Below, piece by piece: positions 1 to 64,000 of a stretch of 64,000 nucleotides of DNA. Both the position numbers and the translations under genes were made by a program. Source of the DNA: Arachnia propionica (GTDB taxonomy: Bacteria > Actinomycetota > Actinomycetes > Propionibacteriales > Propionibacteriaceae); NCBI RefSeq assembly GCF_037055325.1, contig NZ_CP146373.1, positions 372,001 through 436,000 of the forward strand, in the 5' to 3' direction. How positions within the stretch are numbered: the first letter of the stretch is position 1; each line of letters opens with the position of its first letter. The notes below the pieces were generated by a model that was given only the letters and a program-made list of their open reading frames with translations, did no database searches and had not been told where the DNA came from.

Positions 1-765
1 CCGCGCGTTCAGAGCGCCATCACCAACGGCCAGGCCCAGATCACCGGCAGCTTTACCGCAGAGTCTGCGGCCGAACTCGCCAACATCCTGAAATTCGGCG
101 CGCTGCCCCTCAACTTCGAGCCATCCCAGGTGGAGACGGTCTCTCCCACACTCGGCGGTGAACAGCTCCGTGTCGGCCTGCTCGCAGGCGGTATCGGCCT
201 CGCGCTCGTGATCCTGTACTGTCTCGTCTACTACCGCGGTTTGGGACTTGTGGTGATCGGTTCCCTCGGTGTTGCGGCACTCGCGACCTATGCCTCCATG
301 GTGGTTCTCGGCGAGGCGATGGGATTCACCCTGAACCTCCCGGCCATCGCCGGTGCGATTGTGGCAATCGGTGTGACGGCCGACTCCTTCGTCATCTACT
401 TCGAACGCATTCGTGACGAGATACGTGACGGACGAAGTCTCAGATCCGCACTCATGACGGGGTGGACCAAGGCCAGACCCACGATCCTGGTCGCGGACAT
501 GGTGTCCATCCTGTCTGCCATCGTCCTGTTCATCCTCGCTGTTGGCGGGGTGAAGGGTTTCGCATTCTCCCTCGGCCTGACCACCCTGCTTGACTTGGCG
601 GTCTGCTTCTTCTTCACCAAACCGCTCGTGCAGCTGCTGGGACACACCAAGTTCTTTGGTGAAGGCCATCGGCTCTCGGGTCTTGACGCCAGCCACATGG
701 GTGTCAGCCGAGATTCCCTGCTGGGCCGTCGCAGTCGCCGCACCCACCGCGCCAAGGAGGCCTGA
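1..765 (+). CDS. secD: Protein translocase subunit SecD (3' part)
   Basis: The gene is cut by the left edge of the window; 254 residues are visible in frame 1. SecD works with SecF at the membrane to use the proton gradient for late steps of Sec-dependent export. The first ~40 residues are the end of the periplasmic P1 region (QSAITNGQAQITGSF, then NILKFGALPL), and about five hydrophobic helices follow. The segment AGAIVAIGVTADSFVIYFERIRDE matches the conserved TM4 region of SecD/RND proteins. The tail after the last helix is short and basic. Its TGA overlaps the ATG of secF by one base, so the two are translationally coupled. Identity is secure; the N-terminus lies outside the window. Confidence 0.96.
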   Translation, partial: PRVQSAITNGQAQITGSFTAESAAELANILKFGALPLNFEPSQVETVSPTLGGEQLRVGLLAGGIGLALVILYCLVYYRGLGLVVIGSLGVAALATYASMVVLGEAMGFTLNLPAIAGAIVAIGVTADSFVIYFERIRDEIRDGRSLRSALMTGWTKARPTILVADMVSILSAIVLFILAVGGVKGFAFSLGLTTLLDLAVCFFFTKPLVQLLGHTKFFGEGHRLSGLDASHMGVSRDSLLGRRSRRTHRAKEA

Positions 766-1886
766 TGTCTACCAAACACGGGCTGGCCCACCGCTTCTAT
801 ACGGGCCAGATCTCCTACGACTTCGTCGGGCACAAGAAGTTCTGGTACACGTTCTCAGCCGTGATCCTCGCTGTCTGCTTCTTGGCGGTAGGTTTCAAGG
901 GGCTGGTTCTTGGCATCGACTTCCGGGGCGGAACCGACTTTCAGGTGGCGCTGCCCGTCACCGAGACCACCGTCGACGAGGTACGTGCCAAGGTGGCCGG
1001 TTTCGAGGTCAAGGACCTTGGCGCCCAGGTCTTCTCCCTCGGGGAGAGTGCCGTGCGGATCCAGACGCGCGCTCTCGATCCCGAGGAGACCGTCTCGGTT
1101 CGTACCGCCATCGCCGCGCTGGCAAACGTGAAACCCGCTGACGTCACCTACACGGCGATTGGTGCCTCGTGGGGTGAGCAGATCTCTCGGCAGGCGCTGA
1201 TAGCCCTGACGGTTTTCATAGCGCTCGTGATGGTGCTGATCGGTTTCTGGTTCCGAAACTGGAAGATGTCCCTGGCAGCCGTTATAGCTCTGGCTCACGA
1301 CCTGGTGGTTACCATTGGCATCTATGCCCTGATCGGTTTCACTGTCACTCCTGCGACCGTCATCGGTGTGCTGACCATTCTCGGATACTCCCTCTACGAC
1401 ACCGTGGTGGTCTTCGACCGGGTGACGGAGAACACGAGGAACCTGAAGGACAGCGGGAGGACATACGGGGAATCAGCCAACCTGGCGATCAACCAGGTGC
1501 TGATCCGGTCCCTGAACACCACCCTGATCGGGATCCTGCCGGTCACCGCCCTGCTGATCGGTGGTGCCATGTTGCGCAGTGGTCCTCTCGCCGATCTCGG
1601 CCTAGCGCTGTTCATCGGCATGATCGCTGGTGCCTACTCCTCTATCTTCATCGCCACCCCGCTGCTGGTGCAGATGAAAGAACGGGAACCTGACCAGATC
1701 GCCCACCGCGCATCACTGGCGCGCAAGGCCGAACGTGCGACCGCCAAGGCCGAACGCAAACTGTCCAGGGAGACAACCGACGACAAGGAGGACGTCTCGG
1801 GCAGCGAGGCCGTCGTCGCCTCGGGAACACGCAGACAACAGCGCAGCAACCTGTCGCGCGAGCAGAGGAAGCGTCAGAAGCGATGA
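765..1886 (+). CDS. secF: Protein translocase subunit SecF
   Basis: 373 residues, the usual size for SecF. It is the partner of SecD in the SecDF proton-driven export motor. Visible features are an N-terminal helix, the head motif GIDFRGGTDFQV around residues 50-60, and five further helices. The segment TILGYSLYDTVVVFDRVTEN is the hallmark SecF region. The C-terminal ~75 residues are a charged, basic cytoplasmic tail rich in Arg, Lys and Ser. The start ATG overlaps the secD stop (TGATG), and its own stop overlaps the apt start (ATGA), so secD-secF-apt read as one coupled operon. Confidence 0.97.
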   Translation: MSTKHGLAHRFYTGQISYDFVGHKKFWYTFSAVILAVCFLAVGFKGLVLGIDFRGGTDFQVALPVTETTVDEVRAKVAGFEVKDLGAQVFSLGESAVRIQTRALDPEETVSVRTAIAALANVKPADVTYTAIGASWGEQISRQALIALTVFIALVMVLIGFWFRNWKMSLAAVIALAHDLVVTIGIYALIGFTVTPATVIGVLTILGYSLYDTVVVFDRVTENTRNLKDSGRTYGESANLAINQVLIRSLNTTLIGILPVTALLIGGAMLRSGPLADLGLALFIGMIAGAYSSIFIATPLLVQMKEREPDQIAHRASLARKAERATAKAERKLSRETTDDKEDVSGSEAVVASGTRRQQRSNLSREQRKRQKR

Positions 1887-2404
1887 GCTTGATTTCCTCC
1901 CTGATCGCGGACGTACCGGACTGGCCCAAACCCGGGGTGGTCTTCAAAGACATCACCCCATTGCTGGCCTCCCCCGAGGGTCTCCGGCAAGCGGTTGACG
2001 CAATTGTGGCGTCAGCTCCCGAGGCCATTGACGTGGTGGTTGGTATGGAAGCTCGGGGATTCATCTTTGCCACCCCCGTTGCCCTGGCCCTCGGAGCCGG
2101 GTTCGTGCCGGTCCGGAAACCAGGGAAGTTGCCACGTCCTGTGTTAAGCGAATCCTTCGATCTCGAATACGGCACGGCGACCCTCACCATGCACGCGGAT
2201 GCCCTCGTCGCGGGGGCACGTGTGCTCATCGTGGATGACGTGCTCGCCACCGGAGGCACCATCGCCGCCACGGCAGCATTGCTGAAACGACTCGGAGCAG
2301 AGCTTGTGCACGTGAGCGTGCTCCTCGAGCTCACAGCCCTCGGTGGCAGGGAAAAGCTTGCTGAGCAGGGAATCAGTAGTTGTTCGGCGGTTCTGACGAG
2401 CTAG
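1883..2404 (+). CDS. apt: Adenine phosphoribosyltransferase
   Basis: 173 residues, the normal length. The enzyme converts adenine plus PRPP to AMP in purine salvage. The N-terminal block SLIADVPDWPKPGVVFKDITPL and the PRPP-binding loop VLIVDDVLATGGT (residues ~113-125) identify the family. The start ATG overlaps the secF stop by four bases (ATGA). The secDF-apt-relA order is common in actinobacteria. Here a potassium channel gene follows before relA. Confidence 0.96.
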   Translation: MSLISSLIADVPDWPKPGVVFKDITPLLASPEGLRQAVDAIVASAPEAIDVVVGMEARGFIFATPVALALGAGFVPVRKPGKLPRPVLSESFDLEYGTATLTMHADALVAGARVLIVDDVLATGGTIAATAALLKRLGAELVHVSVLLELTALGGREKLAEQGISSCSAVLTS

Positions 2405-2408
2405 GGCC

Positions 2409-3476
2409 GTGGGCAGACTGAGGAAGCGGGTTCCCAAGGGGTATGCCACCTCAATGGTGAGCATGCCTCGTCCGCAGGTCCAGCCGCTGCGTGAGCTCGG
2501 CAAACGAGGTGTGCTGGCGCTCCTGCTGTTGATGATCAGCACCTTTGTTGTGTGGCTGGACCGCGATTCTTACATCGACAACAGCCGCCACGACGGGGTT
2601 AGTTTCATCGATGCTCTGTACTACTCAACGGTCACAATGACCACCACGGGTTACGGCGACATCACCCCTCTTGCCCCGCACGCCCGGCTCCTGAATGCGA
2701 TCCTCATCACCCCGATGCGTGTCGGCTTCCTGGTGCTGTTGGTCGGTACCACCATCGCTGTGCTGGCCGATGAGGGCAGCCGCGCCATCCGTGACCTGCA
2801 GTGGAGGCAGAAAATGCGCAATCACGTTGTCGTGATCGGCTACGGCACGAAGGGCCGCAGCGCAATCAACACTCTTCGTCGTCACGGGGAACCGGACGAC
2901 CGGATCGTCGTCATTGACAGCAGTGACGTCGCGGTGAATGAAGCCAACCTCGACGGGTTGGCCTCCTTTCTGGGGGATGCGACACGCCGTGATCTGTTGC
3001 GGCGGGCCGAGGTGTCCAAAGCCCGGAAGATCATCATTTGTTTGTCCCGCGACGATGCCGCTATTCTCACCACGCTCACCGCCAGGCAGCTCAACCCCGG
3101 GGCCAGCATCATCGTCAGCGTTCGTGAGAAGGACAACGTTGCCTTGGTCCGCCAGTCGGGTGCCACGTCTGTGGTGACCTCCTCGGACACGGTTGGACGG
3201 CTGCTCGGCCTGTCGGCGGTTGGCCCGGAGCTCGGAGCCATCATCCAGGATTTGCTGACTGCAGGAACAGGCCTGGAGGTTCAGCAACGACAGGCGATAC
3301 CTAGTGAGGTAGGACGGTCCCCGAACGATGTCAAGGGGGAGCAGGTCATCGGAATTATCCGCAACGGAACTCTGCGGCGTTTCTACGATTCCACGGCGTC
3401 TAGTATCCAGACCGGTGATCAACTGATCGTCGTGCGTCGTGCGGAACGACCCAACCTGCGAGACACCGATGACTGA
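2409..3476 (+). CDS. Two-TM potassium channel with TrkA-N/RCK domain
   Basis: 355 residues. A first hydrophobic helix (VLALLLLMISTFVVWL) is followed by a pore loop with the K+ selectivity filter TTTGYGD and a second helix (VGFLVLLVGTTIAVLA). A TrkA-N Rossmann domain begins at HVVVIGYGTKGRSAINTLRR (GxGxxG motif), with a TrkA-C-like tail. It should form a tetrameric RCK-gated K+ channel in the membrane. The chosen GTG lies four bases after the apt stop; an internal ATG ~15 codons later is also possible. Its position between apt and relA is unusual, and which ligand gates it cannot be told from sequence. Confidence 0.88.
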   Translation: MGRLRKRVPKGYATSMVSMPRPQVQPLRELGKRGVLALLLLMISTFVVWLDRDSYIDNSRHDGVSFIDALYYSTVTMTTTGYGDITPLAPHARLLNAILITPMRVGFLVLLVGTTIAVLADEGSRAIRDLQWRQKMRNHVVVIGYGTKGRSAINTLRRHGEPDDRIVVIDSSDVAVNEANLDGLASFLGDATRRDLLRRAEVSKARKIIICLSRDDAAILTTLTARQLNPGASIIVSVREKDNVALVRQSGATSVVTSSDTVGRLLGLSAVGPELGAIIQDLLTAGTGLEVQQRQAIPSEVGRSPNDVKGEQVIGIIRNGTLRRFYDSTASSIQTGDQLIVVRRAERPNLRDTDD

Positions 3477-3500
3477 GCCAGACATCTGCGTCGATCGCAC

Positions 3501-3506
3501 TAAACT
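3501..3506 (+). promoter_or_regulatory. -10 element TAAACT for a leaderless relA transcript
   Basis: TAAACT fits the TAnnnT consensus and ends six bases before the relA ATG, with no Shine-Dalgarno sequence between. This spacing puts the predicted transcription start on or next to the start codon. The -35 region is not obvious. Confidence 0.55.
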
Positions 3507-3512
3507 TTCACT

Positions 3513-5792
3513 ATGGCTGAGCAGGTGACGCACCAAGGAGCATTGCGACGCCTGACCAGCGGACCGGAACAGCCGCGGCTTCGAATGCGGCACCGTTTGG
3601 CCAGGCTGGGGGCCGTCAGACCTCGTTCCGCCGTGCTCGATCCTCTTTTCAAGATCATCAAGGCGAGCCATCCCAAGGCTGATCTGTCGCTGATCGAGCA
3701 TGCTTATCGCACTGCGGAACAGCTTCACCGGGGGCAGAAACGCAAGTCCGGGGATCCCTACATCACCCATCCGCTGGCAGTGGCCACCATCCTCGCTGAG
3801 CTGGGCATGACTGAACCCGTGCTGGTCGCTGCTCTGCTGCACGACACGGTCGAGGACACCGAGTACACGCTCGATCAGTTGCGCGAAGAGTTCACCGACG
3901 AGGTTGCCCGGATGGTGGACGGGGTCACGAAACTGGACAAGGTGACCTATGGCGAAACTGCCAAAGCCGAAACAATCCGGAAGATGATCATGGCCACCTC
4001 CGAAGAGGTGCGGGTCCTTGTGATCAAACTTGCTGATCGTCTCCACAACATGCGAACCATCGGTTTTCTCCGCCCCGACAAACAAGTCAGGATCGCCACG
4101 GAAACCCTCAATATTTTCGCCCCGCTGGCCCACCGGCTGGGCATGAACACCGTCAAATGGGAGTTGGAGGATCTATCCTTCCAAGCCATCGAGCCCAAGG
4201 TGTACTCAGAGATCGCGGACCTTGTGGCCCAGCAGGCACCGGGACGGGAACGCTATCTGCGGGATTTGATTGCGCAGTTCAAACAGCTAATGGCGGACAA
4301 CAAGATCAAGGCGACCATCTACGGTCGACCCAAACACTTCTACTCGATCTATCAGAAGATGATGGTCCGGGGTCGTGATTTCGCCGATATCTACGATCTC
4401 ATCGGGTTGCGGGTGCTGGTCGACAACGTGCGGGACTGCTACGGCGTGCTCGGGGTTGCTCATTCCAAGTGGAAACCGATCCCGGGCAGGTTCAAGGATT
4501 ACATCGCGAACCCGAAATTCAATATGTACCAGTCCCTGCACACCACAGTGCTTGGAGATCGAGGCGAACCTGTTGAGCTGCAGATTCGCACCCACGAGAT
4601 GCACCGTCGTGCCGAGTACGGCGTCGCGGCGCACTGGAAGTACAAGGAGAATTTGCGCAATGGGGTCACCCCCGAAGAGGCGGGGTTGCGCGCCATGCAC
4701 CAGCTCGGGGTGATGAGCAAGGAAACCGAGGACCCGACGGAATTCCTCGACTCGGTGCTGTTCGAGATCAACTCCGATGAAATCTACGTGTTCACCCCGA
4801 AAGGTGAGGTGAACGCCCTGCCGGTGGGCGCGACTCCTGTAGATTTCGCCTTCTCGGTGCACACAGAGGTCGGGTATCGCTGTATCGGTGCCCGGGTGAA
4901 CGGTCGCCTGGTGGCACTGTCGACGAAACTTGCCCAGGGCGACAAAGTGGAGATTCTCACCTCGAAATCCCCGAATGCCGGGCCGAGTCGCGATTGGCTT
5001 GGGTTTGTCGCCACCAGCCGTGCCCGTCAGAAGATCAAGCAGTACTTTTCTCGAGAACGTCGTGACGAGGCGATCGAGGACGGTAAGGAGATGTTGGCGA
5101 GGCGGCTTCGGCGTACTGGTTTGCCGATGCAGCGTCTCCTCACCCTGGAGAACCTCACCGCTGTCGCCAACGAACTGCGCCACGCGGATGTCTCCGGTCT
5201 CTACAAAGCGATAGGAGAGGGACAGATCGGCGCCCAGGCCGTGGTCACCCACCTGATAGAACTCGTCGGGGGCGAGGACGAGGCCGTGGAGACCATCACC
5301 GAGGACGAGGGGATGCGAAATTCCCGGAGACGTCCCCGCGCCACGGAACCCCGCGTGCTGGTGGATGACGACCCGACAATGGTCGTCAAACTGGCACGTT
5401 GTTGCCACCCGATCCCTGGGGATGTGATCACGGGCTTCGTCACCCGGACCGATGGGGTGTCAGTGCACCGTGCCGACTGCACGAACGTTCCCGCCCTGCA
5501 AGAAACCCCGGAGAGGCTGGTGAAGGTCGCCTGGGACAAGACAGAAGGCGGGCAATTCCCCGTCACGATCCAGGTCGAAGGCATTGACCGGGCGGGACTG
5601 TTGGCGGATGTCAGCCGAGTGATCTCAGACCTGCACGTCGATATTCTCGAGGCCACGTTGACCTCGGGGCGCAACAAGAAATTCTCCGGAAGGCTCACCT
5701 TCGAGTCACCGGACCCAAGACACCTGAACCACGTCCTGAAGCAGGTACGGCGGGTTCCCGGGGTCTATGACGCCTTCCGCACGAATTCCTGA
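3513..5792 (+). CDS. relA: Bifunctional (p)ppGpp synthetase/hydrolase
   Basis: 759 residues, a full-length Rel. It makes and degrades the stringent-response alarmone (p)ppGpp. The N-terminal hydrolase HD domain holds LLHDTVEDTEYT near residue 110 (HDxxED intact). The synthetase domain holds RPKHFYSIYQKM near 271 and FNMYQSLHTTVLG near 338. TGS (DEIYVFTPKGEVNALPVGATPVD), a Cys-containing helical region (LARCCHPIPGD) and a C-terminal ACT domain (VTIQVEGIDRAGLLADVSRV) follow. Both catalytic sites look intact. It has its own probable leaderless promoter rather than strict dependence on the channel gene upstream. Confidence 0.97.
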   Translation: MAEQVTHQGALRRLTSGPEQPRLRMRHRLARLGAVRPRSAVLDPLFKIIKASHPKADLSLIEHAYRTAEQLHRGQKRKSGDPYITHPLAVATILAELGMTEPVLVAALLHDTVEDTEYTLDQLREEFTDEVARMVDGVTKLDKVTYGETAKAETIRKMIMATSEEVRVLVIKLADRLHNMRTIGFLRPDKQVRIATETLNIFAPLAHRLGMNTVKWELEDLSFQAIEPKVYSEIADLVAQQAPGRERYLRDLIAQFKQLMADNKIKATIYGRPKHFYSIYQKMMVRGRDFADIYDLIGLRVLVDNVRDCYGVLGVAHSKWKPIPGRFKDYIANPKFNMYQSLHTTVLGDRGEPVELQIRTHEMHRRAEYGVAAHWKYKENLRNGVTPEEAGLRAMHQLGVMSKETEDPTEFLDSVLFEINSDEIYVFTPKGEVNALPVGATPVDFAFSVHTEVGYRCIGARVNGRLVALSTKLAQGDKVEILTSKSPNAGPSRDWLGFVATSRARQKIKQYFSRERRDEAIEDGKEMLARRLRRTGLPMQRLLTLENLTAVANELRHADVSGLYKAIGEGQIGAQAVVTHLIELVGGEDEAVETITEDEGMRNSRRRPRATEPRVLVDDDPTMVVKLARCCHPIPGDVITGFVTRTDGVSVHRADCTNVPALQETPERLVKVAWDKTEGGQFPVTIQVEGIDRAGLLADVSRVISDLHVDILEATLTSGRNKKFSGRLTFESPDPRHLNHVLKQVRRVPGVYDAFRTNS

Positions 5793-5885
5793 CACCAGGA
5801 GGGCCAGTTCTTCTCCTCCAGAGGCCACGATCCTCGGCTTCGCACGCGTAGGGCGGATACGAACGGCCACCCGGCAGACCCCAGA

Positions 5886-5928
5886 GATCGGGTCCTCTCC
5901 CTTAGCACGTGAGGGAGAGGACCCGATC
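5886..5928. terminator. Bidirectional hairpin between convergent relA and the DUF349 gene
   Basis: A perfect 17-bp inverted repeat (arms 5886-5902 and 5912-5928) encloses a 9-nt loop, in the gap between the convergent ends of relA and the DUF349 gene. A short T-containing stretch follows on the plus side. It should stop transcription from both sides. Confidence 0.8.
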
Positions 5929-5936
5929 GTGTTTGC

Positions 5937-7184
5937 TTACATGTCCTGGAAATCCTGAAGGGTTTGCCGGGCCTGGTCCAACCAGGATGTGTAGGTCTCC
6001 AGCGATGTGCGCACATCCTTCGCTTTGCGCGCATCACCTGCGGCCTCCGCCGCCTCAAGATCCTTGGTGAGCTTGTCCACCTGCGACTGGAACAAGGCAA
6101 CGGTGTCCTCTGCACGTTTACGGGCTTCGGGATCGGTGCGGCGCCAGCGCTCGGCCTCCAATTCGCTGACCCGGTCGGAAAGTTTCCTGACCCGAGAATC
6201 AAGGTCACGCATGGCTGCCCGAGGTACGTGACCGATTTCGGAGAACTTGGACAAGAATCCACGAAGAGTGCTCTTGGCGGCGTCGACATCCGTCACCCCC
6301 TCGAGGTCTCGTTCTGCCTGTTCCAGAAGTGCGGTTTTTGTCCTGAGGTTCTCCGCCTGCGCATCATCCGCGGCGTGCTGGGCAGCTGAGCGGGCGTTGA
6401 AGAATGTGTCCTGTAGGGCGTGGAACCTGGCCCACAGGGATTCGTCGTCTGCCCTCCGGGCGGATCCGGCTGCCTTCCAACGAGCCATCAGATCGCGGAA
6501 AGCGCCCGAGGTTGGCCCCCAATCAGTGGATTCGGCCAAGGGAGTGGCCTCCTCGATGATTTCTTCCTTGAGGCGTTTCGCCTCGTCGCGGCGTGCGTTC
6601 AGCTCGGAGAAATGAGCCTTGCGTCGGCGTGTGTATTGGGTGCGTGCCGAGCTGAACCGGTGCCATAGGTCGTTGTCGGTGGTGCGGTCGACGCGGGGCA
6701 GCGCCTTCCACTCCTCCAGAAGCTCCCGGAATCGATCCACTCCGTGGCGCCAGTCGTTGCCACCTGCCAGGGACTCGGCCTCGTCCACCATCGCCTGTTT
6801 GGCGGCGATAGTGGACGCGTTCTGCTCTGCGCGGGCAGCCTTGCGCGTCTCGATCTGAGCCGGGAGCAGCTCCTCGAGAGCGTCCAATCGGGCTGCGAGG
6901 GCCGCAAGATCACCAACGGCATTCGCCTCTGTGACGGTGGCGCGAGTGGTGGCAATGGCCTTGTGCGCATCCTCGGGGGACATAGCCTGGGCCTCCACGC
7001 GGGAGACGAGCAGAGTCACCTCAGCGGCTAGGTTCTCATAGCGTCGTGTGTAGAACGTCAAAGCCTCCTCAGCGGTGGAATCGGGGATCTGCCCGACACT
7101 TCTCTCTGTGTCACCGACGCGAACATAGACGGTGCCGTCCGGATCGACACGACCAAAGTCCGCGGGCGCTTGCTGTTGACTCAT
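5937..7184 (-). CDS. DUF349 domain protein, coiled-coil rich
   Basis: About 415 residues, made almost entirely of charged alpha-helices. Repeated blocks of the type W..a...WKALPRVDR.....LW.RF..A (for example DWRHGVDRFRELLEEWKALP and DWGPTSGAFRDLMARWKAAG) are the DUF349 repeats. The biochemical role of this widespread actinobacterial family is unknown. The ATG at 7184 is preferred over an in-frame GTG two codons upstream, because a TAGATT -10 element sits six bases before it, suggesting a leaderless message. The gene is divergent from the metallo-hydrolase gene and convergent with relA. Confidence 0.88.
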   Translation of the reverse strand: MSQQQAPADFGRVDPDGTVYVRVGDTERSVGQIPDSTAEEALTFYTRRYENLAAEVTLLVSRVEAQAMSPEDAHKAIATTRATVTEANAVGDLAALAARLDALEELLPAQIETRKAARAEQNASTIAAKQAMVDEAESLAGGNDWRHGVDRFRELLEEWKALPRVDRTTDNDLWHRFSSARTQYTRRRKAHFSELNARRDEAKRLKEEIIEEATPLAESTDWGPTSGAFRDLMARWKAAGSARRADDESLWARFHALQDTFFNARSAAQHAADDAQAENLRTKTALLEQAERDLEGVTDVDAAKSTLRGFLSKFSEIGHVPRAAMRDLDSRVRKLSDRVSELEAERWRRTDPEARKRAEDTVALFQSQVDKLTKDLEAAEAAGDARKAKDVRTSLETYTSWLDQARQTLQDFQDM

Positions 7185-7190
7185 GCACAC

Positions 7191-7196
7191 AATCTA
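7191..7196 (-). promoter_or_regulatory. -10 element TAGATT for the DUF349 gene
   Basis: On the minus strand, TAGATT is followed by exactly six bases and then ATG, with no ribosome-binding site. This matches the leaderless arrangement seen at several other genes in the window. Confidence 0.55.
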
Positions 7197-7275
7197 GCGG
7201 GCAAATCCTTCAGGGGACAGGGCGGGTGCGAAGGTTCCGCGAAACCTTTTTGTGCACACCCCCGGATCGCTGCCA

Positions 7276-7281
7276 TACAGT
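7276..7281 (+). promoter_or_regulatory. -10 element TACAGT for the metallo-hydrolase gene
   Basis: TACAGT ends seven bases before the GTG at 7289, and no Shine-Dalgarno sequence lies between. A TTGTGC at 7251-7256 could serve as a weak -35 with 19-bp spacing. This site is the main reason for choosing the GTG start. Confidence 0.55.
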
Positions 7282-7288
7282 TGGGCGC

Positions 7289-7966
7289 GTGCGCATTGAG
7301 ACCATTCCCGTTTCCCCGTGGACCGCGAACTGCTACCTCATCGCGGCTGATCCGGATGAGAACGGCTGTCTTGTCGTCGATCCGGGCGTGAAGGGATCCG
7401 AGCTGGTCTCTGCCGCCCTGAATCGTCTCGGTTGGCATCCGGAGGTCATCCTGTGCACACACGGACATCTCGATCACGTCGGTGATGCTGCGACCCTGGC
7501 GGCCGTATGGGACGTTCCTGTTCGATGCGCGAAAGCCGACCAGGAGATGCTCACCCGGCCTTCCGCAGGATTGGGAACCCGGTTGGTGCCCCTGATACGG
7601 CAGCTCCTCGGCGAGGATCTGCTGGAGCGTCCTGCCGACTTGCGGGACCATGAGGTCTTCCAGGTCCCCTGCGGGCTTGAAATCAGACCTCACATCGCTC
7701 CGGGCCATACCCCCGGATCGACACTCCTGGAAGTCGGGGACGACACCGGGAAGGTGTTGTTGACTGGAGACGTGATCTTCCGAGGCACCATTGGGCGTAC
7801 CGATCTTCCCGGAGGGGATCTGGAACAGATGCGTATCACCCTGCGCCGAATCGTCGAGACCTTCCCCGACGAGACCGTACTGTTGCCCGGACATGGGGAA
7901 CCCACCACCGTCGGGACCGAAAAACTTCACAATCCCTACCTGCAAGCTGATTTCTTGAAGGATTGA
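7289..7966 (+). CDS. Metallo-beta-lactamase-fold hydrolase (glyoxalase II-like)
   Basis: 225 residues from the GTG start. The metal-binding motif THGHLDH (HxHxDH), APGHTPGS, GDVIF and PGHGEPT appear in the order expected for a two-metal glyoxalase II-like hydrolase. The substrate may be a thioester such as a lactoyl-thiol, but this is not determined by sequence. An upstream open extension is rejected because family similarity begins at MRIETIPVSPWTANCYLI and a -10 element lies just before. The gene is three bases upstream of hisS, so the two are probably co-transcribed. In many actinobacteria a hydrolase of this family sits next to hisS. Confidence 0.88.
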   Translation: MRIETIPVSPWTANCYLIAADPDENGCLVVDPGVKGSELVSAALNRLGWHPEVILCTHGHLDHVGDAATLAAVWDVPVRCAKADQEMLTRPSAGLGTRLVPLIRQLLGEDLLERPADLRDHEVFQVPCGLEIRPHIAPGHTPGSTLLEVGDDTGKVLLTGDVIFRGTIGRTDLPGGDLEQMRITLRRIVETFPDETVLLPGHGEPTTVGTEKLHNPYLQADFLKD

Positions 7967-7969
7967 GCC

Positions 7970-9301
7970 ATGGCACGCCCTACACCGATCTCCGGTTTCC
8001 CCGAGTTCCTTCCAACCGGGCGCCTGGTGGAGAACCAGGTGCTCGCAGCCATCACATCCACCTTCGAACTCCATGGCTTTGCTCCCATTGAGACCCGGGC
8101 CGTCGAACCCCTCGAGCAACTGGCCCGCAAGGGGGAGATTGACAAGGAGATCTACGTCGTCAGGCGCCTGCATGCACAGGAAGGGGAAGCGGATGAACTC
8201 GGCCTCCACTTCGACCTGACGGTGCCTTTCGCCCGCTATGTGCTGGAGCATTCAGGGCACCTGAACTTTCCCTTCCGCCGCTACCAGGTGCAGAAGGTCT
8301 GGCGTGGTGAACGTCCGCAGGAAGGACGCTATCGGGAATTCACCCAGGCCGACATCGACATCGTAGGACGCGACCAGCTGGCCGACCACCACGACGTCGA
8401 GATCCCCCTAGTGGCCTTGGACGTCTTCGGGAAACTGCACCGGGACATGGGGCTGCCGCCGGTGAGTATCAGGGTCAACAACCGGAAACTCTCGGAGGGG
8501 TTCTACCGGGGACTCGGGATCGAAGACACTGCAGCCGTGCTTCAGCGCGTCGACAAGTACGACAAAGTGGGGCCGGATGTTGTGGTCGAACTGTTGACCG
8601 AGCAGGTGGGACTGGGGCAAACCCAGGCCCGTGCCTGCGTCGCTCTGGCGGGTATCAGCTCCGAGGACGAGTCCTTCGTCGATCAAGTGCAGGCCCTGGG
8701 CGTCACCCACGAGATGCTGGAGGAGGGCCTGACGGATCTTGCCTCGCTCATCAGGATCGCACGCGGTGCCGAAGCGGGTCGGGTGGTGGCGGATCTCAGG
8801 ATCGCGCGGGGACTCGACTACTACACGGGTACCGTCTACGAAACTTTGCTGCTGGGCTCGGAGAAACTCGGTTCCGTGGCATCGGGTGGTCGGTACGATT
8901 CCTTGGCTAGCGATGGGAGAACGACCTTCCCCGGAGTCGGGTATTCCTTCGGCGTCACCCGGATACTTGCCCCCTTGATCGGCAAGGGCGTCTTGAGTGC
9001 CACCCGCAGCGTCCCGTCGGCGGTCCTGGTGGCGGTCGATGCGGAAGAGACCCGAGATCGGGCGATATCCGTGGCACGCAGACTGAGACAACGCGGCATC
9101 GCGTGTGAGGTCGCCCCTAGGGCCGACAAGTTCGGGCGCCAGATCCGGTTCGCCGAACGCAGAGGAATTCCGTTCGTCTGGTTCGGAGCCGGTCTTGAGG
9201 ATTCGGTCAAGGACATCCGCTCGGGGGAGCAGCTACCGGCAGATCCGGATGCCTGGTTGCCACCGATTGAGGACACTGCCCCGCGGGTCGTCCGAGGCTG
9301 A
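7970..9301 (+). CDS. hisS: Histidyl-tRNA synthetase
   Basis: 443 residues, class II synthetase of normal size. It charges tRNA-His. Class II motif 2 is visible ([25 protein letters not shown]), as is the histidine-binding signature [12 protein letters not shown] and a glycine-rich motif 3 region. A C-terminal anticodon-binding fold follows ([22 protein letters not shown]). The ATG follows a GAAGGA ribosome-binding site and lies three bases after the stop of the preceding hydrolase. No T-box or other leader is present. Confidence 0.97.
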
Positions 9302-9347
9302 ACATTTCATGCTGGAAAGGCAATCACATCAAGACGACATGCCCGGG

Positions 9348-9353
9348 TAGGAT
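9348..9353 (+). promoter_or_regulatory. Probable -10 element TAGGAT upstream of aspS
   Basis: TAGGAT lies in the 104-bp gap between hisS and aspS, about 52 bases before the aspS ATG. It would give a leader of ~45 nt that includes the GAGAGGAAA ribosome-binding site. No clear -35 is visible. Confidence 0.35.
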
Positions 9354-9405
9354 TCGTCGCTGGCTGGCTGTACCGTCCACGCGGCCGGAGAAGAGAGGAA
9401 ACTGC

Positions 9406-11193
9406 ATGTTGCGCACACACCACGCGGGTGAGCTGAGGGCTGCGAACGTGGGTCAAGAGGTGGTGCTCGCCGGCTGGGTGGCGAAGCGACGTGACCACGG
9501 CGGCGTGGCGTTCATCGACCTGAGGGACGCCTCCGGTGTCGCCCAGGTGGTGGTCCGGGACGAGGTACTGGCCTCCTCCGGCGCGCACGATCTGCGCAAC
9601 GAGTTCTGCATCAAGGTCACCGGCGTGGTCGAGACCCGCCCCGAGGGTAACGCCAACCCGGATCTGCCGACCGGGGATATCGAGGTCGCGATCTCCGAGC
9701 TGGAGGTGCTTAACCCGTCGGCTCCGTTGCCCTTCCAGATCGACGAACGCGTCACCGTCGGCGAGGAGGCGCGTCTGAAACACCGCTATCTGGATCTGAG
9801 GCGACCAGCACCTGCCGCTGCGCTCCGGCTGCGTTCCAAGGTGAACCAGGCAGCCCGGAAGGTGCTGGGGGAACGTGATTTCGTCGAGATCGAGACCCCT
9901 ACTTTGACCCGCTCCACACCGGAGGGGGCCCGCGATTTCCTGGTGCCGGCACGGCTCAATCCTGGTTCCTGGTACGCGCTGCCACAGAGCCCACAGCTGT
10001 TCAAGCAGCTTCTGATGGTGGCGGGAATGGAACGCTACTACCAGATTGCCCGCTGCTATCGCGACGAGGACTTCCGCGCCGATCGGCAACCGGAATTCAC
10101 CCAGCTCGACATTGAGATGAGTTTCGTTGATCAGGAAGACGTGATCGAGCTGGGGGAGGCCATTGTCAAGGAGATCTGGGCCATCAAGGGGATCGAACTG
10201 TCGATCCCCTTCCCGCGCCTGAGCTTCGCCGACGCCATGAACCGCTACGGTTCGGACAAACCGGACCTGCGTTTTGACGTGGAGCTGACGGAACTGACCG
10301 ATGTCTTCTCCGAGACCGGGTTCCGCGTGTTCCAGGCTTCGTACGTGGGGGCTGTGGTCATGCCCGGCGGTGCGTCGCAACCGCGACGCCAGTTCGATGC
10401 CTGGCAGGAGTGGGCGAAACAGCGCGGTGCGAAAGGCCTGGCGTACGTCACCGTCTCCGATGCCGGGGAACTGGGTGGACCGGTCGCTAAGAACCTCTCC
10501 GATACAGAACTGGCCGCGCTGCCGGAACGCACCGGGGCGAAACCCGGCGACTGTATCTTCTTCGCCGCCGGGGAACGTACCGCATCCCAGAACCTCCTGG
10601 GTGCGGCCCGCGACGAGATCGCCCGTCGCTGCGGGCTGATTGACGAAAACTCCTGGAGTTTCGTGTGGGTGGTTGACGCGCCCCTGTTCAAACCCGCATC
10701 CGAGGCGAAGGCAGAGGGAGATGTCGCTGTTGGTGAAGGGGCCTGGACCGCCGTGCACCACGCCTTCACCTCGCCCAAACCTGAGTGGCTCGAAAGCTTC
10801 GACGAACACCCGGGAGAGGCCACCGCCTACGCCTACGACATGGTCTGCAATGGAAACGAGATCGGCGGTGGGTCCATCCGTATCCACCGCCGTGACGTGC
10901 AAGAGCGAGTGTTCAAAGTGATGGGCATCACGCAGGAACAGGCGCAGGAGAAATTCGGTTTCCTGTTGGATGCGTTCGCCTTCGGCGCCCCGCCGCACGG
11001 CGGCATCGCCTTTGGGTGGGACCGGATCGTCGCCCTGCTCAGCGGTGCAGAGTCGATCCGCGAGGTCATCGCCTTCCCGAAGTCGGGAGGGGGCTACGAT
11101 CCGCTGACCGCGGCACCGGCCCCGATCACCGCCCAACAGCGCAGGGAAGCTGGGGTCGATTCCAAGCCGAGCGAAAAGAACGCGAGGTCGTGA
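9406..11193 (+). CDS. aspS: Aspartyl-tRNA synthetase
   Basis: 595 residues, the bacterial-type AspRS with an N-terminal OB-fold, catalytic core and GAD insertion. Visible blocks are [19 protein letters not shown] (OB fold), [26 protein letters not shown], class II motif 2 ([20 protein letters not shown]) and a C-terminal motif 3 ([14 protein letters not shown]). It charges tRNA-Asp; whether it also charges tRNA-Asn was not resolved. It is preceded by a GAGAGGAAA ribosome-binding site and ends at a strong hairpin shared with the convergent exporter gene. Confidence 0.97.
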
Positions 11194-11199
11194 TTCGCA

Positions 11200-11235
11200 G
11201 TGTCCATGCCGACCGGCGCGGGGTGGCATGGACAC
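11200..11235. terminator. Hairpin between convergent aspS and the EamA transporter gene
   Basis: A perfect 11-bp inverted repeat (GTGTCCATGCC at 11200-11210, its complement at 11225-11235) has a 14-nt loop. It occupies the 54-bp gap between two convergent genes and probably terminates both. There is no strong T-run. Confidence 0.7.
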
Positions 11236-11247
11236 CGATCAGCCGAC

Positions 11248-12114
11248 TCAGGATTTGTCAGGGTTTTCGCCATTCGAGGAGCTTCGGATAGATCCGACGC
11301 TTGCGAGGATCACCAGCGCCATGGCGGTCAGTTCCAGGGCTCCGAGCTGTTCGCCCAGAAGCAGGAAGGCGACGAGTGCGGCAGCCGCTGGTTCAAGGCT
11401 CGTCAGGACGCCAAACGTGGCTCGAGACATGCGTTGCAGAGCCCGCATCTCGAGAGGGAAGGGGACGGCGGAGCTGAGCAGGCCGAGGGCCAGCCCCATG
11501 CCCCAAACACCCGGGTCCAGGGCCCAGGAATACTCGCCCGAGATGGCTGTGATCAAGGTCACAGGAAGCAGCAGGATGGCTGCGATCCAGAAACCCACGG
11601 TCAATCCGGAGAAGCCCTCCCAACGGGCACCGAGGGTGGGGGTGAGCAGGATATAGGCGCCCCAGCAGGCCCCGGCCAGCAGAGCCAAGACCACGCCCAC
11701 GGGTTCCAGCGGGGCCGGGCTGATCCCAAGAAGAACCACCCCCAGAGCGGCGAGGGCCACCCAGATCAGATCACGCCTGCGTTTGGAACCGAACGCGGCG
11801 ACGGTCAACGGGCCCAGGAACTCGAAGGTCACCGCCATGCCGACAGGAATGCGCTGGATCGACAGATAAAAGATTGCGCTCATGCCCGTGAGCGCAACCC
11901 CGTATCCCACAGCCGAGAGCCACTGTCCCCGGCTGCGACCGCGTAGGGTGGGACGGAACACGGCGCTCAGGAACAAAGCAGCGAACAGAATACGCAACCA
12001 GGCCGCCACCTGTGGTGGGGTCGCGACGAACAATCCTTTAGCCAGAGAGGAACCGATCTGTACCGAGGTGGTTGCCATCAACACCAGCAGAACCGGCGGA
12101 ATTCCCCGCCTCAC
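11248..12114 (-). CDS. EamA/RhaT-family membrane exporter
   Basis: 288 residues with about ten hydrophobic helices in two EamA repeats (drug/metabolite transporter superfamily). The first repeat begins VLLVLMATTSVQIGSSLAKGLF; the second includes GACWGAYILLTPTLG and ends with LEPAAAALVAFLLLGEQL. The substrate is unknown; amino-acid or metabolite efflux is typical for RhtA-like members. The open frame extends 78 codons upstream inside the MFS gene. The GTG at 12114 is preferred because it overlaps the MFS stop codon (GTGA), the coupling junction used repeatedly in this window. Confidence 0.85.
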   Translation of the reverse strand: MRRGIPPVLLVLMATTSVQIGSSLAKGLFVATPPQVAAWLRILFAALFLSAVFRPTLRGRSRGQWLSAVGYGVALTGMSAIFYLSIQRIPVGMAVTFEFLGPLTVAAFGSKRRRDLIWVALAALGVVLLGISPAPLEPVGVVLALLAGACWGAYILLTPTLGARWEGFSGLTVGFWIAAILLLPVTLITAISGEYSWALDPGVWGMGLALGLLSSAVPFPLEMRALQRMSRATFGVLTSLEPAAAALVAFLLLGEQLGALELTAMALVILASVGSIRSSSNGENPDKS

Positions 12115-13331
12115 AGCGTGAACTCGATCCGTCTCGGACGGGCGATCAGCCACAGAAACAGCGCAGCTGCGGCGGCGCAGCAGAGCATCGAGATTGCCAT
12201 CGGGGCAGCCGAAGCCAGTTCGAACTGACCGATGACGGGCCCCACCACGGCGGCGAGTGTCATGTTGAGGGCCCCCATCAAGGAAGCGGCCACTCCCGAA
12301 TCTTTCCGATGGTTCTGCAACGCCAGCACCTGGGCGGCAGGATTGCATGCCCCGAAGGCCAGGGTGTAGGCAAACATCGCGGGGATCAAAGGGATGTGAC
12401 CGCTACGCATCGCGTCGACTCCCAACAGCAATGAGGCCGCCACGATCATTCCCGCGGTACCAACGATGAGCACCCTCTGCGGCCCGAGATGCGCAGACAG
12501 ACGGCTTCCCAGCTGAACTCCGACGAAGACGCCTACAGAACAGATGGCGAACACGACACCAAACTCGGTTTCGCGCAGCCCGAAAGTTTCCTGCAACAGC
12601 AGTGACGAGGTGGAGATGTAGGAGAACAAACCTGCGAAGCAGCAGGAAGCGGTCAGCCAGATACCGACAAACACCCTGTCGCCCATCACCCGGCGGTAGG
12701 CCGCCAGCAGCGGAGCAAGGCCACCCGCAGTGCGTTCGCCGGGCGGGCGAGTCTCCACGATCAGGAGCAGGATCAGCAACAACAGGATCGCACCATAGCT
12801 GGCCAGCGCCCAGAAAACCCCACGCCAGTTCATGACCGTGACCATCCACGAACCCACCAGAGGAGCGATGATGGGCGCCAAGCCGTTGATGAGCGCCAGC
12901 CGGGAAAGCATCACGACCAATCGCCTCCCAGAGAACAGGTCCCGGGCCATTGCCATCGACACCACGGCCCCGCCCGCAGCTCCGATGCCTTGGAGGACAC
13001 GCATGGTGGTGAGGAAAACGGCATTGGGGGCAATCGCCACGAGAACCGAGGAGATGATGTGCAGGAAAGCAGCTGCCACTAGCGGAATCCTGCGTCCCAG
13101 ACGATCGCTCAGAGGACCCACGACGAGCTGCCCAACAGCGAATCCCAAGGTGGTGGCCGAGAGGGTCACCTGGACCTGGGAGTCAGTGATTCCCAGGTCG
13201 GCCTTGAGCGCAGGAAAAGTGGGCAGGTACAGGTCTATGGTGAATGGACCGAGACCGGTCAACAGACCGAGGGTGACGATGGTCACCACCCTCCGGCGCG
13301 TGCTGAACTGGTCCCCCAGTGGTTGTGGCAT
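12111..13331 (-). CDS. Bcr/CflA-type MFS multidrug efflux transporter
   Basis: 406 residues, 12 predicted helices. The N-terminal helix carries GPFTIDLYLPTFPAL (DHA1 Bcr/CflA signature with Asp in TM1), followed by the MFS loop motif GPLSDRLGRRIPL. It probably exports drugs or metabolites by proton antiport; the substrate is unknown. A GGAG ribosome-binding site precedes the ATG. The gene is divergent from rarA, and a TATCAT lies about 40 bases upstream of its start as a possible -10. It is translationally coupled to the EamA exporter downstream. Confidence 0.88.
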   Translation of the reverse strand: MPQPLGDQFSTRRRVVTIVTLGLLTGLGPFTIDLYLPTFPALKADLGITDSQVQVTLSATTLGFAVGQLVVGPLSDRLGRRIPLVAAAFLHIISSVLVAIAPNAVFLTTMRVLQGIGAAGGAVVSMAMARDLFSGRRLVVMLSRLALINGLAPIIAPLVGSWMVTVMNWRGVFWALASYGAILLLLILLLIVETRPPGERTAGGLAPLLAAYRRVMGDRVFVGIWLTASCCFAGLFSYISTSSLLLQETFGLRETEFGVVFAICSVGVFVGVQLGSRLSAHLGPQRVLIVGTAGMIVAASLLLGVDAMRSGHIPLIPAMFAYTLAFGACNPAAQVLALQNHRKDSGVAASLMGALNMTLAAVVGPVIGQFELASAAPMAISMLCCAAAAALFLWLIARPRRIEFTL

Positions 13332-13399
13332 TCGAACTCCGCGGATGCAGGGACGTCAAGAGCAAACAAATGATACGGCAGACACCCTGAATCTCCCGC

Positions 13400-13405
13400 T
13401 ACTGT
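13400..13405 (+). promoter_or_regulatory. -10 element TACTGT for rarA
   Basis: TACTGT ends seven bases before the rarA GTG with no ribosome-binding site between them, consistent with a leaderless transcript. Confidence 0.5.
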
Positions 13406-13412
13406 AATTCGC

Positions 13413-14759
13413 GTGAGTCCTGACCTTTTCGGCAATCCCGATCCGATTCCCGCCGGGACGGGTGGTTCCTTGGGGAATGCCCGCGGCGAGGGGGCACCAC
13501 TGGCGGTCAGGATGCGTCCCGAAAACCTGGAGGAGCTCGTCGGACAGCAGCACCTGCTCGGCCCGGGCGCGCCGCTGCGCCGGTTGGTCGCAGGGCAACC
13601 GATGAGTGTCTTCCTGTGGGGGCCACCGGGAGTCGGCAAGACCACTTTGGCGTCCATCGTTTCCAACGCATCCGGGGCCCGGTTCGTCGAACTCTCGGCG
13701 GTGACCGCGGGAGTCAGGGAACTGCGTGTCGAACTCGACGCGGCCAAGCGGGAACTGGAGCGGGGCGTCTCGACGGTGCTGTTCATCGACGAGGTGCACC
13801 GTTTTTCCAAGACCCAGCAGGACGCGCTGCTGCCCGCGGTGGAGAACCGGATCGTCACACTGATTGCCGCAACCACGGAGAACCCTAGTTTTTCCGTGAT
13901 CTCCCCACTGCTGTCGCGTTCGCTGCTGCTGCGCCTCAAACCCCTGACCGACACTGACATCGCAGCCCTGGTCTCCCGTGCGCTGGTCGATGAAAAGGGC
14001 CTGGCAGGCGTCGTGGCCCTGACCGATGCGGCCCGGGACGACCTGGTGCGTCTGGCCGGCGGGGATGCTCGCCGTGCGCTGACCTACCTCGAGGAGGCTG
14101 CTGCTTCCGCCGAGGCACTCGGGCTTGTGGAGATCACCCCCGAGGTGCTCGCCCAGGCGGTGGATCGGGCTGCTGTGCGCTACGACAGAGATGGTGACCA
14201 GCACTACGATGTGATATCAGCTTTCATCAAATCCGTGCGGGGATCCGATGTCGATGCGGCCCTGCACTACTTGGCCCGAATGCTGGAGGCGGGGGAGGAC
14301 CCGCGGTTCATTGCACGCCGGTTGATGATCTTGGCCAGTGAGGACATCGGAATGGCCGCGTCCGGTGTGCTCGGCACCTGTGTCGCGGCAGCCCAGGCAG
14401 TACAGCTGTTGGGGATGCCAGAGGCCCGCATCACCCTTTCCCACGCCACGGTGGCAGCGGCCACCGCTCCTAAGTCCAACGCCGCCTACATGGCTTTGGA
14501 GAAGGCAGTCGCTGATGTGCGTGCGGGCAGAGGAGGGGCGGTTCCGGCGCACCTCAGGGACGCCCACTACGCCGGTGCCGCGGTTCTTGGGCACGGCGAG
14601 GGATATATCTATCCCCATGATCTGTCCACCGGCGTGGCGGCCCAGCAGTACCTTCCTGATGATCTCGTGGGAGCCAGCTACTACCAGCCGACCGGTCACG
14701 GAGCGGAGGCGGCCATTTCTGAACGCATGACGGCGGTTCGGAAGTTGCTGGGTCATTGA
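13413..14759 (+). CDS. rarA: Replication-associated recombination protein A (RarA/MgsA AAA+ ATPase)
   Basis: 448 residues. RarA is a clamp-loader-like AAA+ ATPase acting at stalled replication forks. Visible motifs are [12 protein letters not shown], Walker [10 protein letters not shown] (~residues 70-78), Walker [10 protein letters not shown], the sensor 1 segment AATTENPSF, and [17 protein letters not shown]. The C-terminal MgsA tetramerisation domain includes [18 protein letters not shown]. The GTG start is supported by the -10 element seven bases upstream. It is followed by the DUF948 and small membrane protein genes and alaS, a common actinobacterial order. Confidence 0.95.
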
Positions 14760-14773
14760 GGACGTAGGTCGGC

Positions 14774-14779
14774 TAGAGT
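14774..14779 (+). promoter_or_regulatory. Probable -10 element TAGAGT upstream of the DUF948 gene
   Basis: TAGAGT lies in the gap after rarA and would start a transcript with a ~28-nt leader containing the strong ribosome-binding site AAGGAGG at 14799-14805. No clear -35 is visible. Confidence 0.4.
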
Positions 14780-14814
14780 TACGGCGATACTTCGATTCAA
14801 GGAGGCGACCTCAC

Positions 14815-15186
14815 ATGTCCGTCGGTGAGCTGGCAGGTCTGCTTGCTGCCATTGCCCTCTGCGTTCTCGTGGCCCTAGCAGCCGTTCCCCTGATCAAGGC
14901 CGGTCGAGCTCTCGATGAGGTCCGCATCGCGGTGCGTGACCTGGGCCACCATTCAGTTCCCGTCCTGGTCGAGCTGAAGAGCACCGTCGAGAGCACCAAC
15001 GACGAGCTGGCGAAGCTGTCCGTGGTCACCGATGACGTGGCGCGTGTCTCTGGTCACGCCAGCGTGGTCAGCGAACATGCCGCCAACATGTCTCAGCTTT
15101 TCGCAGCCACCCTGGGCGGCCCCCTGATTCGTGGCGCTGCGGTCGCCCACGGTCTGCGAACTGCTTTGAAGGGACGAAAGAAGTGA
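14815..15186 (+). CDS. DUF948 small membrane protein
   Basis: 123 residues. One N-terminal hydrophobic helix (LAGLLAAIALCVLVALAAVPLI) is followed by an amphipathic helical region with many Val, Asp and Ser and a basic tail ending RTALKGRKK. The pattern matches the DUF948 family, which commonly lies between rarA and alaS in actinobacteria; its function is unknown. It has the strong ribosome-binding site AAGGAGG. Its stop codon overlaps the next gene's start (GTGA). Confidence 0.85.
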   Translation: MSVGELAGLLAAIALCVLVALAAVPLIKAGRALDEVRIAVRDLGHHSVPVLVELKSTVESTNDELAKLSVVTDDVARVSGHASVVSEHAANMSQLFAATLGGPLIRGAAVAHGLRTALKGRKK

Positions 15187-15413
15187 GGCGTCTGTTCTGG
15201 ATCCTGGTTGGCGCCACCGTGGCCGTTGTGCTTGTGCTCCGAGGCCGCAAGTGGCTGTATCAGTTCACTCCAAAGGGAGTGGCCGAACGCGTCGAGGCAT
15301 CCGGACAGCAGGCCGTCAACAGGTTCAGCGATTTCCGCGCCACCTTCACAGCAGCCATGCGGGAGAAGGAAGCAGAGCTTCGCGCGGAGCTCGACATGCC
15401 CCAGAAGCCCTGA
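15183..15413 (+). CDS. Small single-TM hypothetical protein
   Basis: 76 residues starting at a GTG that overlaps the stop of the DUF948 gene. It has an N-terminal membrane helix (LFWILVGATVAVVLVL) and a charged helical cytoplasmic tail ending in REKEAELRAELDMPQKP. Comparable small proteins occur at this position before alaS in many actinobacteria. No function can be assigned, but coupling to the DUF948 protein suggests they act together. Confidence 0.8.
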   Translation: MRRLFWILVGATVAVVLVLRGRKWLYQFTPKGVAERVEASGQQAVNRFSDFRATFTAAMREKEAELRAELDMPQKP

Positions 15414-15442
15414 GAAACATCGACCTCAAGGAAAAACCTCCA

Positions 15443-18097
15443 ATGAAAACCTCCGAAATCCGGAGCCGATTCATCGATTTCTTCGCGCGCCACGACCACA
15501 CTGTCGTGCCGAGCGCGTCGCTCCTTTACAACGACCCCACCTTGTTGTTCATCAATGCCGGGATGGTTCCCTTCAAACCCTATTTCATGGGGGAGGAACC
15601 CACTCCCTACAGCCGAGCAGCCTCTGTTCAGAAGTGTGTGCGTACCCTGGACATAGACGAGGTGGGCAAGACCACCCGGCACGGCACGTTCTTCCAGATG
15701 ATGGGGAATTTCGCATTCGGTGACTACTTCAAGGAAGGAGCCATCAACTACGCCTGGGAACTGATCACCACCGAAGTTCCCAACGGCGGTCTCGGATTCC
15801 ATCCCGACCAGATCTGGGTGACCGCCCTGCAGGGCGATGAGGAGACCATCGCCCTGTGGCGGAGGGCCGGAATTCCGCGTGATCGCATTCAGGAGCGTGG
15901 TTTCAAGGACAACTACTGGCACATGGGGGTGCCTGGTCCGGGTGGTCCCTGCTCCGAGATCTACATCGACCGCGGACCCGAATTTGGTCCTGACGGCGGA
16001 CCAGAAGCAGACGAGGACCGTTTCCTGGAGATCTGGAACCTGGTTTTCCAGCAGGAGGAGATCACCAACGTCACCGCCAAGGACAAATTTGATGTGGTCA
16101 AGCCCTTGGTCACGCAGAACATCGATACCGGCAGCGGCCTGGAACGCATCGCCTACCTGCTCCAAGGCGTGGCGAACATGTACGAGACGGATGAGGTCTA
16201 CCCAGTCATCGCGAAGGTGGCGGAACTCTCGGGGCGCACCTACGGGGCAGACCCGGATGATGACGTGCGGTTCCGTGTGGTGGCGGACCACATACGTTCC
16301 TCGTTGATGCTGATGACCGACGGCGTCACCCCCGGCAACGAGGCCCGCGGCTACGTCCTGCGTCGTCTGCTGCGCCGCTCCATTCGGGCCATGCGGCTGT
16401 TGGGTGTCGACGCTCCGGTGCTCGGTGAGTTGCTGCCCGTCAGTCGAGACGTGATGAGTGTCTCCTACCCGGAGATCAACGACTCCTGGGCGAGGATCTC
16501 CGAGATCAGCGAACATGAGGAGGCCTCGTTCCGGCGCACGCTGTCCGCCGGGACACAGATCTTCGATCTCGCGGTGGGACGCGTCAAGCAGGCCGGCGCG
16601 AAAGAACTTCCCGGCGATGAGGCGTTCCAACTGCACGACACCTACGGTTTCCCGATCGACCTGACCCTCGAGATGGCTGCCGAGGCAGGACTCGGGGTGG
16701 ATCGTGCCCGTTTCAGCGAGCTGATGCGTGAGCAGAAGGAACGGGCCCGTGCTGACGCGAAGGCCAAAAAGGGTGGGGCCACCAGCCTTGAGGCCTACAA
16801 GAAGATTCGTGAGGGACACGAAACCCCCTTCGTCGGATACCGGGAACTCGAACACGAGACGAAGGTGATCGGCATCGTCTCCGGAGGCCAGGTGGTCACT
16901 TCCGCTGGCGACGGGCAGGTCGTCGAACTCGTACTGGCTGAAACCCCCTTCTACGCCGAGTCCGGCGGCCAGGACTCTGACGCGGGACGGATCGCCGGTG
17001 ACGGCTGGTCTGCTGAGGTGCTTGATGTTCAGCGTCCTGTTCCGGGCCTGGTTGTGCATCGGGTCCAGTTGTTCGGTGATCTCGGTGAGGGGGCGGTGGC
17101 GCACGCCGCCGTGGACCCGGCGGCCAGGCACGCCGCGTCGCAGGCACACACCGCCACCCACATCGTTCACGCCGCGCTGCGGGAACTGGTGGGACAGACC
17201 GCAACCCAGGCCGGTTCCTACAACAAGCCGGGCTACCTGCGCTTCGACTATTCGGCGACCCACGCCATGAGCGAGGCCCTGCGGTTGGAAGTCGAGCAGC
17301 GCGCCAACCAGGCCATCCGGGATTCCTTCGACGTGACCGCCAGCCAGATGAAACTGGAGGAGGCCAAGGCTCTGGGGGCAATGGCTATGTTCGGCGAGAA
17401 ATATCCATCGGTTGTGCGCGTGGTGGAGTTCGCAGGCCCGTGGTCGCGGGAACTGTGCGGCGGAACGCACGTCGCCAACACCGCCCAGATCGGGGTGCTG
17501 AACCTGCTCAGTGAATCCTCCATCGGTTCCGGGGTGCGCCGCGTCGAGGCCCTCGTCGCGCAGGATGCGTTCGAACGGTTCGCAGCGGAACGGGCCCTCG
17601 TGGCAACCCTCACAGACAACCTCCGGGTCCAACCGGAGAAGCTCGTGGAACGGGTCGACAAACTGCTCGGCCAGTTGAAGGCAGCGGAGAAACAGATCGC
17701 TTCCCTCCAGGCGGAGAAACTGCTGGCCCGCTCCGGGGAGCTCGCAGGAGCAGCCCGAACGGTCGGCGAGGTCAGGTTGGTGGCTGAGTCTCTCCCCGGT
17801 ATCGCCGGCGGTGATTTGCGGACCCTCGCCCTGGACATCCGGGAACGACTGGGTGCGGAACCCGCAGTCGTGGCTTTGTTCGGCGGTGGGGGAGCAAAAG
17901 CGGTCGGTGTGGTGGCCACCAATGCAGCAGCCCGTGACGTGGGCGTTCACGCTGGCCAGCTGATTTCTGCTGCCTGCCGCGCCATGGGCGGCAAGGGCGG
18001 TGGCAAGGACGACCTCGCCCAAGGAGGCGGTTCTGATCCGGCGGCGGCTCCGAAAGCGATCGCCGCGGTTGAGGAGATGCTGGCTGATCGTGGCTGA
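15443..18097 (+). CDS. alaS: Alanyl-tRNA synthetase
   Basis: 884 residues, full length. It charges tRNA-Ala and edits mischarged Ser/Gly. The N-terminus is MKTSEIRSRFIDFFARHDH, and the catalytic domain holds TLLFINAGMVPFKPYF and RHGTFFQMMGNFAFGDYFKE. The editing domain zinc motif HTATH is visible (residues ~570-575), with the matching C..GTHV (ELCGGTHVANT) later. The C-terminal DHHA1 domain ends with GGKGGGKDDLAQGGG. The ATG at 15443 is chosen because family similarity begins there and AAGGA precedes it; a longer in-frame extension runs inside the previous gene and is rejected. Confidence 0.97.
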   Translation: MKTSEIRSRFIDFFARHDHTVVPSASLLYNDPTLLFINAGMVPFKPYFMGEEPTPYSRAASVQKCVRTLDIDEVGKTTRHGTFFQMMGNFAFGDYFKEGAINYAWELITTEVPNGGLGFHPDQIWVTALQGDEETIALWRRAGIPRDRIQERGFKDNYWHMGVPGPGGPCSEIYIDRGPEFGPDGGPEADEDRFLEIWNLVFQQEEITNVTAKDKFDVVKPLVTQNIDTGSGLERIAYLLQGVANMYETDEVYPVIAKVAELSGRTYGADPDDDVRFRVVADHIRSSLMLMTDGVTPGNEARGYVLRRLLRRSIRAMRLLGVDAPVLGELLPVSRDVMSVSYPEINDSWARISEISEHEEASFRRTLSAGTQIFDLAVGRVKQAGAKELPGDEAFQLHDTYGFPIDLTLEMAAEAGLGVDRARFSELMREQKERARADAKAKKGGATSLEAYKKIREGHETPFVGYRELEHETKVIGIVSGGQVVTSAGDGQVVELVLAETPFYAESGGQDSDAGRIAGDGWSAEVLDVQRPVPGLVVHRVQLFGDLGEGAVAHAAVDPAARHAASQAHTATHIVHAALRELVGQTATQAGSYNKPGYLRFDYSATHAMSEALRLEVEQRANQAIRDSFDVTASQMKLEEAKALGAMAMFGEKYPSVVRVVEFAGPWSRELCGGTHVANTAQIGVLNLLSESSIGSGVRRVEALVAQDAFERFAAERALVATLTDNLRVQPEKLVERVDKLLGQLKAAEKQIASLQAEKLLARSGELAGAARTVGEVRLVAESLPGIAGGDLRTLALDIRERLGAEPAVVALFGGGGAKAVGVVATNAAARDVGVHAGQLISAACRAMGGKGGGKDDLAQGGGSDPAAAPKAIAAVEEMLADRG

Positions 18098-18551
18098 GCT
18101 GGGGCGTCTCGGGATCGATTGGGGCAAGGCGAGGATAGGCGTTGCGGCCAGCAATCCGCGCACCTCGTTCGCCTATCCAGTGGAAACGGTTCGCGCAAAC
18201 GGTTCGGAAGTGAAACGGCTCAAAGAGCTGGTTGGGGAGTACGAACCCGAGCTGATCTACGTGGGGCTTCCCCTGACTCTGTCGGGGCAGCGTTCCTTCG
18301 CCGCCCAATTCGTGGTGGAGAAGGCCTCCCTGCTTGCCGCGGCGGTACCAGGCGTGTCGATCAGGCTTGTTGATGAGCGGATGAGCACGGCCGGGGCGTC
18401 ACGTAGTCTTGGGGGAGCGGGCCGCAGTTCCCGGCAGCAAAGGCGGATCATAGACCAGGCCGCCGCGGTCGAGATCCTGCAGCGCGCGTTGGATCTGGAG
18501 ATGGCCTCCGGCCGACTGGCCGGAGAGCCACTGGAACAGGAGGATCTGTGA
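18090..18551 (+). CDS. ruvX: RuvX/YqgF Holliday-junction-resolvase-like nuclease
   Basis: 153 residues. The RNase H-like fold begins RLGIDWGKARIGVA, with the first catalytic Asp in GIDWG, then YVGLPLTLSG and LVDERMSTAGA (catalytic Glu). A C-terminal Asp is in IIDQAAAVEIL. The family processes the 5' end of pre-16S rRNA or resolves junctions, depending on species. The GTG start overlaps the alaS stop by eight bases. The alaS-ruvX-mltG-aroE order is a conserved actinobacterial cluster. Confidence 0.94.
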   Translation: MAELGRLGIDWGKARIGVAASNPRTSFAYPVETVRANGSEVKRLKELVGEYEPELIYVGLPLTLSGQRSFAAQFVVEKASLLAAAVPGVSIRLVDERMSTAGASRSLGGAGRSSRQQRRIIDQAAAVEILQRALDLEMASGRLAGEPLEQEDL

Positions 18552-19675
18552 GCCCCACCTTCGTCGACAACGACGGCCAACCGGACTGGCGCAAAATCGG
18601 CTATCACGCCCGCAGTGCTTTCGCGGTTCTGCTCTCAGTCGTGGTGTTGTTCGGCGGCGGCTGGTTCGTCGTTCACAAGGTTCATGAGGCCTGGATCGCG
18701 TGGCGCACCGAGAGCGACTACATCGGTGAGGGCAAGGACGAGGTGGTCGTGGTGATCCCGAAAGACGCCACCGTCACGCAGATCGGTGATGTGCTCGTAG
18801 AGAATGGCGTTATCAAATCCACCCGCACTTTCCAGTCGGTGGTGGGACGCCAGCCCGGGATGGGATCCAAGCTTCAGGCGGGACGTTTCCGGTTGCGTAC
18901 AGAGCTTCCGGCCGAGACCGCACTGGCGATGCTGGTTGAGCCGACCAACAGGGTTGCGCTGAAGGTGACGATTCCCGAGGGACGGGTCCGGACGCAACAG
19001 TGGGAGATTTTGGCCAAGGAGCTCGGGCTCACGGAGGAACAACTGACCGCGGCTGCTTCGGATCACAAGGAAATGGGTCTGCCGGAGTGGGCAGGTGGTG
19101 ACGGCAATCTGGAAGGTTTCCTCTTCCCCGAGACCTATGAGGTGGAAGAACCCGTGAATGCCTCTGGGGTCCTGAAACAGCAGGTGAACCAGTTCAACAA
19201 GGTTGCAAGCACCATCAAGTTGGAAGAAGGGGCCAAGAAACTCGAAAAAACCCCGTACGAGGTCCTGATCGCCGCATCCATCGTGGAGAAAGAAGCTGCA
19301 CGTCCGGAGGACAGACCGAAAATCGCCCAGGTCCTCTACAACCGTTTGGGGAAGGACATGCCGCTGCAGTTCGACTCGACGGTGCACTACGCGATCGGGG
19401 AGTTCAGCCATGTCACGACAACCCCGGAAGACCGGGCTACGGACTCGCCCTACAACACGTACAAGGTCAAGGGCCTGCCACCCACACCGATATCGAACCC
19501 GGGACAAGCCGCCATCGAAGCCGCTCTGAATCCGAGTGGTGACGATTTCCTGTATTTCACCACTGTCGACCTCGACACTGGTGAAACCAGATACTCGAAG
19601 GACGAGGCGGGTCACGCGGAGAACGTGGAACTGTTTCAGCAGTGGTGCCAGTCACATCAAGGCCGCTGCGTCTGA
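18548..19675 (+). CDS. mltG: Endolytic murein transglycosylase MltG
   Basis: 375 residues. A cytoplasmic N-terminus is followed by one membrane helix (AFAVLLSVVVLFGGGWFVVHKV), a LysM-like region (VVVIPKDATVTQIGDVLVENGVI) and the YceG catalytic domain. The catalytic Glu lies in ASIVEKEA, with LYNRLGKDMPLQFDSTVHYA and TPISNPGQAAIEAALNP nearby. It cleaves nascent glycan strands to set peptidoglycan length. The GTG start overlaps the ruvX stop (GTGA), and its stop overlaps the aroE ATG by one base. Confidence 0.95.
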   Translation: MSPTFVDNDGQPDWRKIGYHARSAFAVLLSVVVLFGGGWFVVHKVHEAWIAWRTESDYIGEGKDEVVVVIPKDATVTQIGDVLVENGVIKSTRTFQSVVGRQPGMGSKLQAGRFRLRTELPAETALAMLVEPTNRVALKVTIPEGRVRTQQWEILAKELGLTEEQLTAAASDHKEMGLPEWAGGDGNLEGFLFPETYEVEEPVNASGVLKQQVNQFNKVASTIKLEEGAKKLEKTPYEVLIAASIVEKEAARPEDRPKIAQVLYNRLGKDMPLQFDSTVHYAIGEFSHVTTTPEDRATDSPYNTYKVKGLPPTPISNPGQAAIEAALNPSGDDFLYFTTVDLDTGETRYSKDEAGHAENVELFQQWCQSHQGRCV

Positions 19676-20478
19676 TGCGCTGCGCCGTCATCGGAGATCC
19701 TGTCGAGCATTCGTTGTCCCCAGCGATCCATCGCGCGGGCTATCGTATCAATGGTCTCGACTGGAGCTATGAGGCGATTCGAGTTGCCCCCGGAACGCTG
19801 CCGAAGTTCATCGATTCCCTGACCGATCCCGGATGGGTCGGACTGAGCGTCACGGCACCCCATAAGAAGGATCTGCTCGGGCTGGGCGAGCCGGATTCGA
19901 TCTCCCTCATGGTCCAAGGGGGCAACACGATTCTCCTGGGTGAGGAACCCCGCGTGTACAACACCGACGTGCCAGGGTTCCTCAAGGCCTGGCGGAATCG
20001 TGGCCTGGAAGGCATTTCCACGGCGGTTATCGTCGGCAACGGCGCCACCGCACGTTCCCTGCTGGTCGCGCTGTCGGGCCTGTCGGTTCGGGAAGTGACG
20101 GTGCTGGCCCGTGTGCCATCCCGGGCTGCGGCGCTGTGTGAGCTGGGAATCGCCCTCGGGATCGACATCACCGCGCAGCCGATGGATGCTTCGTTCCGGG
20201 ACGTCGATCTGCTGGCCAGCACCGTTCCGACCTCGGCGACGGAGAAATGGGCCGGTGCCTGGGCCGAACGGGCTGCGGTGATGTTCGACGCCGTCTACGA
20301 TCCCTGGCCGACCCCCCTGGCCAGTGCCGCCGATCCTGATCAGCCGGTGGTCACGGGGCTGGAGCTGCTGGCCGGGCAGGCCGTGGACCAGTTCCGGCTC
20401 CTGACGGGATGCGAGCTGAGCTTCCAGGAAGCTCTGTCCGCCGCCACGGTCGAACTCGAAGCCCGTCGGTGCAGCTGA
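19675..20478 (+). CDS. aroE: Shikimate dehydrogenase-like protein
   Basis: 267 residues. It reduces 3-dehydroshikimate to shikimate with NADPH. Visible motifs are [15 protein letters not shown] (substrate Ser), VTAPHKKD (catalytic Lys; the usual NVT is SVT here), YNTDVPGF (catalytic Asp) and [12 protein letters not shown] (dinucleotide loop). [15 protein letters not shown] is at the C-terminus. The ATG at 19675 overlaps the mltG stop (TGATG); an in-frame ATG upstream inside mltG is rejected. It leads the aroE-aroC-aroK-aroB run. Confidence 0.93.
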
Positions 20479-20491
20479 CACAATTGCCACC

Positions 20492-21688
20492 ATGCTGCGT
20501 TACCTCACGGCCGGGGAGTCACACGGCCAGGCTCTGATCGCCACCATGGAAGGCATCCCGGCCCATGTCCGCGTGGGAGAAGCGGAGATCTCTGCTGCCC
20601 TGTCCAGAAGACGTCTCGGGGTCGGGCGAGGGGCGCGCATGAAATTCGAGGCAGACACGCTGACCCTGCTGGGCGGTTTCCGGCACGGCGAAACCCTTGG
20701 CTCGCCGATCGCCATCATGATTGGAAACACGGAATGGCCCAAGTGGGAGACCGTGATGGCCCCCGGTGAGGTGGATGCCGAACAGCTCGCCACCCAGGCA
20801 CGTAACACCCCGCTCACCCGGCCCAGGCCCGGTCACGCCGACCTGGCCGGGATGCAGAAATACGATTTCCCCGAGGCCCGCCCCATCCTGGAACGCGCCT
20901 CGGCCCGTGAAACCGCGGCGCGTGTGGCACTTGGTGCCGTGGCTGCGGCTTTTCTCGACCAAGCACTGGAAATCGGCATCGTCAGCCACGTCGTAGAACT
21001 TGGCGGGGTTCGAGCAACCCGTACCGATCTGCCCCGTGTCGCGGACCGCACGGCAATCGACGCCGACCCCACCCGCTGCTTCGATGCAGAGGCAGCAGCG
21101 GCCATGGCAGCGGAGGTCGAGGAGTGCCGCAAGGCGGGCGACACCCTCGGCGGGGTGGTCGAGGTGGTCGTGTGGGGTTTGCCCCCCGGTCTCGGTTCCC
21201 ACATCCAGGGGGATCGTCGACTCGATTCCCGGCTCGCCGGGGCCCTGATGGGGATCCAAGCCATCAAGGGGGTGGAGTTCGGTGATGGCTTCGAACTGGC
21301 CAGGCGCCGCGGTTCCGCCGCCCACGACGAAATCTTCCCCACCGATGAGGGCATCACCCGCACTACCCACAACTCGGGAGGTGTGGAGGGCGGTATGTCT
21401 ACCGGGGAGGTGCTCCGGGTACGTGCCGCGATGAAGCCGATAGCCACCGTCCCTCGGGCTCTGCATACCCTCGATGTCTCGACGGGTCAGCCTGCGATGG
21501 CCCATCACCAACGCTCCGACGTGTGTGCGGTTCCGGCGGCTGGAGTGGTGGCTGAGGCTGTGACTGCGCTGGTGCTGGCGGAGGTCGCCCTTGAGAAATT
21601 CGGTGGCGATTCCCTCGCGGAGACCCGCCGCAACCGGGATACCTACCTGGCAGATGTCGCTGCCCGCGGCCTGGGAGTGCGAGGGTGA
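20492..21688 (+). CDS. aroC: Chorismate synthase
   Basis: 398 residues. It converts EPSP to chorismate using reduced FMN. The start is [24 protein letters not shown], with the conserved GESHG motif. Other signatures are [33 protein letters not shown] and [17 protein letters not shown]. The start ATG has no good ribosome-binding site. CACAAT lies seven bases upstream, a weak match to the leaderless pattern elsewhere. The stop overlaps the aroK GTG (GTGA). Confidence 0.97.
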
Positions 21689-22179
21689 CCATCGTGCTCG
21701 TCGGCGCCCCCGGCTCGGGGAAAAGCACGGTCGGGGCGGAGCTCGCGGGCCTGCTCGGGAAGTCCTTCACCGATGTGGATGCCCGGATCGAGGAAACGGT
21801 GGGTAAACCTGTCGCCGAGATCTTCGCGGATGACGGTGAGGCCCGTTTTCGTGCTCTGGAGGAATCGACTGCCCTCGAGCTGCTGGAGACCGGGCAGGTC
21901 GTGAGCCTGGGCGGGGGAGCAGTCATGAACCCCCGGATTCGCGAAGCCCTGGCGGGTCACGACGTCATCTGGCTGGAGGTTTCCATCCAGCAGGCCTCCC
22001 GTCGCATTGGGCTCCATGCTGTTCCGCTGGCGCTCGGCAACCTCCGGGGGAGGCTCATCAAGCTGCTTCGAGAACGCACACCCGTCTATGAGGCGGTTTC
22101 AACCACCCGTGTCGATACCGACCGGCGTGCCCCCGGAGAAATCGCCATGGAACTCGCCGAAGCCAGGAGGCAGTCGTGA
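21685..22179 (+). CDS. aroK: Shikimate kinase
   Basis: 164 residues. It phosphorylates shikimate at the 3-OH. Walker A is GAPGSGKST (residues 8-16); the shikimate-binding Asp is in TDVDARIEE, Arg in FRALEE, and the GGG loop in SLGGGA (76-78). The Arg in ERTPVY is also kept. The LID segment ([14 protein letters not shown]) is one residue shorter than the common ..RPLL.. form and seems to lack the usual LID arginine, which deserves an alignment check. The gene is coupled on both sides by GTGA overlaps with aroC and aroB. Confidence 0.94.
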
Positions 22180-23261
22180 TCATTCCGGTGAACAGCAGTA
22201 GCGCTCCCTACGAGGTACACATCGCCCCCGGTGCGCTGGATCGGCTCGGTGAGGTGCTCGGCGATGCCGCGCGGGTGGCAGTCATTGTTCCTGAGCCCCT
22301 GATGGCTCTCGCGGAAAGGGCCAGGAAGCACTGTCAGGACCGGCAGGTGACCACGATCACCATTCCTGATGCCGAGGCTGCCAAAACCCCCGCGGTGTTG
22401 GCGAGATGCTGGGACGAACTGGCCACGGCCGGTTTCACGCGCAGCGATCTGGTGGTTGGGCTGGGAGGAGGCACTGCCACCGATGTGGCGGGTTTCGTGG
22501 CCGCCAGTTGGCTGCGCGGGATCGATTTCATCAGTGTCCCAACCACAGTGCTCGGTATGGTCGATGCCGCGATCGGGGGGAAGACCGGCATCAATCTGTC
22601 GGCGGGCAAGAACCTGGTCGGGGCCTTCCATGAACCGAGAAGCGTGATCTGTGATCCAGAGCTGCTGTATGAACTCCCCAAGGAGGAGGTTGTTTCCGGG
22701 CTGGCCGAGGTGGTCAAGTGCGGTTTCATCTCGGATGCCGAGATCTTGCGTTTGATGGATTCGGACCTTCATGGCGCCCTCGACGTCACCTCGGAAACCT
22801 TCACCGAGCTCGTGGGTCGTGCAGTCACTGTGAAAGCCGGTGTGGTGGCCATGGATCTGAAAGAACGTACTTCCTGCAGTGGTTCTGTGGGTCGGGAAGC
22901 CTTGAATTACGGCCACACGCTGGGACATGCCGTCGAGGCACATGCGGGTTTCCGGCTGCGTCACGGTCAGGCCATCTCCATCGGGATGGTCTGGATCGCC
23001 GAGGTCAGCCGGCGGTTGCTGGGATTGGAAGCCGCCCTGGCCGCCGATCATTCCAGATTGCTGAGCGCTCTCGGGTTGCCTGTCGCTCACGCCCCGGAGG
23101 CGTGGCCTGAACTTCGTCGCCTCATGCAGCTCGACAAGAAAACGCGTGGGCGGGAATTGCGTCTGGTAGGACTCGCTGCTCAGGGACAGCCAGTCATCCT
23201 GACCAGTCCGGATGAGAGCGAAATCGCCGATTCCTACGCCGCGGTTTCCGAGCGGGGGTAG
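22176..23261 (+). CDS. aroB: 3-dehydroquinate synthase
   Basis: 361 residues. It cyclises DAHP to 3-dehydroquinate using NAD+ and a metal ion. Visible motifs are VVGLGGGTATDVAGFVAASW (NAD loop), VPTTVLGMVDAAIGGKTGIN, KNLVGAFHEP, and the metal-binding residues around SGLAEVVKCG and LNYGHTLGHAVEAH. The GTG start overlaps the aroK stop. It is followed after ~57 bp by efp, with a separate promoter likely in that gap. Confidence 0.96.
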   Translation: MIIPVNSSSAPYEVHIAPGALDRLGEVLGDAARVAVIVPEPLMALAERARKHCQDRQVTTITIPDAEAAKTPAVLARCWDELATAGFTRSDLVVGLGGGTATDVAGFVAASWLRGIDFISVPTTVLGMVDAAIGGKTGINLSAGKNLVGAFHEPRSVICDPELLYELPKEEVVSGLAEVVKCGFISDAEILRLMDSDLHGALDVTSETFTELVGRAVTVKAGVVAMDLKERTSCSGSVGREALNYGHTLGHAVEAHAGFRLRHGQAISIGMVWIAEVSRRLLGLEAALAADHSRLLSALGLPVAHAPEAWPELRRLMQLDKKTRGRELRLVGLAAQGQPVILTSPDESEIADSYAAVSERG

Positions 23262-23269
23262 GGCTCGGG

Positions 23270-23275
23270 TAAAAT
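23270..23275 (+). promoter_or_regulatory. -10 element TAAAAT upstream of efp
   Basis: TAAAAT is a good -10 in an otherwise GC-rich gap after aroB. It would give a ~36-nt leader containing GGAAAGG at 23304-23310. A second TAnnnT (TAGAGT, 23297-23302) lies closer to the start but would leave only a ~10-nt leader. Confidence 0.45.
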
Positions 23276-23318
23276 TCCGCGACGGCCCGTGCAAGCTAGA
23301 GTCGGAAAGGCGACAGGC

Positions 23319-23882
23319 GTGGTATCCACCAATGATCTTAAGAACGGAATGGTGCTGGACCTGAACGGTGAGCTGTGGCAGGTGCAGTGGTTCCAACACC
23401 ACAAGCCGGGCAAGGGCAACACCGTCGTCAGGTCAAAGCTGAAGCACGTGCTCTCGGGCAAGATCATCGATAAGACATTCAACTCCGACACCAAGGTGGA
23501 CACTGCCACCATTGACCGCCGAGACATGCAGTACCTCTACCTCGATGGTGAGGACTACGTGTTCATGGACAACACCACCTACGACCAGATCCACATCACC
23601 GCTGATGTTGTGGGGGATGCTCGTTTCTACCTGTTGGATAACCAGACTGCGACTGTTGCGCTGCACGAGGGAACACCTCTGTTCATCGAGCTTCCCGCCA
23701 GTGTGGAACTGGAAGTCACCTACACCGAACCCGGCCTGCAGGGGGACCGTTCCACCGGTGGAACCAAGCCCGCCACCCTGGAAACCGGCAAGGAGATCCA
23801 GGTCCCGCTGTTCATCACCACGGGCGAGAAGATCAAGGTCGACACCCGCGACGGATCCTACATCTCCCGGGTGAATGGCTGA
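23319..23882 (+). CDS. efp: Translation elongation factor P
   Basis: 187 residues, the standard EF-P length. It relieves ribosome stalling at polyproline. The KOW-like domain 1 has [20 protein letters not shown], with Lys at the loop tip; OB domains follow, ending [10 protein letters not shown]. The GTG at 23319 is chosen because EF-P similarity starts at [13 protein letters not shown] and GGAAAGG lies eight bases upstream; a ten-codon upstream extension has no support. No modification enzyme gene is nearby. Its 3' end overlaps nusB by eight bases. Confidence 0.96.
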
Positions 23883-24300
23883 GACCGTTCGCTACGGCAC
23901 CCAGACGAAGGCTCGGCGAGTTGCCCTCGACATCCTGTACGCCGCCGAGCTGCGGGGCCGGAGCATCGTCGAAACCTTCATCGAGGCCAGGGACCTGACC
24001 GCGATCACCGTGCGCGAGCTCACCACGAGAATTGTCCACGGCGTGGCCGAACACCAAGAGGAGATCGACGCGCGCGTCTCGGCCGCACTCGACAAGTCCT
24101 GGACCCTGGAGCGTATGCCGGCCGTTGATCGCAACTTGGCGAGAATCGCGGTCTTTGAGATGGATCACACAGACACCCCCGGGCCCGTCGTCATCGCCGA
24201 GGCGGTGCGGCTGGCGCAAGAGCTGTCAACTGACGGTTCACCCGGTTTCCTCAACGGTCTGCTGAGCAAGGCCTTGTCAACCAAAGAAGCAAACTCCTGA
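23875..24300 (+). CDS. nusB: Transcription antitermination factor NusB
   Basis: 141 residues. NusB with S10 promotes antitermination of rRNA transcription. The all-helical fold shows [19 protein letters not shown] at the N-terminus and [16 protein letters not shown] near the middle. [30 protein letters not shown] closes the protein and is typical of NusB. The ATG lies within the efp 3' end. The gene lies 19 bp before carA. In streptomycetes pyrR, pyrB and pyrC usually come between; here they are absent. Confidence 0.95.
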
Positions 24301-24319
24301 CCCCTGATTTGGAGCGATC

Positions 24320-25447
24320 ATGAATTCCCTTCCCGCGTTGTTGGTTCTGGAGGATGGGCGTTCATTCCTCGGGAGATCCTTCGGAGCACAGGGGGAGGCC
24401 TTCGGGGAACTGGTCTTCACCACCGGCATGTCCGGCTACCAGGAAACCTTGACCGACCCCTCCTACCGGGGCCAAGTGGTACTGGCCACCGCCCCGCACA
24501 TCGGGAACACGGGCTGGAACGATGAAGATGACGAGTCGGCCCGAATCCAGGTGGCAGGATACGTGGTGCGCGACCCAGCGCCCCGTCCGTCGAACTGGCG
24601 AAGCCGCAGAAGTCTTGACGCGGAACTCGCGGACCAGGGAATCGTCGGAATCTGCGACATCGACACCCGGGCTCTGACCCGCCACATCCGCTCCCTGGGG
24701 GCGATGCGGGTAGGGATCTCGACCCGCGAGCTGGACCCGGACAGGCTGCGCGCCAGGGTGCTGGAGCGGCCTGTGATGGCGGGCGCAGACCTGTGCGGTG
24801 AAGTATCCACGCCCAAGGCCCGAATCGTTCCCGCGGTGGGGGAGCGGCGCTTCACGGTGGCGGCCGTGGACCTCGGTATTAAGGACATGACACCTACGCA
24901 GATGGCAGGCCGTGGCATGGATGTGCACGTCCTGCCCGCGTCGACGAGTTTCGAGGAGATCGCCGCGCTGGAACCCGATGGGGTTTTCTTCTCCAACGGT
25001 CCTGGCGACCCGGCCACCGCCGACGGGCCGGTGACTGTGCTGCGGCAGGTGCTCGCCGCGGGTATCCCGTACTTCGGGATCTGCTTCGGCAACCAGCTGT
25101 TTGGACGGGCTCTCGGGTTCGGCACGTATAAACTGAAATTCGGGCACAGGGGCATCAACCAACCAGTGCTTGACCGCACTACTGGGAGGGTTGAGATCAC
25201 CTCGCAGAACCACGGGTTTGCCGTTGACGCCCCCCTGGACCGGGTAGTGGACACCGAGTTCGGGCAGGCGAGTGTCTCCCACACGGGTCTCAACGACGAC
25301 GTTGTCGAAGGTCTCGAACTGCATAGGGATGGGAAACTGGTGGCATTTTCCGTCCAATACCACCCGGAGGCCGCGGCTGGGCCGCATGACGCCAACCACC
25401 TCTTCGACCGCTTCGCCGACCTCATGGAGCGTGATCGTGCGCATTGA
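24320..25447 (+). CDS. carA: Carbamoyl-phosphate synthase small subunit (glutaminase)
   Basis: 375 residues. It supplies ammonia from glutamine to CarB. The N-terminal domain ([35 protein letters not shown]) is followed by a class I glutamine amidotransferase. The nucleophile Cys is in [10 protein letters not shown] (usually GICLGHQ), and the His/Glu pair is in [13 protein letters not shown]. The Phe-for-Leu and Asn-for-His changes beside the nucleophile are mild variations. TGGAGC precedes the ATG as a weak ribosome-binding site. Unlike the usual carAB pair, its 3' end overlaps the start of a foreign-looking ATPase gene. Confidence 0.95.
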
Positions 25448-26606
25448 ACACATGAGGGTCAGGAACTACAGGGTACTTCGGGACATCACATTCAAAGACT
25501 TGAAGCCCTTCACCGTCGTGATCGGATCCAACGGCAGCGGAAAATCCACTGTTTTCGATGTTTTTGCCTTTCTTCATGAAGCTTTCACGGTGGGTCTTAG
25601 AGGAGCTTGGGACAAACGGAATCGAATCGATGCCATTCGTAGCCGGGGTTCTGAAGGGCCCGTCGAGTTTGAGTTGAAGTATCGCGTTGACGTGGACGGG
25701 CAGAAAAGGCAGACAACATATGAAATCGCCATCGACGAGGAGAATGGGCAGCCGGTTGTACAGCGCGAAGTTCTCCGATGGACCACCGCGCAAGGGTCAG
25801 GGCGTCCTCGAGACATTTTGAGATTCGAACGTGGAAACGGAAAGATCTACAACGAGCAGACAAGTAAATATGAGGATGAAGCCTTGGATTCCCCTGATCT
25901 GCTGGCGGTCTCCGCCTTGGGGCAGATGCAACGTCATTTCAGGGTCAAGGCGCTGCGCAACTTTATTCAGGGATGGTATCTGTCGTATCTGACCGCGGAC
26001 AACACCCGTACCACACCCACGAGTCGGCCGGAACCGAGGTTGAGTCAGACTGGGGACAATCTGGCCAATGTGATTCAACATCTTCAGGAAAACCACCCGA
26101 GGACCTTGGAGGCGGTTTTCGATGTACTTGGTCGGCGAATTCCTCAGCTTGAGAGCATTCTCCCCAAGTTGCTCGAGGATGGTAGGCTCCTGCTACGCCT
26201 GAAAGATCGCCCGTTTGACGATCCCGTTCTCGACCGTTTCATCAGCGACGGTACGCTGAAACTTCTTGCCTACCTGACCATGCTTCACGATCCGACCCCT
26301 CCGACGGTGATTGGTATCGAGGAGCCGGAGAACCAGCTGCATCCAAGGTTGGTGCCGCCGTTGGCCGAAGATATTCGTGAACTCTCGGGGCGGTCCCAGG
26401 TTTTCGTCACCACACACTCTCGTGAATTTCTGTCGCTGGTGGATCCAAAGGAGTTGTGGATCATATTCCGTCGTGATGACGGATATGCGAGGTTGCACAG
26501 AGTGAGCGAGGATGAAAGGGTCATGGCCATGCTGCGCAAGGGAGCCTCGTTGCCTGAGCTATGGGCTGAGGGTTACCTGCATTCTGCCGACCCCAAGATG
26601 GCGTGA
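25437..26606 (+). CDS. AAA/SMC-like ATPase (AAA_21-type, OLD-like), first gene of the pair inserted in the car operon
   Basis: 389 residues. The N-terminus [17 protein letters not shown] leads into Walker [10 protein letters not shown] (residues 30-38). A long divergent middle follows, then an ABC-type Walker [13 protein letters not shown] (~293-304) and switch His in VTTHSREFL (~327). This is the layout of AAA_21/COG4637 ATPases related to OLD and RecF, soluble proteins that often act with a nuclease partner. The GTG at 25437 starts inside carA (11-bp overlap) with GGAG upstream; an ATG at 25452 is an alternative. Base composition is clearly less GC-rich than carA. A defence role is inferred from the partner gene, not shown. 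Confidence 0.82.
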
Positions 26607-26610
26607 TCAC

Positions 26611-27244
26611 ATGACGGTATCCGTTGCGCATGTCGATTTCTTGGTAGAGGGATACTCGATGAAAATATTTCTCGAGACTATTCTCCCCAAGATCCTGCCG
26701 GATGATCTCGTGTTCGAGGTGTTTGATCTTGGCAGTAAAAGTCAGTTCTTGAAGAAATTTCCCAAACGCCTCGCCGGCTATTCTTTGTGGATGCCGGATG
26801 ACTATCGCGTCGTTCTTGTGGTGGATGCCGACCGGGATGATTGTAGCGAACTCAGAGCTATGATGATCACCGAGATTGAGAAATCTGGTTTGACTGTGAC
26901 AAGTTTGGGGTCATCATGTCAGGGTCAGGTTCTTCTCTGCATAGCGATTGAGATGTTGGAGGCTTGGTTCTTTGGTGACGCCAGGGCGATAGGAGAAGCA
27001 TATGGAAAAAAGTTTATGAATCTCCATAACAGAAGAGGTTGTCGTCAACCGGATAGAATTCAAGATCCGGCTCGTCGTTTGGAAAGCATACTGACAAATG
27101 TTTCGAAGCATCAGGCCGGACTGAAAAAAGTGGACCTCGTTTTGGATGCGACTCCGCACATGGATATTGAAAACAACACGTCGAACAGTTTCTGCCGGCT
27201 CCGTGACGGAGTTCGGTTCCTGATCAATTCATCCCAGGAGAGTC

Positions 27245-27261
<17 letters not shown>
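26611..27261 (+). CDS. DUF4276 (Toprim-like, RloG-type) protein, second gene of the pair inserted in the car operon
   Basis: 216 residues. The pattern is that of DUF4276: an early acidic residue in FLVEGYSMK (Glu13), [12 protein letters not shown] (Asp72, Asp74) and the family block [13 protein letters not shown] (~112-122). Together these resemble the Glu and DxD acids of a Toprim nuclease fold. The ATG at 26611 is four bases after the ATPase stop, so the two are co-translated; a longer in-frame extension inside the ATPase gene is rejected. Its last codons run 17 bp into carB. One line of this gene (27001-27060) has 21 G/C in 60 by hand count, far below the neighbours, indicating recent transfer. 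Confidence 0.8.
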
Positions 27262-30543
<3,282 letters not shown>

Positions 30544-30547
<4 letters not shown>

Positions 30548-31596
30548 CGAGTCTGTTCACCCGTGCCGAGCTGGCCGCCTACCAGAAGCTGCTGCGCCCG
30601 ATCCTGTTCCGCTGGGCCGGGGGCGATCCGGAGGCGATCCACGAGGCCATGATCTCCTGGCTCGGCCACGTGCCCGCCACCCGCTCCGCCCAGGTTGCCA
30701 ACCCCGTGACTGTCGCAGGAATCGAGTTTCCGAACAGGATCGGGGTGGCCGCGGGACTGGACAAGGACGGGGTGGCCGCCGCGGCCTGGGCGCGATTCGG
30801 TTTCGGCCATGCGGAGTTGGGAACCGTGACGGGGCAGGCACAGCCCGGCAACCCCAGGCCTCGGATGTTCAGGGCTAAGGCCTCGCGGGGAGTCATCAAC
30901 CGGATGGGATTCAACAATCGCGGTGCAGATGCCCTGGCTGATCGGCTCCTGAAGCTCGGGGTACAGCGTGGCAACCGCAGACTCGGCATTCCGCTCGGCG
31001 TCTCGATCGGCAAGACCAAGGCCATCGCGCTGGTGGACGCCGCCTCGGACTATCTGGCCTCCCTGGATGCGCTGCGGGACCACGCCGATTACTTCGCCGT
31101 GAACGTCTCCAGCCCGAACACCCCCGGGTTGCGTTCCCTCCAGGCCGCGAAGGAATTGGAACAGCTCCTGGGATGCATCATCGAGTCGGCGTCACAGGGA
31201 ACTGATCCTGTTCCGGTTTTCGTGAAACTCGCTCCCGACCTGGAACCCAGTCGGTTGACCGAGACCCTTGCTGTGATCCGCGACTGCGGCGCGGCGGGAA
31301 TCATAGCCACCAATACCATCCTGAGCAGGGAGGGCCTGGATGTGGCCGACGCACACCTGGCCGGTGAGGAAGGAGGACTCAGCGGCGCTCCCCTGACCAG
31401 CAAGGCCCTGGCGTTCGTCGAACGAGTGGTGTCTGAAACTGACCTCCCAGTAATCGGAGTCGGGGGCATCATGTCGCCGCGTGATGGGGTGCGGATGTTC
31501 GAGGCCGGGGCCGTGCTGCTCCAGATCTACACGGGATTCATTTACGCGGGTCCTGCCCTGGTGCGGGGCCTCAACGACCTCCTGAGGTGCGCATGA
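30544..31596 (+). CDS. pyrD: Dihydroorotate dehydrogenase (quinone), class 2
   Basis: 350 residues. It oxidises dihydroorotate to orotate with FMN and quinone at the membrane. The N-terminal amphipathic extension ([27 protein letters not shown]) is the class 2 membrane-association region. [33 protein letters not shown] and [15 protein letters not shown] (catalytic Ser) follow. [21 protein letters not shown] binds the FMN phosphate. The GTG at 30544 overlaps the carB stop (GTGA); an upstream in-frame ATG inside carB is rejected. Its 3' end overlaps pyrF. Confidence 0.96.
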
Positions 31597-32387
31597 GCTA
31601 CGCGAGAAGACTCTCGGAAACAGTCAGGCAACGCGGGAACCTCTGCGTCGGTATCGACCCGATGCCATCGGTGCTGGCCGCTTGGGAATTGCTGACGGAT
31701 GTGAAAGGGCTCGAGGCTTGTGCTCGGGGAATCGTGGAGGAACTGGGGGAGTTGATTGCGGTGTTCAAGCCGCAGTCGGCCTTCTTCGAGGCCTTCGGTT
31801 CCCCCGGCATCGCAGTGCTGGAACGGGTGCTGGCGGACATCCGCGAGACCGGGGCCATCAGCCTGCTGGACGTCAAACGGGGCGACATCGGCTCTTCCAT
31901 GACCGGGTACGCAACCGCCTACCTGGAGGATGGGTCACCGCTGGCTGCGGACGCCGTCACGCTCAGCCCCTACCTCGGGGTGAGGGCGTTGCTGCCTGCG
32001 ATCGACCTGGCCGTCATGCAGGGAAGAGGGGTCTACGTTCTGGCGCGCACATCCAACCCGGAGGGAGCGAGGATCCAGCATCATGCTGCCCAGGTCGTGA
32101 TCGACGAGATCACCGGGCTGAACCCTGAACGGGATCATGCGATCGGACTGGTGGTGGGCGCCACCCACAGTGACCTGGGCTGCGACCTCACCGGTTTTAA
32201 CGCCTCGATCTTGGCACCCGGAATCGGCGCCCAGGGTGGCACCGTTGAGGGTTTGGGGACAACTTTCGGATCAGCTCTGCGTCACGTGCTGCCAACCGCT
32301 AGCCGTGAAGTGATCGGTGGGGGCCGCGACGAACTTCAGGGTCGGGCCACGAGGCTGTTAGAGAAGATGGCCTTGATCGCTTCTTGA
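31593..32387 (+). CDS. pyrF: Orotidine 5'-phosphate decarboxylase, type 2
   Basis: 264 residues, the size of the actinobacterial type 2 enzyme. It makes UMP from OMP. Visible motifs are LCVGIDPMPSVLAAW, AVFKPQSAFFEAFG, the catalytic LLDVKRGDIGSSM and LAPGIGAQGGTVEG (phosphate loop). The ATG at 31593 is preferred because it forms an ATGA overlap with the pyrD stop; a GTG two codons upstream is possible. It ends the car/pyr run; pyrB and pyrC are not in this window. Confidence 0.95.
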   Translation: MSYARRLSETVRQRGNLCVGIDPMPSVLAAWELLTDVKGLEACARGIVEELGELIAVFKPQSAFFEAFGSPGIAVLERVLADIRETGAISLLDVKRGDIGSSMTGYATAYLEDGSPLAADAVTLSPYLGVRALLPAIDLAVMQGRGVYVLARTSNPEGARIQHHAAQVVIDEITGLNPERDHAIGLVVGATHSDLGCDLTGFNASILAPGIGAQGGTVEGLGTTFGSALRHVLPTASREVIGGGRDELQGRATRLLEKMALIAS

Positions 32388-32505
32388 CGATTTCACGGTC
32401 ATTGAAATCCTGATTCTCCTACTTCCAAGACACGGGAAGAGTAGATTTGTCAAGCAGGGGCATGTGTCCCTGCGAGGCCGGTCACTAATCCACGAAGGAG
32501 GACCG

Positions 32506-32817
32506 ATGGCCATTCCGCATCTGAGCACCGAACAGCTCAAGTCGGCACGCGCCGCTGCAACGGAAGCACGGAGAGCTCGAGCCCAGCTCAAGGATCAGGT
32601 CAAGTCTGGTGCCCTCACACTTCCCCAAGCCCTTGACCGGGCGGCGAAGGACGAGGTCCTTTCCCGCGTGAAGGTGGTGGATCTGCTACGCGCCCTACCT
32701 CGCGTCGGGGTGACGCGGTCCCAGGAAATTATGGAGAGCCTCGACATCGCCCCGAATCGTCGTATCCGTGGCCTCGGTCGGCATCAAATCGACCGGTTGA
32801 AGGAGCTCTTCTCCTAG
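32506..32817 (+). CDS. mihF: Actinobacterial integration host factor
   Basis: 103 residues. It is a small basic DNA-bending nucleoid protein unrelated to proteobacterial IHF. It has a helical N-terminus and the helix-two-turn-helix segment VKVVDLLRALPRVGVTRSQEIMESLDIAPNRRIRGLGRHQ, which is highly conserved in the family. The strong ribosome-binding site GAAGGAGGA precedes the ATG at 32506; a longer GTG extension has no support. A small hairpin with 6-bp arms (32454-32459 with 32468-32473) lies in its leader. The pyrF-mihF-gmk-rpoZ order is conserved. Confidence 0.95.
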   Translation: MAIPHLSTEQLKSARAAATEARRARAQLKDQVKSGALTLPQALDRAAKDEVLSRVKVVDLLRALPRVGVTRSQEIMESLDIAPNRRIRGLGRHQIDRLKELFS

Positions 32818-32916
32818 AGGGTTTCCGGGCCTTTGGGAGTTCTCGTCAGGAGGGGGTGGCGTGTGAGATGCCGATGAGGGGATCCGTACTGTGCCATCTT
32901 CCTTTCACGGAGCATC

Positions 32917-32922
32917 TAGGAT
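32917..32922 (+). promoter_or_regulatory. -10 element TAGGAT for a leaderless gmk transcript
   Basis: TAGGAT is followed by six bases and then the gmk GTG, with no ribosome-binding site. The spacing equals that at relA and rpe. Confidence 0.55.
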
Positions 32923-32928
32923 CGTTGA

Positions 32929-33492
32929 GTGCGTTCACCCAGAAAACCTTCGGTTTGGATCATTTCCGGTCCCAGTGGCGTCGGCAAAGGCACCGTGTGT
33001 GCAAGGTTGCGCACGTTGCGTCCAGGCATCTACATTCCCGTCTCCCTCACTACCCGAGAGCCACGACCGGGGGAAGTCGACGGGGTCAGCTACCACTTCG
33101 TTTCTGAGCAACGATTCCAGGAGAAGGTGGAATCCGGGGAACTGCTGGAACACGCGATTGTTCACGGTACGCATAGCTACGGCACACCCCGCGGGGAAGT
33201 TGCTGATGCGATCGCATCGGGCAGGGACGTGCTTCTGGAGATTGATCTCCAGGGGGCACGCCAGGTGAAGCGAAACCTCCCCGAGGCACAACTCGTGTTC
33301 ATCGCACCACCCTCCTGGGAAGAACTCGTCAGGCGCCTCACGGGCCGAGGCACGGAGAACGCATCCCAGGTGGAACACAGGCTCGCCACCGCACGGGTGG
33401 AGTTGGAGGCCCGGGAAGAAGCAGATTTCGTGATTGTGAACGACCGAATCGAGGACACCGCCCAAGCTTTGATAGTCTTGATGGGCTTGTGA
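32929..33492 (+). CDS. gmk: Guanylate kinase
   Basis: 187 residues. It phosphorylates GMP to GDP. The P-loop is ISGPSGVGKGT, followed by the GMP-binding block VSLTTREPRPGEVDGVSYHFVS (Arg and Tyr contacts). LLEHAIVHGTHSYGTPRGEV and LLEIDLQGARQVK are next; the lid Arg residues are in RRLTGRGTE. The GTG start is fixed by the leaderless -10 element and by family length. It is followed after ~35 bp by rpoZ. Confidence 0.96.
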   Translation: MRSPRKPSVWIISGPSGVGKGTVCARLRTLRPGIYIPVSLTTREPRPGEVDGVSYHFVSEQRFQEKVESGELLEHAIVHGTHSYGTPRGEVADAIASGRDVLLEIDLQGARQVKRNLPEAQLVFIAPPSWEELVRRLTGRGTENASQVEHRLATARVELEAREEADFVIVNDRIEDTAQALIVLMGL

Positions 33493-33527
33493 CCGCAAGC
33501 CATTACTCGACCCTGCAGAGGTAGATC

Positions 33528-33875
33528 TTGAGCACCAATCCTGAAGGCATCACCAACCCTCCGATCGACGATCTGCTGGACAAGGTGGATTCCAAGTACC
33601 GACTGGTGATCTTTGCAGCCAAGCGGGCACGGCAGATCAACGCCTACTACTCCCAGCTCGGTGAGGGACTCCTGGAGAACGTCGGCCCGCTGGTTGGCGT
33701 CGCCCCCCAGGAGAAACCGTTGTCTGTCGCTTTGCGCGAGCTGCAGGGTGATCTGCTCCAGTACAGCCAGGTTGATCCGGAGGCCGAGGCCGCAGAGCGT
33801 GCCGCCGCCGAGTCCGACCCGGCTTTCGCCTTCGTGGATCCGTTCGCAGAGCTTGACGCCAATTCCCCCTCCTGA
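33528..33875 (+). CDS. rpoZ: RNA polymerase omega subunit
   Basis: 115 residues. It assists RNA polymerase assembly. The conserved core is [29 protein letters not shown], followed by [12 protein letters not shown] and an acidic tail longer than in E. coli, as in other actinobacteria. The start is a TTG with AGAGG upstream. Only 30 bp separate it from metK. In Mycobacterium the coaBC (dfp) gene lies between, and it is missing here. Confidence 0.95.
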
Positions 33876-33905
33876 TCCACACAAACTTTTCGAGAAGGAG
33901 CAGCC

Positions 33906-35096
33906 TTGAGTCGCTTGTTCACGTCCGAATCGGTCACCGAGGGACACCCCGACAAGATAGCCGACTCCATTTCCGACGCCGTTCTGGATGCCCTTCTTGC
34001 GGAGGACCCCATGGCACGGGTGGCGGTTGAGACACTGATCACGACCGGCCTGGTGGTGGTTGCAGGTGAGGTGTCCACCACCGCGTGGGCTGATGTGGCG
34101 ACTCTGGTGCGGCAACGCATCCTGGAGATCGGGTACAACAGTTCCAGGGTAGGTTTTGATGGAGCCTCGTGTGGCGTTACCGTGGCCATCGGTTCGCAGT
34201 CGCCTGACATCGCCGGCGGCGTCAACGATTCCCTTGAGGTTCGCAACCACGAGGATGGAGATGCCGCCAGTCGCCAAGGAGCTGGCGACCAAGGCCTGAT
34301 GTTCGGGTACGCCTGCGACGAGACCGAACAGCTGATGCCCTTGCCCATCCACCTGGCACACAGACTTGCGTTCCGCTTGACTGAGGTTCGCAAGCAGGGC
34401 TTGCTCGGCTACTTGCGTCCCGACGGCAAGACCCAGGTCACTGTCCGCTACGAGGACGGGAAACCCGTCGGCATCGAGACCGTCGTGGTCTCCACGCAAC
34501 ACGATGACGGCATCTCCCTGCCGGACGTGATGACTCCGGAAATCAACCGCGAGGTCATCCTTCCCGTGCTGGGTGAGTACGGGTACGACGGAGCAGCTGC
34601 CCGGATCTTCGTGAATCCCTCGGGCAAATTCGTGGTCGGCGGCCCGATGGGAGATGCGGGTGTCACGGGGCGAAAGATCATCGTTGACACCTATGGAGGC
34701 ATGGCCCGTCACGGCGGAGGCGCGTTCTCTGGCAAGGACCCCTCCAAGGTGGACCGTTCCGCTGCCTACGCCACCCGCTGGGTGGCCAAGAACGTGGTGG
34801 CCTCCGGGTTGGCCGAACGCTGCGAGGTACAGGTCGCCTACGCCATCGGTCGGGCGCATCCGGTCGGCTTCTACCTGGATACCTTCGGAACTGGGAAAGT
34901 ACCCAACGAGCAGATCGTGGACGCGGTGAACACTACCTTCGACCTACGGCCCGCCAGCATCATCGCCGACCTCGACCTGTTGCGCCCCATTTACCGGCAG
35001 TTCTCCACCCTCGGGCATTTCGGACGCACCGAGGTGGACGCTACGTGGGAGCGCACCGATCGTGCGGAAGCGCTGGCGAGGGCGGTGAAGGGCTGA
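33906..35096 (+). CDS. metK: S-adenosylmethionine synthetase
   Basis: 396 residues. It forms S-adenosylmethionine from methionine and ATP. Visible motifs are [24 protein letters not shown], the signature [16 protein letters not shown], the phosphate-binding [15 protein letters not shown], and [16 protein letters not shown]. The start is a TTG preceded by GAAGGAG, six bases away. It lies three bases upstream of the priA start. Confidence 0.97.
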
Positions 35097-35098
35097 GC

Positions 35099-37060
35099 GT
35101 GTCGGCCACGCTGTTCGAGGTTCCGACCGCCGAACAGGTCGCCAAGGTGGCGGTCGACGTCCCGCTCGCGCATCTGGATCGCCTCTTCGACTACCGCATT
35201 CCCGGGAAACTCCTTGAGGATGCCCGCCCAGGGGTTCGAGTCAGCGTGCCCTTCGCCGGGCAGGTGGTGGATGGGTGGCTGGTATCCATCGGCGTCCCGG
35301 AAACCAGCGGGAAACTCGCCGATCTGCGTTCGGTTATCTCCCCAGAACAGATCTTGACTCCGAGGCTTTTTGACTTGATTCGGGCGGTCGCTGACCATTA
35401 CGCGGGAACCTGGTGGGATGTTGCACGCCTGGCGATCCCGCCCCGCCACTCGAAAATCGAGAAGCAGGAACAACGTGCCTGGCCGGTCCCCAGGCCCGGA
35501 GGAGCAGCAGAAATCCTGCCGGGTTTCCCGGGAGGTTCCGAACTGCTTACGGCACTGTCGGAAGGTGGCGCTCCGCGTGCCTTCTGGCAGGTTCCGTGCG
35601 TCGCCGGCCCGCAGGGGGATCTCACCGGAGGGGTGCTGGAGGCTGTTTCGGCAACCCTGGCCTCGGGACGCGGGGCACTGGTCCTATTCCCAACGATTCG
35701 GGGCATGGAGGCCGGCGTCGCCCGGCTGGAGCGGCTCCTGGGACAGGGGTGTGTGGCGCGGCTCAGCTGGGAACTCAGCAGAGGGCTGCGTTACGAGAAC
35801 TACCTGGCGTGTTCGCGCGGCCGGGCCAGGGTCGTGGTGGGAACCCAGTCGGCGGTTTTCGCCCCCCTGTCGGACCCGGGCTTGATAGTGGTGATTGACG
35901 ATGGCAACGAGGGGCACTGTTTTGAACGGTTCCCCCGTCCGCACGTGCGTTCGGTAGCGATGATTCGGGCCGTTCAGGAAGGCTGTGCACTGCTGCTCGC
36001 CTCACATGCCCGCTCCTGCGAGGCACAGGGGCTGATCGAGCGTCAATGGCTCCGAGAACTGTCCCTGCCGCCACGGGAGATGCGCCGCATTGGCCCGGCT
36101 CTCCGGTCGGTGCCCGGGACCCAGGAAAGCAATCCTGGTGGGATCCGGATGCGGCTTCCTCGCCAGGCCTTCGAACACCTGCGGATCCGGTTGGCCTCCG
36201 GGCCGGTGTTGGTCTCCGTGGCTCGGGCCGGGCATTCCACGGGGCTTCGCTGTCAGCGTTGCCGTGGGAGGGTGACCTGCCCCAGGTGTGGTGGTCCACT
36301 GGTCCGACTGGCGCGAGAGCGGCTGCTCTGCCGCCTGTGCGGGCACACTCCGGTCAGGTTCGAGTGCACCCGATGCCATGCCACCGGGTTGCGTGCCCCG
36401 ATCGCGGGGTCGGAACGCACGGCGGAAGAACTGGGGAAGGCTTTCCCCGGGGTGCGGGTGATGAACTCCTCAGCGGAGCGGATCCGCTCTGGGGTATCGG
36501 AGGAACCAGCGATCGTTGTCGCGACCCCTGGGGGGGAGCCCATGGCACCAGGCGGCTATGCGGGCGCCCTGATCCTCGATGCGGAGCTGGCCCTGTCGCG
36601 TGCGGATCTGCGCGTCAGCGAGGAGACTCTGCGCCGCTGGTGCCAGGTGGCTTGTCTCGTGCGACCCGCGGTTGACGGGGGAGGACTTCTCATCGTCGGG
36701 CCACCGGAGGAATCTGCGGTCCAGGCGCTGCTCCGGGCCGACCCCGGGGGATTCGCCGCCCGGGAACTTGCCGATCGCGCCGCCGCCGGCCTGCCCCCTG
36801 CCGTTAAGGCGGTTCAGGTTGGTGGCGATCCGGAGGCGGTGGCGGCCTTCTTGGACAACGATCCGTTCACCGGTGCCGAGGTTTTGGGACCCACACTGGT
36901 GCGGGAGGAACCCGACCCGGAGGCCATGTCCTTGCTGCGCTGTCCTTTGGAGAAGGGCCGTGAACTTGTGAGCGCGGTAAAACATGCGGCCGCCATCCGG
37001 TCGGCCCGCAAGGAGGGCGGCCGGTTGTTCCTGCAGGTCGATCCGATGACCCTCACGTGA
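35099..37060 (+). CDS. priA: PriA-like primosomal protein, helicase motifs degenerate
   Basis: 653 residues. The N-terminal 3'BD domain (VAVDVPLAHLDRLFDYRIP, RVSVPFAGQVVDGWLVSI) and the eight-cysteine zinc region (CQRC..CPRCGG, then CRLCG and CTRCHATGLRAP) match PriA. The expected Walker A is absent (WQVPCVAGPQGDLTGG where a GSGKT loop should be) and motif II is altered (VIDDGNEGH rather than DEEH). Loss of helicase motifs is typical of actinobacterial PriA, so the protein may load other factors without unwinding DNA. The GTG follows the metK stop by two bases. Confidence 0.9.
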   Translation: MSATLFEVPTAEQVAKVAVDVPLAHLDRLFDYRIPGKLLEDARPGVRVSVPFAGQVVDGWLVSIGVPETSGKLADLRSVISPEQILTPRLFDLIRAVADHYAGTWWDVARLAIPPRHSKIEKQEQRAWPVPRPGGAAEILPGFPGGSELLTALSEGGAPRAFWQVPCVAGPQGDLTGGVLEAVSATLASGRGALVLFPTIRGMEAGVARLERLLGQGCVARLSWELSRGLRYENYLACSRGRARVVVGTQSAVFAPLSDPGLIVVIDDGNEGHCFERFPRPHVRSVAMIRAVQEGCALLLASHARSCEAQGLIERQWLRELSLPPREMRRIGPALRSVPGTQESNPGGIRMRLPRQAFEHLRIRLASGPVLVSVARAGHSTGLRCQRCRGRVTCPRCGGPLVRLARERLLCRLCGHTPVRFECTRCHATGLRAPIAGSERTAEELGKAFPGVRVMNSSAERIRSGVSEEPAIVVATPGGEPMAPGGYAGALILDAELALSRADLRVSEETLRRWCQVACLVRPAVDGGGLLIVGPPEESAVQALLRADPGGFAARELADRAAAGLPPAVKAVQVGGDPEAVAAFLDNDPFTGAEVLGPTLVREEPDPEAMSLLRCPLEKGRELVSAVKHAAAIRSARKEGGRLFLQVDPMTLT

Positions 37061-37070
37061 GGAGGAAACC

Positions 37071-37985
37071 ATGAAACTGGTGTTCGCGGGCACCCCTGGA
37101 ATTGCCGTGCCAAGTCTCGAGGCCCTGGTGGGTTCGAGACACGAGGTGGTGGCGGTGGTCACCCGGCCGGACGCTACGGCGGGCCGGGGACGCCGGCTCA
37201 CTTCGTCGCCGGTGGCGATCCGGGCGGCGGAACTGGGGCTCGAGGTCCTCAAACCCGGCCATCCCCGGGACCCGGAGTTCCGGTCCCGGCTGAGGGAGTT
37301 GAACCCGGATGTGTGTGCGGTGGTCGCATACGGTGCCCTGCTGCCCACCTCGGTCCTCGAGATCCCGACTCACGGCTGGATCAACCTGCATTTCTCCCTG
37401 CTGCCCAGATGGCGTGGAGCGGCCCCGGTGCAGCGGGCCGTGATGGCGGGTGATTCTGAAATCGGGACTTCCTGTTTCCGTATTGTCCGGGAACTCGACG
37501 CGGGGGATGTCTACCGGATCGCTGCTCGCCCCATGCCGGACGCCACCGCGGGAGAGCTTCTCGAGCTGCTCGCGATCTCAGGGGCGGCCCAACTGGTCGA
37601 GACCATCGACGCCATTGAGGCGGGCGAAACCCCTGTGCCCCAGGAAACCGACGGGGTGACCCGGGCCGCAAAGATCACGGTGGAGGAGGCGCGCGCGGAT
37701 TTCACCCGACCGGCGATCGAGGTCCGCAATCACATTCTCGGTTGTTCCCCGGAGCCGGGCGCCTGGTGCGAACTGAACGGAAAACGACTCAAGCTGTACC
37801 GGGCGCGAATCACCGATGCCCAGTTCACTCCGGCACCCGGAGAACTGTATGTGACCAAACGCCAGGTTTTTGTCGGGGCGGGTGACGGTGCTCTCGAGCT
37901 GCTGGAAGTCCAGGCCCCGGGCAAACGGCGAATGGCGGCCATTGACTGGGCTCGTGCCGGTGCCGCGTCAGGGAGACTCGCGTGA
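37071..37985 (+). CDS. fmt: Methionyl-tRNA formyltransferase
   Basis: 304 residues. It formylates initiator Met-tRNA using 10-formyl-THF. It starts KLVFAGTPGIAVPSLEAL. The catalytic Asn and His are in INLHFSLLPRWRGAAPVQ, with the Asp in ELDAGDVY. A C-terminal OB-like domain follows. The AGGAGGAAA ribosome-binding site and ATG are clear. Its stop overlaps the rsmB GTG (GTGA). Confidence 0.96.
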   Translation: MKLVFAGTPGIAVPSLEALVGSRHEVVAVVTRPDATAGRGRRLTSSPVAIRAAELGLEVLKPGHPRDPEFRSRLRELNPDVCAVVAYGALLPTSVLEIPTHGWINLHFSLLPRWRGAAPVQRAVMAGDSEIGTSCFRIVRELDAGDVYRIAARPMPDATAGELLELLAISGAAQLVETIDAIEAGETPVPQETDGVTRAAKITVEEARADFTRPAIEVRNHILGCSPEPGAWCELNGKRLKLYRARITDAQFTPAPGELYVTKRQVFVGAGDGALELLEVQAPGKRRMAAIDWARAGAASGRLA

Positions 37986-39316
37986 GCGGGGGTATGTCTC
38001 CCCGGAGGGTCGCGTTCGACGTGCTGAGGCAGGTGAGCGGTGAAGGCGCCTACGCGAATCTGGCGCTTGCCAAAAACTTGGCTCGGGCGGACCTGGAGAC
38101 CAGGGATGCAGCCTTCGTCACGGAACTCGTGGCCGGTACCTGCCGCCTGCGGGGAACCTATGACGCGATCATCGAATCCGCCTCGGGACGAGGTTTGAAA
38201 ACCATGCAACCCGCAGTGGTGGACCTGCTGCGGCTGCTCGCGCATCAGGCGCTGAACATGGCCGTGCCCGCGCGGGCTGCCGTCGACACCACAGTGAAAC
38301 TGGCCCGTGAGACCGTCGGGCAGCGGGTCACCGGCCTGATCAATGCTGTCGGGCGTCGGATCACCGCCCATGCCCTCCGGGAATGGGTGGAGCTGCTGAG
38401 CGCGGGCCTTGATGAGAACGGCAGGCTGGCGGTGGCTACCCATCATCCCCGCTGGATTGTGGCGGCCTACGAGAAAGTGCTTCCAGAAAACGAGCTCGCC
38501 CAGGCTCTGGAGGCCAACAACCTTGCGCCGAAACCGACCCTTGTGGTGCGTCCCGGACTCGCACAGGTGGAAGAACTCGCTCCCGCCGTTGCCACCATGT
38601 ACTCGCCGTTTGGGGCGGTTCTCGACGGGGTTCCGGGTGATCTGACGGCGGTCAGGGAGGGCCGGGCCGGCGTGCAGGACGAGGGATCACAACTGGTGTG
38701 TCTGGCCCTGGACCGAGTGAATACCCCAGATGGACCGTGGCTGGATCTGTGCGCCGGGCCCGGTGGGAAGTCCGCTCTCCTGGCTGGACTGGCCAGGCGA
38801 CGGGGGGAGTACCTCGTCGCCAACGAAGTAGCGGTACATCGCGCAGAACTCGTTGAAAAGGCCTTGGCGGTCTACCCGCCTGGAACAGTGAACGTCATCT
38901 GCTCTGACGGGCGTGACTCGGAACCGGTCAGGGCGCGTCGCCCCTTCTCGAGGATCATGGTGGACGCTCCTTGTAGCGGCCTGGGAGCGTTGCGGCGCCG
39001 CCCCGAGGCCCGGTGGCGCCGGACACCGGACGACGTGGCGGAACTTGTCTTGTTGCAACGCGCTCTATTGGAAACAGCCATCGGTCTACTCGTTCCCGGG
39101 GGAGTGGTCGCCTACGTAACCTGCTCACCCCACGCGGACGAGACCACCGGCGTTGTCGAGGCGGTTATGGCAGATTGTCCGGACCTGAAGCTCCTGGATG
39201 CATCGTCCTTGCTGCCTGAGGTGCCCAATACCACTCGACGTGGGTGCGTGCAGCTGTGGCCCCACCGCCACGGAACCGATGCCATGTTCTTGGCGCTGCT
39301 ACGGGGCATGTCCTGA
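37982..39316 (+). CDS. rsmB: 16S rRNA (cytosine-967-C5)-methyltransferase RsmB
   Basis: 444 residues. An N-terminal NusB-like domain (RRVAFDVLRQVSGEGAYANLAL, RDAAFVTELVAGTCR) is fused to a SAM methyltransferase. The SAM loop is DLCAGPGGKSALLA, motif IV VDAPCSGLGALRRRPEARW holds one catalytic Cys, and VTCSPHADETTGVVE (motif VI) the other. The GTG overlaps the fmt stop. The protein methylates 16S rRNA during ribosome maturation. Confidence 0.95.
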   Translation: MSGGMSPRRVAFDVLRQVSGEGAYANLALAKNLARADLETRDAAFVTELVAGTCRLRGTYDAIIESASGRGLKTMQPAVVDLLRLLAHQALNMAVPARAAVDTTVKLARETVGQRVTGLINAVGRRITAHALREWVELLSAGLDENGRLAVATHHPRWIVAAYEKVLPENELAQALEANNLAPKPTLVVRPGLAQVEELAPAVATMYSPFGAVLDGVPGDLTAVREGRAGVQDEGSQLVCLALDRVNTPDGPWLDLCAGPGGKSALLAGLARRRGEYLVANEVAVHRAELVEKALAVYPPGTVNVICSDGRDSEPVRARRPFSRIMVDAPCSGLGALRRRPEARWRRTPDDVAELVLLQRALLETAIGLLVPGGVVAYVTCSPHADETTGVVEAVMADCPDLKLLDASSLLPEVPNTTRRGCVQLWPHRHGTDAMFLALLRGMS

Positions 39317-39323
39317 ACATCGC

Positions 39324-39329
39324 TAGGCT
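39324..39329 (+). promoter_or_regulatory. -10 element TAGGCT for a leaderless rpe transcript
   Basis: TAGGCT sits just after rsmB and is followed by six bases and the rpe ATG, with no ribosome-binding site. Confidence 0.55.
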
Positions 39330-39335
39330 TCGGAC

Positions 39336-39989
39336 ATGCGCATCACCCCGAGCATCTTGAACGCTGACTTCGCACATCTCTCCCACGAGATCGAACGGAT
39401 ATCTGGGGCGGATGGGGTGCACGTGGATGTCATGGACAACCATTTCGTGCCGAACCTAACGATCGGGCTTCCCGTGGTCGAGTGTCTGCGCAAAGTGACT
39501 GATCAATTCCTGGACATTCACCTGATGATCGAGGATCCGGACCGCTGGGCCCCGGCCTACGCCGAGGCAGGGGCGGAGTCGGTGACCTTTCACATCGAGG
39601 CGGCCCACGCCCCGATCCGGTTGGCTCGGGAGCTGCGCGCCCGGGGGGCGAGGGCGTCAATGGCTCTCAAACCCGCCACCCCGATCGAGCCCTATGCCGA
39701 GATGCTCGACGAACTGGACATGGTGCTCCTCATGACCGTCGAACCCGGTTTTGGTGGGCAGAAATTCCTCGACCTCGTGCTGCCGAAAATCCGTCGAACC
39801 AGGGAACTGATGGGGGATCGCCCGCTCTGGTTGCAGGTCGACGGCGGGGTCTCGGTGGAAACGATCGGACGCTGTGCCGAGGCGGGCGCTGACACCTTTG
39901 TGGCTGGCTCCGCGGTCTACAACGCCCCTGACCCAGACGCCATGGTGCGGACATTGCGCGAGCTGGCCGGTGCCGCGTGCCGCTGCTGA
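39336..39989 (+). CDS. rpe: Ribulose-phosphate 3-epimerase
   Basis: 217 residues, TIM barrel. It interconverts ribulose-5-P and xylulose-5-P in the pentose phosphate pathway. Visible signatures are [28 protein letters not shown] (metal-binding Asp and His), [20 protein letters not shown], and [10 protein letters not shown] with VAGSAVY for the phosphate. The start ATG is leaderless by the -10 spacing. Its stop is one base from the stop of the convergent PAC2 gene, with no room for a terminator. Confidence 0.96.
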
Positions 39990-39990
39990 T

Positions 39991-40830
39991 TCAGCCCGGG
40001 TCACCACCCCGGTTGCGGAGATAGCGTTCGAACTCCGCAGCAATGGAATCTCCGGTGGCACCCTCTACATCGGAGGCGTCGCGTGCCTCCTCCAGTTGCT
40101 CGATGTACTCGGCCACGTCAGGATCCTCCGCGCTCAGTTCGTCAACGGCCTGCGCCCACTTACCAGCCTCACTGAGCAGGTCACCGGCTCCAAGACTGGT
40201 GCCCAGAACCTGTTCCATGCGGCTGAGCAGGGCGTGTTGGCCTTTCGGGTTCGGGGGAGTGGCGACGTAGTGGGGAATGGAGACCCACATGGATGCGCTG
40301 GGGAATCCTTCGGCGATCAGCATCTGGTTGACCACCCCCGTGATCCCGGTCGGGCCCTCGTAGGTGAGTTCCTCGATGGCCAGGCTGCCCCGCAGCTGTG
40401 AGTCGTAGGTGTACATGGCAACGGGGAGGGGTCGTGAGTGCGGGGTGTCGCTGAGCATCGCTCCCAGCAGCAGCACCATCGAAGGGTTGTAACGTTTCAG
40501 TCGCTGGACCAATTCGCGGGAGAAGGTTCGCCACAGTTGGTTGGGCTCAGGGCCGACCACGATGATCAGATCCCGCTCTGGAAGACGCACCTGCTGAAGG
40601 CTGATGTGGGGCCACTGGATCCAGGGGCCATCGGGGGAGCGGCGCAGGATCGGGCGGGTCACCTGGAAGTCGAAATAGCGTTCGTCATCAATGGTCTCAA
40701 GCTCGGACGACGGGTAGTGCTCCATTAGGTGTAGTAACGCGTCGCTGGCCGCGTTGGCCGCGTCGTTCCAGCCGCTGAAGGCGATCACGACGGCCGGGTC
40801 TTTGAGGTCCTCGGGCCGGGGGTGCTGCAT
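39991..40830 (-). CDS. PAC2 family protein
   Basis: 279 residues of the PAC2 (proteasome assembly chaperone 2-like) family, widespread in actinobacteria and of unknown function. Signatures are VVIAFSGWNDAANAASDALLHLM at the N-terminus, IIVVGPEPNQLWRTF, and GAMLSDTPHSRP. SIPHYVATPPNPKGQHALL is in the middle, and an acidic helical tail closes the protein. The ATG at 40830 is preceded by a TAGACT six bases away, again a leaderless layout. It is convergent with rpe and divergent from the pilus operon. Confidence 0.9.
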   Translation of the reverse strand: MQHPRPEDLKDPAVVIAFSGWNDAANAASDALLHLMEHYPSSELETIDDERYFDFQVTRPILRRSPDGPWIQWPHISLQQVRLPERDLIIVVGPEPNQLWRTFSRELVQRLKRYNPSMVLLLGAMLSDTPHSRPLPVAMYTYDSQLRGSLAIEELTYEGPTGITGVVNQMLIAEGFPSASMWVSIPHYVATPPNPKGQHALLSRMEQVLGTSLGAGDLLSEAGKWAQAVDELSAEDPDVAEYIEQLEEARDASDVEGATGDSIAAEFERYLRNRGGDPG

Positions 40831-40836
40831 CCCCCC

Positions 40837-40842
40837 AGTCTA
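40837..40842 (-). promoter_or_regulatory. -10 element TAGACT for the PAC2 gene
   Basis: On the minus strand TAGACT is followed by six G residues and the ATG, with no ribosome-binding site. It is divergent from the pilus promoter ~45 bp away. Confidence 0.55.
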
Positions 40843-40884
40843 TGGGGCTCTTCGATGCCCTCAAAGCGGTCGTGTCGGCAATGA

Positions 40885-40914
40885 TTGACAGAGACGTTAA
40901 CAGGGATTTATGCT
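40885..40914 (+). promoter_or_regulatory. Sigma70-type promoter of the pilus operon (TTGACA-N18-TATGCT)
   Basis: TTGACA at 40885-40890 is a perfect -35, and TATGCT at 40909-40914 is a good -10 with an 18-bp spacer. The start would be near 40921, giving a leader of ~80 nt before the adhesin ATG. This is the best-matching promoter in the window. It suggests constitutive or strong expression of the pilus genes. Confidence 0.65.
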
Positions 40915-41002
40915 CGCCAAGGAGTTTGGGGGGATCAACTCTGTTACATGGGTATTCCGTCAATTTCCGAACAATGTTCGATGTCGAGCCGGAAAGGCGC
41001 CC

Positions 41003-43876
41003 ATGAAATTGCTGAAACGCATCGTGTTCGGCATGCTCGCCAGCCTTATCGCGACCGCAAGCGGCATTGTTCTGGCCCCGCAACCGGCGCAGGCCGATTA
41101 CGCCACCGGCGGCCGGGGTTACTTCGTCAAGTCCGTGGTCTGGGCCGAGTGGGGAAACAAGGGTGACATCATCCCTGCCTCGGGGATCACGAAAACCCAG
41201 TACATGCAGATCGGCAGCACGAAGCTCGCTCTCGAATGCACTCTGTCACAGCCGGATTCTGGCAATGGCTACGGATATGATCGAAGCACCACGCTGGATG
41301 TCTGGACCGCGGGAAGCTGGCGGAAGGACGGTTTGGACGATCTCTACAACCGTGGTGGCACGGGCACCAGCAACCAAATGACCAACGCCATTCACACCAA
41401 ATACAGCAAGACCACGGTCAGTTTTAAGGTTTCCTGCTCGGCCATTGTTTCCGGTCCGGGTTTTCCCGCGGGAGGGCAGCGTGTTCCGGTGGATGGAATG
41501 GTCGTGGCCGATGCCGAGTCCAGCGATCCAAATCCCGACGAATACATCAAGGTGGAAACCGGCAGCAATGCCCAGTGGCGGGTTCTGGATCGGTTTCGTG
41601 ACACCGGTTGCACATCGACGACGCTGGCCCAACAGAGCACATCAGGAGGATCACGATCCATGACGTTGCTCCCGGGCGGCGTGACCTGTTCCAACACCGG
41701 CCCCACCGTCGCCATGGTCGCCAGCAATGTCTCAGAAGCAACCATCACAATGTTCGGCCAGGGACAAGCCGCAGCAGCTGTGGGTGCCGTCATCAACCTG
41801 GACTACGGCGATGCCCCCATCAGCTACGGAGCCGCAGCCGCGCAATACCTGACGGGCTGGAATAATTCGTCACTGCCCGACGGCACCACCGATGCCTTCA
41901 GCACCAGGCTGGCGTGGCCACCCAGGAACCCCGACGTGATGCTGGGCAGACGTATTGACCCCGAACCAGTCAACCCTGTGAACGGTGACGGCACCCAGGA
42001 CGACAAGAACCCTGCCAGTCCGAATGACGAGGACGCGATATCGGGAACACCGCTTTACCACGTGATGCGGGGCGGGGGAACCGCCACCCAGGAGATCGCC
42101 TGCACGGGCCGAGGCCACAACCGCGGCTGGGTGGACTGGAATCGCAACGGGGTCTTCGACGAGGCAGAGGCATCCGACACGGTGCAGTGCACCGGGGGCA
42201 GCGCCACCCTCACCTGGTCAATCCCGGGGGATGCGGTTACCGGGAACAGCTACCTGCGGCTGCGTGCCGCAGCCACAGCTGATTCCCTGACGAGTCCCAC
42301 GGGTTTGACCTTCACCGGGGAGGTCGAGGACCACAAGGTGGAGATCAGCACCTACGATCTCGAGATCTCCAAAACCTCCGATGCCCTGGCCGGGAAAAAA
42401 TTCGCGGGCGACGAGGTGACCTACACCGTCACCGCGAAGAACCCGAGCAGAACCCCTTTCACCAACACCAGTCCGGCCTACGTCTTCGACAACCTAAGCG
42501 GGGTGGTTGACGACGCCACAGTGATCACGAATTCCCTGCAGGCAACCGTCGGGAACAGCAGACGCGGTGACGTGGTCTTCGACTCGAGCACGAGCAGGAT
42601 CACCTGGCAGGGCACGTTGGCCCCCGAAGAGGCCCTTTCCCTGACCTATCGGGTGCGCCTCAAGGTCGGGGGAGACCGTGACCTGCGCAACGTCGCCTGG
42701 GGACAGGCGGGTGTCGCCACCCCGGCGACGAATGTGACCTGCGAGAACCGTACAGCCGGGGGACGTGACGGAGTGACGAACCACCCCTGTGCCGCCGAGC
42801 GGTACCAGTTGATGTCGCTGCTGAAGACTTTCCAGAACAGCTACGACCCGGCCCCGAATGCCGCGGATTGGACACTGACTGCTACCGGAAACTTCGGTGG
42901 CGAATCCGGTGACACCGAACGTATCGTCCCGGGGAACACCGCCGTCACCAACGCGAACACCTTCGTGGTGCCGGTAGGGGAGTCTTTCCAGTTCAAGGAA
43001 AGGGCTGCTCCGGAGGTCATGAAGGGCTACGAACTCCTGAATTCCGGAGTGACTGCGGTGGGTGGGAGCCAGGTGGAACTCGTGAATAAGGACAAACCTG
43101 CATCCGCCACATGGACCAAGACTGACAGCGAGACCGGCGAGCTGATAGGGGAATCCGAGTGGATACTGAAAGGTCCCACTGCCCCCGGTGGATCGGTGAT
43201 CACAGACTGCATCGCCGCAGATCGCAGCCTGTGCACGGGACTGGACAAGGATCCCGGGGCCGGTTCCTTCCTACTAGAGGAAATGAAATGGGGAGAACAC
43301 ACACTGACCGAGGTCACACCACCGCCCGGGTACGTGCTGTCAGATCTTCCTGAACAGATCGTCCGACTCAGCAGCACCGACACCGGCTCCGAACCTTTTG
43401 CGATCGGCACGATCTCCAACGATCGCCTGCCGGGATCCATTTCCTGGCGGAAGACGGAAGCGGGAACGATGAGCCCGCTTGCCGGTTCCGTCTGGCGACT
43501 GACGAATGCCTCGGGAAAGACCATCGCTGACATCAAGGACTGCGTTGCTCCGGGCAGCTGCTCGGGACCCGACCGGGATCCTGCACCTGGGGCGTTCCGG
43601 GTTGAGAGGTTGTCGTGGGGTGCCTGGACACTCACGGAGACCAGCGCGCCACTGGGTTACCTGTTGACCACACGGGAGGAAACCCTCCAGATCGGCTCAC
43701 AGGCTTTGCATCAGACGGTGGAGGACCCATTCGAGAACACCCGTGCCCCGGTTCCAGTGTTGCCGCTGACCGGAGGAACACCGAGCGACATCTACCACTA
43801 CTCGGGGGGTGGCCTGCTGCTCGTCGCGGCAGTGATGGCGTTCCTCAGAAATCGCCACCGAAAAGAACGTCGGTGA
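41003..43876 (+). CDS. LPLTG-anchored pilus tip adhesin (CshA-like/GEVED head, SpaA repeats)
   Basis: 957 residues with a signal peptide (KLLKRIVFGMLASLIATASGIV, cut near QPAQA). The head shows DYGDAPISYG (~267) and ends TGEVEDHKVEI (~438), the DYGDAP...GEVEDH pattern of CshA NR2/GEVED domains. A DUF11-like Ig domain follows (DLEISKTSDALAGKKFAGDEVTYTV). A further prealbumin-like region and two SpaA-type domains come next, with E-boxes TLTEVTPPPGY and TLTETSAPLGY. The C-terminus has sortase signal LPLTGG (920-925), a hydrophobic helix and a basic tail. GGAAAGG fixes the ATG at 41003. By position ahead of the pilin it is the likely tip adhesin; the ligand is unknown. Confidence 0.87.
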   Translation: MKLLKRIVFGMLASLIATASGIVLAPQPAQADYATGGRGYFVKSVVWAEWGNKGDIIPASGITKTQYMQIGSTKLALECTLSQPDSGNGYGYDRSTTLDVWTAGSWRKDGLDDLYNRGGTGTSNQMTNAIHTKYSKTTVSFKVSCSAIVSGPGFPAGGQRVPVDGMVVADAESSDPNPDEYIKVETGSNAQWRVLDRFRDTGCTSTTLAQQSTSGGSRSMTLLPGGVTCSNTGPTVAMVASNVSEATITMFGQGQAAAAVGAVINLDYGDAPISYGAAAAQYLTGWNNSSLPDGTTDAFSTRLAWPPRNPDVMLGRRIDPEPVNPVNGDGTQDDKNPASPNDEDAISGTPLYHVMRGGGTATQEIACTGRGHNRGWVDWNRNGVFDEAEASDTVQCTGGSATLTWSIPGDAVTGNSYLRLRAAATADSLTSPTGLTFTGEVEDHKVEISTYDLEISKTSDALAGKKFAGDEVTYTVTAKNPSRTPFTNTSPAYVFDNLSGVVDDATVITNSLQATVGNSRRGDVVFDSSTSRITWQGTLAPEEALSLTYRVRLKVGGDRDLRNVAWGQAGVATPATNVTCENRTAGGRDGVTNHPCAAERYQLMSLLKTFQNSYDPAPNAADWTLTATGNFGGESGDTERIVPGNTAVTNANTFVVPVGESFQFKERAAPEVMKGYELLNSGVTAVGGSQVELVNKDKPASATWTKTDSETGELIGESEWILKGPTAPGGSVITDCIAADRSLCTGLDKDPGAGSFLLEEMKWGEHTLTEVTPPPGYVLSDLPEQIVRLSSTDTGSEPFAIGTISNDRLPGSISWRKTEAGTMSPLAGSVWRLTNASGKTIADIKDCVAPGSCSGPDRDPAPGAFRVERLSWGAWTLTETSAPLGYLLTTREETLQIGSQALHQTVEDPFENTRAPVPVLPLTGGTPSDIYHYSGGGLLLVAAVMAFLRNRHRKERR

Positions 43877-43947
43877 TCTCGCGATCCGCACGAGATCACA
43901 CGCGAAACCGTCGAAGGGCATTCGACAAAACAGATGGAGGGAATCAC

Positions 43948-45363
43948 ATGACCACTCGGAAGAAACCCGGCAGGCGACTGTTGTCGCTGGCCGCGGCTCT
44001 GACCGTCGGCCTGCTGGGGCTCACCGCTCCGGCGCACGCTGACAGCGCCGACATCAATCCGGCACAGAAGGCAACTCTGACGCTGCACAAGTGTGTCCAG
44101 CCCGAGAACGCGGGGGCGCCGGCGAACGGCAAGGAACAGGCGGGAACCGGATGTAACCCAATCGATGGGGTCAAATTCACGCTCTACAAGGTGGACGGCA
44201 TCGACCTGACCACCCCGGGCGGCTGGGAAGCGACTAAGGGCCTGACGGCCCCGGAGTCGGGAACCACTGTCGGCAGCCACACCTCCACCGAGATCTCGGA
44301 GATGACCACGTCCAGTGGGGGACTCGCACGCTGGCAGAACCTCGATCTCGGGCTCTACCTGGTGGTCGAGACCGACACCGGTTCCCCCGACACCAAAGTC
44401 GTGCTCGGTAGCAAACCGTTCCTGGTCACCCTGCCCTACCACACCGATGACAACCAGTGGAACTACGACGTCCACGTGTACCCGAAGAACTCGGTGGCGG
44501 GCATTGAGAAAACCGTCGACGCATCGGTCGAGCAGGCGGGGTACAACGGCAACGACGTGAAATGGACCATCACCACCGACATCCCGCGCAGTGGACAGGG
44601 CACCGAGATCACGAGCTACGTCATCACCGACACCCTGCCGGCGGGCCTCACCCTCGACAACGACAAGACCGACCTTCGTCTCAATGACGGCACTGTTTTC
44701 GCGAACAATGTCGACTACTCGTGCACGGGTAACCTGACCTGTACCTTCACCTCGGACGGCATCGCAAAGCTGAAAGCCAACGGTGGAAAAAAAGTGGTCT
44801 TGACCCTGGTGACCGACGTCACGGATGTGGCGCAGGCCACCAACGGTGTTTTCACCAACAAGGCCAAGATGACCATCAACGGGATCGATTCCACCGAGAA
44901 AAGCGCCACCACCACGTGGGGTCAGCTCGCCGTCTACAAGTACGACGGAAGCAATGAGGGTTTCCTGAGCGGGGCCAAGTTCAAGCTTTGCAAGACTGAG
45001 GCCTGTCCGAACCAGGATGTTCTCCTCGCAGGACTGACCACCGGGCCCGACGGCAAGGTCCTCTTCCCCGTGGTGAGGCCGGACACCTACTACCTGGTCG
45101 AGGAGGAGGCCCCCGCGGGCTACGTCAAGGTTGGAGCCCAACAGGTCATCGTCGAGGCCGGTGTGACCGAGGCCCCGGCGCAGCCCACCTATCCCGGCAA
45201 GAACTACAAGCCGGTCGCGAACGTCAAGCAGACCGTTCCGCAGTTGCCCCTGACCGGTGGCATCGGCCAGGTCGCCCTGGCAGCCGGTGGCATCGGACTG
45301 CTGGTGATCGGTGGCGCGGTGATGATCCTCAGCCGGACTGCCGTCAAACGTAAGCAGAGCTGA
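43948..45363 (+). CDS. Major pilin (SpaD/FimA-type fimbrial shaft subunit)
   Basis: 471 residues. A signal peptide (RRLLSLAAALTVGLLGLTAPAHA) is followed by Ig-like pilin domains. The pilin motif is WNYDVHVYPKN, with Lys180 the likely linkage residue. The E-box YYLVEEEAPAGY has its Glu near 385, and LPLTGG (433-438) precedes the membrane helix and basic tail. Subunits are joined by the class C sortase next door into a covalent pilus. The ATG at 43948 is chosen for TGGAGGGA upstream and the signal peptide; a long upstream in-frame extension overlaps the adhesin gene and is rejected. Confidence 0.93.
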   Translation: MTTRKKPGRRLLSLAAALTVGLLGLTAPAHADSADINPAQKATLTLHKCVQPENAGAPANGKEQAGTGCNPIDGVKFTLYKVDGIDLTTPGGWEATKGLTAPESGTTVGSHTSTEISEMTTSSGGLARWQNLDLGLYLVVETDTGSPDTKVVLGSKPFLVTLPYHTDDNQWNYDVHVYPKNSVAGIEKTVDASVEQAGYNGNDVKWTITTDIPRSGQGTEITSYVITDTLPAGLTLDNDKTDLRLNDGTVFANNVDYSCTGNLTCTFTSDGIAKLKANGGKKVVLTLVTDVTDVAQATNGVFTNKAKMTINGIDSTEKSATTTWGQLAVYKYDGSNEGFLSGAKFKLCKTEACPNQDVLLAGLTTGPDGKVLFPVVRPDTYYLVEEEAPAGYVKVGAQQVIVEAGVTEAPAQPTYPGKNYKPVANVKQTVPQLPLTGGIGQVALAAGGIGLLVIGGAVMILSRTAVKRKQS

Positions 45364-45379
45364 GTAGGACTGACGAACC

Positions 45380-46480
45380 GTGACATCACGTTCCCGTCAG
45401 CGCACACGACGGTGGAGACCTGGCCTCATGACATGGCTGGCCGCGGCGTGCGCGCTGACGGGAATCGTGCTTCTCAGCTACACCCCGGCTGCCTCATGGC
45501 TTTCCCAGTATCAGCAGTCACGGTTGATAGACACCTACAACGACTCACTGCGCAAAGAGGAACAGGCAACAGGGAACGAAACGGGGCATGCAGCGGCCGG
45601 AGAGGCCCTGACGGCGGCCAGGGCGTACAACGAAGAACTCAGGGCTGGAGCGATTGTCGCCCCGAATGCCAACGTGCCCCGGAGCGCAGCGGAAACCAGC
45701 GGAAATGAGTACCACAAACTTCTCAACGGTCCTGCAGACATCATGGCCCGGATCCGGATCCCGAGTATTGACGTCGATCTTCCCGTCTACCACGGCACCT
45801 CTGATCTGACGCTGCTTCGCGGCGCCGGACATCTACAAGGCACATCCCTCCCGGTGGGTGGTGAATCCACCCATTCCGTCATCACGGCCCACCGCGGCCT
45901 CGCCGAGGCCACCATGTTCACCAACCTGGACAGGATGCGCTCCGGGGACATCTTCACCATCGAGGTGATGGGTGAGGTACTGGTCTACGAGGTGCGTCAG
46001 ACGCAGGTGGTAGCGCCCGAGGAGCAGGAGGCCCTGTACCCGCAGGAGGGCCGCGACCTGTTGACCCTGGTCACCTGCACCCCGCTCGGAGTCAACACCC
46101 ACCGGATCCTCGTCACCGGGGAGCGGGTGATCCCGACCCCGCAGGAGGAAGTTGACAGGGCGCTGCAGGATTCCGATCTTCCACGCTTCCCGTGGTGGCT
46201 CTTCCTGTCCGGAGGCGGTGGCGTCGCCGTTGTCGGCTATCTTTGGCTCGCTGGCCGCCGGGATGCCCGGCTCCACCAGGTCACGGTCTCAGCAGGGACA
46301 GAAAGGGCGGAGGAAACCGCTGACCCGGAAATCACCGACACGCCCGGGGATGAATGCCTTGCTGTGGAACACGAAGAAACGAACGTCGGCGATCAGGAAA
46401 CCCCCTCACAATATGAGGAACCCATGGACGATCAAGACGATGGGGAATCAACCGGGAAAGCGGATAACCTCGACGGGTGA
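45380..46480 (+). CDS. Class C (pilus-polymerising) sortase
   Basis: 366 residues. An N-terminal helix (WLAAACALTGIVLLSYTPAA), the sortase core with His171 (ITAHRG), Cys233 (LVTCTP) and Arg242 (NTHRILVTGER), then a second membrane helix near the C-terminus (WWLFLSGGGGVAVVGYLWLA). It polymerises the LPLTG pilins. The region that normally carries the lid motif DPF/DPW reads AGAIVAPNANVP, so the canonical lid Asp is not obvious. After the second helix a ~70-residue strongly acidic tail (many Glu and Asp) extends into the cytoplasm, longer than usual. The GTG follows the pilin by 16 bp. Confidence 0.9.
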   Translation: MTSRSRQRTRRWRPGLMTWLAAACALTGIVLLSYTPAASWLSQYQQSRLIDTYNDSLRKEEQATGNETGHAAAGEALTAARAYNEELRAGAIVAPNANVPRSAAETSGNEYHKLLNGPADIMARIRIPSIDVDLPVYHGTSDLTLLRGAGHLQGTSLPVGGESTHSVITAHRGLAEATMFTNLDRMRSGDIFTIEVMGEVLVYEVRQTQVVAPEEQEALYPQEGRDLLTLVTCTPLGVNTHRILVTGERVIPTPQEEVDRALQDSDLPRFPWWLFLSGGGGVAVVGYLWLAGRRDARLHQVTVSAGTERAEETADPEITDTPGDECLAVEHEETNVGDQETPSQYEEPMDDQDDGESTGKADNLDG

Positions 46481-47316
46481 ACCACTGGAACGCTCAAGCG
46501 GCCCTAGACCGGCTCGAGAAATCGCGCAGCCATGAACGAGCATTGACGGAACTGGTCCGTGACCCGTTGTCCCGGTGTCTCAGGCTTGGTCCCGGGCTGG
46601 AGATCCCCGTGGCAAACGGCGAGTTGATTTCCGAGGCCTTCGACGGTGAGCGAAGACCGGACGACCTGTTGCTGGGCAGGTTGGATGGCCACATCTGGTG
46701 GGCGCGCAGCGACGGCAAAGGCGGAGCCGATCTGCGATCCCTCGACCTTCCCCCAGGCCAGACACAACTGGCCATGATGGCAACGGCCCTCTACGAATGG
46801 CATCGCAGCAACCCCGTCTGTGCCCGATGCGGGGCGGCGACCACACCGGACCGGGCGGGAACTGCACGCCGCTGTCCGCAATGCGGCCACGAGCTCTTCC
46901 CACGTACCGACCCTGCGGTCATACTCGCCGTGACAGATCCTGCCGACCGCCTGTTGCTCACTCACGCCCGGGGATGGCCGGGTAACCGCGTCTCCGTACA
47001 GGCCGGATTCATCGAGGCAGGGGAATCGGCGGAACAGGCCTGCCACAGGGAGATACGAGAGGAAACTGGCCTGACCATCCGGGAACTCAGGTTCGTTGGA
47101 ACCCAACCCTGGCCATTCCCACGTTCCCTGATGTTGGGTTTCGAGACGAGAACCGATGGCACGGAACCATGCCTCGATGGAGAAGAACTCGCTTGGGGTT
47201 CCTTCTACACCAGGAAAGGTCTGCGGAGGGCCGTGAAGGAAGAAGAACTCGCCCTTCCCGGCTCCATCTCTTTGGCGCGCCAGTTGATCGAGTTCTGGTT
47301 GGCGCGCGGCAGGTAG
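46477..47316 (+). CDS. nudC: NAD+ diphosphatase NudC (Nudix hydrolase)
   Basis: 279 residues. The zinc ribbon (CARCGAAT...CPQCGHELFPRTDP) is followed by the Nudix box GFIEAGESAEQACHREIREETG. The NADH-pyrophosphatase signature TQPWPFPRSLML is downstream. It hydrolyses NAD(H), and NudC enzymes can also remove NAD caps from RNA. The GTG overlaps the sortase stop (GTGA), so it is translated with the pilus operon, although no functional link to pili is known. Confidence 0.95.
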   Translation: MNHWNAQAALDRLEKSRSHERALTELVRDPLSRCLRLGPGLEIPVANGELISEAFDGERRPDDLLLGRLDGHIWWARSDGKGGADLRSLDLPPGQTQLAMMATALYEWHRSNPVCARCGAATTPDRAGTARRCPQCGHELFPRTDPAVILAVTDPADRLLLTHARGWPGNRVSVQAGFIEAGESAEQACHREIREETGLTIRELRFVGTQPWPFPRSLMLGFETRTDGTEPCLDGEELAWGSFYTRKGLRRAVKEEELALPGSISLARQLIEFWLARGR

Positions 47317-47319
47317 GAT
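47314..47319 (+). promoter_or_regulatory. -10 element TAGGAT for metH
   Basis: TAGGAT overlaps the nudC stop and lies eight bases before the metH GTG, with no ribosome-binding site. This argues for a leaderless message and rules out a leader riboswitch. Confidence 0.5.
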
Positions 47320-47327
47320 GGCCCGCC

Positions 47328-50300
47328 GTGACCAAACTTCGCGACCTGCTGAACTCCCGTGTCCTCGTAGCTGACGGAGCCATGGGCACCATGCTGCAGG
47401 CCCAGGGTGATCTCGATCTCCAACGCGACTTTCAGGGCCTCGAAGGGTGCAACGAGGTCCTGAATATCACCCGGCCAGACGTAGTTTCGGCAGTGCACCG
47501 CGCCTACCTAGAGGCAGGTTCCGACTGCGTGGAAACCAACACCTTCGGCACCAACCTTGCCGCGCTCGCCGAGTACGGCATCGTGGATCGTTTGGCGGAA
47601 CTGGCCAGCGCTGGGGCACGCATTGCCCGGGCGACAGCCGACGAATTCAGCGACAAACCACGCTTCGTACTCGGCTCGGTTGGTCCCGGAACGAAACTCC
47701 CCAGCCTAGGGCACGTCGCCTTCGCCGAGATCCGAGACGCCTACCAGGCCCAGGTGGAGGCCATGATTGCGGGCGGCATTGACGCCGTGCAGATCGAAAC
47801 CTGCCAGGATCTCCTGCAGGCCAAGGCAGCGGTGATCGCCACGAAACGCGCCCGGACCAGACTCGGGGTGGATCTACCGATTCTCGTCAACGTCACCGTC
47901 GAAACCACCGGCACCATGCTGCTCGGTTCCGAGATCGGAGCGGCCCGCTCCACCCTGGAGGCCCTCGGCGTCGACGTGATCGGATTGAACTGCGCCACAG
48001 GGCCGGCCGAGATGAGCGAACACCTCAGGTATCTGTCGCGCAACGCGTCCTGCGGCATCGGCGCCATGCCCAACGCGGGCCTGCCCGAACTGACCCCAGA
48101 AGGCGCGGTCTACCCGCTCGGCCCCGATGCGCTGGCGGATGCCCTGGCCGGTTTCCTGGATGACTACAGGTTGTGCGTGATCGGTGGCTGCTGCGGAACC
48201 ACTCCCGACCACATCCGGCTGCTTGCGGAACGCTTCGGGGGCCGCGAGGTGCGCCCCCGCGAGATCACGACGGAGCGAACCTGCTCGTCGCTGTACGTGG
48301 AAGTGCCGTTTCACCAGGACCTCAGCTATCTCAACATCGGGGAACGCACCAACGCGAACGGCTCCAAAGCCTTTCGGGAAGCGATGCTGGCCGGCAATAT
48401 CGACGACTGCGTGGAGATCGCAAAGGGCCAGGCGCGCGACGGCGCACACGTGCTGGACCTGTGCGTCGACTACGTCGGCCGTGACGGCATCAGCGACATG
48501 GAGGAATTGGCCGGGAGACTGTCCACGGCAGTGACCCTGCCGATCGTGCTGGATTCCACCGAACCGCAGGTCCTCCAGGCAGGTTTGGAGAAGCTCGCCG
48601 GACGCTGCGTGATCAACTCCGTCAACTACGAGGACGGCGACGGCCCCACATCCCGTTTCGCCCGCGTCATGCCGCTGGTGGCGGAACACGGTGCCGCCGT
48701 GGTTGCCCTGACCATCGACGAGGAGGGACAGGCCCGCACCGCCGAGTGGAAACTGCGGGTTGCCTCGCGCCTGATTGACGAGCTGACCGGGACTTGGGGC
48801 ATGGACATCGGCGACATCCTTGTCGACTGCCTGACCTTCCCGATCGCCACCGGGCAGGAGGAAACCCGCCGTGACGGCATCGAGACCATTGAGGCGATCC
48901 GCGAGCTGAAGCGCCGCTACCCGGGGGTGCGGACCACGCTCGGGGTCTCGAATGTTTCTTTCGGGCTCAATCCCGCGGCCCGGATGGTGCTGAATTCGGT
49001 GTTCCTGCACGAATGCGTTGCCGCCGGACTGGACTCGGCCATCGTGCACTCGGCGAAGATCATCCCGATGGACCGCATCCCCGAGGAGCAGCGTAAGGTG
49101 GCCCTCGACCTGGTCTGGGATCGCCGCCGCGAAGGCTACGACCCGCTGACCCGCTTCCTGGAACTGTTCGAGGGGGTCACGGCCGCTTCTGTGCGGGCTT
49201 CCCGGGCCGCTGAACTGGCCGCCCTACCTTTGGCAGAGCGGCTGCAGCGCCGCATCATCGACGGGGAAGCAAAGGGGCTCGAGGCTGACCTGGACGAGGC
49301 CCTGACCGGCAAGGCTGCCCTCGAGATCATCAACGAGGACCTGTTGGCCGGCATGAAGGTGGTCGGTGAACTCTTTGGGTCCGGACAGATGCAGCTTCCG
49401 TTCGTGCTCCAGTCCGCCGAGGTCATGAAAACCGCCGTCTCCCATTTGGAGCCGCACATCGACAAGGTGGAGGGCAGCAGCGGAAAGGGCACCCTGGTGC
49501 TCGCCACGGTGCGGGGGGACGTCCACGACATCGGCAAGAATCTCGTCGACATCATCGTCAGCAACAACGGCTACACCGTCATCAACATCGGCATCAAACA
49601 ACCGATCCAGGCCATCATCGACGCCGCCGAAACCAGCGGGGCAGATGCCATCGGCATGTCGGGTCTGCTGGTGAAGTCCACGCTTGTGATGAAGGACAAC
49701 CTCGCCGAACTGAACCGCCTCGGTCTGGCGGAGAAGTACCCGGTACTGCTGGGTGGGGCGGCGCTAACCCGGGCCTTCGTGGAGCATGACCTCAACGACA
49801 TGTTCGACGGGGAGGTTCGCTACGCGAAGGATGCCTTCGAGGGGCTTGCCCTGATGGACGCCGTGATGGCGGTGAAACAGGGAGTGCCGGGCGCGAAACT
49901 CCCGGAACCCAAGAAACGCCGCTACAAGAAGGCCGAGGTGGTGGAGCAGCAGGAGATCGACACCCGCCGCTCCGACGATGTGGAACGCCGCATCGACGTA
50001 CCGACCCCACCGTTCTGGGGCACCCGGTTGGTCAAGGGACTGCCCGTCGCGGATGTGGCTCAGTGGCTCGATCACCGCGCCACCTTCCTGGGCAGGTGGG
50101 GACTCAAACCTGTCAAGGGCGGCCCAGGCTACGAGGAACTCGTGGCGACGGAGGGCTTGCCGCGTCTGCGGATGTGGCTGGACCGGATCACCACTGAGCA
50201 ACTAGCGAACTTCTCCGTGGTCTATGGCTATTTCCCCGTCCACAGCGAGGGAAACACCCTCATCGTCGGTGACCCCGACGATCCGTCCCAGGAGCTGACC

Positions 50301-50801
50301 CGTCTCGACTTTCCCAGGCAGCGTCGCGACTCTCGGCTCTGCCTGGCCGATTTCTTCCGCGACGCGGATGAGGCCCGGGAGCTCGGTCCCGACGTGCTGG
50401 AGATGCAGCTCGTGACAATGGGAGCTGAGGTGGCCAGAGGCACCCAGCAGCTGTTCGAGTCTAATCGTTACCGTGAATACCTGGAGCTGCATGGTCTTTC
50501 CGTGCAGCTGACCGAGGCCCTCGCCGAGTTCTGGCACCACCGGGTGCGCGTGGAACTGGGTTTCGCCGCCGAGGAATCCACGGTAGACGCGGCCATTCGC
50601 GACCAGGCCTATCGCGGGTCGCGGTACTCGTTTGGCTATCCGGCATGCCCGAACATGGAGGATCGGAGAAAGCTCGTGACCCTGCTGAGACCCGAACGCA
50701 TCGGGGTGGAGCTCTCCGAGGAGCTGCAGCTACATCCCGAACAGTCCACCGATGCGATGGTGGTGCACCATCCGCAGGCCAAGTACTTCAACGCCAACTG
50801 A
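47328..50801 (+). CDS. metH: Cobalamin-dependent methionine synthase
   Basis: 1157 residues, full length. It transfers methyl from methyl-THF to homocysteine via cobalamin. The homocysteine domain holds zinc ligands in LNCATGP (~221) and IGGCCGTTPDHI (~285). The pterin domain has LNIGERTNANGSKAF. The B12 domain has VRGDVHDIGKNLV with the ligand His near 730, and the C-terminal SAM-activation domain has YRGSRYSFGYPACPNMEDR. The GTG at 47328 is chosen because family similarity and the -10 element fit there. No cobalamin riboswitch precedes it. It is followed by a decayed HAD gene. Confidence 0.96.
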   Translation: MTKLRDLLNSRVLVADGAMGTMLQAQGDLDLQRDFQGLEGCNEVLNITRPDVVSAVHRAYLEAGSDCVETNTFGTNLAALAEYGIVDRLAELASAGARIARATADEFSDKPRFVLGSVGPGTKLPSLGHVAFAEIRDAYQAQVEAMIAGGIDAVQIETCQDLLQAKAAVIATKRARTRLGVDLPILVNVTVETTGTMLLGSEIGAARSTLEALGVDVIGLNCATGPAEMSEHLRYLSRNASCGIGAMPNAGLPELTPEGAVYPLGPDALADALAGFLDDYRLCVIGGCCGTTPDHIRLLAERFGGREVRPREITTERTCSSLYVEVPFHQDLSYLNIGERTNANGSKAFREAMLAGNIDDCVEIAKGQARDGAHVLDLCVDYVGRDGISDMEELAGRLSTAVTLPIVLDSTEPQVLQAGLEKLAGRCVINSVNYEDGDGPTSRFARVMPLVAEHGAAVVALTIDEEGQARTAEWKLRVASRLIDELTGTWGMDIGDILVDCLTFPIATGQEETRRDGIETIEAIRELKRRYPGVRTTLGVSNVSFGLNPAARMVLNSVFLHECVAAGLDSAIVHSAKIIPMDRIPEEQRKVALDLVWDRRREGYDPLTRFLELFEGVTAASVRASRAAELAALPLAERLQRRIIDGEAKGLEADLDEALTGKAALEIINEDLLAGMKVVGELFGSGQMQLPFVLQSAEVMKTAVSHLEPHIDKVEGSSGKGTLVLATVRGDVHDIGKNLVDIIVSNNGYTVINIGIKQPIQAIIDAAETSGADAIGMSGLLVKSTLVMKDNLAELNRLGLAEKYPVLLGGAALTRAFVEHDLNDMFDGEVRYAKDAFEGLALMDAVMAVKQGVPGAKLPEPKKRRYKKAEVVEQQEIDTRRSDDVERRIDVPTPPFWGTRLVKGLPVADVAQWLDHRATFLGRWGLKPVKGGPGYEELVATEGLPRLRMWLDRITTEQLANFSVVYGYFPVHSEGNTLIVGDPDDPSQELTRLDFPRQRRDSRLCLADFFRDADEARELGPDVLEMQLVTMGAEVARGTQQLFESNRYREYLELHGLSVQLTEALAEFWHHRVRVELGFAAEESTVDAAIRDQAYRGSRYSFGYPACPNMEDRRKLVTLLRPERIGVELSEELQLHPEQSTDAMVVHHPQAKYFNAN

Positions 50802-50807
50802 GGAATC

Positions 50808-51194
50808 ATGGATCAGCGACGACTGCGTGCGGTGCTGTGGGATTTCGATGGTGCCGTAGTCGATTCGGAACTGATGTGGATCGAATACGAGAAAGACGAG
50901 CTCGCCCGGCACGGCGCGTCGTGGTCCGACGAGCAGCTCAAGGACCGGATCGGGGAGCCCGCGATCGTCACAGCACAGCGAATCTCCGAGTCCTGCTCGG
51001 GCGCGATCACCCTCGCCCAGGCTTATGAGGACTCGGTGCCGGGAACCGAAGCTGTCTCCGCCATGGGGACGGCTGTCCTGGCCGTACCATTGCGGGACTG
51101 CCCCGGAGCGAGACCTCGGAGGCTGCTGCGCGAAGGCAGCCTGGAAGGCCTGGATGTCGAATGCCTGGAGAAGACCTGGAGGAGCCAGTGGTGA
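50808..51194 (+). pseudogene. HAD-family phosphatase with internal deletion
   Basis: 128 residues in an intact frame, against ~220 for the family. The N-terminus has motif I VLWDFDGAVVDSE (Asp12, Asp14) and the start of the cap domain. The next recognisable block is QAYEDSVPGTEAVSAMGTAVLAVP (residues 71-93), the motif IV region that normally sits ~100 residues further on. Motif II (Ser/Thr) and motif III (Lys) are missing. The simplest reading is an in-frame internal deletion leaving a dead or altered protein. GAGGAAT precedes the ATG. Its 3' end overlaps the trmI start. Confidence 0.75.
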
Positions 51195-52087
51195 ATCTGT
51201 CGGGGGTCCGGACCGGACCGCTCGTGGTGGGGGAGCGAGTGACGCTGACCGACCCCAAGGGACGCAGGAAATCAGTGGTCTTGAGGGAGGGGGCCGTTTG
51301 GCACACCACGAAGGGGGCGGTCAAGCACGACGACCTGATCGGTGGCCCTGATGGTGTGACGGTACGCTCCGCAGGCGGCACCGAATACTTGGCGCTGCGC
51401 CCTCTGCTGAACGAGTTCATGGTTGCGATGCCCCGGGAAGCGGCGGTCGTCTACCCGAAGGACGCTGCCCAGATCGTGATGTGGGCAGATATTTTTCCCG
51501 GGGCCAGGGTGTTGGAGGCGGGGGTCGGTTCGGGGGCCTTGTCGCTGGCCTTGCTGCGAGCCATTGGCCCGCTCGGGAAGCTGTACTCCTATGAACGCCG
51601 ACAGCAGTTCGCTGATGTCGCCCGTAGGAATGTGGAGAACTTCATTGACGGGGAACACCCCGCGTGGAAACTGACCGTGGGTGACCTGGTGGAGGTGATA
51701 GCGGACGAACCCATCGATCGTGCCATCCTGGACATGCTGGCCCCTTGGGAGTGTGTGGACGCGGTAGGTGAGCGGCTCATCCCGGGCGGGGTGCTCTGCT
51801 GCTATGTCGCAACGACCACGCAACTCGGTCGGGTAATGGACACCTTCCGCGCCCATGGTGGTTTCACCGAACCGAGCGCGACCGAGACGACGGTGCGCGA
51901 CTGGCACGCCGAAGGTCTGGCGATCCGTCCTGGCCACGGCACCTCCGCCCACACCGGTTTCCTGGTGTTCTCCCGCCGCCTCGCTCCCGGGGTCAGCGCA
52001 CCCATCCGCAAACGACGCCCCGCACCGGGGGCCTACGGGCCCGATTACCAGGGGCCACGCCCGCTCAATATGCCGGAGTCGAACTGA
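51191..52087 (+). CDS. trmI: tRNA (adenine-58-N1)-methyltransferase TrmI
   Basis: 298 residues. It methylates A58 of tRNAs and acts as a tetramer. An N-terminal beta domain (VGERVTLTDPKGRRKSVVL, then KHDDLIGGPDGVTVRSAGG) precedes the methyltransferase core. SAM loop VLEAGVGSGALSLALLRAIGPLG and DRAILDMLAPWE are clear. The GTG at 51191 overlaps the HAD stop (GTGA) with GGAGGAG six bases upstream; an earlier ATG inside the HAD gene is also open. In mycobacteria trmI lies just upstream of proteasome genes; here tyrA follows directly. Confidence 0.94.
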   Translation: MNLSGVRTGPLVVGERVTLTDPKGRRKSVVLREGAVWHTTKGAVKHDDLIGGPDGVTVRSAGGTEYLALRPLLNEFMVAMPREAAVVYPKDAAQIVMWADIFPGARVLEAGVGSGALSLALLRAIGPLGKLYSYERRQQFADVARRNVENFIDGEHPAWKLTVGDLVEVIADEPIDRAILDMLAPWECVDAVGERLIPGGVLCCYVATTTQLGRVMDTFRAHGGFTEPSATETTVRDWHAEGLAIRPGHGTSAHTGFLVFSRRLAPGVSAPIRKRRPAPGAYGPDYQGPRPLNMPESN

Positions 52088-53148
52088 TGAGAGTGAGGAT
52101 CATCGGAACCGGATTGGTCGGTTCCTCACTCGGGATGGCTCTGAGGAGGGCAGGAATTGATGTTCTGCTGGAGGACCTGAGCCCCTCACATGCCAGGGTC
52201 GCCGCAGGCCTGGGGGCGGGGCGGGTCACCAGGGACGACGAACCTGTCGACGTCGTCGTGGTGGCTTCACCTCCGACGACGATCGCGGGAGTCGTGACGC
52301 GGATGCTGGAACGCCACCCGGAAGCTGTAGTCACCGACGTCGGCTCGGTGAAATCCTCCATCATCCGGGCGGTGACCGCTGCCAGCAACCGCCCCGAACG
52401 GTACGTGCCCGGCCACCCGATGGCCGGTTCCCAGCTCACCGGGCCTCTGACCGCCTCCGCCGACCTGTTCACGGACCGCACCTGGGTGATCACCCCCCAG
52501 GCCGGCAACAGCCCCGAGGATGTCGACCTGGTTCATCGGCTGGCTCGCCTCTGCGGGGCGCGCGTCGTGGAGCTCGATGCGGATCTCCATGACGAGGCTG
52601 TCGCCCAGGTCAGTCACGTACCGCACTTGATGAGCATCCTCACCGCCTCGCACCTGCGCGGAGTGCCGGGGGAGAACCTGATCCTGGCGGGACAAGGAAT
52701 CCGTGATGTGACACGCATCGCCGGTTCTGATCCCGGACTGTGGCGACAGATCATCACGACCAATTCCGTGGCCATCCGGAAAGAATTGAGCGAGGTGGCT
52801 GCGGACCTCGACTACCTGATCGGAGTGCTCGACCAGGATGAGCCTCTCGAGGCGTTTCTGGCTCTCGGGCAGCACGGCGCCATGGCCTTGCGTGGAAAAC
52901 ACGGGCAGGAACCGAAGGAACTTGCCGTGGTCACCGTCGAAATCCCGGATGAGCCACGCGCACTGACCCGGTTGTTTGGTGACGTCGGCGATTTCGGGTT
53001 CAATGTGGAAGATTTTGAGCTGACCCACGACGCCGTGCGCGAGGTGGGTTACCTATCCATCTCCGTGGAACGCCCCCAGGCCGAACGGTTCCGGGAAGAC
53101 CTGGAATCGCGCGGCTGGCGGGCCTGGCTGGACCGGGAGGGAAGCTGA
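52087..53148 (+). CDS. tyrA: Prephenate dehydrogenase with ACT domain
   Basis: 353 residues. It makes 4-hydroxyphenylpyruvate from prephenate for tyrosine. The NAD loop is IIGTGLVGSSLGMAL, and the catalytic region GHPMAGSQLTGP holds His. ATASADLF and VSHVPHLMSILTASHL follow. The last ~90 residues form an ACT-like regulatory domain (VTVEIPDEPRALTRLFGDVGDFGFNVEDFELTHD), implying feedback by tyrosine. The ATG overlaps the trmI stop by one base, and its stop overlaps the cmk ATG. Confidence 0.94.
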   Translation: MRVRIIGTGLVGSSLGMALRRAGIDVLLEDLSPSHARVAAGLGAGRVTRDDEPVDVVVVASPPTTIAGVVTRMLERHPEAVVTDVGSVKSSIIRAVTAASNRPERYVPGHPMAGSQLTGPLTASADLFTDRTWVITPQAGNSPEDVDLVHRLARLCGARVVELDADLHDEAVAQVSHVPHLMSILTASHLRGVPGENLILAGQGIRDVTRIAGSDPGLWRQIITTNSVAIRKELSEVAADLDYLIGVLDQDEPLEAFLALGQHGAMALRGKHGQEPKELAVVTVEIPDEPRALTRLFGDVGDFGFNVEDFELTHDAVREVGYLSISVERPQAERFREDLESRGWRAWLDREGS

Positions 53149-53807
53149 TGGATGATCTGGTGATCGCAATGGACGGGCCGAGCGGGGTCGGGAAATCCTC
53201 GACAGCGAAACGGGTGGCGCGAAAGCTCCGGCTCGCCTACCTTGACACGGGTGCCATGTACCGGGCTGTGGCCTGTGAGTTTGTTCGGCAGGGGCTGGAT
53301 CGCACCGATGAAACCGGGATCGGGGACCTGGCGAGAACGGCTGACCTACGGATCAGCACAAATCCGGATGCGCCTCGCGTGTACATCAATGGTCGAGATG
53401 TCACCGAGGAGATCAGGAAACCGGAGATCTCCGCGATTGTCTCGGCGGTGGCCGTTGTCCCGGAGGTGCGTCGCGTACTGATCGAGCGCATGCGCCGGAT
53501 TATCACGGAGCACGATCGTCGCATCGTCGTGGAGGGACGCGACATCACCACGGTGGTGGCTCCTGACGCCGAGGTGCGTGTGCTGCTCACCGCTGACGCG
53601 CAGGCACGCATTGGGAGGCGGGCCGCAGAGCTGGGGGAACGGGCCGATCAGGTTACGGTGACGGACTCGATCCTCAGGCGGGACCGCGACGACTCCACGG
53701 TCTCCAACTTTACCGAAGCCGCCTGCGGGGTGAACGTCATCGATTCCACGCACTTGGACCTCGACGAGGTCGTTGCGGAGATCCTGAAGTTGGTGCCCGA
53801 TGCGTGA
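53148..53807 (+). CDS. cmk: Cytidylate kinase
   Basis: 219 residues. It phosphorylates CMP and dCMP. P-loop AMDGPSGVGKSSTAK, then YLDTGAMYRAVA and RISTNPDAPRVYINGRDVTEEIRKPEI. VVEGRDITTVVAPDAEV and RRDRDDSTVSNF complete the CMP kinase pattern. It lies in the tyrA-cmk-(small gene)-der region typical of actinobacteria. Its 3' end overlaps the next gene by eight bases. Confidence 0.96.
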   Translation: MDDLVIAMDGPSGVGKSSTAKRVARKLRLAYLDTGAMYRAVACEFVRQGLDRTDETGIGDLARTADLRISTNPDAPRVYINGRDVTEEIRKPEISAIVSAVAVVPEVRRVLIERMRRIITEHDRRIVVEGRDITTVVAPDAEVRVLLTADAQARIGRRAAELGERADQVTVTDSILRRDRDDSTVSNFTEAACGVNVIDSTHLDLDEVVAEILKLVPDA

Positions 53808-54129
53808 TCCCCTTGATGTTCTCGTGTTCTACGTGCCCATCCCGGACACCGACCACGTGTTGGAGGAACTCTTCAGGGTCGGGGCTGGACACATCGGAAA
53901 CTACGACTCTTGCGCCTTCGTGGCCTCGGGGATGGGTCGGTTCCGGCCTCTGGAGGGAGCAGATCCCACCATCGGCAAGGTCGGTGACCTGGAAATGGTG
54001 ACGGAGAACCGAGTGGAGGTCACCTTCCCAAGAAGCCTGCGCGCCGCCGTTGTCGCTGCCCTTCGGCGGGCACATCCCTACGAGGAACCTGCGTTTCACG
54101 TGGTGGAGAACGCGGCTCAGGACTGTTGA
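53800..54129 (+). CDS. Small NIF3/CutA-like domain protein
   Basis: 109 residues. It resembles the inserted ferredoxin-like (CutA-type) domain of NIF3-family proteins standing alone. VLVFYVPIPDTDHVLEELFRVGAGHIGNYDSCAF and RRAHPYEEPAFHVVE (the conserved HPYEEP motif) are the key blocks. Such stand-alone proteins are common but of unknown function. The ATG lies in the last codons of cmk. It converges on the small hypothetical gene, overlapping it by 13 bases at their 3' ends. Confidence 0.85.
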   Translation: MRDPLDVLVFYVPIPDTDHVLEELFRVGAGHIGNYDSCAFVASGMGRFRPLEGADPTIGKVGDLEMVTENRVEVTFPRSLRAAVVAALRRAHPYEEPAFHVVENAAQDC

Positions 54130-54407
54130 ATCCGGGCCAGTACCAATTCCGCCACGTACAGCAGCTCGTTCTCGGACAGGTATCCGATGGCGCTCTCGTC
54201 GAACAGCCGGTCGTGAATCGCGGCGGCCTGCTCCGGGGACGCTGGTGAGCGGGATTCGTCGGCTTCTTCCGGGATGCGGTTGACGCCGTCGATGAGCAAT
54301 CGCAGGGCCATGTCGGTGTCGCCATGTCCCGCGCACTCAACGACGTCATCGCAGATCAATCGCGCACTGACCCACCACGGTGTGAACTTGAGTGCGATCA
54401 TGGTCAT
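54117..54407 (-). CDS. Small hypothetical protein downstream of the ABC-F gene
   Basis: 96 residues. Not recognised. It is mostly helical and acidic with MALRLLIDGVNRIPEEADES and a C-terminal ENELLYVAELVLARIQQS. The ATG overlaps the stop of the ABC-F gene (ATGA), and its 3' end overlaps the convergent gene by 13 bases. It is a plausible coupled gene. Confidence 0.65.
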   Translation of the reverse strand: MTMIALKFTPWWVSARLICDDVVECAGHGDTDMALRLLIDGVNRIPEEADESRSPASPEQAAAIHDRLFDESAIGYLSENELLYVAELVLARIQQS

Positions 54408-55984
54408 GGCGCCACATCACTCCGGTCGTGCAGTTCACCATCCCGAGACAACTCCACCACCCGGTCCAGGTGGAGACGCTCCAGCAGATCGGCGTCATGA
54501 CTCACAACCACCAGCGCTCCTGTATAAGTGGTGAGGCCATCCACCAGGGCATCGACGCTCTCGAGGTCCAGATTGTTGGTGGGTTCGTCCAGCACCAGCA
54601 ACTCCACCGGAGGATCGGCGAGCAGTACCCGAGCCAGTGCCACCCGGAACCGTTCGCCCCCGGACAGGGCGCCGACGAGACGTTCCGTCACATCTCCGCG
54701 CAGCAGGAACCGGGCCAACCGGGCGCGGATCTCGTGGGGTGGGGCCGACGGGCAGCCCCGTGTGATGCATTCGAGTACCGGGAGGTCATCGTCTAGTTCA
54801 AGGCGTTGGTCCAGGAAACCAATCCGGCCAGAGACCGCTTCCCGCACCAACCGGGCGAGCAGGGTTGACTTTCCCACGCCGTTGTCACCGACCAGCCCCA
54901 GACGCATCCCGCCGGTGACATGGATGCTCTGGTTGGAGCCGACGAGTTCCGCTAGCCCTCTGCCCCGTGTCGATCTCAGCTCTGGGAGATCGACGCTGAT
55001 CCGTTGCTCGCGGCGAACGGTTTTCTCCGCGGTTCGAAGCGCGTCCCGGGCCTCGTCGACCTTCCGGGCCGCCAGCTTGTTCGCCCGGCCTCTGCGTCCC
55101 TCGGCACTCGATTTGTACTCGGGATCGGACAGCCGCGGACCCTGCCGGATGGTGGTGAACCGTTGCCGGTCTTTGCGGTCTTGGCGGGAGGTAGCCACTT
55201 GCACCCGCATTCGTTCCCGCTGCTCGACCCGCAGCTTCTGCTCGGCGGTTCTGACGGCCCGCTCGGTGGCCTCCTGTTGGGTTCGCAGCTGATCCCGGTA
55301 GGCATCAAAATTGCCGCCGTGAACGGTAGCGGTGCCGTCGTGGATCTCCACGATCATCTCCATCAGGCGGAGCAGGGAGACGTCGTGGCTGACCACCACC
55401 AGCCCGCCGCGCCAATCACGGATCCAGTCGCACAGCCTTGCCCGGGCGGTGGCGTCCACATTGTTCGTCGGCTCATCGAGAAGCAGGACATGCGCCCCGT
55501 CCAATTCCAGTCCGGCCAGGGCGACCAATACGAGTTCCCCTCCCGAGAGGGTTTCGGCCGTGCGGGTAAGCAGATCCTCACCACGCAAGCTGGGAACACG
55601 GGCCGCCAGCAGAGCTAGCGAACGGGCCTCGACATCCCAGTCATTTCCCACGATCTCGAAGTCGGATTCTGCGATGCTCCCGGCCTCGATGGCACGCAGG
55701 GCGCGGAGCTTGGCGTCGATCCCGAGGAGCTGGGCGACGGTGTGTTCGCCGCGTTGTAGGAGGTCCTGCGGCAACCATGCGAGCCGTTCGGGAACTGAGA
55801 CGACCCCCGCGGTCGGTTGTAACTCTCCCGCGATCAGCCGCAGCAAGGTCGATTTGCCGGAACCGTTGCGTCCGACGACACCGACTCTGGTCGTCGGAAT
55901 GGTCAAGTCGAGGTCACGCACCAGAGGCGTGGCAGAGTGCTCGAAGGCGTAGGAAACGTTCGAAAAAATTATGGATGAAGGCAT
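54404..55984 (-). CDS. ABC-F family ATPase (ribosome-associated)
   Basis: 526 residues with two ABC domains and no membrane helices. Walker [10 protein letters not shown] and GDNGVGKST; signature [13 protein letters not shown] and [24 protein letters not shown] and [11 protein letters not shown] are the Walker B and D-loops. The linker between domains is long, basic and helical ([25 protein letters not shown]), as in ABC-F translation factors and antibiotic-resistance proteins. It may protect ribosomes from a drug or resolve stalled translation. A 7-codon leader ORF lies 70 nt upstream. AGGAGC precedes the ATG. Confidence 0.92.
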
Positions 55985-56053
55985 GAAGGCTCCTGGGAAC
56001 GGCTGGATGCGCCGGACCGGAGCGCGGAACTGGCTCTACGGTGCAGCGCGGGG

Positions 56054-56077
56054 TCAGCAGTGCGCAGAGCCTGTCAT
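56054..56077 (-). promoter_or_regulatory. Short leader ORF (MTGSAHC) upstream of the ABC-F gene
   Basis: A 7-codon ORF on the minus strand has a GAAAGG ribosome-binding-like sequence seven bases before its ATG and ends with TGA 69 bases before the ABC-F start. Some ABC-F resistance genes are controlled by ribosome stalling on such leaders. No clear competing terminator was found, so the role is speculative. Confidence 0.4.
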
Positions 56078-56110
56078 CACGTGGCCTTTCGTCGGAAACA
56101 AGACGCCGCC

Positions 56111-56116
56111 AGTGTA
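56111..56116 (-). promoter_or_regulatory. Possible -10 element TACACT for the ABC-F gene
   Basis: TACACT on the minus strand lies ~34 bases upstream of the leader ORF, giving a leader of ~120 nt before the ABC-F ATG. No good -35 is visible. Confidence 0.4.
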
Positions 56117-56124
56117 GCGGAGCG

Positions 56125-56152
56125 TTGGAAGTTGGGGGTGGGCGGTTACGAT
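56125..56152 (+). promoter_or_regulatory. Probable promoter of der (TTGGAA-N16-TACGAT)
   Basis: TTGGAA (56125-56130) and TACGAT (56147-56152) are spaced 16 bp, giving a start near 56159 and a ~24-nt leader with AGGAGG before the der ATG. It is divergent from the ABC-F leader. Confidence 0.5.
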
Positions 56153-56182
56153 GATGCGTCGGTTCGCGATAGGAGGCGCAAC

Positions 56183-57520
56183 ATGAGCGAGGAATCCACG
56201 ATCAAGCCCGTGGTGGCGGTGGTGGGTCGTCCGAACGTCGGCAAATCCACGCTGGTCAACCGCATCCTGGGCCGCAGGGAGGCCGTGGTGCAGGATGTTC
56301 CGGGCGTCACCCGTGACCGTGTCTCGTACGACGCGAACTGGAATGGTCGCGAGTTCGTGCTGGTCGACACCGGCGGCTGGGTCTCGGACGCCAAGGGCAT
56401 GGCGCAGCAGATAGCGGAGCAGGCGGAGCTCGCGATCTCGATGGCCGATGCGGTGCTGTTCGTCGTCGACGCCACCGTGGGCACCCTCGACGAGGACGAG
56501 GCCGTGGTCAAGGTACTCAGACGTTCCAGGAAACCCGTGGTGCTGGCCGCGAACAAGGTGGACGACCAGCGCCACGAGGCCATGGCGGCCACCATGTGGA
56601 ACCTGGGGCTGGGGGAGCCGTACCCCGTCTCCGCCATGCACGGCAGGGGCTCCGGTGATCTCCTGGACGCGGTGCTCGCGGTCCTGCCGGAAGCTCCCCG
56701 GGAGAGTTTCGAAGAGATCGGCGGGCCGCGCCGGGTCGCGATCGTCGGGAAACCGAACGTGGGCAAGTCCTCGCTGCTGAACAAGCTGGCCCAGCAGCAG
56801 CGGGCGGTGGTCTCCGATGTCTCCGGAACCACCGTCGATCCCGTCGACGAGATCGTCGAGGTCGGCGGGACGGTGTACCGGCTCATTGACACCGCGGGTA
56901 TCCGCAAGCGTGTCAGGGAAGCCTCGGGGCACGAGTTCTACGCCAGCCTGCGCACCCAGACCGCAATCGAACGCGCTGAGGTCTGCGTGGTGGTGATCGA
57001 CGCCTCGACCCCGGTCACCGACCAGGATCTGCGCATCCTCACCAACGTCGAGGAAACGGGCCGGGCCCTGGTGATCGCCTTCAACAAGTGGGATCTCACC
57101 GACGAGGAGCGCCGCTGCTACCTAGAAAGGGAAATCGAACGCGACCTAGTCGCCTTCCGGTGGGCACCCACGGTCAACATCTCGGCGCTGACCGGACGCA
57201 ACGTCGACAAGTTGAGCAGGGCCATCGAGGCGGCGCTAGAAGGGTGGCAGACGCGTGTCTCCACCGGCAAGCTGAACTCCTTCCTGGGGCGTCTGGCCGC
57301 CTCCCATCCACACCCGGTGCGCGGCGGCAAACAACCGCGGATTCTTTTCGGCACGCAGGCCCACAACTGCCCGCCCACCTTCGTGTTGTTTACCAGCGGC
57401 CAGTTGGACGCCACATATATACGCTTCATCGAACGCCGTCTCCGTGAGGAATTCGGCTTTGTCGGCTCACCCATCCACCTGGAGATCCGGGCCAGAGAGA
57501 AACACAGGAACCGGCAGTGA
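56183..57520 (+). CDS. der: GTPase Der (EngA)
   Basis: 445 residues with two GTPase domains and a C-terminal KH-like domain. G1 motifs GRPNVGKST and [10 protein letters not shown]3 DTGG and DTAG; G4 NKVD and NKWD. The G2 region [12 protein letters not shown] is clear. The KH-like C-terminus includes [21 protein letters not shown]. Der aids 50S subunit maturation. AGGAGG fixes the ATG at 56183; a longer in-frame extension is unsupported. Confidence 0.97.
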
Positions 57521-57635
57521 TCCGTTCGATCGCCGTTTCGAAGTCACGCTGTGGTCATCGGGGCGGGCAGAACCGGAATCCTTCGCCGTCAGGTCGTGGT
57601 CCTGCCGCCCATTGCCGCGGAACGCGTCCCGGGGG

Positions 57636-58472
57636 TCACTGCCCGGTGGCGACGGGACGCGTCGGATCGGTGATCCAGTCGCTCCACGAGCCCGGATAAA
57701 GGGCTGGGAGAGGCAATCCTGCGACCACCGAAGCCAGGGCGACGTGCGCCGCCTGGATACCGGATCCGCAGTAGACCCCGACTATGCCCTCGCCGGCTCC
57801 CACGGCCTCGAACTTCTCCCGCAATTCGCTGGCCGGCAGCAGGAATCCGTGCTCGTCGGCGAGTTCGAACGCTGGCAGCGAGCGGGCCCCGGGGATGTGC
57901 CCTGCCACGGGATCGACGGTTTCGCCAACACCTCGGAAGCGGTCTCCTGGGCGGGCGTCCAGGAGCATTCCGGTAGAGGCCAGCCCAGCCGCCTCATCGG
58001 CATCCAGCACTGCGGAGGAAGGATTGTTTCCCAGTCGGAAATCCCCCGGTGCCGGAGAAATGTTCCCCTGTTCCACCGGAAGACCGGCGGACTGCCAGGC
58101 CCCGAGACCGCCGTCGAGGACGAACGTGTCACCGTGCCCGTGGTGCTGCAGAAGCCACCATGCCCGAGCAGCGGCAATGGACCTCCAGTTGTCGTAGACC
58201 ACGACGGGCCGGTCGTTGCTGACCCCCGCGGCCCGCATCGCCGCCTCGAAGGCCTCGGGGTGAGGGAGCGGATGCCGTCCGCCAGGACCAATGCTCGGGG
58301 AAGCCAGCGCCGTGTCCATGTCCACCAGAACAGCCCCGGGGATGTGTCCCTCGAGGTAGTGCTCTTGGCCACCCGAGCTTCCCGGTCCTCCGAACCGCAC
58401 GTCGAGAAGGGTGATGTCTTGTTGCTGGCGCAGGGCGGCCAGTTGAGAAACAGTGATCAGTGGGTTCTGCAT
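57636..58472 (-). CDS. Tandem-rhodanese sulfurtransferase
   Basis: 278 residues, two rhodanese domains. The N-terminal inactive domain has LLDVRFG and HIPGAVLVDMD; the C-terminal active loop is VYCGSGIQAAH (catalytic Cys in the CGSG loop), like mercaptopyruvate sulfurtransferases. It moves sulfane sulfur from thiosulfate or 3-mercaptopyruvate; the natural donor is unknown. AACAGT lies six bases upstream of its ATG, a weak match to the leaderless pattern. It is convergent with der; no clear terminator is in the 115-bp gap. Confidence 0.9.
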   Translation of the reverse strand: MQNPLITVSQLAALRQQQDITLLDVRFGGPGSSGGQEHYLEGHIPGAVLVDMDTALASPSIGPGGRHPLPHPEAFEAAMRAAGVSNDRPVVVYDNWRSIAAARAWWLLQHHGHGDTFVLDGGLGAWQSAGLPVEQGNISPAPGDFRLGNNPSSAVLDADEAAGLASTGMLLDARPGDRFRGVGETVDPVAGHIPGARSLPAFELADEHGFLLPASELREKFEAVGAGEGIVGVYCGSGIQAAHVALASVVAGLPLPALYPGSWSDWITDPTRPVATGQ

Positions 58473-58528
58473 GGCCCCACTGTTTCACAGCCCCCGGTTT
58501 CGTCTCACGGGAGCCGGGCCTCATCGGG

Positions 58529-59377
58529 TCAGCCCTGCCCGAGAAGATCCGCCATGCTCATGGGAGACCGCCCGGTCAGGATCTGGACGCTGTCGGAGAC
58601 CACGTTCAGCTCCCCGGAGGCGATCGCGGTGTAGGTGGACACCCAGGCGTCGACCTGCCAGGCTGGGGCGCCGTAGTGGGCGCGCGAGGCGTAGGCCTCT
58701 TCCACGGTTTCCTCCCGATAGGTGACCTTCCGTCCCTGGGTCTGACCGATGATCCGGGCCATGTCCGTGAGCGAGAGCGTCTCCGGGCCCGTCATGTCGT
58801 AGGTGCGCTCCGCGTGGGATGACGGGTCGCGCAGGACCGCAACAGCTGATCGTGCTACGTCCTGCCTGGCGACTGCGCCCACCCGGCCGCTGCCTGCCGG
58901 GCCGCGCATCACCCCCTGCTCGTCCACGATCTCGGGGAAGAAATCCAGGTAGAACGAGTCACGCAGGAAGGTCCATGCCATTCCCGATTCGCGGATGTGC
59001 TGCTCGGTGTGCCAGTGGTCGCGGGCCAGGGTGAAGGTGGCATCCGGGGCGGCCGCCAGGAAGGACGTGTAGACGATGTGTCCGACCCCTGCGGTGGCTG
59101 CGGCGTCTACGAAGACCTGATGCTGCCGCACCCGGTCCGAGCTTTCCCCGGCGGAAACCATGAAGAGCACGTCAACCCCGGTCAGTGCCTTGCGGGAAGC
59201 CTCCGCGTCGCCGTATTCCATCACGGCCACGTCCCCCTCGAGCCGGGGCACCCGGCCGGCGTCGCGCACCAGCAACCTCAGCCGCGGAGCCAAGTCCTGC
59301 AGTCCACTCGCCACGGCCCCGCCGAGCTTCCCTGTGACTCCCGTGAGAGCGATGGTTACGGGGCGTGTCACTGTCAC
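58529..59377 (-). CDS. NmrA-like NAD(P)-binding oxidoreductase
   Basis: 282 residues. Rossmann loop ALTGVTGKLGGAVA (GxxGxxG), then VLFMVSAGESSDRVRQHQVFVDAA and ARSAVAVLRDPSSHAERTYDMTGPE. It belongs to the NmrA/atypical SDR group including quinone oxidoreductase-like QorB proteins. Substrate unknown. The GTG at 59377 is chosen for the AAGGAG ribosome-binding site five bases upstream; the open frame extends far upstream without support. It is divergent from the arginase-family gene. Confidence 0.85.
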   Translation of the reverse strand: MTVTRPVTIALTGVTGKLGGAVASGLQDLAPRLRLLVRDAGRVPRLEGDVAVMEYGDAEASRKALTGVDVLFMVSAGESSDRVRQHQVFVDAAATAGVGHIVYTSFLAAAPDATFTLARDHWHTEQHIRESGMAWTFLRDSFYLDFFPEIVDEQGVMRGPAGSGRVGAVARQDVARSAVAVLRDPSSHAERTYDMTGPETLSLTDMARIIGQTQGRKVTYREETVEEAYASRAHYGAPAWQVDAWVSTYTAIASGELNVVSDSVQILTGRSPMSMADLLGQG

Positions 59378-59438
59378 TGCCCGCTCCTTCCTAGTTTTCA
59401 CGATCGTTGATTCCGGGGTTTCCTGAGACCATGATTGC

Positions 59439-60335
59439 ATGAGCATCACATCCACGGATGAAAACGCCCGCGTCCTCCGGCTGGTCTGGCCGCAGTGGCA
59501 GGGTGCCGGTCGTGACGTGGTCGCTTCCTTGCTGCCGGAGGTGCCACTCGGAGCCGCCAGGCGCGGGTACGCGGTGGGGGCGCAGGTGCTGCAGGAGATC
59601 CTGCCCGCCCATTCTGGGCCGACGGAATTCGTCGACGTCCCAACCGGTGACGAGGAAGACGTCGTGAATGGGATCGAGTCCCGGGAAGCCATCCTCGAAT
59701 CACTCAGGAATGCGCTCGACGCGCTGTCCCGCCGCGACGCCGAACGCGTGCTCACCTTGGGAGGCGATTGTTCGGTGAGCGTCGCGCCGTTCTCCACCCT
59801 GGCCGAAAGATACGGGAATGACCTCGCGGTCGTCTGGATCGATTCACACCCCGACATGGACACGCCCGAAACCGGCTACCCCGGATATCACGCTATGGCG
59901 GTCAGCACACTGCTCGGGCACGGCGCCCCGGAGATCGTCGACATGCTCCCCGCCACTCTTGATCCTTCCCGGGTCGCTCTTGCAGGCCTGCACTCCTGGG
60001 AGGAGGATGCATACGCGAACGTCGCCGCGTGGGGATTGGCCACGTTCCCTCCAGACGATCTGAGAGTCTCGACCGAGGGTCTGCTCACTTGGCTGGCTTC
60101 AACGGGGGCGTCCAAGGTCGCGATCCACCTCGACGTCGACACCGTCGACAGCCACGAGGTCGTTCTCGGCCTCGGACAGGTTCCGGGTGGGTTGACATCC
60201 ACGGATGTCCGACGGGTCGTGACGGATCTGGCGGCCGCAGCCGATGTGGTCGGCATGACCGTGGCCGAGTTCATCCCGAGGACCGCGCTCGTTGCACAGG
60301 AGCTTCTCACCGGCCTACCACTGCTCTCCCCGTGA
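59439..60335 (+). CDS. Arginase/agmatinase-family hydrolase
   Basis: 298 residues. The binuclear Mn motifs are present: LTLGGDCSVSV (GGDH-like, with Cys instead of His), VWIDSHPDMDTP (DxHxD) and AIHLDVDTVDS (DxDxxD). The GGDC variant suggests a substrate different from arginine; related enzymes act on agmatine, formiminoglutamate or guanidino compounds. No signal peptide. It shares a 61-bp divergent gap with the oxidoreductase gene. A downstream hairpin may be its terminator. Confidence 0.88.
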   Translation: MSITSTDENARVLRLVWPQWQGAGRDVVASLLPEVPLGAARRGYAVGAQVLQEILPAHSGPTEFVDVPTGDEEDVVNGIESREAILESLRNALDALSRRDAERVLTLGGDCSVSVAPFSTLAERYGNDLAVVWIDSHPDMDTPETGYPGYHAMAVSTLLGHGAPEIVDMLPATLDPSRVALAGLHSWEEDAYANVAAWGLATFPPDDLRVSTEGLLTWLASTGASKVAIHLDVDTVDSHEVVLGLGQVPGGLTSTDVRRVVTDLAAAADVVGMTVAEFIPRTALVAQELLTGLPLLSP

Positions 60336-60421
60336 CCTGTGGCGGTTCGCTCCACACAGCGTCCCAGCAGACTGGAACGTCCTGATGTCGATCCCACCTC
60401 CACGCGGAATTCCCCCAAGGT

Positions 60422-60449
60422 CCTGCCACGTCCGTCTCTCCGTGGCAGG
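60422..60449 (+). terminator. Candidate hairpin after the arginase-family gene
   Basis: CCTGCCACG (60422-60430) pairs perfectly with CGTGGCAGG (60441-60449) around a 10-nt loop. It lies 87 bp past the arginase-family stop, but no T-run follows, so terminator activity is uncertain. Confidence 0.45.
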
Positions 60450-60495
60450 GTCTCCACCGGGGTGTCGCGGCACACGGGGAGACGAATCAGGTATC

Positions 60496-60527
60496 CCTAA
60501 CTCAATTAGGTTATATTTAGGTACCAT
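60496..60527 (+). promoter_or_regulatory. AT-rich promoter/operator region of the lldD-type gene
   Basis: A conspicuous AT-rich block in GC-rich DNA. CCTAA at 60496-60500 and TTAGG at 60506-60510 form an inverted repeat with a 5-bp centre, and TTAGG recurs at 60517-60521, 11 bp from the first. TATATT (60512-60517) or TACCAT (60522-60527) could be the -10. The repeats could be a regulator site; the factor is unknown. Confidence 0.4.
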
Positions 60528-60599
60528 AAATACTGGCGGTGACGTCGAGTGGGCGTTGCCGCAAGCGATAGAGCAACCAGCCCCGAGGAAGAGGTCTTC

Positions 60600-61865
60600 A
60601 TGGTCAAGCGCCAGTTCCCGAAGCCCAGTGAGATATTTGACCTGCTGCACTTCAAGAAACCAACCCTGAACGCCAAGAAGCGGCGTCTCCAGGACTCCCT
60701 GACGATCTGGGACCTGAGGAAGATAGCCAAGCGCCGCACCCCGAGGGCTGCCTTCGACTACACCGACGGCGCGGCAGAGGGAGAGCTCTCCCTCGCGCGG
60801 GCTCGTCATGCCTTCGAGGACATCGAACTGCATCCCGACATCCTCCATCCCGCGGAGGATGTCGACACTTCCTGCGAGATCCTCGGCGGACCGTCGGCCA
60901 TGCCATTCGGGATCGCACCCACTGGATTCACTCGCCTGATGCAGACTGAGGGCGAGATCGCGGGCGCAGGAGCCGCCGGAGCCGCGGGCATCCCATTCAC
61001 GCTGTCCACTCTCGGCACCACCTCCATCGAGGAAGTCAAAGCCACCAATCCGCTGGGCCGGAACTGGTTCCAGCTCTACGTGATGCGTAAGCGGGAAATC
61101 TCCTACGGCCTGGTGGACCGGGCCAAGCAGGCGGGATTCGACACCTTGATGTTCACCGTCGACACTCCCGTTGCAGGCGCTCGTCTGCGCGACAAGCGCA
61201 ACGGTTTCTCGATCCCGCCGCAGATCTCCCTGGGAACCGTGCTCGACGCCCTGCCCCGTCCTTGGTGGTGGTTCGATTTCCTGACCACTCCGAAGCTGGA
61301 GTTTGCCTCCCTCAGTTCCACGGGAGGAACGGTGGGGGAGTTGCTCGACTCCGCGATGGATCCCACCATCAGCCACCAGGACCTCGATGTCATCCGTGGC
61401 ATGTGGGACGGGAAGATCATCATCAAGGGTGTGCAGACCGTCACCGACGCCAAGAAACTCGTTGACGCGGGCGTCGACGGCATTCTGCTGTCCAACCACG
61501 GCGGCCGCCAGCTCGACCGTGCTCCGGTGCCGTTCCACCTGCTGCCGCACGTGGTCCGGGAAATCGGCAAGGACGCCACAGTGATGGTGGATACCGGCAT
61601 CATGAACGGCGCCGATATCGCGGCCTGCATGGCGCTGGGCGCTGACTTCACCCTCATCGGCCGCGCCTACCTGTACGGTCTCATGGCTGGAGGACGTGCA
61701 GGCGTCGACCGCGCCATCGAAATCCTGCGGGAGGAACTGGTTCGCACCATGAAACTGCTGGGCGTCTCCAGCATCGCCGAGCTCGAACCCCGGCACATCA
61801 CCCAACTCACGCGCTACGTGCCAGTCCCTAAACTGGCCCAGCATGCGGCAGAGGCCCTCGTCTGA
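60600..61865 (+). CDS. lldD: FMN-dependent alpha-hydroxy-acid dehydrogenase (L-lactate dehydrogenase type)
   Basis: 421 residues, TIM barrel. [39 protein letters not shown] and [18 protein letters not shown] are typical. The catalytic His with neighbouring Arg is in [15 protein letters not shown], and [10 protein letters not shown] plus IGRAYLYGL bind FMN phosphate. It most likely oxidises L-lactate to pyruvate, giving electrons to the respiratory chain; other 2-hydroxy acids are possible. The ATG at 60600 follows GAGGAAGAGG; an earlier in-frame ATG is less likely. It has its own AT-rich upstream region. Confidence 0.9.
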
Positions 61866-61979
61866 GCCCTGCTTCGAGGGGAGACCGTGCCATCGTGTTC
61901 GGCGGGCCGGGGCTGATATCCCGGCTCGCCGAGTCCTTGCACATGGTCGGGGGACCGGGAACCGGCATCGGTCGACCTT

Positions 61980-62100
61980 CCAAGGGAACCTGCATCACCA
62001 TGCTCGTCCACGACCACGACGTCACCATCATCAACACCCACACCGGCCAGATCATCCGAGAACTCACCATCGACCCCACCCGCGACTACCAACCCCATCG
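61980..62100 (+). pseudogene. IS481-type transposase C-terminal fragment
   Basis: A short reading frame shows VHDHDVTIINTHTGQIIREL followed by TIDPTRDYQP, the usual C-terminal end of actinobacterial IS481-family transposases. Nothing resembling the rest of a transposase, and no terminal inverted repeats, is seen around it. The fragment lies between the lldD gene and the tRNA-Pro terminator. The other ~115 bases between lldD and this fragment (61866-61979) show no feature. It is a decayed remnant. Confidence 0.6.
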
Positions 62101-62104
62101 GCCC

Positions 62105-62143
62105 AAACAAAGAAGCCTGAACCTCCAAAACGAAGGTTCAGGC
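62105..62143 (-). terminator. Rho-independent terminator of tRNA-Pro
   Basis: On the minus strand, GCCTGAACC at 62143-62135 pairs perfectly with GGTTCAGGC at 62123-62115 (9 bp, 11-nt loop), followed by a T-rich tract (TTCTTTGTTT). It lies ~29 bases after the tRNA-Pro gene, as expected for its terminator. Confidence 0.8.
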
Positions 62144-62171
62144 CATGCCAATGTCCCGAGACATCACAAAG

Positions 62172-62245
<74 letters not shown>

Positions 62246-62350
62246 AAACCGCTCAATGCACGGCTCGGGTAGCTTAGCGGGTGAGTGGCCAAGGAGGCCA
62301 ATCGAGTTCGGGAGGACGATGCTGAGTCCTGTTGTGACAACCTGTGGTCG

Positions 62351-62356
62351 TACCCT
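62351..62356 (+). promoter_or_regulatory. -10 element TACCCT for the L,D-transpeptidase gene
   Basis: TACCCT ends seven bases before the ATG at 62364 with no ribosome-binding site between, matching the leaderless pattern of the window. Confidence 0.5.
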
Positions 62357-62363
62357 TATCACC

Positions 62364-63572
62364 ATGAAACTGCGCCTCCGCTCCCTGCTCGCCACTCTGG
62401 CGGGGTTGACGCTCTTGCTTCCAGCCTGTTCTCCGGCGAATCCCGGAACCCAGGACACCCCCGTAGACGCCGCATCGGTTCCTTCCGGGACCGAGACCTC
62501 CACTCAAGAAGCCTCACCCACCCCGGTGGCGCCGGTCGGGGCCATGACTATCACCTCATCGACGGACGCCGCCCTACCCAGTGACCCCGTCACCCTGAGC
62601 GTTGAGAACGGCACCATCACAAACGCCACGGTCACAGGGCCAGGAGGCGCGGTGGACGGCACCTTCGAAAAGGATGCCTGGACCCCCTCGAAAGCCCTTG
62701 AACTGAACACCGAGTACAAGCTCACCGCCACCGCCAGCGACGGCACGGCGAAAGAGGCCACCTTCAAGACGGTCTCACCGGGCTCAGCTGAGACCACTTT
62801 CAGCCTGGCCTACCTGGATGACAACATGGGTGTGGGCATGCCCGTGCACGTGAAATTCAACCGCGCTATCCCGGAGGAATACCGCGCCTCCATCGAGAAG
62901 CACGCCAAGGTCACCGTCACCCCTGAGCAGGAGGGGTCGTGGGGATGGATCGGTGACACCGAACTGGCTTACCGCCCAAAGGAGTACTGGAAGCCGGGAA
63001 CGAAGATTTCCTTCGAGCTGAAGTGGCTGGGGGTGCAGGCAACCGAGAAAACATGGCTGAAGAAGGACCTCCCCGGAAGTTTCTCCATCAAGGATGTGTC
63101 ACGCGTCATCAAGGTGGACATTGCGAACTACACCACCACCGTGGTCGAGAACGGGGAAGTGGTCAAGACCCTGCCTTCGACCACCGGGAAGGAAGGGTTC
63201 GTCACTCGCTCCGGCACCAAACTGATCCTGGAAAAATACGACAGCCTGAAGATGGACTCCGAAACCATCTCGATTCCTTCGGGCAGTTCCGAGTCCTACA
63301 ACCTGAACGCAGAGTACGCCATGCGGGTCACTTGGACGGGTGAGTTCATTCATGCTGCTCCGTGGTCGGTCGATTCCCAGGGGAAGGCGAATGTCAGTCA
63401 TGGCTGTGTCGGACTCAGCAGGGAGAACGCCGGATGGCTCTACGAGGGCACCAGCGTTGGTGATGTCGTGGAATTCACCGGGTCTGAGAGGAAGATGGAG
63501 CCCTCCGAGGGAATGGGGGTGTGGCTCTATTCGTGGGATGAGTGGAAAGCACTTTCAGCCTCCGGTTCATGA
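62364..63572 (+). CDS. Lipoprotein L,D-transpeptidase (YkuD)
   Basis: 402 residues. A lipoprotein signal peptide (LRSLLATLAGLTLLLPACS) has the lipobox LPAC. Two Ig-like regions follow and then a C-terminal YkuD domain with the catalytic motif FIHAAPWS...NVSHGCVGLSRENAGWLY (His and Cys of SHGC). It makes 3-3 cross-links in peptidoglycan at the outer face of the membrane. The ATG at 62364 is favoured over upstream in-frame starts for the signal peptide and the -10 element. It is divergent from tRNA-Pro. Confidence 0.93.
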   Translation: MKLRLRSLLATLAGLTLLLPACSPANPGTQDTPVDAASVPSGTETSTQEASPTPVAPVGAMTITSSTDAALPSDPVTLSVENGTITNATVTGPGGAVDGTFEKDAWTPSKALELNTEYKLTATASDGTAKEATFKTVSPGSAETTFSLAYLDDNMGVGMPVHVKFNRAIPEEYRASIEKHAKVTVTPEQEGSWGWIGDTELAYRPKEYWKPGTKISFELKWLGVQATEKTWLKKDLPGSFSIKDVSRVIKVDIANYTTTVVENGEVVKTLPSTTGKEGFVTRSGTKLILEKYDSLKMDSETISIPSGSSESYNLNAEYAMRVTWTGEFIHAAPWSVDSQGKANVSHGCVGLSRENAGWLYEGTSVGDVVEFTGSERKMEPSEGMGVWLYSWDEWKALSASGS

Positions 63573-63603
63573 GTTGACCGGGGGCACTCCCGGGCCGGAT
63601 TGC

Positions 63604-63609
63604 TAGTAT
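63604..63609 (+). promoter_or_regulatory. Possible -10 element TAGTAT upstream of the mrpA-like gene
   Basis: TAGTAT precedes closely spaced in-frame ATGs at 63614 and 63620 with no ribosome-binding site. It overlaps an earlier ATG at 63608, making that start unlikely. Confidence 0.4.
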
Positions 63610-63613
63610 GACG

Positions 63614-64000
63614 ATGCTCATGCCTGTCATCGTTCCTGTCGTCCTTCTCGCACTGGCTTTCGTGACCACCCCGTTGTTCGTCCGTTTCCTGGGACGAAAC
63701 GCAGGGTGGCCCTTGTCGGCGCTCTATGTGGCTGCTGCTGCATTCGAGGCTCCTGCTGCAGGCGCCGTGGCGGCGGGGCAGCGGTCGGCTTGGACCCTGG
63801 ACTGGCTGCCCGCCCTCAGCATTCGGCTGGCCTTCACGGCGGACGGTCTGGGCCTCGTCTTCAGTTTTATTGCGCTGCTGATCGGTGCAGTCGTTTTTGT
63901 CTATTCGACGCGCTACCTCGCGGTCGGCAGGAACTATGCCTTTTACCAGGTGATGACGGCGTTCACCCTCTCGATGCAAGCACTGGTGCTCGCTGATGAC
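63614..64000 (+). CDS. Na+/H+ antiporter subunit A or NuoL-like protein (5' part)
   Basis: The gene runs off the right edge. About 129 residues are visible, with hydrophobic helices (PVIVPVVLLALAFVTTPLFV and a second near residue 35). WTLDWLPALSIRLAFTADGLGLVFSFIALLIGAVVFVYSTRYL resembles the N-terminal region of MrpA/NuoL proton-translocating subunits. MrpA is favoured because of the LDWLPAL..F.ADGL spacing, but NuoL is not excluded without downstream sequence. The start among 63608, 63614 and 63620 is uncertain. Confidence 0.75.
   Translation, partial: MLMPVIVPVVLLALAFVTTPLFVRFLGRNAGWPLSALYVAAAAFEAPAAGAVAAGQRSAWTLDWLPALSIRLAFTADGLGLVFSFIALLIGAVVFVYSTRYLAVGRNYAFYQVMTAFTLSMQALVLADD

Follow-up and report, generated by a model that had tools for sequence, protein, structure and literature searches.

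The carA-carB Locus

The window, the whole stretch of DNA that was analysed, comprises 64,000 nucleotides of the complete 3.31 Mb genome of Arachnia propionica, and it carries an ATPase-DUF4276 gene pair between carA and carB, both of which are intact. The features are listed by position in the window, with strand and evidence (E-values for profile matches).

24320..25447, forward strand: carA, small subunit of carbamoyl-phosphate synthase (open reading frame; Pfam CPSase_sm_chain 7e-51, GATase 2.4e-39)
25426..25429, forward strand: GGAG within carA, which may serve the ATPase gene as ribosome-binding site (sequence reading)
25437..26606, forward strand: ATPase gene, HEC-01A-type ABC ATPase of 389 aa, GTG start (PADLOC PDLC04182 HEC-01A 2.6e-145; Pfam AAA_21 7.8e-30)
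25524..25550, forward strand: Walker A, residues 30-38 (G30, N32, G33, S34, G35, K36 and T38 invariant in 38 homologues)
26310..26345, forward strand: Walker B region, residues 292-303 (G293 to Q300 invariant in 38 homologues)
26611..27261, forward strand: DUF4276 gene, HEC-01B-type, 216 aa, candidate Toprim-like nuclease (Pfam DUF4276 1.6e-17; PADLOC PDLC04202 2.2e-57)
26647..26649, forward strand: codon of Glu13, in the position of the Toprim glutamate, where strand 1 (E7-12) ends (invariant in 55 homologues)
26824..26832, forward strand: codons of Asp72-x-Asp74, the DxD motif, at the end of strand 3 (E65-72) (invariant in 55 homologues)
27236..27240, forward strand: AGGAG, likely ribosome-binding site of carB, within the last DUF4276 codons (sequence reading)
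27245..30547, forward strand: carB, large subunit of carbamoyl-phosphate synthase (open reading frame; Pfam CPSase_L_D2 3.4e-103)

Family matches run along the whole length of CarA and CarB (Pfam). The gene order is aroE, aroC, aroK, aroB, efp, nusB, carA, the pair, carB, pyrD and pyrF, where names other than carA and carB were assigned by reading the open reading frames. The original prediction had placed the pair exactly between the two car genes, and the coordinates reproduce this: the ATPase gene overlaps carA by 11 bp, the DUF4276 gene follows after 4 bp and in turn overlaps carB by 17 bp. Since the genome has a single carA match and a single carB match at E ≤ 1e-40, the pair occupies its only carAB. 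The low G+C content that had been counted by hand for a line of the second gene also holds, at 54.4% for the ATPase gene and 48.0% for the DUF4276 gene compared with 64.4% for carA, 62.8% for carB and 63.1% for the whole window. Among 29 tabulated genomes with the pair at this junction (carriers), the third codon positions of the DUF4276 gene are poorer in G+C than those of both car genes in every one, and those of the ATPase gene in 28, the exception being locus L294.

The frames of carriers are chained, often via 4 bp or 1 bp overlaps, and all 29 carriers checked have a GGAG, GAGG, AGGA or AAGG core at most 20 nt from carB, located inside the last DUF4276 codons or directly after them. Empty sites in the genus mostly show a one-base overlap of carA and carB (TGATG), and those in the kin of Amycolatopsis read TGATG or TAATG, from which it appears that the module may take over the signal that the tail of carA provides at empty sites. 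The gene overlaps, as the sole indication, suggest that the pair may be transcribed jointly with pyrimidine synthesis; a scan for promoters and terminators found no excess over shuffled sequence (2 vs. 1.3 and 4 vs. 2.5).

Walker A, Walker B and the switch histidine, all predicted for the first protein, were found, the last as His327, and the start of the ATPase lies at the same place in its closest relative (L063). Both Pfam families proposed for the pair, AAA_21 and DUF4276, were likewise recovered. Glu13, Asp72 and Asp74 of the second protein, which had been assigned to Toprim-like positions, proved invariant, and the protein has a Toprim-like fold with OLD nucleases as its nearest relatives; the Toprim fold and, by invariance, the glutamate and DxD metal ligands agree with those of a Toprim nuclease of the OLD/AriB kind. 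No sequence link from DUF4276 to any solved structure was found.

Recurrence of the Site in Actinomycetes

A scan of 84,980 named species returned 74 loci with relatives of the ATPase, and the nine most similar of these (58-95% identity, best segment, full-length comparison) all lie between carA and carB. They belong to [Pseudopropionibacterium] massiliense, Arachnia propionica, Tessaracoccus bendigoensis, Phytoactinopolyspora halophila, Actinophytocola, Actinokineospora pegani, Gordonia spumicola, Amycolatopsis coloradensis and Pseudonocardia; the first of them is the closest named relative (ATPase 95%, DUF4276 93%, CarA 94%, CarB 96%). The other 65 loci show no carA or carB in their flanking DNA, which is short for some. 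Altogether 32 genomes, each counted once, carry the pair at the carA|carB site, in the families Propionibacteriaceae, Jiangellaceae, Gordoniaceae and Pseudonocardiaceae.

Within the genus, the DUF4276 gene was found in 6 of 39 genomes searched, each time at car, and the junction contains the pair in 6 and no insertion in 29 of the 35 scorable genomes, as tallied by hand from match rows. The pair is thus absent from the junction in most relatives, where presence in all of them would have spoken against an insertion. Because the placement is shared by 6 of 35 genomes of the genus and by three other families, it goes beyond chance. Around Gordonia spumicola (51 genomes) a 1.8 kb gap occurs in 1 of 50 scorable genomes, that of Gordonia spumicola alone; around Phytoactinopolyspora (40 genomes) 1 of 37 has such a gap; and around Amycolatopsis coloradensis (60 genomes) 8 of 59 do, all eight gaps containing the ATPase-DUF4276 pair. 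In Pseudonocardiaceae, 25 of 390 genomes match the DUF4276 profile (E ≤ 1e-15), 24 of them between carA and carB. The remaining match is Streptoalloteichus-like (L119, L258 and L300; Streptoalloteichus tenebrarius, G959), and its DUF4276 frame is shortened.

In an even sample of the phylum, where the top four first-look candidates per genome were scored, 1 of 396 genomes had the ATPase at E ≤ 1e-40, namely that of the window (G000). An even sample of the class gave DUF4276 in 5 of 394 genomes: two at car (G000 and G987, the latter with the coordinates of G488 and counted once with it), two between aroK and aroB, and one (G1223) whose locus contains neither carA nor carB. The aroK|aroB junction is therefore a second core-operon site, occupied in G1053 and G1316, which belong to one genus of another family (L307:4454-6338 on G1053:C41, and L308 on G1316:C1). 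The pair of L307 overlaps aroK and aroB by 8 and 4 bp, and its aro-efp-nusB neighbourhood, shared with L308, is the one that leads to carA in the window, where aroK and aroB themselves overlap by 4 bp with no gene in between. The carA|carB junction is the usual site of this HEC-01 subtype in Actinomycetes, not a one-off insertion. This recurrence is new; a literature search by title found no published account of an ATPase-DUF4276 pair in carA-carB, most subscription papers and bioRxiv lying outside the search.

The junction was also considered as a general insertion hotspot, which the counts do not favour: a hand tally from match rows over 212 scorable genomes gave 16 with the pair and one with another insertion, the rest having carA-carB gaps of about 175 bp or less. 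As four of the samples were centred on the carriers G000, G491, G492 and G488, 16 of 212 is no frequency. The other insertion, the only further one above 200 bp seen at the junction (L231, G613:C90, about 2300-3020), places some 0.7 kb with a 99-aa open reading frame with a hydrophobic end between carA and carB. Two genomes of the Amycolatopsis kin (G565 and G575; L285 and L286) have a 156-bp gap and an altered carA tail.

History of the Pair

The base composition of the pair agrees with the original view that it is foreign, but the pair is no recent arrival, as its branching order in the genus is that of the car genes. Across nine window-type carriers, ATPase identity tracks CarA identity (r 0.93, 36 pairs; 15 of 16 loci were kept, L066 being omitted for a wrongly called DUF4276 start). 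With 13 carriers, the DUF4276 data do not reject the car tree (p 0.26), and the ATPase rejects it weakly (AU 0.018, SH 0.25); the ATPase tree, for its part, is rejected by the car data (6e-6). The trees differ in where Gordonia and G950 are placed. When carriers are mapped onto the carAB tree of the genus, they stand in three places, requiring at least 3 changes, a number that was equally low in 22 of 500 shuffles and indicates weak clustering. The pair is an old resident of the window's lineage that has largely followed the car genes.

Such agreement might be taken to mean that one ancient actinobacterial insertion was followed by many losses and by fast evolution in Amycolatopsis, with no horizontal exchange at all. 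Consistent with this, car-located ATPases form two groups with no non-car member in a quick tree, and the empty sites nearest the window's lineage, in G071 (L140) and G075 (L143), have spacers of 50-60 bp whose last 14-16 nt equal the sequence before carB in carriers, as a deletion scar would. On the other hand, the two spacers are alike from end to end and could represent an older empty site, the deletion scar being a suggestive reading. Moreover, the pair of Gordonia groups with those of Jiangellaceae and Propionibacteriaceae, not with Pseudonocardiaceae. A purely vertical history appears unlikely on these grounds and on the evidence from the Amycolatopsis kin, where data from the parts of the pair reject the trees of the car genes and, in some cases, of one another, and where, in 12 carriers, synonymous sites and not only proteins have diverged 1.5 to 3 times as far as in the flanks.

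This group was drawn as relatives of A. coloradensis (in CarB, L224-L230 are 91-94% identical to it or among themselves). Presence and absence on a carB tree of 51 genomes with 23 carriers, among them L128, whose carA and ATPase frames break in the draft, gives 9 changes, at least 7; the Amycolatopsis-like subset gives 8, at least 5. In the 12 carriers, which form one carB clade, the mean synonymous difference is 0.20 for carA and 0.16 for carB, and reaches 0.29, 0.49 and 0.45 in the three parts of the ATPase gene and 0.40 in the DUF4276 gene. Along the locus, values stay low through the first 45 ATPase codons (0.17), rise in the interior, and drop once more in the final DUF4276 codons (0.14) and the first carB codons (0.05). 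Positive selection in the form of dN/dS above 1 was not found in the pair, where dN/dS is below 1.

In topology tests, carA data accept the carB tree (0.085) and carB data reject the carA tree (0.0002), while all three segments of the pair reject both. Data from the ATPase middle also reject both the C-terminal tree of the ATPase and the DUF4276 tree. The latter is accepted by the C-terminal part (0.07), while the tree of that part is rejected by the DUF4276 data in the AU test (0.006) and not in the SH test (0.47). In the alignment, the ATPase C-terminus and DUF4276 together form cassettes of two types, and G570 and G740 have a common ATPase (pS 0.00-0.12) next to a diverged DUF4276 gene (up to 0.51) with ordinary flanks. 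Thus, in these 12 carriers, the ATPase middle has its own history and the C-terminus goes with DUF4276. Exchange of parts via homologous recombination is the simplest account of this mosaic pattern, which was unexpected. One cassette type (L295-L299) has VEEPEKQVHP in the Walker B stretch where L224-L229 have EEPENQVHP, and the variant co-occurs with a different ATPase C-terminus and DUF4276.

The module itself brings neither an integrase nor end repeats. Target-site duplication was looked for by comparing carA and DUF4276 tails in 29 carriers (mean 14.7; shuffled 12.6; tails of other genomes 14.1), and L068, L067, L069 and L230 alone stood out (with L064 at 0.05), which amounts to no general repeat. 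Recent phage cargo finds little support, with ATPase matches in 4 of 50,697 phage records (best 29.6% identity), and neither does recent plasmid cargo, with matches in 220 of 72,556 plasmid records, of which 15 extend over most of the length (best 52.7%, Meiothermus); these records are not where the pair came from.

Comparison with Known Systems

Both proteins find their best matches in models of one system of PADLOC, HEC-01: the ATPase matches HEC-01A (PDLC04182) over residues 2-384, and the DUF4276 protein, encoded adjacently and in the same order, matches HEC-01B (PDLC04202). In the literature, neither a paper describing HEC-01 itself, which one phage-defence paper merely lists, nor a statement of its antiviral activity nor a paper on "DUF4276" was found. 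Several HEC systems, HEC-06 among them, have antiviral activity according to one study (PMC12988326). HEC genes have also been found between the genes of the Hma system, i.e., embedded in another operon (PMC12111858). Here, by contrast, the host operon belongs to core metabolism (carA|carB, and aroK|aroB in another family) and not to defence, and compared with HEC-01 as known, the site is fixed and the alleles are mosaic.

Kinship to OLD/Gabija, PARIS and AbiL, as originally suggested, stands in that the ATPases are related and OLD is nearest in fold; as a family, however, HEC-01 stands closer than PARIS, Gabija or AbiL. OLD nucleases of classes 1 and 2, the best fold matches of the DUF4276 protein, combine an ABC ATPase with a Toprim domain having comparable acidic residues and a lysine (PMC6755086, PMC7049728), but OLD is a single chain and here two separate open reading frames are found. 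In Ts OLD the Toprim domain is described as packing against the ATPase domain (PMC7049728), which fits the co-inheritance of the ATPase C-terminus and DUF4276. In PARIS, the hexameric ABC ATPase sensor AriA sequesters AriB until a phage trigger releases it to cut tRNA (PMC12409363). AriB is of family DUF4435, whose model matches our second protein only at E 0.0076 (16.5 bits, cut-off 27); the DUF4276 protein is also shorter than AriB, and its site is in a core operon. Related ATPases occur in MADS mad3 (1.2e-27), AbiL (AbiLi, 4.6e-24), Gabija and Septu/retron PtuA (1.4e-15), but their partners differ and none of their other genes adjoins here: in place of the UvrD-like helicase GajB of Gabija the neighbours are CarA and CarB, and no AbiLii model is among the 15 PADLOC families matched by the second protein (E ≤ 0.1).

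Core-gene-flanked hotspots with turnover of defence genes are reportedly present in Pseudomonas aeruginosa (PMC10250203), and these have in common with the present case a fixed chromosomal site between core genes. The difference is that the carA|carB site lies inside an operon, between two genes of one enzyme, and takes one module type with a base-exact fit.

A Plausible Function and its Alternatives

The original prediction, that the pair may be a two-gene defence module within a biosynthetic operon, agrees with the strong HEC-01 matches, the Toprim-like fold and the absence from most relatives. Defence is the best reading because of these models and fold, the relatives of the ATPase, the restriction genes near them and the shuffling centred on the ATPase middle. 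The dN/dS values below 1 and an archaeal OLD-family ATPase with a reported part in the cell cycle weigh against it. Among neighbours of ATPase relatives elsewhere, HsdR was counted 5 times and HsdS 4 times in 92, raw counts without a control set (92 of 96 open reading frames, those of L134 being omitted as near-copies of those of L070). We consider it somewhat probable, then, that the pair is an operon-embedded immune module of HEC-01 type, made of a sensor ATPase and a Toprim nuclease and exchanged in the Amycolatopsis kin.

The mechanism that we infer, for sensing, nuclease activity, its target, phage protection and the route of transfer alike, would run as follows. The first protein, which among ABC ATPases belongs with OLD, PtuA and AriA, would act as sensor and the second, a Toprim-type nuclease, as effector; by analogy with PARIS, the ATPase may hold the nuclease back for as long as no infection signal has arrived at the ATPase middle. 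Once it has, the released nuclease would cut host or phage nucleic acid and phage growth would stop. Through the overlapping frames the module would be translated together with carbamoyl-phosphate synthase, the end of the DUF4276 gene presumably providing the ribosome-binding site of carB. The module could move when the conserved car flanks undergo homologous recombination, and such events would also swap alleles and parts of alleles.

The tight overlaps on both sides, the occupation of the only carAB, the patchy presence and the lower G+C might be expected of a selfish addiction pair, in which the ATPase holds a nuclease toxin and wedging into an essential operon keeps the pair in place with no net anti-phage benefit; AriA of PARIS is indeed named "AriA antitoxin" in PDB entries. 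However, precise empty sites are common, so that loss is tolerated, and modular exchange of the ATPase middle is unexpected for a pure toxin-antitoxin pair, and we regard this alternative as improbable. A housekeeping or regulatory module in nucleotide metabolism, RNA processing or the cell cycle, its dose tied to pyrimidine synthesis, is more improbable still, for although the pair dates far back in the window's lineage and nearly agrees there with the car genes (r 0.93, 36 pairs), has dN/dS below 1, and an OLD-family ATPase reportedly has a cell-cycle role in the archaeon Saccharolobus (PMC12796447), it is missing in 29 of the 35 congeners that could be scored and in 365 of 390 genomes of Pseudonocardiaceae (E ≤ 1e-15), its alleles are shuffled with a divergence island, and relatives at aroK|aroB and beside type I restriction genes show no tie to pyrimidines as such.

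Defence genes are usually sought in islands, prophages and plasmids, and the immune module proposed here would place a known candidate family, HEC-01, in a new kind of place. If core biosynthetic operons house defence genes, screens based on islands and mobility would miss them, and core-operon junctions would become a new place to search. More tentatively, the carA|carB junction of Actinomycetes might be a standing immune locus with three states (empty, window type and Amycolatopsis type), spread by homologous recombination through the car genes without mobile elements, in which the sensor part (ATPase middle) is reassorted apart from the effector unit (ATPase C-terminus plus DUF4276), as in a polymorphic recognition locus, and in which the embedding itself is useful. 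Were this true, embedding in nucleotide and shikimate operons would let expression follow biosynthetic demand, and silencing would starve the cell. The Amycolatopsis alleles, as natural chimaeras that separate the presumed sensor from the effector-coupling region, make the question of what triggers an ABC ATPase-Toprim pair directly testable.

Apart from the pair, the genome of the window encodes two further HEC-01A ATPases of other subtypes, whose small neighbours (208 and 171 aa) matched no PADLOC model at E ≤ 1e-5; they lie outside the window at about 2.514 and 2.519 Mb (G000:C1; L301:5177-6325, reverse strand, and L301:9377-10516, forward strand; PDLC04180 5.6e-156, PDLC04175 1.1e-117).
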